Source: a virus
Length of the DNA: 25,284 bases
Reading direction: 5' to 3' (one strand)
IMG/VR virus record: IMGVR_UViG_3300029448_000398
Location: 1 to 25,284 of that record
Shown: positions 1-25,284 of the stretch, one piece after another
How positions within the stretch are numbered: the stretch's first letter is position 1
How the letters are laid out: the number at the start of each line of letters is the position of its first letter
Notes under the pieces: generated by a model
The model's input: the letters and a program-made list of their open reading frames with translations, nothing else
Told to the model about the DNA's origin: nothing
Database searches by the model: none
Made by a program: the position numbers and the translations under genes

Positions 1-173
1 CTGATCATGGTTCACTATGTAAATTCCATCTCAAGAGCAATCAAGCTCTTGACTGGTGGAACTATCACATAGCTAACAATAACTACACAGCAGAGCGTAG
101 ATACGCTAACGACATATACTGCGGTATGGTTACCAATGGTTTATCCATAAAGGTACTACGACTAGCCGCTTAA
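1..173 (+). CDS. C-terminal end of an unrecognised rightward gene (partial)
   Basis: The third frame is open from the left window edge to a TAA at 171-173, giving 56 residues rich in Trp, Tyr and Asn (for example LDWWNYHIANNNYT), which looks like real protein rather than random translation. The start lies outside the window. The stop overlaps the stop of the leftward DUF6362-like gene by 4 bases, so the two genes converge with no space for a terminator. I do not recognise the family. The short length leaves open that this is a chance open frame. Confidence 0.4.
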   Translation, partial: DHGSLCKFHLKSNQALDWWNYHIANNNYTAERRYANDIYCGMVTNGLSIKVLRLAA

Positions 174-613
174 CTCTGAAGCCCTTTGATAAGATAGTAT
201 GCTTTGATAAGGGCTTTCTCATACTTACTCTTTACACTTCTAGGATCACAATGAAACCGCTTGGACAGGTACTTCCATCGAGGGCCACGCTCTCTGTTGA
301 CTGCACTCTGCACAGTATACCATAGCACCATTCTATCTTCCTTCTCTAACTCCCATCCTACTTCCAAAGCAAACTCTAACCGGGTAATGTCATCCGTAGT
401 TGGTGTAATCCTTACTTCCTTCTCCCAACCATAACCGCTCCAAGCATTCGCCAAGGCATAACTAGGCCATACAGAACTATACTGCTTTCTTTTAATAACA
501 GGAGGTAAGTGATGCAACGTAGTAGCTGCTTGCTTATACAGCAGATCCAGACTAGGCATATCCCAGTTCATTGCAAGTAAACGTTGATTTGTTATTCTAC
601 TTTTTCCAACCAA
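170..613 (-). CDS. DUF6362-like phage protein with C-terminal helix-turn-helix
   Basis: A 147-aa protein of unknown function. It resembles the DUF6362 family I recall from alphaproteobacterial phages: an N-terminal block AATTLHHLPPV, a central YGWEKEVRITPTTDDITRLE stretch, and a C-terminal part (about 112-140, RWKYLSKRFHCDPRSVKSKY) that reads as a sigma-like helix-turn-helix. A DNA-binding role is inferred. The best start is TTG at 611-613, because GGAGAAGG lies 4 bases upstream; this start overlaps the end of the preceding gene by 22 bases. An ATG at 569-571 has no visible ribosome site. It is the last gene of the leftward early operon. Confidence 0.72.
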   Translation of the reverse strand: MVGKSRITNQRLLAMNWDMPSLDLLYKQAATTLHHLPPVIKRKQYSSVWPSYALANAWSGYGWEKEVRITPTTDDITRLEFALEVGWELEKEDRMVLWYTVQSAVNRERGPRWKYLSKRFHCDPRSVKSKYEKALIKAYYLIKGLQS

Positions 614-1158
614 TTTGCCTTCTCCGTTTTACTCATACGATGTACAGCTCGTACCACCTGATGATAGTAGTCCCGGCTACATCGTGGCTTTAACTTGCGT
701 AAAGCTTTCTCAACACGCCAATCAATATCATCCATCCTTGCTCTGCGTTGTTTAGCTATCTTGTAACCACTCTTCATATTTAACTTTGCCTTCTTCACAA
801 GTGACGCAACCTTGCTAGGATCTATCAATAGTGATTCGCTCTTTTGTTCATAACTGTCAATATCCTTAACAAAGGGTTGCTTGTTATCTTGATTAAAACT
901 GTTGGTTTTCTGTGCCTTATTTTTTTTACTCTTGACAGCACTTTTTTCAGCCCCTACTACTGTACTGTACTCTCTAGTGTACTCTCTAGTATGCTCTCTA
1001 CTAGCACTTCTCTTAAAAACATTATTAAGAATTAGGGGTTTACTCTTGATGCTTACTCTAGAGTACTCTCTAGTGTACTCTCTAGTATGCTCTCTACTAG
1101 CACCCTGATAAAACGTATACGACAAGTCCGGTTCGTTATAAAATACTTTACAACTCAT
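592..1158 (-). CDS. Basic phage protein with an in-frame internal duplication
   Basis: A 188-aa Lys/Arg-rich protein that I do not recognise. Residues 20-33 and 52-65 carry the same sequence, ASREHTREYTREYS, encoded by a 41-bp direct DNA repeat; within each copy the TREY unit is itself repeated. The middle (about 70-105) is low complexity and polar. The C-terminal third (about 120-188, with DDIDWRVEKALRKLKPRCSRDYYHQ) looks folded and may bind nucleic acid. The ATG overlaps the TGA of the 51-aa ORF upstream (ATGA), and the 3' end contains the ribosome site of the next gene, so it sits in a translationally coupled operon. A replication or DNA-binding role would be a guess. Confidence 0.65.
   Translation of the reverse strand: MSCKVFYNEPDLSYTFYQGASREHTREYTREYSRVSIKSKPLILNNVFKRSASREHTREYTREYSTVVGAEKSAVKSKKNKAQKTNSFNQDNKQPFVKDIDSYEQKSESLLIDPSKVASLVKKAKLNMKSGYKIAKQRRARMDDIDWRVEKALRKLKPRCSRDYYHQVVRAVHRMSKTEKANWLEKVE
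967..1103. repeat. Pair of 41-bp direct repeats built of 12-bp units
   Basis: Positions 967-1007 and 1063-1103 are identical over 41 bases and lie 96 bases apart, a multiple of three. Each copy consists of two 12-bp units (gtactctctagt) and a diverged third (atgctctctact), so one unit equals four codons (TREY) of the overlapping gene. CTAG is repeated throughout. The pattern suggests slippage or recombination that kept the reading frame. Confidence 0.9.
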
Positions 1159-1310
1159 GCTACCCCCAACTCTTTCACCAATGGATAAATCGCCATAAGC
1201 TTATCCTTGTACTTCTTGCGAAGAGAGATCTCCGCTTCTATGTCATCTACAAAACGATACAGTTTATACTGCACCCACCTCTTGCCCTGTACTGCTGCTA
1301 TATAATTCAT
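1155..1310 (-). CDS. Small ORF (51 aa) between adenine methyltransferase and repeat protein
   Basis: This ORF begins MNYIAAVQGKRWVQYKLYRF and ends VKELGVA. The ATG at 1308-1310 is preceded by AGGGAGATATAGAGC, a good ribosome site. It starts inside the last 47 bases of the adenine methyltransferase gene, and its TGA overlaps the ATG of the next gene (ATGA). Coupling at both ends and a complete fit of the otherwise empty gap argue that it is real. The product is probably soluble and helical (DDIEAEISLRKKYKDKL). I do not recognise the family. Confidence 0.7.
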   Translation of the reverse strand: MNYIAAVQGKRWVQYKLYRFVDDIEAEISLRKKYKDKLMAIYPLVKELGVA

Positions 1311-1830
1311 GCTCTATATCTCCCTGTTTAATTGGTTTATCCAATACCTCATACTGGCATTGCTCTGAATGTGGCTTGTTCCATATTGCTATGGCTAACG
1401 CTCTATCCGGCTTGCCACCCTTACCAAGATAGTCCTCTCTCCACGTTAAGTTTATCCAATGGCTAGGTCGATACCTACACCATTGACTGTACCCTCTACC
1501 GCAAGCCCATAAACGCTCCGGGCATACCAACATCATCTGCTCCACCCCTATGGCAAAAGCGTGATCTATAAACTCCCTAATACTGCTAAATGGTGGATTA
1601 GTTACTAGTGCCGGAGCTAATCTTTCCTTATACCAGTAAAAGTTCTGATTAGTGCGTATATCTGTAGATATTACTTGCCTGTTATTCTTGCTTAAAGCGT
1701 TACTGAAACGCATATCCCCTGCACAAGGTTCCCATATATGTTTTTGATCCCAATGTGTATCCACGAGCTTTACAACTGTTTCTACAATCGTAAAAGGTGT
1801 AGGGTAAAAGTCATGAGGATTTCTTGTCAT
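1264..1830 (-). CDS. Adenine-specific DNA methyltransferase (N6, class I Rossmann)
   Basis: A 188-aa SAM-dependent methyltransferase that transfers a methyl group to adenine in DNA. An N-terminal DFYPTPFTIVE segment precedes the SAM-binding motif I, EPCAGD (about 34-39), and the catalytic motif IV, NPPF (about 78-81). The acidic D of ISTDIR after motif I fits motif II. It is compact and lacks an obvious target recognition domain, as in short phage orphan enzymes. No cognate restriction gene is present, so protection of phage DNA or regulation is more likely than a restriction-modification system. ATG at 1828-1830 is preferred over the adjacent GTG because AAGGA sits 5 bases upstream. The start overlaps the preceding 56-aa ORF. 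Confidence 0.85.
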   Translation of the reverse strand: MTRNPHDFYPTPFTIVETVVKLVDTHWDQKHIWEPCAGDMRFSNALSKNNRQVISTDIRTNQNFYWYKERLAPALVTNPPFSSIREFIDHAFAIGVEQMMLVCPERLWACGRGYSQWCRYRPSHWINLTWREDYLGKGGKPDRALAIAIWNKPHSEQCQYEVLDKPIKQGDIEHELYSSSTGQEVGAV

Positions 1831-1981
1831 CACTATCCTTTTTAAGTTCCATAGGATCTGCCTTGGTATTAATCGTATACTTGAGATCGTTGTCTCTTAT
1901 TCTGCAAAAGAGAAAGTCGTTTAGCTCTGATAGCTTAGGCTTTCTGTTGGCTACAAAAGTTATAACTATCTCATACTTCAT
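1811..1981 (-). CDS. Small ORF (56 aa) between the two methyltransferase genes
   Basis: The product begins MKYEIVITFVANRKPKLSEL and ends DDKKSS. The ATG at 1979-1981 lies inside the end of the cytosine methyltransferase gene and is preceded by AAGGAG at good spacing (7 bases). Its TGA lies 20 bases inside the adenine methyltransferase gene, so it bridges the two. The N-terminal beta-strand-like run (EIVITFVA) followed by a charged helix suggests a small folded protein. I do not recognise the family; a role linked to the methyltransferases is only positional inference. Confidence 0.68.
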   Translation of the reverse strand: MKYEIVITFVANRKPKLSELNDFLFCRIRDNDLKYTINTKADPMELKKDSDDKKSS

Positions 1982-2957
1982 CCCATAGCTCCTTCATTGC
2001 CAATCCCAACTGATACACCACTTGAGGTACTACTGCATTGCCAAGCATCTTCAATCTTTGCACCCTCCCTGCTTGATTTGTTGTAACTCTTGGGATGTCA
2101 GGTTCGTCCAACCACGAGGGAACCCCATCAACCACTCCACCCAATCTGCGTTCAATGCTCCCTTTTTTTGCTTCTCCTCGAACAGTATCGCATCCGATAG
2201 TTTTGCTCCGTATGTCATATGAGGTTTGTTTTTCTTGCGTAGTATGTATCCGCCTTTGTTTGTTCTCTCTACTCGATCTGATTGCTCTCCCCCCTCTACG
2301 CATCCTACTGTCGGTGTTGGCCACATCTGTTGGTCTCTCAATTTCACTTCTGCTGCTAATGTTATTTGATTGTTCTTCTTCTTCAGATTGCGAGCGTACT
2401 CCCCCTGATCGTTCACGTCTTGCTTGTACATCCCTTGTGTTGGAGTAGGCCACAATCCAGACACGCTCTCTTTTATGGTTGGCATCGACTGCTGAAGCTG
2501 GAATAACAAACGCCCTCGTGGAGTAGCCTTCACCTTCCAAGTCAAGTAACACTTCATCGAGACCCAAGACAATGTGACCAGACACGTTCTCGCAAAGGAT
2601 GAGAGAGGGTCTTTTTTGTTTAATAATTTCAAACATTCTCGGCCAGAGGTGGCGGTCATCTTGCGTGCCTTTTTGCTTCCCGGCAACTGAAAATGGCTGA
2701 CAAGGGAAGCCACCGACGATACAGTCGATTTCTCCGCAACTGTCTGGGTCAAAGGTTTTAACATCTCCCCAAACAGGGACATCTGGCCAATGTCTTTTGA
2801 GTATGTGTTGGCAGTATGGGTCGTATTCAACGAACTGGACTGTTTCAAAATATCCTGTTGCTTCAAGTCCAAGGTCGATCCCTCCGATACCTGCGAAGAG
2901 TGAGAGTGTTTTGATTTTTTTATGCTCATACATACTCCTACATATACTTTGCTGCAT
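1971..2957 (-). CDS. DNA (cytosine-5-)-methyltransferase
   Basis: A 328-aa C5-cytosine methyltransferase. Motif I, LSLFAGIGGIDLGLE (18-32), binds SAM. Motif IV, GGFPCQPFS (82-90), contains the catalytic Cys86. ENV (123-125) is motif VI, RERVW (163-167) is motif VIII, and GNAVVPQ (306-312) is motif X. Between motifs VIII and X, where the target recognition region should be, the protein is a low-complexity Arg/Ser/Glu-rich stretch (about 172-270). This is the region where another frame on the same strand encodes a better-looking protein (2051-2929). The ATG at 2955-2957 has GAGG 5 bases upstream and overlaps the end of the preceding gene by 20 bases. It probably modifies phage DNA against host restriction; no restriction endonuclease is visible. 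Confidence 0.93.
   Translation of the reverse strand: MQQSICRSMYEHKKIKTLSLFAGIGGIDLGLEATGYFETVQFVEYDPYCQHILKRHWPDVPVWGDVKTFDPDSCGEIDCIVGGFPCQPFSVAGKQKGTQDDRHLWPRMFEIIKQKRPSLILCENVSGHIVLGLDEVLLDLEGEGYSTRAFVIPASAVDANHKRERVWIVAYSNTRDVQARRERSGGVRSQSEEEEQSNNISSRSEIERPTDVANTDSRMRRGGRAIRSSRENKQRRIHTTQEKQTSYDIRSKTIGCDTVRGEAKKGSIERRLGGVVDGVPSWLDEPDIPRVTTNQAGRVQRLKMLGNAVVPQVVYQLGLAMKELWDEV
2051..2929 (-). CDS. Methyltransferase-associated phage protein encoded in a second frame inside the C5 methyltransferase gene
   Basis: A 292-aa ORF on the same strand as the cytosine methyltransferase, shifted by one base and wholly inside it. It carries conserved-looking blocks: SGRECLKLLNKKDPLSSF (95-112), MKCYLTWKVKATPRGRLLFQ (125-144), two WPTPT motifs (160-164 and 203-207), and a C-terminal NADWVEWLMGFPRGWTNL (260-277). 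I recall phage proteins with these same blocks (LTWK...RLLFQL...LxPTPT...WVEWLMGFPxGWT) annotated near cytosine methyltransferases, so this is very probably translated. The ATG at 2927-2929 has AGGAG exactly 5 bases upstream, better than any internal methyltransferase start. The function is unknown; a partner or specificity subunit of the methyltransferase is an inference. Confidence 0.75.
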   Translation of the reverse strand: MSIKKSKHSHSSQVSEGSTLDLKQQDILKQSSSLNTTHTANTYSKDIGQMSLFGEMLKPLTQTVAEKSTVSSVASLVSHFQLPGSKKARKMTATSGRECLKLLNKKDPLSSFARTCLVTLSWVSMKCYLTWKVKATPRGRLLFQLQQSMPTIKESVSGLWPTPTQGMYKQDVNDQGEYARNLKKKNNQITLAAEVKLRDQQMWPTPTVGCVEGGEQSDRVERTNKGGYILRKKNKPHMTYGAKLSDAILFEEKQKKGALNADWVEWLMGFPRGWTNLTSQELQQIKQGGCKD

Positions 2958-3204
2958 CCTTACCTCTAAAGTAAGGCTTTCTTTTAATCGGCTTATCTAA
3001 AATATCACTAGCCTTTTTCACCATTAAATATGTCATTCCTTCTTTTGTCTTTTTCTGACACATATGAATATGACCTCTGTCAAAGTCTTGTCTTGCTTGT
3101 ATAATGATATCAGGCTCCATCTCTCTCCAATCGCTTTGATTAGGCCTTTTAAAAGCTATTGGTGTCCAGTTACGACTTAATCTTATCCTACGATAGTTGT
3201 CCAC
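2938..3204 (-). CDS. Small hypothetical phage protein (88 aa)
   Basis: A short, charged, soluble protein (MDNYRRIRLSRNWTPIAF at the start, PYFRGKDAAKYM at the end), with no membrane segment and no motif I can assign. The start is GTG at 3202-3204 with AAGGTGA 3 bases upstream. It is the second gene of the leftward operon, 32 bases after the Cro-like gene, and its stop lies 20 bases inside the cytosine methyltransferase gene, so translation of the two is probably coupled. Confidence 0.6.
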   Translation of the reverse strand: MDNYRRIRLSRNWTPIAFKRPNQSDWREMEPDIIIQARQDFDRGHIHMCQKKTKEGMTYLMVKKASDILDKPIKRKPYFRGKDAAKYM

Positions 3205-3236
3205 GAATCACCTTTATACTAATGAGTAAAAAACTG

Positions 3237-3443
3237 TTATTCATAATAAAAATCGTTTGGTTGTACCGCACCTTGTGTCAATCGTACTACTTCTAACATA
3301 TACTTGCGGTTAGGTATCATATAGTTGCGGTGTGAAACTGGCAGACAGTAACGTCTTGCGACAGTTGCATGACTTACACCAAGCATCATAGCAAGCTGTC
3401 CGTATGACCATTTTTTACTTATTCTGTATTCATTTAACTTCAT
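3237..3443 (-). CDS. Cro-like helix-turn-helix regulator
   Basis: A 68-aa protein with a helix-turn-helix at about 14-33 (YGQLAMMLGVSHATVARRYC) followed by RKYMLEVVRLTQGAVQPNDF, the ending typical of Cro or YdaS-type regulators, where a dimerisation strand follows the recognition helix. ATG at 3441-3443 is chosen over an upstream TTG. No Shine-Dalgarno sequence is visible before either start. It is the first gene of the leftward operon and is transcribed divergently from the larger CI-like regulator, the standard arrangement of a phage genetic switch. It probably binds operators in the 137-base intergenic region. Confidence 0.72.
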   Translation of the reverse strand: MKLNEYRISKKWSYGQLAMMLGVSHATVARRYCLPVSHRNYMIPNRKYMLEVVRLTQGAVQPNDFYYE

Positions 3444-3454
3444 ATTATTATAAG

Positions 3455-3514
3455 TTTGTGTCAAACCTGTTGACTTAATAAAATATTTATATATAGAATG
3501 TCACAAAGAGTCAA
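3455..3514. promoter_or_regulatory. Overlapping divergent promoters and candidate operators between cro-like and CI-like genes
   Basis: Rightward promoter: TTGACT (3470-3475) with TATAGA (3492-3497, spacer 16) or TAGAAT (3494-3499, spacer 18). Leftward promoter: TTGACT (complement of 3509-3514) and TATAAA (complement of 3486-3491), spacer 17. The two share the same -10 area, so polymerase binding should be mutually exclusive. TTTGTGTCA (3455-3463) and TGTCACAAA (3499-3507) form an imperfect inverted pair flanking this area and are candidate operator sites. A run of eight T follows at 3521-3528. The hexamers are seen directly; function is inferred. Confidence 0.5.
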
Positions 3515-3580
3515 AGATTATTTTTTTTAGATAGACACTCTTGTAATGAAAAACGATTGATGTATGATAGGAGGTATTAA

Positions 3581-4243
3581 ATGGTTGATGGACTTATGTC
3601 AGAAGTTTTAAGAAGAAAAGCACAGGAAGCAGGTATTAACGGAAAGCAGTTAGCTAAGATGATTGGCGTAACAGCAGAGACTGTATCAAGGCATATGAAT
3701 GGTAGAACACATATGTCTCATTACGATGCTGCTAAATACGCTGATGCTTTGAAATGCGATCCAGAAGAGTTTTTGTATCAACAAAGAGATATTAAAATTG
3801 TAGGGTCTGTTGATAAAGATCATTATGTTAAACTAGACAACTTTTCTGGAAAAGTATTAAGAGGGCCAAGTGTTTTAAGAAGTTGGACTGTAGCTTTTCA
3901 ATATGAGAAAGACATAAATGACTGGAAAGCAGGTCGTTTTGTATTTGTTGATGGCAGAGTAATTACTAATAAAACTATTTCTTTAAGTAAAGTTCATGGT
4001 AAACTGGTCATTGCTAAAGCAAGAAATGAAACTACTGCTAGATTATGTGTTCCCTATCAACTTCCGCCTGCACCAAATTCAATAATTGAGGAACATCCTA
4101 TTCAATGGCAACTTATGAGTCCATACAGAGTAATGTTAGATCAAAATCATATAAAGCCATTATATCTTGAGTGGGCTGCTCCTATTATATTTTCATTACT
4201 GTACCCTAACTATCTAAATTTTGAGGTTGTAGACGGATTTTAA
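3581..4243 (+). CDS. CI-like XRE-family phage regulator
   Basis: A 220-aa protein with an N-terminal helix-turn-helix (about 20-41, NGKQLAKMIGVTAETVSRHMNG), which would bind operators, and a C-terminal region of about 150 residues that I cannot assign. I do not see a clear S24 LexA/CI-type Ser-Lys protease signature, so SOS self-cleavage is not supported. The start is firm: AGGAGG lies 6 bases before the ATG. It is divergent from the Cro-like gene and runs in the same direction as the recombination genes, with 32 bases before the exonuclease. That could make it the first gene of their operon. It may be the lysogeny repressor or an early activator. Confidence 0.68.
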   Translation: MVDGLMSEVLRRKAQEAGINGKQLAKMIGVTAETVSRHMNGRTHMSHYDAAKYADALKCDPEEFLYQQRDIKIVGSVDKDHYVKLDNFSGKVLRGPSVLRSWTVAFQYEKDINDWKAGRFVFVDGRVITNKTISLSKVHGKLVIAKARNETTARLCVPYQLPPAPNSIIEEHPIQWQLMSPYRVMLDQNHIKPLYLEWAAPIIFSLLYPNYLNFEVVDGF

Positions 4244-4275
4244 TCTTTGTCTCTCTAACGATAAAGAGAGGTAAA

Positions 4276-5247
4276 ATGAGTTTATTAGATAATACAGCAG
4301 AATGGGCGGCTAGACATGGTTATTTCCATCATAGTAATCCTAGTGTGGGAGATGCTCTAACCTTCTGGGACAAGGGTATCAAAAGACCTAGACTTCGCAA
4401 AGCCTATGCAATTTTAAAAGGTGAAGTGAAGGGTGATCGTGAACTAGCACAAAAAACAGTTAATGAATATCAAAGTTTAAATGTAAAAATGTTAGCCGGC
4501 ACTATCGTTCAAGATATATGCGATACGCATTTAATTGATGAAAAGCCATACAATGAATGTTTAAAAAGTGGATTTAAAAAACTAAGAAAATACAATATTC
4601 CAGAGTGGCGAGATAAAGAAAAAGAAAGATCAGAATTAGAACATCGAGAAAAAATACTATATGCCTTAAAAGAAGTAAAAGGTGAAAAGGTATGGAAAAA
4701 ATCTAATGATGATGCCACACATTGTGAGTTAGATCTTGTAGCACAACACGCAATAGAAGGTTTAAAAGAAGCTCAGAACAAACATGGACTTAATCAATTA
4801 GAACCAGAAGTAGATCTTTATAGTAAACTTCCTAAATGCGAACTGTATTATAATGGTAAGCCTGATTATAGTTCTCGTATTGAATTAAAAACACAATGGG
4901 ACTCAAATGTTCATATATCCGCAAGAGTTAATAGTTTACCTAATGAAGTAAAAGCAAATCATATGACACAGATTGCAGGTTATTGGTATATGACAGGTAA
5001 TCTACCATCAATAGTTTATGCAAATAGAATGGGCTACAAAATATTTAGTCCTACAGAGGATGAGTTGCAGCAAGCTCTGCAATATATCATCGAGAGTTGT
5101 CAACGCCGGGAAAGGTTGTTGAAAGTAGCAAGTACAACAGAAGAATTGCTGCGATTGTGCGACCCTCAATGGGGTGGCTTATTTGGTTGGAAAGATATGA
5201 ACCCAACTGTTTTAGAAAACGCTAGAAAAATATGGAGGATAGAATGA
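4276..5247 (+). CDS. PD-(D/E)XK exonuclease, RecB/Cas4-like, phage recombination
   Basis: A 323-aa nuclease of the PD-(D/E)XK fold. GKPD (194-197) and ELK (203-205) give the metal-binding Asp, Glu and catalytic Lys, and QIAGY (232-236) is the QxxxY motif typical of RecB and Cas4-type exonucleases. AGTIVQDICD (74-83) fits the upstream conserved helix of the fold. It probably resects double-stranded DNA ends for the annealing protein encoded 196 bases further on. AGAGAGG lies 4 bases before the ATG, and the 20 bases before it can form a weak CTCTC/GAGAG hairpin (about 4251-4270). The last bases overlap the next small gene (ATGA). Confidence 0.82.
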   Translation: MSLLDNTAEWAARHGYFHHSNPSVGDALTFWDKGIKRPRLRKAYAILKGEVKGDRELAQKTVNEYQSLNVKMLAGTIVQDICDTHLIDEKPYNECLKSGFKKLRKYNIPEWRDKEKERSELEHREKILYALKEVKGEKVWKKSNDDATHCELDLVAQHAIEGLKEAQNKHGLNQLEPEVDLYSKLPKCELYYNGKPDYSSRIELKTQWDSNVHISARVNSLPNEVKANHMTQIAGYWYMTGNLPSIVYANRMGYKIFSPTEDELQQALQYIIESCQRRERLLKVASTTEELLRLCDPQWGGLFGWKDMNPTVLENARKIWRIE

Positions 5248-5447
5248 GTAAAATATTGAAGCGATCCCTCGATCAACAAAGAGGTCTGAATTCCGAGTTG
5301 CTGAGGGATCACATAGACAATACTACAATTTATAAAAAAAATAAAACTAAAGCTATGATCGTTAAATACTGTTGTTTAGTTGGTGCAGTAATCTGCACTA
5401 TGTATTTAATGAGTTGTGTGTATTTAGATTGGAGCAGTTTGATATGA
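5244..5447 (+). CDS. Small single-pass membrane protein (67 aa)
   Basis: A polar, basic N-terminal half (MSKILKRSLDQQRG) is followed by one hydrophobic segment at about 38-60 (AMIVKYCCLVGAVICTMYLM) and a short tail. Three Cys sit in or next to the segment. ATG at 5244 is preferred to the ATG at 5232, because GGAGG lies 5 bases before it and the codon overlaps the stop of the exonuclease. Its own stop overlaps the start of the annealing protein in the same way. The function is unknown; a membrane protein between an exonuclease and its annealing partner is unusual. Confidence 0.62.
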   Translation: MSKILKRSLDQQRGLNSELLRDHIDNTTIYKKNKTKAMIVKYCCLVGAVICTMYLMSCVYLDWSSLI

Positions 5448-6139
5448 TAGAACATAAACAAGTAATGAGTGAAGCAGCACAACTTGTAACTACACATGGT
5501 GTAAAAGTTAAAGGTAATAAAAAATATACTATGGTTAAAGATCGTATAGAGTTGTTTCGCAAGCACTATGGTTTAGATATAGGTATTGATACTACCCTAC
5601 TACATCACGATGATAAAACTGTTATTGTGCAAGCAAAGATTATTGATGCAAATAATAAAGTTATAGGATCAGGTTTAGCTGAAGAGCAACGTGACAGTTC
5701 TCATATTACAAAAACATCTGCTGTAGAAGTAGCTGAGAGTTCAGCACTTGGTAGAGCTTTAGCAAACATAGGAGTTGCCGGGACAGAATACGCTAGTGCA
5801 GATGAAATGATTAGTGCTATACAAGCTCAAGAAAAAATCAAAGAAAAAAGTCCAGTAGAAGAAATTAAAGAGCATTTTCCTGATGCTAGGGAAGTTACAA
5901 AAGAGGATACAGTACCTAGAGATCATCATCCACTAGATGACTTCCAACCTGAATACAACTGGCCTGCTTGGGATGATATACAAAGAAACACAATAGTAAA
6001 GTGTTCACAGAAAGCAGAAGTAAAAAGATACTTAGATCAGAAAAGAGATGAACTTAAAAAGTATGAAACAGCTCAACCTGACAAGTATGCAAAACTAAAA
6101 GATTTCATTAACAAAAAATACAAGGAGTGTGAAAGATGA
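5444..6139 (+). CDS. Single-strand DNA annealing protein (ERF/Rad52-like, putative)
   Basis: A 231-aa protein beginning MIEHKQVMSEAAQLVTTHGV. The diagnostic part is TSAVEVAESSALGRALANIGVAGTEYASADEM (about 93-124), which matches the SAxExAETSAxGRALxxxG...ASAEEM block I know from ERF-like phage recombinases. The N-terminal part (about 10-90) reads as the alternating strands of a Rad52-type core; the C-terminal 90 residues are charged and helical. It would coat and anneal the single strands made by the upstream exonuclease. GGAG lies 9 bases before the ATG, and the start is coupled to the preceding stop. An in-frame extension upstream lies entirely in the membrane-protein gene and is rejected. 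Confidence 0.72.
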   Translation: MIEHKQVMSEAAQLVTTHGVKVKGNKKYTMVKDRIELFRKHYGLDIGIDTTLLHHDDKTVIVQAKIIDANNKVIGSGLAEEQRDSSHITKTSAVEVAESSALGRALANIGVAGTEYASADEMISAIQAQEKIKEKSPVEEIKEHFPDAREVTKEDTVPRDHHPLDDFQPEYNWPAWDDIQRNTIVKCSQKAEVKRYLDQKRDELKKYETAQPDKYAKLKDFINKKYKECER

Positions 6140-6405
6140 GACCTGAATTTGGAAACTCAAAAATTTTATTAAAGTCAAATGTAACTGTTGAAGATCATGT
6201 GGAAGCTTCTGCATGGTTAAATATAACTGATGAAAGTCTACGATTAAAACTAGTAGAGTATTTTAACAAACCAGAAAGTGAAAAGATAAATGTCGTCTTG
6301 CAAAAAAGAACTGGTGAAGGTTATGAAAAAAAGAAAGTAGCTACATTTAAATTATTTATTAATAAACCAAAAGAGGAAAACAATGATGACGCAGACATTC
6401 TCTAA
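6136..6405 (+). CDS. Small hypothetical protein (89 aa) of the recombination operon
   Basis: A soluble, charged protein with no recognised domain. It contains SAWLNITDESLRLKLVEYFNKPESEKINVVLQ, which looks like alternating helices and strands, and ends in an acidic tail (EENNDDADIL). An acidic tail on a small protein next to an annealing protein resembles phage single-strand-binding proteins, but the evidence is thin. AAGGAG lies 8 bases before the ATG, and the ATG overlaps the preceding stop. Its 3' end overlaps the Xis-like gene by 23 bases. Confidence 0.6.
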   Translation: MRPEFGNSKILLKSNVTVEDHVEASAWLNITDESLRLKLVEYFNKPESEKINVVLQKRTGEGYEKKKVATFKLFINKPKEENNDDADIL

Positions 6406-6604
6406 AGGTTTTTTAACTTCTGCTGAAGCAATTAAAGAATTGTGGAACGAAGAACTTAATGAAACAAATAGAAAAAGATTAAGAAAGTTTATTAATGCAG
6501 GATTTATTAAAGGGTACAGAACTAGTGAAAAAGGTAGATGGTACATCCCAAGATCTGAAATCAACAGGATCAAGGGAAACGAAAATACTTCTATGGGCGA
6601 CTGA
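6383..6604 (+). CDS. Excisionase-like winged-helix protein
   Basis: A 73-aa protein whose layout (FLTSAEAIKELW, then RLRKFINAGFIKGYR, then GRWYIPRSEINRI) is the MerR/Xis-type winged helix: a helix-turn-helix followed by a wing with an aromatic and an IPxSEI ending. With the integrase next door, the likely role is recombination directionality factor, binding attP and favouring excision. GAGGA lies 5 bases before the first ATG; a second ATG follows directly. It is co-transcribed with the recombination genes, so it would be expressed when that operon is on. Confidence 0.66.
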   Translation: MMTQTFSKGFLTSAEAIKELWNEELNETNRKRLRKFINAGFIKGYRTSEKGRWYIPRSEINRIKGNENTSMGD

Positions 6605-6758
6605 AACAGATATCAGTATTCTGATAGATAACAAGCTCCATAAGAAGCCTGTAAATAAACAACAGTTGTTATACCTTGCCCAGATGTTTCTGGACAAGGC
6701 TATCAACTGTGATTTTTATAAGGAGTTCTCTTATACTAAGGATGATTTTAAAGACTAA
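6495..6758 (+). CDS. Hypothetical protein at the end of the rightward operon (start uncertain)
   Basis: Up to 87 aa. The C-terminal half (from about ILLWATETDISILIDNKLHKK to the end) is protein-like and lies outside other genes on this strand; the first 110 bases overlap the Xis-like gene in another frame. ATG at 6495 has no ribosome site. GTG at 6525 has AAAGGG 10 bases upstream and may be the real start. No later ATG, GTG or TTG precedes the likely domain. The stop overlaps the 3' end of the convergent integrase gene by 11 bases. Family not recognised. Confidence 0.5.
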   Translation: MQDLLKGTELVKKVDGTSQDLKSTGSRETKILLWATETDISILIDNKLHKKPVNKQQLLYLAQMFLDKAINCDFYKEFSYTKDDFKD

Positions 6759-7869
6759 ATGCTGCATCAAGTTTTGCTGCATCTTCTGCATTACGCTTTT
6801 TATCATCTAACCAATGACCATAAACTTTTCTAGTCATCTCTATAGATCCATGACCCATAAAGCTAGTTACTTTATGTAGATCATCTCCGTATGTTTGTAA
6901 AAGTATAGAAGCATAGAAGTGTCTAAGGTCATGCCATCTAATTCTAGATACCTGACCTAATAAACAAGCAGCATCTAAATTATCTCTAAGAGTTTGACCA
7001 TATATTCTTTTACCATCTTTACCAACAAATACTAACTCATCATCTTCTGGTCTACCACTAGCCATACGCAGTTCTTTTAACTCCTGAGCTATACTAGGAA
7101 TGAGAGGTACTATTCTCTGACCATTCTTAGTTTTTGTATGTCCGATAGTTCCAAACAATTGTATACTTCTTGATACAGTTATTGTGTTATTATCAAAGTT
7201 AATATCCTTCCAACGTAACTCTCTAAGTTCGCCTTGTCTTAAACCAGTAAATGCAGCAAACTTTATTACAAGTTTATATTCTGGTTTAGCATGGCTGATA
7301 ATCTTTTCTATATTTTCTTTTGATATACGAATAGCTTTGTTATCTTCTGCTCCATGTTTTTGTTTTGGAAACATTGTAGAGCCTATTGCATTTTCATGTG
7401 TCCACTTTCTTTCATAGAAAAAAGTAAATATATTTTTAAAAGAGTAATACAAACCCTTCATTGTTTTATGTGAGATATCCATTGCCAATATCTGTGATAT
7501 TATTTCTTGAGATATAGAAGCAGGACTTCTTGGATGAGTAACTAATTTATCTAGATCCCATTGCTCTATATTTTTACCTTGTACTATAATCTTTGCAAAT
7601 TTCTTAGCAATGTTTTCTTTGTGTGTTAATTCTTGTCTAAGAAACTCTCCTTGTGTGTATCTAGTTTTTTGATAAGCATACCATTCAGCTATACCTTTAG
7701 ATCCTGATACAGTAGTTGGTATGTATTCTTCTTTAAGATGTTGCTGCCATTTTAATTTAGCAAAACTTTCTGCTTCTAACTTTGACTTAAAGGTTTTTCT
7801 TTTACCTCCAACCTTAAACAAATTAACAACGTATGTATTACGATTCTTATTATAGTAAATTTTTAACAT
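6748..7869 (-). CDS. int: Tyrosine recombinase, phage integrase
   Basis: A 373-aa integrase that would join attP to a host attB. An N-terminal arm-binding part (about 1-55, YYNKNRNTYVVNLFKVGGKR) is followed by a core-binding domain (about 60-170) and the catalytic domain. Active-site residues visible are Arg211 (TGLRQGEL), Lys246 (HTKTKNGQR), His313 and Arg316 (HDLRH), His340 (MGHGS) and the nucleophile Tyr350 (VYGHW). The set is complete, so the enzyme should be active. GGAGG lies 5 bases before the ATG. The gene has its own promoter and lies next to the attP-like site, opposite in direction to the Xis-like gene, which suggests separate control of integration and excision. Confidence 0.95.
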   Translation of the reverse strand: MLKIYYNKNRNTYVVNLFKVGGKRKTFKSKLEAESFAKLKWQQHLKEEYIPTTVSGSKGIAEWYAYQKTRYTQGEFLRQELTHKENIAKKFAKIIVQGKNIEQWDLDKLVTHPRSPASISQEIISQILAMDISHKTMKGLYYSFKNIFTFFYERKWTHENAIGSTMFPKQKHGAEDNKAIRISKENIEKIISHAKPEYKLVIKFAAFTGLRQGELRELRWKDINFDNNTITVSRSIQLFGTIGHTKTKNGQRIVPLIPSIAQELKELRMASGRPEDDELVFVGKDGKRIYGQTLRDNLDAACLLGQVSRIRWHDLRHFYASILLQTYGDDLHKVTSFMGHGSIEMTRKVYGHWLDDKKRNAEDAAKLDAAFSL

Positions 7870-7895
7870 TCAGACCTCCAGTTATTGATAGTTAA

Positions 7896-7923
7896 AGTAT
7901 ATAACATTGATAACAGAAGTCAA
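7896..7923 (-). promoter_or_regulatory. Promoter of the integrase gene
   Basis: On the minus strand TTGACT (complement of 7918-7923) and TATACT (complement of 7896-7901) are separated by 16 bases, 27 bases upstream of the integrase ATG. It matches a sigma70-type promoter well. Next to the -35 box lies a perfect palindrome (7925-7943), which could be the site of a regulator. Confidence 0.62.
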
Positions 7924-7924
7924 G

Positions 7925-7943
7925 TACGGGTGTAATACCCGTA
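7925..7943. promoter_or_regulatory. Perfect 7-bp inverted repeat upstream of the integrase promoter
   Basis: TACGGGT, 5 bases, ACCCGTA. It lies 1 base from the -35 box of the integrase promoter and 16 bases from the first attP arm repeat. No T run follows on either strand, so a terminator is unlikely; an operator or a site for an accessory protein is more likely. Confidence 0.5.
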
Positions 7944-7959
7944 GGGGATAGCTTTTAAA

Positions 7960-8190
7960 TTGCATCAAAATTGCATCAAGCACCCTCAAAGGTGCAGAAA
8001 AGCTGGCGTCCCCAACGGGAATCGAAACCGTTTGAAGCAATTTCATAAACCATTGATATTGCTTACTTTTCTAATATTATCAATACCATAGGTTACCATA
8101 GATGCCTTTAGATTACCACAACAATATGATACTTTACCGCATCAAAATTGCATCACAAATTACATCAAAAATTGCATCAAAATTGCATCA
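7960..8190. other. attP: attP-like phage attachment site (core plus two arms)
   Basis: The 325 bases between the integrase gene and the late genes contain no ORF. They hold TTGCATCA-type repeats in one orientation: two on the left (7960, 7971) and five on the right (8137, 8148, 8160, 8172, 8183; the first is CCGCATCA and the third TTACATCA). The 11-12 base spacing equals one helical turn. Between the arms lies a fragment of a tRNA 3' end. This is the structure of a P-arm, core and P'-arm site for a tyrosine integrase. Crossover position and use are inferred. Confidence 0.75.
8004..8029 (-). other. tRNA 3'-end fragment, probable att core
   Basis: On the minus strand this reads as a T-arm (TTCGATT loop) followed by CCCGT, a GGGGAC acceptor strand, G as discriminator and CCA. 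The acceptor and discriminator fit tRNA-Glu (which starts GTCCCC in E. coli). No D-arm or anticodon arm can be found upstream, so this is not a complete tRNA gene; it is the piece a phage carries to restore a host tRNA 3' end on integration. One base pair of the T stem is mismatched. Confidence 0.72.
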
Positions 8191-8194
8191 CTTT

Positions 8195-8470
8195 TTAACA
8201 TTTCCATCTTCTCCTTGCTTGTCTCAAACGTGAGTTAGGGTTCTTTGCTGCCTTCGGAAACTTCTTCATTTGTCCTGCACTTCTAGCACAAAAAGACTTT
8301 CTTCTTTTAGCAGCTTTACTTCCCGGCTTTACTTTACCAGTAACAGCAGTTTTAAGTTTAGATCCGGGGTTCTCTCTTCTGTATCTAGCTACACCTGCTT
8401 TGGTCATACCTGCACCAGACTTTGTAGATCTAAAATACTTTTTAGTTTTAGGTGGTTGCTTCTCAGCCAT
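8195..8470 (-). CDS. Small basic phage protein, DUF6321-like
   Basis: A 91-aa very basic protein. The blocks GAGMTKAGVARYRRENPGSK, LKTAVTGKVKPGSKAAKRRK and SFCARSAGQMKKF, with the ending RLRQARRRWKC, match a family I recall from marine phages as DUF6321. The function is unknown; the charge suggests DNA binding or packaging within the virion. It is the last gene of the late operon, directly before attP. Its ATG overlaps the stop of the preceding 47-aa gene (TAATG). Confidence 0.78.
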   Translation of the reverse strand: MAEKQPPKTKKYFRSTKSGAGMTKAGVARYRRENPGSKLKTAVTGKVKPGSKAAKRRKSFCARSAGQMKKFPKAAKNPNSRLRQARRRWKC

Positions 8471-8613
8471 TACTTTTTCTTCTTTTTCTTTTTAGGAAAA
8501 CCAGCTTTCATATTTGCGTATGCCTTTGGACTGATAGTTGATTTCTTTTTGCTACGTGATATTCCTTTTTTCTTTCTTGCATTTATGTTTGCGTATAATC
8601 CTCTTTTAACCAT
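8470..8613 (-). CDS. Tiny Lys-rich phage protein (47 aa)
   Basis: It begins MVKRGLYANINARKKKGISR, continues with STISPKAYANMKAGFP and ends in seven Lys. I recall near-identical small proteins from marine podoviruses, all of unknown function. The net charge is strongly positive, which suggests DNA or RNA binding. The ATG overlaps the stop of the 46-aa gene before it, its own stop overlaps the next ATG (TAATG in both cases), and GGGAGG lies 5 bases before the ATG. Too regular to be a chance ORF. Confidence 0.78.
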   Translation of the reverse strand: MVKRGLYANINARKKKGISRSKKKSTISPKAYANMKAGFPKKKKKKK

Positions 8614-8753
8614 TATGCCCTCCCCATTTTCTTTTTCTTTTTAGATGCAATTATTTTTTTCTTTAATGCAGTTGGTAAAGTTTTTTGCTTACCCTTCAAA
8701 GCACCATTCATAGTTTTCTTCATTCCTTTTTTCTTTCCGTAATGTCCGGGCAT
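8613..8753 (-). CDS. Tiny Lys-rich phage protein (46 aa)
   Basis: It begins MPGHYGKKKGMKKTMNGALK and contains QKTLPTALKKKIIASKKKKK. The LPxxLKKKI block recurs in small phage proteins I have seen, function unknown. It starts 1 base after the lysozyme stop, with AGGAG 6 bases before the ATG, and its stop overlaps the next ATG. It forms a translationally coupled set with the 47-aa and 91-aa basic proteins. Confidence 0.75.
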   Translation of the reverse strand: MPGHYGKKKGMKKTMNGALKGKQKTLPTALKKKIIASKKKKKMGRA

Positions 8754-8754
8754 A

Positions 8755-9201
8755 TTATTCTCCTTTGCTATAATTGTTAAAAACTTCTGCTACTCTCTCA
8801 CAACGATTTGGAGTTTGATGGAACCATCGTGAATTTTTGCACTCCGCTGCGGCCATTGCATACCTTCCATTCTCGATATGATCTAATGTTTTTTTAAACT
8901 GTAATAACTTTGGCACGCCTAATTGATATGCCATATTTGCTAATGCTATTTTAATTGGTTCTGGTTGTTCTTTATACCAAGGTATCCTGTTATATATTTC
9001 TACCATTAAATTATCTACAGTAGTTCGTAACAACATATCTGCTTGTGCTTCTGTTAAACCACCACCGGAAACATCAGGATCTATCAATAGGCCATAACCA
9101 ATAGTTAATTTACCTTCACTACATTTATAGGGTATGTGTTTACCATCTTTAAGTTTACTTCCTTCTTCTCTCTTTAATACTTTTTTTAATTCTTCTATCA
9201 T
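8755..9201 (-). CDS. Endolysin, T4-type lysozyme (glycoside hydrolase 24)
   Basis: A 148-aa muramidase that would cut peptidoglycan at lysis. Glu13 (REEG) is the catalytic acid and LTIGYG (32-37) carries the catalytic Thr33. The position of the T4 catalytic Asp20 is Cys27 (YKCSEG), so the triad is Glu-Cys-Thr, as in many phage lysozymes of this family. The rest (IKIALANMAYQLGVPKLLQF, then NSRWFHQTPNRCERVAEVF) is the usual helical lobe. No signal peptide or anchor segment is seen, so export must rely on the holin. AGGAG lies 6 bases before the ATG. The 5' end overlaps the nuclease gene by 47 bases. Confidence 0.9.
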   Translation of the reverse strand: MIEELKKVLKREEGSKLKDGKHIPYKCSEGKLTIGYGLLIDPDVSGGGLTEAQADMLLRTTVDNLMVEIYNRIPWYKEQPEPIKIALANMAYQLGVPKLLQFKKTLDHIENGRYAMAAAECKNSRWFHQTPNRCERVAEVFNNYSKGE

Positions 9202-9664
9202 TTTTGCTCCTATATATTGATTGTGTTAAAGATACTTTTTCTATATATAAATCTGTAAATTCTTGAACAGGTATTTTAATAGATTTGCGTGGACTAAAAT
9301 CTTGTATATGTTTGAACATTACTTTTTCGTAAGGCATAGCTACAAATGCAACGATGTCATAATCTTTTATACTAGGTATTTTTTTATCTTTTCCCTTACC
9401 TAAACTAAATTCAAAAAACTGATAAGTACTATCTGGTTTAAGTCTATTATCTCTACTTATTTTAAAAGTAGTTTTGACTTGTATCCTAAAAACTTTTTCT
9501 GTGTTTTCTTCAAAAGCTACTATATCTTTACCATCAGCATCTACAAGGTAGGCTGCATATCCAAACTTTCTTAAAACATACAGAACTAAAGCTTCACCTA
9601 TATAACCTTGTTTTTTATTTTGATTACTTTTTACCAATGAATTTAGATATAGAACGCAACCCAA
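9155..9664 (-). CDS. PD-(D/E)XK endonuclease-like protein between holin and lysozyme
   Basis: Up to 169 aa. GYIGEALVLYVL (20-31), GKDIVAF (45-51, Asp47) and IQVKTT (61-66, Gln62 and Lys64) form the metal and catalytic pattern E...D...(E/Q)xK of small PD-(D/E)XK endonucleases, such as archaeal Holliday junction resolvases and I-Ssp6803I-type homing enzymes. The C-terminus is a Lys/Arg-rich tail (about 150-169), likely DNA-contacting. There is no ATG: the first in-frame start is TTG at 9662-9664, and TTG at 9635-9637 is another option; neither has a good ribosome site. It overlaps the holin gene by 41 bases and the lysozyme gene by 47. Its job in the lysis cassette is unclear. Confidence 0.7.
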   Translation of the reverse strand: MGCVLYLNSLVKSNQNKKQGYIGEALVLYVLRKFGYAAYLVDADGKDIVAFEENTEKVFRIQVKTTFKISRDNRLKPDSTYQFFEFSLGKGKDKKIPSIKDYDIVAFVAMPYEKVMFKHIQDFSPRKSIKIPVQEFTDLYIEKVSLTQSIYRSKNDRRIKKSIKERRRK

Positions 9665-9995
9665 ACGATGCTGCGATTGATGCTAGTATTCCATACTTAA
9701 TAAAGTCGGGAGCTTGTTCCAAAAAAGTAAAACCTTTTTGCATAGCTGGTTGCAGAGGTTCTATAAAAGATGCTCCAATTATTAAGATAAAAAAAATTGT
9801 CCATGCTTCGTCTTTCCAGCTATTAGCAGAAGCATCCATTGCCTTCTCTTCCCAATTACCAGTTTGTTCAACTTGTTTTGCTTGAGCTTCTATTTTTGCA
9901 ACTTCAAGTTTTTGTTTTGCTTTTGCTTTCTCTGCTCTGTTCTTTAAAAATGTTGTGGCAATATTTCCTATTGGCCCTAGTAATGCTTGTAACAT
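9624..9995 (-). CDS. Holin, resembling the GTA-type 3TM family
   Basis: A 123-aa membrane protein. A charged N-terminal helix (about 18-50, rich in Ala, Lys and Glu) precedes SWKDEAWTIFFILIIGASF and a hydrophobic segment at about 64-82, then LEQAPDFIKYGILASIAASF with a second segment at about 98-116. The order SWKDE, TM, FxxLExxPxxxKY, TM, GLRS fits the holins of gene-transfer agents and marine phages as I know them. It would open the inner membrane for the lysozyme encoded downstream. The ATG overlaps the stop of the gene before it. Confidence 0.78.
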   Translation of the reverse strand: MLQALLGPIGNIATTFLKNRAEKAKAKQKLEVAKIEAQAKQVEQTGNWEEKAMDASANSWKDEAWTIFFILIIGASFIEPLQPAMQKGFTFLEQAPDFIKYGILASIAASFGLRSISKFIGKK

Positions 9996-10615
9996 TATTC
10001 CTCCTCTATTGTAGTTTCTTCTAAATGTTTAAAGTCTAATTCTCTAACAGTCTCAGCTATCTCAGGCCCTTCATTAACACATATGAAGTAATACTTTTCA
10101 GAAGCTTCTATACTAAACATTGCACAATCATGAGATCTCAAACTTTTAACTTCTAATAAGTACATAAAGAAAATGTAGAATAAATACACTCCTAATAAAC
10201 CAACTAGAGATACAAAAGTATATTCTAATAATTTCTTTCTTTTCTCTTGCTGTTTATAAATCATTTCTTTTCTTTGCTTGCGGATTTTTGCTTGCATTTG
10301 CAAAAGTTCATCCCAAGCTTTTGGCCCATGCGTGAGATTAATCCACGACCTAAGTTCAGACTCCATTTTCTGAGCTTTCTTTTTATATGCAAAAGCATTT
10401 AACGCCTCCTGTTCTATACTTGATCCTGTAAATATTTTTTTAAATATGGGTGGGTTTTTAGACTGTCTTTCTGCTTCGTTAATATCAGATACTGCACCCA
10501 TCCATTTAGACATATCACCATACATAGATTCAATATCTCTACCTACTTCAAACCCTTTTTTGATTGTATTAAAAGCAGCAGTAGCTATTCCAAAAGCTGA
10601 TACTGGATCTATCAT
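9995..10615 (-). CDS. Phage protein with coiled coil and one membrane segment (206 aa)
   Basis: N-terminal Ala/Gly-rich helix (DPVSAFGIATAAFNTIKKGF), then a long charged helical region to about residue 128 (NPPIFKKIF at 54-62; KIRKQRKEMIYKQQEKRKKL near the end), one strongly hydrophobic segment at about 130-153, and a 50-residue acidic C-terminus with two Cys. I recall similar proteins next to holins in marine phages, function unknown. The topology (basic side before, acidic side after the segment) suggests an inner membrane protein that helps lysis, or a minor virion component. AGGTATAAA precedes the ATG. It is followed directly by the holin (1-base overlap). Confidence 0.62.
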   Translation of the reverse strand: MIDPVSAFGIATAAFNTIKKGFEVGRDIESMYGDMSKWMGAVSDINEAERQSKNPPIFKKIFTGSSIEQEALNAFAYKKKAQKMESELRSWINLTHGPKAWDELLQMQAKIRKQRKEMIYKQQEKRKKLLEYTFVSLVGLLGVYLFYIFFMYLLEVKSLRSHDCAMFSIEASEKYYFICVNEGPEIAETVRELDFKHLEETTIEEE

Positions 10616-10641
10616 TTTATACCTATTTTAGTTAAATTAAC

Positions 10642-10659
10642 GAGCCGTTTAAATGGCTC
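10642..10659. repeat. Small hairpin GAGCC/GGCTC in a late-operon gap
   Basis: A 5-bp stem with an 8-base AT-rich loop in the 79-base gap between the coiled-coil protein and the next upstream gene. On the minus strand it is followed by GTTAATTTAA, a poor U tract, so it might be a weak attenuator or RNA processing site for the late transcript rather than a strong terminator. Confidence 0.35.
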
Positions 10660-10670
10660 AGGATGATTCT

Positions 10671-10696
10671 GGAGGTAGTTTAGTACCCCCTTTTTT
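10671..10696 (+). terminator. Rho-independent terminator-like hairpin on the plus strand
   Basis: GGAGGTA (10671-10677), a 6-base loop, then TACCCCC (10684-10690) pair over 7 positions with one mismatch, and six T follow directly. This has the shape of an intrinsic terminator for rightward transcription, although the surrounding genes all run leftward. It could stop antisense transcripts entering the late operon. Confidence 0.42.
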
Positions 10697-10946
10697 ATTG
10701 TTTAATTTTAAGATTATCGATCTTTTCGTTTAATGTTTTTAACTGGTCTATGATCTGTTTTATATCTTGATGAAAATCTATCTTCACATCTTTTAATTCT
10801 GCCTTGGTTGCATAATTCTCTCTTGTATTTACTAATCGCTCTTGTAACTCTTGTACTTTTTTCACGAGAGTAGTAAACATATAAGAGAGCATCCCTATAA
10901 TTACTGATAACAATCCACTCCATATAAATATCGGTTCTATTGTCAT
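10695..10946 (-). CDS. Small membrane-anchored coiled-coil protein (83 aa)
   Basis: One N-terminal hydrophobic segment at about 7-27 (FIWSGLLSVIIGMLSYMFTT) followed by a heptad-rich helix at about 28-82 (VKKVQELQERLV, LKTLNEKIDNLKIK). This layout is like XhlA-type or spanin-like lysis accessory proteins. It is two genes upstream of the holin gene, which fits a lysis role, but no motif fixes it. The ATG overlaps the preceding stop (ATGA). A longer reading frame over the same bases (10714-10998) is a shadow. Confidence 0.6.
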   Translation of the reverse strand: MTIEPIFIWSGLLSVIIGMLSYMFTTLVKKVQELQERLVNTRENYATKAELKDVKIDFHQDIKQIIDQLKTLNEKIDNLKIKQ

Positions 10947-11599
10947 CTGATATAATCTTTAACTGTGTTATCGGAAGTCCATCTATTAATACGAGCAACT
11001 GTATTTACTGATGTAATCTCTCCATCGCTGTCATAATTATATGTATCTTGATAAAGAGATCGAAAGGCTTGCATATTAGCAGCATTATTAATTTCTGTAA
11101 TTATATCATTGCAGTCAGTTCTAATAGCAGAGCAGTAGGTTATGACGCTACTAGGAATCGTTGCACTACTATCCATAGTAACTCTTTGTACTAACCAACC
11201 AAATCTTTTAATTAGATCGTGTGCTGTTCGTTTAGCTTTTTCTTTAGCTTGTGTTTTTAAACCATAATTGATTACTTGGTTTCCATCTATATCTAATATG
11301 TTATTACCATCTTCATCAACAGCATTAGCATCTGCTAGTGCTTTATCTGTTATAGTATATGCAGTAGTTACTTTTTTATTACTAGCACTAAATGTATAAG
11401 TTGGTTGTGATGTATTTTGAAATCTGTCATCACCTTTTGTACCACTATCTTCTACTTGATATATTCCTATTGCATTTAAATCTGCCCAAGACCAAGATGT
11501 AAATATTTTCCTTGAGTGTTGTACATCATTTATTGTTATATTGCGTGGAAAACGTATAATCTCTGCTATACTGTTATCACTATTTATTAAAGCCCACAT
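10943..11599 (-). CDS. Tail-fibre-associated phage protein (218 aa)
   Basis: It begins MWALINSDNSIAEIIRFPRN, then IFTSWSWADLNAIGIYQVED. I recall this opening (MWAL..., W...LxxIGIY) from proteins encoded just downstream of tail fibre genes in marine phages and from tail fibre assembly-like proteins. The middle (about 75-110) is polar, and the C-terminal half (about 115-218) is helical with conserved-looking Trp and Cys. A role in fibre assembly or as a minor tail part is inferred. AGGAGG lies 7 bases before the ATG, one of the strongest ribosome sites in the window. Confidence 0.58.
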   Translation of the reverse strand: MWALINSDNSIAEIIRFPRNITINDVQHSRKIFTSWSWADLNAIGIYQVEDSGTKGDDRFQNTSQPTYTFSASNKKVTTAYTITDKALADANAVDEDGNNILDIDGNQVINYGLKTQAKEKAKRTAHDLIKRFGWLVQRVTMDSSATIPSSVITYCSAIRTDCNDIITEINNAANMQAFRSLYQDTYNYDSDGEITSVNTVARINRWTSDNTVKDYIR

Positions 11600-11610
11600 A
11601 TTATCACCTC

Positions 11611-13311
11611 CTAAAAAGTATTGTTATATTTAAATGGAACGTCACCCCAAGCTCCAAAGATGTAAGTATTACCACTTGTATTTATAGTGCCATTAGAAGT
11701 CCTGATTTTTAGTCCATTTGAAAGTACGTCTACTGCTCTACCAGAACCATCAAATTCAGCAGCATTAGTATCATATCTAAGCACTTTTTGCGTAGGATTA
11801 AAAGTTGACCTAGCTGTATCATAGGCTACCCAATCATCATTAGCAGACGCTTCCTTCAAAAAAAAGTATCTAGCACGAAAACCTAGATGTATGTAACTTC
11901 CGTCATCATTGCCATTTCCTACATAGCTACCAAACTTTTGAAAACCTTCAACATTATGCCACGCATAACAAACAAAATTTTCAGAACTAGCATTTACAGA
12001 ACCAGTAGTTCCTAAAGATATTAAAGAATTAGTAGGTTCAGTATCATTCCATCTAAGACTACTTGTATAAAATTGTCCATTATTATCTAATTCTGCATAT
12101 TTTGTAGCTCCTTGTGTAGAATGATAAACTGCCCAGTTTCTTCCTGTTCCTCCACTTCTACTTTTAACTATAAAAAAATCTGGTGCTGATGATAATCCAT
12201 GCCCTATAGTTGCGTTACTTCCTGTTCCTGTATAGGTAATTATACTAAATCCAGATTTTGTATTTGCTTGTACTGTAGAAGTTATTGAACCACTTGAATT
12301 ACTACTAGTCACCCCTCCATTAGCTCTCCAACCCCAAGCAACATAAGTTCTACCACTATCGTTTGGGCCACTACCACTTGTTCCTAAAGTAAATCCATCA
12401 CTATCAAATGAACTATAAACTGTTGTATAACCACCACCAGTTCTTTCTGCATCAGTATTATCAGACTGTAAAAAATTATTTATACCTCTTGATGTATCAC
12501 TTAAAAAATTTGATTGTGTTGAACTTCTCATTTTTGCCCATACTAAATCTGGTTGACATCCCATACCTGTTATAGCTTGTCCTGTAGTTGCATTACCAGT
12601 ATAAGTAACTACACCAAATTGTTTTGTAGGATTTTCATCTGCTCCATCATCTCCAGCTGGGTCTATTCCTGTGCCTATGGGTAAGTTAGCTGAACACATT
12701 GCTAAAAACCCAGATGGTGGTGCATAGTAAAAATCTCCAAAGCCATTATCATCTGCATTACCTCCTGCTGTGAGCAAACCACAAAATGTAGAATCTTGTC
12801 CACAATTAACACCTGCTATTCCAGTATTCTGATAAACAAAAGGATAATAAGTAGAACCATCATTTGCACTAGACCAACTAAATTGACCTTGACTAACATT
12901 ATTTTTATAAAATTCAATCGTTCCATTAGTAAAATCTACAGCACATCCCATAATATCTCCACCAGTAAAAGTAGCTCCATAAGCACTTTGTGTTGAATTT
13001 GTTTGTGGAGCAGTAGAAACTAATTTATTTCCATTGATGCTTCTATATCCTATTATCGCCTTACCAGCAGTTACATTATTTAAATCAGCATTTCCAATAC
13101 ATACACCATAATGAAGTGAACTAGGAATACTAGCTGCATAAACTTCAAAGTAAAATTTACCATCACCATTTACAAATCCCATACTAAGTTGAGCAGCATT
13201 ACCTGTTTTTGAACTTAATTGTAAATTACCACTAGTAATACCTGAAGTAGTATAAGAAGATGCTTTATACTTTAAAGGATTAAAAGTTGCAAAATTTCCA
13301 CTACTCGCCAT
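11611..13311 (-). CDS. Tail adhesin with SPRY and DUF7483-like domains
   Basis: 566 aa. Residues about 50-195 form a SPRY/concanavalin-like domain: GKFYFEVYA (51-59), HYGVCIGNADL (67-77), GCAVDFTNGTIEFYKNN (122-138) and YYPFVY (155-160). FYYAPPSGFLAMCSANLP (194-211) joins it to a C-terminal part (about 230-566) of two similar modules, each starting with a YTG and carrying PDxxxxK and YxAWGWR or YAWHNVEG blocks, which I know as DUF7483-type regions of marine phage tail proteins. It probably binds a host surface glycan or protein. The LamG protein ends 2 bases upstream; GGGAG lies 6 bases before the ATG. Confidence 0.78.
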   Translation of the reverse strand: MASSGNFATFNPLKYKASSYTTSGITSGNLQLSSKTGNAAQLSMGFVNGDGKFYFEVYAASIPSSLHYGVCIGNADLNNVTAGKAIIGYRSINGNKLVSTAPQTNSTQSAYGATFTGGDIMGCAVDFTNGTIEFYKNNVSQGQFSWSSANDGSTYYPFVYQNTGIAGVNCGQDSTFCGLLTAGGNADDNGFGDFYYAPPSGFLAMCSANLPIGTGIDPAGDDGADENPTKQFGVVTYTGNATTGQAITGMGCQPDLVWAKMRSSTQSNFLSDTSRGINNFLQSDNTDAERTGGGYTTVYSSFDSDGFTLGTSGSGPNDSGRTYVAWGWRANGGVTSSNSSGSITSTVQANTKSGFSIITYTGTGSNATIGHGLSSAPDFFIVKSRSGGTGRNWAVYHSTQGATKYAELDNNGQFYTSSLRWNDTEPTNSLISLGTTGSVNASSENFVCYAWHNVEGFQKFGSYVGNGNDDGSYIHLGFRARYFFLKEASANDDWVAYDTARSTFNPTQKVLRYDTNAAEFDGSGRAVDVLSNGLKIRTSNGTINTSGNTYIFGAWGDVPFKYNNTF

Positions 13312-13313
13312 AA

Positions 13314-14117
13314 TTAACTCCCAAATGTTGGACTATCAAGAACTTGATGGTCTGCACCTATGTTATTTGCTGTAAAATCATTATTGTTACCCGAGCTGTC
13401 ATTCCCGAGGTCACTTGCATTTTCAAATTTTAAATAATATCCTGTTGTTCCATAGTTACCAGTTGTTGTATAATAGTCTTTTGGTATCCATACACCATTT
13501 TTTGTTTCACCAAAATAACTAGCATCATAAGAATAGCCATCTACAAAATGCCATTCTGCAAAATATCCATCATAAAAATGACTTGAACTAATATCTTGTC
13601 TAGAACCTATAAGATGTGTCTTATTTGCATTAAAAGAACAATCTGCATTTTGGCTAGGATAATTAGCTGATTGTGGAGATAATAAAGTACCATTAAAATA
13701 CATTCTTCTTCTTAAAGTTTGGTCAGAATTAGGACTATCAGCTACTAACATTAAGTGACCCCAACCTGAAGAGTCTCTAAAAGAATTTTCTGCTTTATAA
13801 GAGCTTGTAGGTTGAAAAATTCTCCAAAAATTTGTACTTGTTGAACTTTGGTCAAACATAAAAACATCATAACTTCCTTGTGCGTTTGTGTCTGCTGTGT
13901 AAACATGATATTCATTACTACCAAATCCTGCACTTGCAGTCAATTTAAACCAAAAACTTAAAGTCCATTGTCTTGTGCTTCCTCCTGATTGTATGGCTCT
14001 ACTAAAATAAGAACTTGATGCTCTATCTAATCTGACTGACTGTTCTATCTGATGCTCATAAAATCCACCTGCACCTGCTGCACTAGGTATTGCATTTTCA
14101 TTTTGTAGTATACCCAT
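13314..14117 (-). CDS. LamG/concanavalin A-like tail adhesin
   Basis: 267 aa. Residues about 28-210 form a LamG-type beta sandwich: VRLDRASSSYFSRA (28-41), RQWTLSFWFKL (49-59), GWGHLMLVADS (118-128), MYFNGTLL (138-146), and FYDGYFAEWHFVDG (181-194), the usual last strand with its aromatic pair. The end (KDYYTTTGNYGTTGYYLKFE, then NNNDFTANNIGADHQVLDSP) is the linker that, in proteins I recall, continues straight into the next adhesin domain; here it stops at FGS. The start overlaps the stop of the tail fibre gene (TAATG). Confidence 0.8.
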   Translation of the reverse strand: MGILQNENAIPSAAGAGGFYEHQIEQSVRLDRASSSYFSRAIQSGGSTRQWTLSFWFKLTASAGFGSNEYHVYTADTNAQGSYDVFMFDQSSTSTNFWRIFQPTSSYKAENSFRDSSGWGHLMLVADSPNSDQTLRRRMYFNGTLLSPQSANYPSQNADCSFNANKTHLIGSRQDISSSHFYDGYFAEWHFVDGYSYDASYFGETKNGVWIPKDYYTTTGNYGTTGYYLKFENASDLGNDSSGNNNDFTANNIGADHQVLDSPTFGS

Positions 14118-15982
14118 TATGCAAACACCGCTGAGTTTGTCAGAAAAGCATTAGTGCCATCTGAGAGATAAGATATTAAATATGTACCAGCAGTAGAAAC
14201 TGTAGTAGCTAAATTTGCATCTGCTTTACTGTTTGCGTGTAATGATATAGTATGCCCTCCAGAGTTTACTAATAATATGTAACCCGATTGACCATCAGCA
14301 TGATTGGTGAATGTAAGCGTTATATTTCCACTTGGGGTACACTTAAAATTATTATTTGCATCCTGATCAAACGATCCGTCATTATCTGTTGTAAGTGCAT
14401 TTCTTTGCGGTGCTGTAAAACTTTGTGTTACATCGGTCTTTGCATTATCACTATCAAAAGCTTCTATATCTGAACCAATAGACAATCCTAAACTAGCTCT
14501 TGCTGTTGCTCCGCTTTCAGCTACAAAGTTACTACCATCTCCTACAATAAAATTACCATTTGTTACAGCAAGCCCTGCTACATCCTGTAACTGCGCATCT
14601 AGTCTTGCATTGGCAACTGTGCCTGATAATTGAGAAGCATCTATAGTTTTGTTTGTTAAAGTCTGTGTAGCTGTAGTACCAACTATTTCTTGATCACTCC
14701 CGGGAGGTAATGTTAATACGTTAGTTACACTTGCACTATGCGGTTGAGACTTAACTGTCTGACCATGTGAGTTACTCTCGCAATTAAATATTATAGTGCC
14801 GGGATTAGTGTTGCCCTTGACTACTACTTTACCAGTTCCGTTAGGTGCTAAATCTATATCTGCATTGGATGTGGTAACAATATCCTGACCATTCATATCT
14901 AGATTACCACCTAGCTGTGGAGTAGTATCATCTGCAACTGCACTTAATATAGATCCTGCTGTAACAGTTTGCCACGCAGTTCCATTGTAAACTTTCAAAG
15001 CATCACTAGTTGTATTAAAATACAGCATACCAGCAGCCAAAGCATCTCCGTCATTGTCTGTAGAGGGATCGCTTGACTTTGCACCTAAGTAAGTATCATC
15101 AAAGTTGTCTGCACTAGCAGCGGCCTCGGCAGCACTTGTGGCAGCAGCAGTAGCAGAGTTAGCTGCGTTGGTTGCTTGTGTAGCTGCGGTACTTGCAGAA
15201 GTCGATGCGTTAGACGCTTGGGTCGTGGCTGTGCTGGCCGAACTTGCACTTGAAGTGGCAGAACTCGCACTAGCTGTGGCACTTGCAGCAGCATTTGTGG
15301 CTGAGGTAGTAGCAGAAGAAGCATCTACTATAAGTGAATATTTTGCAGAGTTTGCGTTAGAAGTAAGTGGTTGACTACCGCTAGAAGTATGAGCTGTATT
15401 TACAAAAAAGATATTACCAGTAGATGTATCTTTAACTAAGTCTCTAATAACATACGATGTTGATGCAGCCCAGTTACCTTTATATGTTCCAAGCTCTGTT
15501 GTAACTGACAACTCTCCAGAACTATCAAAACCTAAAACTTTACTAGCTCTATCAGATGCATTGGTAGTAAACTCTGAACTAGTAATAGTATTAGTACGAG
15601 ATACCTTTATACTTCTGTCTATCTCTTCTTGTTGCTCTATAAGCTGATGTGTAATTTTATCTAGTGTATCTTCGAAGGAGCTTGAGAGAAACGGATCGTT
15701 CTCCACTAGGTCTAGCGTCTGTGTGTTTGGAGTATTTCTAATAAGCAAAACTGTTTCACCACTAGCAGGAGCAGATCCGAAAGTTACATTACCGCCACCA
15801 TCTACACCTATGTTTGACAGAGTATAGTGCGTGGTTAAACTCTTTACTGTTTCTGTTCCTGTAGAGCTTCTGATAATTACAGTTATCTCTGCTGCTGCAA
15901 ATATCTTAAATGTGTAAGCAAAAACAGTTGTGCTGCCATTACCTGAATAGCTTACTTTAGTTGTGGTTGATGATACTGTCAT
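14117..15982 (-). CDS. Tail fibre protein with T7 gp17-like N-terminus
   Basis: 621 aa. The first 125 residues are the T7-fibre head-binding domain (YSGNGSTTVFAYTFKIF, VTFGSAPASGETVLLIRNTP, LDKITHQLIEQQEEIDRSI), which anchors the fibre to the tail. YKGNWAASTSYVIRDLVKD (167-185) is a short beta module. Residues 220-292 are almost only Ala, Ser and Thr, giving a GC-rich DNA patch (about 15105-15320), a stalk of collagen-like or coiled-coil type. AAGMLYFNTTSDALKVYNGTAW (316-337) is a frequent fibre motif, followed by LTNKTIDASQLSGTV repeats and a C-terminal sandwich. GGAGG lies 8 bases before the ATG, inside the end of the preceding gene. Confidence 0.9.
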   Translation of the reverse strand: MTVSSTTTKVSYSGNGSTTVFAYTFKIFAAAEITVIIRSSTGTETVKSLTTHYTLSNIGVDGGGNVTFGSAPASGETVLLIRNTPNTQTLDLVENDPFLSSSFEDTLDKITHQLIEQQEEIDRSIKVSRTNTITSSEFTTNASDRASKVLGFDSSGELSVTTELGTYKGNWAASTSYVIRDLVKDTSTGNIFFVNTAHTSSGSQPLTSNANSAKYSLIVDASSATTSATNAAASATASASSATSSASSASTATTQASNASTSASTAATQATNAANSATAAATSAAEAAASADNFDDTYLGAKSSDPSTDNDGDALAAGMLYFNTTSDALKVYNGTAWQTVTAGSILSAVADDTTPQLGGNLDMNGQDIVTTSNADIDLAPNGTGKVVVKGNTNPGTIIFNCESNSHGQTVKSQPHSASVTNVLTLPPGSDQEIVGTTATQTLTNKTIDASQLSGTVANARLDAQLQDVAGLAVTNGNFIVGDGSNFVAESGATARASLGLSIGSDIEAFDSDNAKTDVTQSFTAPQRNALTTDNDGSFDQDANNNFKCTPSGNITLTFTNHADGQSGYILLVNSGGHTISLHANSKADANLATTVSTAGTYLISYLSDGTNAFLTNSAVFA

Positions 15983-15983
15983 A

Positions 15984-18900
15984 TCAGTTTCCTCCTAATA
16001 AAAATTTTCTAGATTCTATTGCTTCTGATAAATCAGGATATTGTATTAATAAAAATTCTTCTGCTGCTGCATTATAATATTGTTGCTCTATCTTTCTATA
16101 TGCTGATTGTTTTTGTTTGTCATTAAACCTGCTATAAGCTCTTGAGTAAAATAGTTTTTCTACTGCTTCTCTAAATGTAAGTTTTCTTAACACTTGTTTA
16201 TTTTTTGCATACTCTGTCCATTTACTACTTTGTAACTTTGATAGTTTTAAATTTTTGTAAGTGTTTCTTTCAATACTAAGAGGTACTCTCAATCGAACTA
16301 TCTCTTCTTGCAGAGGAGTAAACTTTTGTCCATAGCTTATACTAAATGGAGTAATCATATTCCACATTGCTACAACAGGATTAATAGAAAATTTTACACC
16401 TCTTGTTTTAGGAATACCAAATACATCATATTGCTGTGCTTCTCTCTCTTCATCTCCCACTTGAGCTGTTACTATTCTATGGTAAACCTCTCTAAAGTTA
16501 AAAGCATTTTTAGGAGTTCCTATATTTTCAAAGAAAGGTTGACCATCTGCACCATATCTATTATTTTTTCTTGCATCCTCATATACATCTTCTGCTGTAA
16601 ATCTTTCAAACTCCTCTGTCTTTTTTTTGATTTCTGTATCTTCTAATTTTTTTACATTTCTTATTAAAGAACTAAATGGTTTTGGTATAGGGCCTAAAAA
16701 GTTTGCTACAGGAGAGTTGTACAATATACTAGGATCTCCCTCTTGAAAAGCTTTTGATATTGTTCCAAAGGTATTAATCATAGGCATTTCTTCTATGTAA
16801 TCTAACATTGCTGTTGCATATCTTGCTGCAAAATTTTGGTGCATATTTATATCTCTACTTCTTCTTGCACGCTCTACAAAGTTTGCTCCTAAAGCAAATA
16901 TTAAACCTACAGGCTCTAACCCTGCGTAACTAACATATAGTAAGTTTCCGTTAGGGTTACCAAAATTATCATACATAGGTTTATCTTCTGGAAAATCTTC
17001 ACCTCTAAAAACTAAACTAAAAGGTTGCCATCCCGGCGGTAACATCTCTCTTTCTTTTTTGTCTCTTGGTAATGCTCCTGTTATTCTTCCTTGTGTTGAC
17101 AAATGACTTACATATAAAAACATCGAACTAGCTAAACCTAATTTTGCTATAGACTTTGATCTTTCTTTAGGTGTACCTGTAAATATTTTTTTTATTGCAG
17201 GTACATTGAATAAACTTCTTTCAACTGTTCTAGCAATCACATTTGTTGGTACTGTTGCAAAAGGCATAAGCAATCTACCTATAGGAAACTTCTCTGGGTA
17301 GTTTTGTACAGTTCTTGCTATTTTTCCTAAAGCTCCTGTATCACTTGTTAAGGTTGCATAGTTTGCTGCGTGATCTAGATCTTTTGCTATTGACTGTGGA
17401 TCTAATAATACCTCTATGCCATCTTGTGCAGCTTCTTCATTTGACTTGCCAAGATATTTTGCCTTTGAAGCTCTGTTAACTGCTTCCTCATACAATGCTG
17501 CTCTTTGAGCAATACCCTTCCAAAAATCATCTGTAGACTGCAAAGCTAAACCGGGTATTCTAGTTATCCTTCCAAAGAAATCTACAGCAGCACCAAAGTT
17601 ACCAGAGAAACCTAAAGTCTGTGAATCTATAGCTCTAAATCTTGCACTATCAACTCTTCCAACTGCTGATGCAGATGCTTCGGTTTTAAGAGTTTCTACA
17701 CTATTAGAAGCTGCATCCCTAAAAGCGTGAATATACCCATATACTCTAGCTGCAATCTGACTTAAATATATACCCTCTGCATCATTAGGTGTAAGCTGTT
17801 TATTAAAAAGTTTTTTACCCCCTCTTTCAATAGCACCATAAGTTGCAGCAATAGTATCTTCAGCAAGAAGATATGTCATAAACAAAGGTGTTCCCAAAGC
17901 ATTTTTAAAAAATGTTTTTGGCCCAGACAATAAACCATTTATGTATATCTCGTATGCTGCGTTTCCATAAGCAGTAGCCTTACCAACAAAAGTATTTAGC
18001 CCTGCACCTCCACCTTCTTTCAATGCTTTTTGTACACCTTTAGCAAGTTTTTCAGTTTCTTCGTAACCACCTCCGGATTTGATAACATCATCCATTAATT
18101 TATCTTGAAACTGTAAACTTGATCCAACATCAATTCTGTAAGAACTTAATGCCCTTGCCAAATCTGCTTGTTGTTTTTTGGCTGCAATTTGCAAACCAGC
18201 GTGCAAGGCCATCTGTCTGCGAAAAGCAAACATAGTAGCGGTACTTCTATCTTTAGCTATCTCTTCTCCGTTAAGGCCTATACCATTAATTTTTTTTGTA
18301 AGTTCATCTATCTTACTTGCAGAGTTTACCAATAAAGATCTAAGTGCTGTTGACTCTGCTGCATCTAATAAACCTCTGTTTTTTTGTAAAGCTTTTTTTG
18401 TTATGCCAAGTTCATTAGCTAGTAGTTGACTTGCTTCCTCTTTAGTTTGATCTAATGTTACCTTACCCCCTACAGCGGCATCAGTTTGTTTTCTATATAT
18501 TTTACTAGTTGCTTGTATGACTTTTTTTATGTCATCAGAAGTATTTATTTTTTCAAAGTTAAAATCTAAATCCCCTCCTATAATTACTTTACCTTTTTTT
18601 GTTTTTGGATTTTTTCTAACTGTTATAGCATCTTCACCGGTGGTCATTCTTAACATATCTTGAGATAAAGGAACACCCTCCATAGAAAGATCTGTTTCTA
18701 ATGCTTCTCTTGCTTTTTTTAAAACTTGTTCCTCATTAGCATCTGCTGCTGAAAATCCTCTGCTCTTAAATGACTCATATCTTTCTGGACTTAATAATTG
18801 TCTAGCATAATAATCTTTAGTAGCTTGTATGTCTTTACCTTTACCTAATCTTTGTTCTATAGGAGTAGGAACTCTTCCCATAACTTCCTCTGGTGCCTGC

Positions 18901-19133
18901 TCTACACCTTCTCTTGCACCACCCATAATATTTGCAGCTTTGAGGAGTTCTAAAAACGAACTACTTATTCCTCCACCACCTGCTAACTGTATTCTGTCTT
19001 GTGTAGGATCTTCTGCTTGTTTTGTAACTCCACCTGTAGCAGAAGCATCTAATACTTGCTGATCTACATTTTGTTTTGATAATAAACTTTCTTGTTTATT
19101 ATTTTGGGGAAAAAGATTTGTCTGTTTAGCCAT
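15984..19133 (-). CDS. Large internal virion (DNA ejection) protein, gp16-like position
   Basis: 1049 aa, the largest gene of the window. The N-terminal 60 residues are polar and Gln-rich, followed by long helical regions. IYINGLLSGPKTFFKN (396-411) matches a block I recall from big ejection proteins of marine podoviruses; the stretch after it (about 412-435) is hydrophobic, and further amphipathic helices follow. No transglycosylase motif (as in T7 gp16) is evident. By size and order, the last internal virion gene before the fibre, it should form part of the channel through the cell envelope. AAAGG lies 5 bases before the ATG, and the fibre gene starts 2 bases after its stop. Confidence 0.75.
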   Translation of the reverse strand: MAKQTNLFPQNNKQESLLSKQNVDQQVLDASATGGVTKQAEDPTQDRIQLAGGGGISSSFLELLKAANIMGGAREGVEQAPEEVMGRVPTPIEQRLGKGKDIQATKDYYARQLLSPERYESFKSRGFSAADANEEQVLKKAREALETDLSMEGVPLSQDMLRMTTGEDAITVRKNPKTKKGKVIIGGDLDFNFEKINTSDDIKKVIQATSKIYRKQTDAAVGGKVTLDQTKEEASQLLANELGITKKALQKNRGLLDAAESTALRSLLVNSASKIDELTKKINGIGLNGEEIAKDRSTATMFAFRRQMALHAGLQIAAKKQQADLARALSSYRIDVGSSLQFQDKLMDDVIKSGGGYEETEKLAKGVQKALKEGGGAGLNTFVGKATAYGNAAYEIYINGLLSGPKTFFKNALGTPLFMTYLLAEDTIAATYGAIERGGKKLFNKQLTPNDAEGIYLSQIAARVYGYIHAFRDAASNSVETLKTEASASAVGRVDSARFRAIDSQTLGFSGNFGAAVDFFGRITRIPGLALQSTDDFWKGIAQRAALYEEAVNRASKAKYLGKSNEEAAQDGIEVLLDPQSIAKDLDHAANYATLTSDTGALGKIARTVQNYPEKFPIGRLLMPFATVPTNVIARTVERSLFNVPAIKKIFTGTPKERSKSIAKLGLASSMFLYVSHLSTQGRITGALPRDKKEREMLPPGWQPFSLVFRGEDFPEDKPMYDNFGNPNGNLLYVSYAGLEPVGLIFALGANFVERARRSRDINMHQNFAARYATAMLDYIEEMPMINTFGTISKAFQEGDPSILYNSPVANFLGPIPKPFSSLIRNVKKLEDTEIKKKTEEFERFTAEDVYEDARKNNRYGADGQPFFENIGTPKNAFNFREVYHRIVTAQVGDEEREAQQYDVFGIPKTRGVKFSINPVVAMWNMITPFSISYGQKFTPLQEEIVRLRVPLSIERNTYKNLKLSKLQSSKWTEYAKNKQVLRKLTFREAVEKLFYSRAYSRFNDKQKQSAYRKIEQQYYNAAAEEFLLIQYPDLSEAIESRKFLLGGN

Positions 19134-19141
19134 TGTAACCT

Positions 19142-20920
19142 TTATTGTTTTTTATTAGAAAATCTTTTTGTTAAAGTATTTTCTATTTCTCTTATAGACT
19201 TTTTAAAATATTTTCTTTTATTTAATTCATCAGATATATTGTTTGCAAATTCTAATGTTTTTTGCATTTCTGCTTGTATATAATCGCCTTGTGTTTCTAA
19301 AAACTCATCATACTCTTTTGTTTGATCTGTATTTTGTTGAAATCTATTTACTGCTACTTCTCTAGTTATTTTTTGTTCTTTTGGTTTTATATTTACAACT
19401 TCTTTTTCTGGAAAGTATCCCCATCTAAATAACCCATTGTTACCATCCCATCTAACATCTTTTGCTTTGAGTTTGTAAGTATGTATTTTTGAAGGGGTAA
19501 TTTTTTTTTGTGGAAATACATCTATTATATCATCTATAGATTTAAACATTTTTTCTTTTTGTAAGTCTACTGGTTCATCTCCTTCTAACCTTCTTTGTTT
19601 ATCTTCTTTTCTAATATCCTCTCTTGTTACTTTGCTTTCATCTACATAAAATTGTGCTTCTGTTTTTGATGGTGTAATTAAATCACCTGACCTTAAATCA
19701 TCAGTAGGACTTGCTCTATACATAGTTATTTCTGCTTCTGGATTATCTTTTATTTCTTTAAGTGTTTTTAAAAAACTTAACTCGTCTTTTTGTAAATTAG
19801 GTTGTCTTGAATTACCAGTTGTAAAATATCTTAGCTCCTCATAATTATCACCTACAGTAGTAGAAAAAACTGAATAACCTTCTGGACTAAACTCATCTTC
19901 TATTTCTAAATTTAAATTATGAGCTGGTGGGCCAAACTGTGCAGGAACTCCATCTGCTGCATGACCAGAGCTTTCATCTCTTGGTGTAGTTTTTTTTGGT
20001 TTTAATTTAAAAGGTATAGGGTTAGCACTTAAAGTTGCACTATCATCTATCTCTATACGCTTTGCAGTATCTACTACTTTTTTACCTGCTGCTATTGATG
20101 CTGCACCAGCTACACCTAATGCTTTTGTAAGAGTCTTCCAAGGCAACGCTTTAGCACCTGCAATAATACCTTCCACTAAAGCTCCAATCAAAGCACCTTC
20201 ATTAGCTGTTTTTATTCTTTTGATAACATCATTATCTTGATCGTATTTTTCCAATATAGATAAAACTGTATCTTCAAGTGTATCTATTTCATCTTTGGTA
20301 GAATTTGTTATAAAGGTTCTAAATACAGGGGCTATAAGTTCTTCCGCATTAGGATCTATTACTGTTGCATCAGCAATCATTCCCCAAGTAAGACCTCTTG
20401 CTGCTGAACTAGGAGCTATCATTCCCGGTAATGCTTTTGTTAGACCTACAATCTTTGCTGCTGGAACTGCTCCTGTTGCAAATTGTGAAACACCTTGTAT
20501 TATATTACCATAAGTTTGATTGGTATATTTTCTCTCTATGTTTTTTGTAGAACCTCTTAAAAATTTTGGTACTAAGTTTTCATCCATCCAAGACAATCCA
20601 TCTTGAATATTTTTGGTTGCAGTTTCCTTATTGAAACCCGGATAATTAAAATTAGGATTATCAGTTATTTTTTGTCCAATAAAATCTGCAAGTGTATCTG
20701 GAGCTGCTACTACTTCTGCTAAAAACTGATTGAAGTTTACTCCAGCATCTTCCATACCTGAAACAACAGCTTGTCCTGTATCTATACCAAAATCAGCAAT
20801 TTTATTAGTAAGAGTTCTATCTGTTACTTTACTAGTGTTTTGCCCTTCAAAAGCATTTGCTTCAGACAAAACTTCATAATCTTCATAAGCTGTTTGTAAT
20901 CTTTGTATTACATCTGTCAT
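19142..20920 (-). CDS. Internal virion protein carrying an ADP-ribosyltransferase-like domain
   Basis: 592 aa. Residues 1-290 are helical, with Ala/Gly-rich amphipathic segments (about 140-175 and 240-285), as in ejection proteins. A proline-rich linker (GVPAQFGPPAHNLNL, 324-338) leads to a second domain: SFLKTLKEI followed by NPEAEITMYRASP (393-405, Arg402), GDLITPSKTEAQFY (412-425) and KAKDVRWDGNNGLFRWGYFPE (485-505). These blocks match phage ADP-ribosyltransferase-like domains that I recall (nPdAxItvYRAvP, GDWVTxSxxYA, WxGNxxNEFGYxP). If active it would use NAD to modify a host protein on entry. The C-terminus (about 515-592) is a charged helix. Its ATG overlaps the preceding stop (ATGA). 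Confidence 0.72.
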   Translation of the reverse strand: MTDVIQRLQTAYEDYEVLSEANAFEGQNTSKVTDRTLTNKIADFGIDTGQAVVSGMEDAGVNFNQFLAEVVAAPDTLADFIGQKITDNPNFNYPGFNKETATKNIQDGLSWMDENLVPKFLRGSTKNIERKYTNQTYGNIIQGVSQFATGAVPAAKIVGLTKALPGMIAPSSAARGLTWGMIADATVIDPNAEELIAPVFRTFITNSTKDEIDTLEDTVLSILEKYDQDNDVIKRIKTANEGALIGALVEGIIAGAKALPWKTLTKALGVAGAASIAAGKKVVDTAKRIEIDDSATLSANPIPFKLKPKKTTPRDESSGHAADGVPAQFGPPAHNLNLEIEDEFSPEGYSVFSTTVGDNYEELRYFTTGNSRQPNLQKDELSFLKTLKEIKDNPEAEITMYRASPTDDLRSGDLITPSKTEAQFYVDESKVTREDIRKEDKQRRLEGDEPVDLQKEKMFKSIDDIIDVFPQKKITPSKIHTYKLKAKDVRWDGNNGLFRWGYFPEKEVVNIKPKEQKITREVAVNRFQQNTDQTKEYDEFLETQGDYIQAEMQKTLEFANNISDELNKRKYFKKSIREIENTLTKRFSNKKQ

Positions 20921-22524
20921 TTTATATCTAACATAAATTTATAATCATTCAAATTGTCTCTAATACTTTTCAAAGCTGAAGGTAATTCTTGATTAGGATT
21001 ATCATCGTAATGTTTTCTAATTAAATCATAAATATCTTGTAAAGGTGTATCTTGTGTAATTTGACCAAAATTTCCTTGAGCTAGAAATTTGTTTGCTGTA
21101 ACTATATATTGTTTTAAATCTTCCCTGTAAAAAACTAGTTCTGTATCAGCAAACTTTTTCTTTAAGTTTTCTACTTTATTTTCTATCTCTTCTACACTTC
21201 TATTTTCTGCTTGCGTAAAATCTATTAGTTCATTGTAATATCTATTATATCCTTGAATTAATTTTTTATGAAACAGGTCTCCTGAAAAAGCTTGCAAAGC
21301 TTCCTCAGAAACTCTAAAAGTGTTTTTTAATTCTTTTTCTGCCTTTCTCTCTGCTGCACTTAATTCTGTTATCAATCCTTTTCTTTCAGAGGTAAATGTA
21401 CTATTAGTTACTTTAGGATAATTATCTAATAAATAGTCCTCTGTAAGTAGCCCTCTTACTTTCAAAGATGCTATCTCTGCTAAAATAGTAGGATCATCTT
21501 CGTCAGCACTTCCTGCTGCTCCTTGTCTTGATATGTTTAAAAACTTTTCGTACTTTTGTCTTTCTGTTAAACTCAAAGCTTGCATACTTATTAATTGATT
21601 GAATATTGGTAGTCCATCTTTAATATCCACAATGTTATCTAAAGATTTTTTAAGTTCTTTTATTTTTTTTTCTTCTTCTTCATTCTCTTTTTTTTCTTCT
21701 GCTTCTAACAAATTATCTACGCTATTAGCTTTATCTTGTGCATATTTAATAATTTTTTCTTGTTGATCTGTACTAAGATTTTTATAATATTTATTAAATA
21801 TTACATCTTCCTTGTACTCTCCGTTTTCAATATCTAATGCTATACCAAATGCGTTATCTGTTGCATTCATAGCACTTGCAATACTGCTTTCAACTAGTTT
21901 GTAATTAAGGTTTTTAGTTTCTGTATTTGCAGTTATTGCATCATAAACACCAGTTGTCTGAGCAATATCAATTTTGCTAAAAGCATCGTCTGCTGCTTGT
22001 AATCTTTCTACTATATTACCACCAGAGTCTCCTGCAATTTTTATATCTAAATCAATATTTGTTTGTACATTTGATTTTCCTAAATCAATTTTTTTTTGCA
22101 AGTTTGTTGATAAAAATTTTTGTTTAAAATTACTAAATACTTTTAATCCATTTACTCCAAATTTTTCTTGAACTTTTTTGTTATCTTTCAAAGAAAGTAA
22201 AGTTGTATCGTATAATTTTTTTATAGCTTCAGGTACAGCAGTATGTGATACAGTAGGATCATCATTAGATGCTTTTCTAATTATATCCTGAGCTTGATCT
22301 TGAAATGATATTAAAGCAACTGTAGCTTTGTTTTCTACATCAAGTCTTTCATTAGCTTGATCATATCTAAGTTTCTCTGCTCCTAGTTTAAATAAAGAAT
22401 TTCCTATTTCTGTAGCTGCACCAGCAAGAGCAGAAAAAGTCCTAGGATTAATTTGAGCGGTCAAAGGTCTAGCTCCCGTCTCCTCTGTTCTATTTAATTG
22501 ACTTTCGTATAATTTAACTTTCAT
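20917..22524 (-). CDS. Internal virion protein, gp15-like position
   Basis: 535 aa, almost entirely helical and rich in Lys, Glu, Asp and Asn; strongly coiled near the middle (EEKKENEEEEKKIKELKKSL, about 276-295). The opening TEETGARPLTAQINPRTFSALAGAATEIG resembles the N-termini of phage ejection proteins (xxxGxxxxPxxxPxAFGxxxA). No enzymatic motif is seen. It lies between the gp14-like and the two further ejection proteins, so it should be packed in the head and ejected to build the channel. The start overlaps the preceding stop by one base. Confidence 0.68.
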   Translation of the reverse strand: MKVKLYESQLNRTEETGARPLTAQINPRTFSALAGAATEIGNSLFKLGAEKLRYDQANERLDVENKATVALISFQDQAQDIIRKASNDDPTVSHTAVPEAIKKLYDTTLLSLKDNKKVQEKFGVNGLKVFSNFKQKFLSTNLQKKIDLGKSNVQTNIDLDIKIAGDSGGNIVERLQAADDAFSKIDIAQTTGVYDAITANTETKNLNYKLVESSIASAMNATDNAFGIALDIENGEYKEDVIFNKYYKNLSTDQQEKIIKYAQDKANSVDNLLEAEEKKENEEEEKKIKELKKSLDNIVDIKDGLPIFNQLISMQALSLTERQKYEKFLNISRQGAAGSADEDDPTILAEIASLKVRGLLTEDYLLDNYPKVTNSTFTSERKGLITELSAAERKAEKELKNTFRVSEEALQAFSGDLFHKKLIQGYNRYYNELIDFTQAENRSVEEIENKVENLKKKFADTELVFYREDLKQYIVTANKFLAQGNFGQITQDTPLQDIYDLIRKHYDDNPNQELPSALKSIRDNLNDYKFMLDIK

Positions 22525-23000
22525 TATTTTAACGCAGCTCCTATACCAGTCAATAAGGTTCCAGCAGCTTGATACCTTGATATTGCTCTTGCAGCTCTTC
22601 CTTCCATTCTTGTTAATTCTGCTTCTAGTCTTTGGTTAGTTGCTACTTCTTTTGCTTGTAACTGTTTTGCTCTTGAATTGTAATTTTGTATTTCTATGTC
22701 TTGTTCAAAACGCAAAGCATTTTGTAAAAGTTTTTTTAATGGTGTTCCAGTCGTTGCTGCCCAACCCTGACCTCTATACAACATTTGTGTTCGGTCATTT
22801 AGGTTTCTAAATTTTTCTCTATCTTGTAATTCTTTTATTTTATTTAATCTGTCAATATTCTCTGCTTGTATTTCAGCAGCTTCTGCATTTCTTTCATTTA
22901 CGCTTGCATTATAGTCTGCTGCTTTCTTAGCTGCTCTACCTGCTGCAAGTTGTCCTTGTACAGTTATTGCTGTGCCTGCTATCATCAAAGAATTTGCCAT
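22524..23000 (-). CDS. Internal virion protein, gp14-like
   Basis: 158 aa. A hydrophobic Ala-rich start (SLMIAGTAITVQGQLAAGRA) is followed by a long Asn/Ala/Glu helix (YNASVNERNAEAAEIQAENI) and a second helix, ending in a Gly/Ala-rich hydrophobic tail (ISRYQAAGTLLTGIGAAL). This pattern is typical of gp14-like ejection proteins of podoviruses, which insert into the host outer membrane. The position directly after the gp13-like gene agrees. Overlaps of one base at both ends show coupling. Confidence 0.75.
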   Translation of the reverse strand: MANSLMIAGTAITVQGQLAAGRAAKKAADYNASVNERNAEAAEIQAENIDRLNKIKELQDREKFRNLNDRTQMLYRGQGWAATTGTPLKKLLQNALRFEQDIEIQNYNSRAKQLQAKEVATNQRLEAELTRMEGRAARAISRYQAAGTLLTGIGAALK

Positions 23001-23428
23001 TATTTTATCCTTCCCATTACAAAATAGTCTGCACCCTCTGGCCCAAACTTTTTCATTAAACCTTCTTTTTTAAAACCTAAAAACTGTGCGAAACGTATTG
23101 CTTCAGGCCAGTCTGCTTTTACATTAGCGTGCATTCTGGTGTAAGGCATTTTATGTATAATATCTTTAGTTGTTTTTATAACAGTTTTTAATCTTGTTTG
23201 TATTCTGTCGCTTCCTATAAACCAACATTCTGCAACACCATCCCACATAGGAATAAAACCTGCTGCACCAATAATATGTCCATTCTCTACTCCTGTAAAA
23301 GAATCGTGCTGTGCTGCACGCTCCATGTGTTGTTCCCAATCGTGTTCTGGTTTCATTGTGCCTACTGATAACTTATCTTCAAACACTAACTCTCTTGCGT
23401 GATCTGGTATAAACTTAATCAATCGCAT
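23000..23428 (-). CDS. GNAT-fold protein, T7 gp13-like
   Basis: 142 aa. FTGVENGHIIGAAGFIPMWDGVAECWFIGS (about 44-73) reads as the strands of an acetyltransferase-like fold, and FAQFLGFKKEGLMKKFGPEGADYFVMGR (about 113-140) as its C-terminal half. Such proteins occupy the gp13 place in podoviruses, between tail tube and ejection genes, and act in virion assembly; acetyl-CoA binding is not assured, since the pyrophosphate loop (Q/RxxGxG/A) is not clear. Coupled by one-base overlaps to both neighbours. Confidence 0.76.
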   Translation of the reverse strand: MRLIKFIPDHARELVFEDKLSVGTMKPEHDWEQHMERAAQHDSFTGVENGHIIGAAGFIPMWDGVAECWFIGSDRIQTRLKTVIKTTKDIIHKMPYTRMHANVKADWPEAIRFAQFLGFKKEGLMKKFGPEGADYFVMGRIK

Positions 23429-25284
23429 TAGTCAAAATCTTGTACAACTACCCTCGGATAGATACCTACAATCGTCATGGGTAATGGCTGTGTTTGTTTT
23501 ACAACAATACTTCCTTCCGTGTCCCAAGAGGGTTGTGCTTCTATGGTTTTGTCTCCAGTAAATAATGGTACTGCTGTGTCTGTTGGATCGGAACTATCTC
23601 TAAAGGGGATCGTATCTGTATTGTCAAGACTAGTTCCCACAGAGCAACCAACAGTACGAAAAAAACGAATAATAACACTATGTATTTTTTTAATTTTTCC
23701 TTGAGCTGTTCCACTTGCACTACCTGCTTCTAGTCTTACTGTTTTTAATGTAGACGTATATCCTAATCCTACTTGAGCTTTTGTTGTTGCTCTATCGGTT
23801 GATATACTTCCGCTTGCTACTGTCTTGTCTGGATGAGCTGCTCCTTCTTCTAAAACAGAAACTGTTTGTCCTTCTAAATGATCTAGCCCTGATAAACTAG
23901 ATGTACTAGATCCCGAATACGTTAGACTACTATCAACAAAAATAGCATCCTGTATATCTGTTCCAAAATCAATATCTGATAATATTTCTACATACCTTCT
24001 CGTTGCACCATTGATTGTTCTTTTAACAACCATGTATAAATTATCTTGATTAAGTTCTCCCGGGATCACCGCAATATTTTCTACAAACCCATGATTGTAT
24101 GTTGTACCACCAGAAGTAAAAGTACCTCCAAGTTTGTGTTGATGCCATGCAACTACTTGTTCTTCTCTTCGATACGTCATACCAATTAATCGACCATCAC
24201 CTGTTGTTGCCCATACTAAAGAAAAAGGTTCTTGCTGATATGCTAATTCTACTAAACCATTTTCACTAACATGATCTGCTAGAATAGTAAGATCAACAGC
24301 TTGATAGGCATCAGTATCATACACATATCCTAACTCTCGTAATTTTCTTTTTGCTCGCTGCACAAACAAAGTATACGATCCTGCTTGTACTGGTTGTACA
24401 TCTGCACTTCCATACGTTGCTTGCTGTTTGATCTGTATATTTGTAGGAGTAATAGGCTCGTCTGTTCCTGATGCTCGCACCACAAACTCACCACCAGTTG
24501 TTCCTACAACCATACTTCTTGCAGAAGCAAGATATAATATTCTATTCACCTGATTACTTCCGATGGTATAGTTCATAGCAGAACTATCGGTATCGCTTTC
24601 CGTCATGTTTTCAAAGTCACCTGCTACACTAAAAAATAATGCCTGTGGTTGACTAGTTGTTCCTGCAAACACTAAACGCTGTTCATAAAAAGCACAGGCT
24701 CTTGGAAATCCTGTAGTCTCAGAGAACGCTCCTAACGACCACTCATCAGTTGCATTAAGAGTGCCAACAATTGTAATAGTATTGCTAGCAGACTCAGCCA
24801 CAACATCATCAGCAGGAACGAGAGTGATTTCATCACTAGTAACTTTAACAATTTCATAATTTGTATTATTTGCACTTTGTGCCGCTCCTGTTATGGTGAT
24901 CGTCATGCCTTCTGTAAAACCTTGCTCTACAAATTGCTTGTTACTATCTCTTATAAAATCATTGTGCGATGAACCAGTACCACTAGGATCACCCTCTACA
25001 AAACTAATAGTGTTTGATGCATAACTTGGGAGGATTTCATCAACACCTAACTCATCAGTCTGAACAGTCGCATCGACAGAAGTAGCAGAAGTGTAACTAG
25101 TAATTTTAGCATAGCCATTATAAATTTTGACAAGCCTTCCCACATCGGTGGATACAAACGTATCGGCTGATGCGGTAAGAGTAATACTACCAGTTCTCGC
25201 ACTAGGGGTAAGAGTAGTTGTAGTTGCATTTTCATCTAAGTAAGGGCCATTGATAAATGTAACATCTGTGATTGTCCAATCTGT
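23428..25284 (-). CDS. Tail tubular / stabilisation protein, T7 gp12-like (N-terminus outside window)
   Basis: At least 618 aa. The frame is open through the right edge, and the residues before the GTG at 25141-25143 (DWTITDVTFINGPYLDENAT, GSITLTASADTFVSTDVG) are clearly part of the protein, so the true start lies beyond the window. Recognisable blocks are FPRACAFYEQRLVFAGT, FFSVAGDFENMT, GTTGGEFVV, KRKLRELGY and VWATTGDGRLIGMTYRREEQVVAWHQHKLGG, all typical of this podovirus tail nozzle family. It sits below the portal and adaptor and joins the fibres. A beta-rich insertion (about residues 55-170 of the visible part) may decorate the nozzle. It is the first late gene seen; its promoter must be to the right. 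Confidence 0.88.
   Translation of the reverse strand, partial: TDWTITDVTFINGPYLDENATTTTLTPSARTGSITLTASADTFVSTDVGRLVKIYNGYAKITSYTSATSVDATVQTDELGVDEILPSYASNTISFVEGDPSGTGSSHNDFIRDSNKQFVEQGFTEGMTITITGAAQSANNTNYEIVKVTSDEITLVPADDVVAESASNTITIVGTLNATDEWSLGAFSETTGFPRACAFYEQRLVFAGTTSQPQALFFSVAGDFENMTESDTDSSAMNYTIGSNQVNRILYLASARSMVVGTTGGEFVVRASGTDEPITPTNIQIKQQATYGSADVQPVQAGSYTLFVQRAKRKLRELGYVYDTDAYQAVDLTILADHVSENGLVELAYQQEPFSLVWATTGDGRLIGMTYRREEQVVAWHQHKLGGTFTSGGTTYNHGFVENIAVIPGELNQDNLYMVVKRTINGATRRYVEILSDIDFGTDIQDAIFVDSSLTYSGSSTSSLSGLDHLEGQTVSVLEEGAAHPDKTVASGSISTDRATTKAQVGLGYTSTLKTVRLEAGSASGTAQGKIKKIHSVIIRFFRTVGCSVGTSLDNTDTIPFRDSSDPTDTAVPLFTGDKTIEAQPSWDTEGSIVVKQTQPLPMTIVGIYPRVVVQDFD

What the first reader, a model, noticed from the sequence alone, without database searches (positions are those of the whole stretch)
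2051..2929. A second 292-codon gene is encoded in another frame inside the cytosine methyltransferase gene
Two long frames on the same strand both look translated. The outer frame has the full C5 methyltransferase motif set. The inner one has repeated WPTPT, a YLTWK...RLLFQL block and WVEWLMGFPRGWT, which I recall from methyltransferase-associated phage proteins. Each has its own ribosome site at 5-base spacing (GAGG before 2957, AGGAG before 2929). Where the methyltransferase becomes Arg/Ser/Glu low complexity (its residues about 172-270), the inner frame carries its best motifs, as if the constraint had moved from one frame to the other. The methyltransferase lacks a clear target recognition domain in exactly this region.
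Basis: partly seen in the sequence, partly recalled or inferred. Interest (0 to 1): 0.82.

Follow-up and report, generated by a model that had tools for sequence, protein, structure and literature searches.

The report
Methyltransferase specificity part in overlapping frame
This phage's DNA-methylating enzyme is very probably made from two proteins read from the same stretch of DNA in two frames, one holding the catalytic core and the other the part expected to choose the target; the same arrangement occurs in hundreds of other phages and prophages.

Summary
The 292-aa inner ORF (2929..2051, -) lies wholly inside the C5 cytosine methyltransferase (MTase) ORF (2957..1971, -) in the +1 frame. 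Of 199 untruncated viral loci fetched with outer-frame queries only, 193 carry the same inner ORF with its WVEWLMGFP motif. In 68 independent pairs from such loci, selection hands over between frames. Motifs I-VIII: outer dN/dS 0.12-0.16, inner 0.38-0.56. Target-recognition position: outer 0.88-1.03, inner 0.11-0.17. WVEWLMGFP motif: inner 0.05-0.13. Motif X: outer 0.10-0.11. Shine-Dalgarno sites before the inner start are enriched.

The inner protein's C-terminal half is homologous (hhalign E 3e-17) to the segment between motifs VIII and X of relatives in which everything is in one frame; one such relative models as a complete HhaI-type enzyme.

Best explanation (inferred, about 0.8): a two-subunit MTase. 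The outer protein is catalytic (I-VIII, X); the inner supplies the target-recognition segment and motif IX. M.EcoHK31I, which needs two polypeptides with motif IX only in the small one, is the known precedent. New here are the extent, the selection evidence, and a fused/split/nested series. No expression or methylation data were available. Phage N15 of E. coli K-12 carries the arrangement and is a ready test.

The parts
1971..2957 (-). Outer frame: C5 MTase catalytic subunit (motifs I-VIII and X, no motif IX); more likely start 2933
   Evidence: PF00145 1.7e-45, TIGR00675 4.3e-40, phrog_363 7.9e-74; start by comparison with relatives
2051..2929 (-). Inner +1-frame ORF, 292 aa: proposed recognition/motif IX subunit
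   Evidence: phrog_1008 1.3e-28; homologues at the same place and frame in hundreds of loci; purifying selection
2935..2939 (-). Shine-Dalgarno AGGAG, 5 nt before the inner ATG at 2929
   Evidence: sequence; SD enrichment at inner starts across relatives
2927..2933 (-). Tandem start codons ATG-T-ATG, outer then inner, 4 nt apart
   Evidence: ATG/GTG/TTG-N-ATG kept in ten relatives
2439..2915 (-). Outer motifs I-VIII (includes GGFPCQPFS and KRERVWIV)
   Evidence: PDB/HhaI alignment; outer dN/dS 0.12-0.16
2480..2674 (-). Inner N-terminal domain (aa 86-150, YLTWK..RLLFQL), overprinted on the outer motif IV-VIII region
   Evidence: AF2 pLDDT 75-92 over this part; inner dN/dS 0.38-0.56 in region A
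2168..2458 (-). Inner WPTPT repeat segment (aa 158-254) at the recognition-domain position; outer frame here evolves near-neutrally in relatives
   Evidence: outer dN/dS 0.88-1.03, inner 0.11-0.17; homologous to in-frame segment of fused enzymes
2102..2161 (-). Inner GALNADWVEWLMGFPRGWTN, motif IX position
   Evidence: invariant WVEWLMG in 67-73 homologues; inner dN/dS 0.05-0.13; in-frame in fused enzymes
1995..2057 (-). Outer motif X (RLKMLGNAVVPQVVYQLGLAM), mostly after the inner stop
   Evidence: sequence; outer dN/dS 0.10-0.11 in region X

Best explanation
The locus encodes a two-subunit cytosine-5 DNA MTase from one stretch of DNA. The outer frame makes the catalytic subunit (AdoMet and Cys-loop motifs I-VIII, and motif X). 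The inner +1 frame, started from its own Shine-Dalgarno site 4 nt after the probable outer start, makes a second protein that carries what the catalytic chain lacks between motifs VIII and X: the target-recognition segment (WPTPT repeats) and motif IX (LNADWVEWLMGFPRGW). Its N-terminal domain, overprinted on motifs IV-VIII, may help it bind the catalytic subunit. The two assemble, and the inner protein sets the site methylated on phage (and perhaps host) DNA; no restriction partner was seen among the neighbouring ORFs, so this is probably an orphan protective enzyme. Over most of the recognition region the outer frame is only a tolerated linker leading to motif X. Shown: both frames conserved and selected, homology of the inner C-half to the in-frame segment, conserved initiation sites. 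Inferred: translation of both, association, specificity, biological role.
For: Same nested inner ORF in 193 of 199 untruncated loci found with outer-only queries. Frame-resolved dN/dS, 22 and 46 independent pairs: motifs I-VIII outer .12/.16, inner .38/.56; recognition position outer .88/1.03, inner .11/.17; WVEWLMGFP region inner .05/.13; motif X outer .10/.11; control pseudo-inner in the 5' non-overlap .97/1.10; a second set agrees. Outer fourfold sites are suppressed where the frames overlap. SD match of 5 or more nt in 145 of 246 loci against 58 expected. hhalign of inner against fused enzymes: probability 98.9, E 3.3e-17, inner 158-276. Fused enzyme L501 models as a full HhaI-type fold, Z 23.4 over residues 1-343. 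The WVEWLMG motif is in the outer chain or in +1, almost never in both. Precedents: M.EcoHK31I and M.AquI consist of two polypeptides, with motif IX, or IX-X, in the smaller one (PMC3404938).
Against: No expression, binding or methylation data. Similarity of the WVEWLMGFP motif to canonical motif IX is not statistically significant (hhalign probability 0.7, E 0.087, although placed exactly at IX). AF2 of the inner protein alone is weak (mean pLDDT 60; repeats about 60 or lower) with no significant PDB match. In L145-type enzymes motif IX is in the outer chain while WPTPT-like repeats stay in a separate +1 ORF, so the division of labour varies. The window against all its close relatives gives no resolved signal in the fast-changing recognition segment.
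Confidence: 0.8

Rival explanations
1. Shadow ORF: the inner frame is open and looks conserved only because the outer MTase is conserved and codon use disfavours stops.
For: Outer motif VIII (RVWIVAYSNT) does write GLWPTPT in +1, so part of the similarity is inherited; the inner N-half is only moderately constrained.
Against: Outer synonymous sites are strongly suppressed under the inner motif (.012-.085 against .24-.64 outside). At the recognition position the outer frame is near-neutral and the inner is constrained. The pseudo-inner ratio is about 1 in the non-overlap control. The same kind of sequence is read in the catalytic frame in fused enzymes. SD enrichment.
Confidence: 0.03
2. Programmed frameshifting: ribosomes pass from outer to inner after motif VIII, and in nested loci back again before motif X, making a single complete MTase chain.
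For: Selection changes frame at the domain borders; in split relatives one shift would give a full enzyme.
Against: The inner frame is already constrained upstream of motif VIII, where a frameshift product would not use it (inner dN/dS .38-.56). SD-start sites for the inner ORF are enriched at fixed places. Nested loci would need two opposite shifts. Slippery sites were not searched for systematically.
Confidence: 0.1
3. The inner product is a separate protein that regulates or protects (for example an inhibitor or an anti-restriction factor) and is not part of the MTase.
For: No catalytic motif, no Pfam or NCBIfam match, N-terminal domain without a known fold match.
Against: Its C-half lies inside the MTase chain of fused enzymes at the recognition/motif IX position, and the outer chain lacks motif IX when the inner has it.
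Confidence: 0.06

Closest known systems
M.EcoHK31I (YGGCCR), two-polypeptide C5 MTase
   Same: Large subunit has motifs I-VIII and X; motif IX is in a smaller second polypeptide; two proteins are required in vitro (PMC3404938 and the title of the paper it cites). I recall that its small subunit is also encoded in an overlapping alternative frame, but could not verify this here.
   Different: The cited text places the predicted recognition domain of M.EcoHK31I in the large subunit; here selection places it in the inner protein. Sequences could not be compared.
M.AquI (CYCGRG)
   Same: Two subunits; motif IX in the smaller one (PMC3404938). Split relatives L029, L106 and the mycobacteriophage loci match this layout.
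   Different: In M.AquI the small subunit also has motif X; in the window motif X stays in the outer chain, and the inner gene is wholly nested.
PHROG 1008 (DNA methyltransferase)
   Same: The inner protein, split second subunits and the C-half of fused Hamulus-type enzymes all match it.
   Different: The label does not say that members lie in an alternative frame of another MTase gene or lack catalytic motifs.
K1 coliphage 'Mte8-like' ORF, Paenibacillus phage double MTase annotations, N15 gene 58
   Same: The same nested pair is annotated in K1ind2/K1ind3 and Paenibacillus phage Bloom; N15 gene 58 holds an unannotated 215-aa nested ORF with the same motifs.
   Different: The records give no function for the second frame beyond a methyltransferase label.

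Membership tests
C5 cytosine MTase (PF00145) | Catalytic PCQ loop and motifs I-VIII in the outer frame | tested here: met
   PF00145 1.7e-45; HhaI alignment over residues 15-178
C5 cytosine MTase (PF00145) | Motif X | tested here: met
   GNAVVPQ in outer; constrained in relatives, dN/dS .10-.11
C5 cytosine MTase (PF00145) | Motif IX in the same chain (single-chain enzyme) | tested here: not met
   Absent from outer; alignment A2 shows the segment missing relative to fused L041/L049
M.EcoHK31I-type two-polypeptide C5 MTase | Large subunit with I-VIII and X, motif IX in the small one | tested here: met
   Layout of the window and of most relatives; identity of WVEWLMGFP as motif IX rests on position in fused enzymes; direct profile match to canonical IX is inconclusive
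M.EcoHK31I-type two-polypeptide C5 MTase | Recognition domain in the large subunit (as predicted for M.EcoHK31I) | tested here: not met
   Outer dN/dS .88-1.03 and inner .11-.17 over that region in relatives
M.EcoHK31I-type two-polypeptide C5 MTase | Both polypeptides needed for methylation | not testable with these tools
   needs an experiment
M.AquI-type split C5 MTase | Small subunit carries motifs IX and X | tested here: not met
   Motif X is in the outer frame of the window; the feature is met in L029, L106, L505-L530
PHROG 1008 | Profile match | tested here: met
   1.3e-28

The most novel reading that the evidence does not exclude
The recognition/motif IX segment of phage C5 MTases is frame-mobile: small indels have repeatedly moved it between the catalytic frame (fused), a +1 ORF that also takes motif X (split) and a +1 ORF nested inside the catalytic gene, each time kept alive by an internal start and an overprinted docking domain. 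Most enzymes of this phage clade would then be heterodimers whose specificity is encoded in the other frame and can change without touching the catalytic protein; a second C5 MTase lineage (L537-L554) would have done the same independently.
Probability: 0.45. Interest if true: 0.75.

Novelty: new variant of a known kind. Interest (0 to 1): 0.62.

Why it matters
Long same-strand overlaps with both frames under strong selection are rarely documented in dsDNA phages. Here one is conserved across hundreds of phages and prophages in many bacterial phyla, often with only one frame annotated. If correct, catalysis and target choice of a common phage enzyme are written over each other in two frames, recombinant expression of the annotated gene alone may give inactive enzyme, and families named DNA methyltransferase (PHROG 1008) are largely subunits without catalytic motifs. 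The fused/split/nested series makes the origin of an overlapping gene directly testable.

Tried and rejected
Chance or shadow ORF: rejected by synonymous-site and frame-resolved tests. The first dN/dS run with protein-guided alignment gave near-equal ratios in the variable region, probably because of misalignment; it was replaced by nucleotide alignment with contiguous blocks. A canonical-MTase control for synonymous rates was spoiled: most of the viral loci fetched turned out to carry another +1 ORF; the 5' non-overlap of the same genes was used as control instead. PDB by sequence found nothing for the inner protein, and Foldseek with its weak model found nothing significant. Literature: ten searches of the open library gave no paper describing this nested pair in phages; the M.EcoHK31I source paper is not held, and plasmid searches did not find that system.

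Full report
1. The observation. The outer ORF (2957..1971, -) is a C5 cytosine MTase: PF00145 1.7e-45, phrog_363 7.9e-74, TIGR00675 4.3e-40, and an alignment to M.HhaI over residues 15-178. The inner ORF (2929..2051, -) is 292 aa, entirely inside it, in the +1 frame, so each outer third codon position is an inner second position. It has no Pfam or NCBIfam match, but matches phrog_1008, labelled DNA methyltransferase (1.3e-28). One correction: in ten close relatives an outer start codon lies exactly 4 nt before the inner ATG (for example ATGAATG, GTGAATG, TTGAATG), and the window has ATGTATG at 2933/2929, so the outer start is probably 2933.

2. Not chance, not a shadow. Because outer motifs write similar letters in +1 (outer VWIVAYSNT gives inner GLWPTPT), similarity alone proves nothing, and the tests had to remove what the outer protein imposes. 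(a) Synonymous shuffles of outer codons predict 3-9 stops in the inner frame of most loci, observed none; the third frame behaves as expected (conditional on the ORF chosen). (b) Fourfold-degenerate outer sites differ in .24/.48/.64 of cases in the 5' non-overlap and .32/.45/.63 in the 3' non-overlap, but .11/.19/.32 where the inner frame overlaps motifs I-VIII and .012/.023/.085 under the inner WVEWLMGFP motif (identity bands 85-97, 75-85, 62-75%). (c) Loci fetched with outer-frame queries only: 193 of 199 untruncated loci carry the inner motif in an open +1 frame, and the single locus with the motif in the outer frame lacks it in +1. Canonical MTases from chromosomes of the same hosts mostly have a closed +1 frame and do not have the motif there.

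3. Hand-over of constraint. Every site was classified by its effect in both frames (in the manner of OLGenie, own script), on loci fetched by outer queries, 22 pairs at 78-98% and 46 pairs at 62-78% identity. 5' non-overlap: outer not measurable/.07, pseudo-inner .97/1.10 (the control). Motifs I-VIII: outer .12/.16, inner .38/.56. Recognition position: outer .88/1.03, inner .11/.17. WVEWLMGFP region: outer .15/.61, inner .05/.13. Following stretch: outer .17/.16, inner .27/.33. Motif X beyond the inner stop: outer .10/.11. A second set, drawn mostly from inner-query loci, agrees. In the window's own clade the pattern holds for three independent pairs (recognition region outer .57, inner .19), but the window against all its close relatives is not resolved there because the segment turns over too fast.

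4. Initiation. A match of 5 or more nt to the Shine-Dalgarno sequence precedes an inner-frame start in 145 of 246 loci against 58 expected under synonymous shuffles; no match at all in 29 against 139 expected. Starts cluster either at the beginning of motif I or about 54-58 codons after it.

5. What the inner protein is. Across the relatives there are three layouts. Nested, as in the window: outer has I-VIII and X, the +1 ORF has the repeats and WVEWLMGFP. Split: the outer ORF stops after motif VIII and the +1 ORF carries repeats, a WVEWLMGFP-like motif and motif X (L029, L030, L106, and 28 actinophage loci; in mycobacteriophage Yecey3 both are annotated as overlapping DNA methyltransferase genes). 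Fused: one frame holds everything (Hamulus group), or holds WVEWLMGFP and X while repeats remain in a +1 ORF (L041, L145 group). Alignment A2 shows that WVEWLMGFP is an internal segment of fused chains that is missing from nested outer chains. Profile comparison of 67 inner proteins with 26 fused enzymes gives probability 98.9, E 3.3e-17, inner 158-276. A fused enzyme, L501, models with pTM 0.79 and matches M.HhaI over its whole length, Z 23.4, 252 residues, 3.2 A. So the inner C-half corresponds to the recognition plus motif IX segment. Direct similarity to canonical motif IX falls on the right place but is not significant. Fused and split forms are mixed within actinophages (near-identical L457 fused and L467 split), and nested, split and fused forms together make one clade apart from canonical enzymes (support 99, quick tree).

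6. Mechanism. The economical reading is a heterodimer: outer catalytic subunit, inner recognition and motif IX subunit. The inner frame is constrained upstream of motif VIII and has its own start signals, which argues against frameshifting as the main route, although that was not excluded. Two-polypeptide C5 MTases are known: M.AquI (I-VIII plus IX-X) and M.EcoHK31I (I-VIII and X, plus IX alone in the small polypeptide), and artificial fragments of other C5 MTases complement each other (PMC3404938). The modelled inner N-terminal domain (aa 86-150) is the only confidently folded part of the inner protein on its own besides the motif helix; its role in docking is a guess. The role of the enzyme (protection of phage DNA) is inferred from family knowledge.

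7. Known or new. The nested pair is annotated here and there (Paenibacillus phage Bloom, K1ind2/K1ind3, Xanthomonas PhiXhv-28), but ten searches of the open library found no paper describing it. I recall that M.EcoHK31I's small subunit is itself encoded in an overlapping frame, but the source paper is not held; if so, the window is close to a known type and differs in having the recognition segment in the small subunit. Hence new variant of a known kind.

8. Limits. All evidence is comparative. Region definitions rest on own HMMs and regular expressions. AlphaFold could be run only on single chains. The canonical-enzyme control of synonymous rate failed for lack of clean sequences.

Noticed in passing
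L537-L554, L379: A second C5 MTase lineage with canonical motif IX in the outer frame also has a +1 ORF of roughly 180-230 aa over motifs IV-VIII; it carries a segment (ILEEN..KYFLS..KHKEKGNGFG) that canonical enzymes L353/L355 read in the outer frame.
   Followed up: partly
L029:4052-5464, L030:4055-5467: Split-type second subunit with an inserted stretch between WPTP repeats resembling a helix-turn-helix module (TIEHWFRKDKSGFSHPS...); Pfam only weakly suggests HTH.
   Followed up: no
L557:10821-11468 (phage N15, inside gene 58): Unannotated 215-aa nested +1 ORF with the same motifs in a laboratory phage of E. coli K-12.
   Followed up: partly
L045:1359-2303 (KT997847): The outer MTase frame appears broken (two outer pieces in different frames), and the record annotates the inner frame as a putative cytosine-specific methyltransferase.
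   Followed up: no
L108, L111: Gut Clostridia loci where WVEWLMG-like motifs occur in two frames and motif X sits in a third frame or in the inner ORF; possibly intermediates of frame displacement or assembly errors.
   Followed up: no
window 1264-1833 (-): A second methyltransferase-like gene (phrog_799, 1.2e-22) lies just downstream of the MTase pair.
   Followed up: no
window 592-1158 (-): Predicted protein with a duplicated peptide, ASREHTREYTREYS, in its N-terminal half.
   Followed up: no
window 8195-8470 (-): 91-aa Lys/Arg-rich protein (KPGSKAAKRRKSFCARSAG...), overlapped by a 124-aa ORF on the other strand.
   Followed up: no
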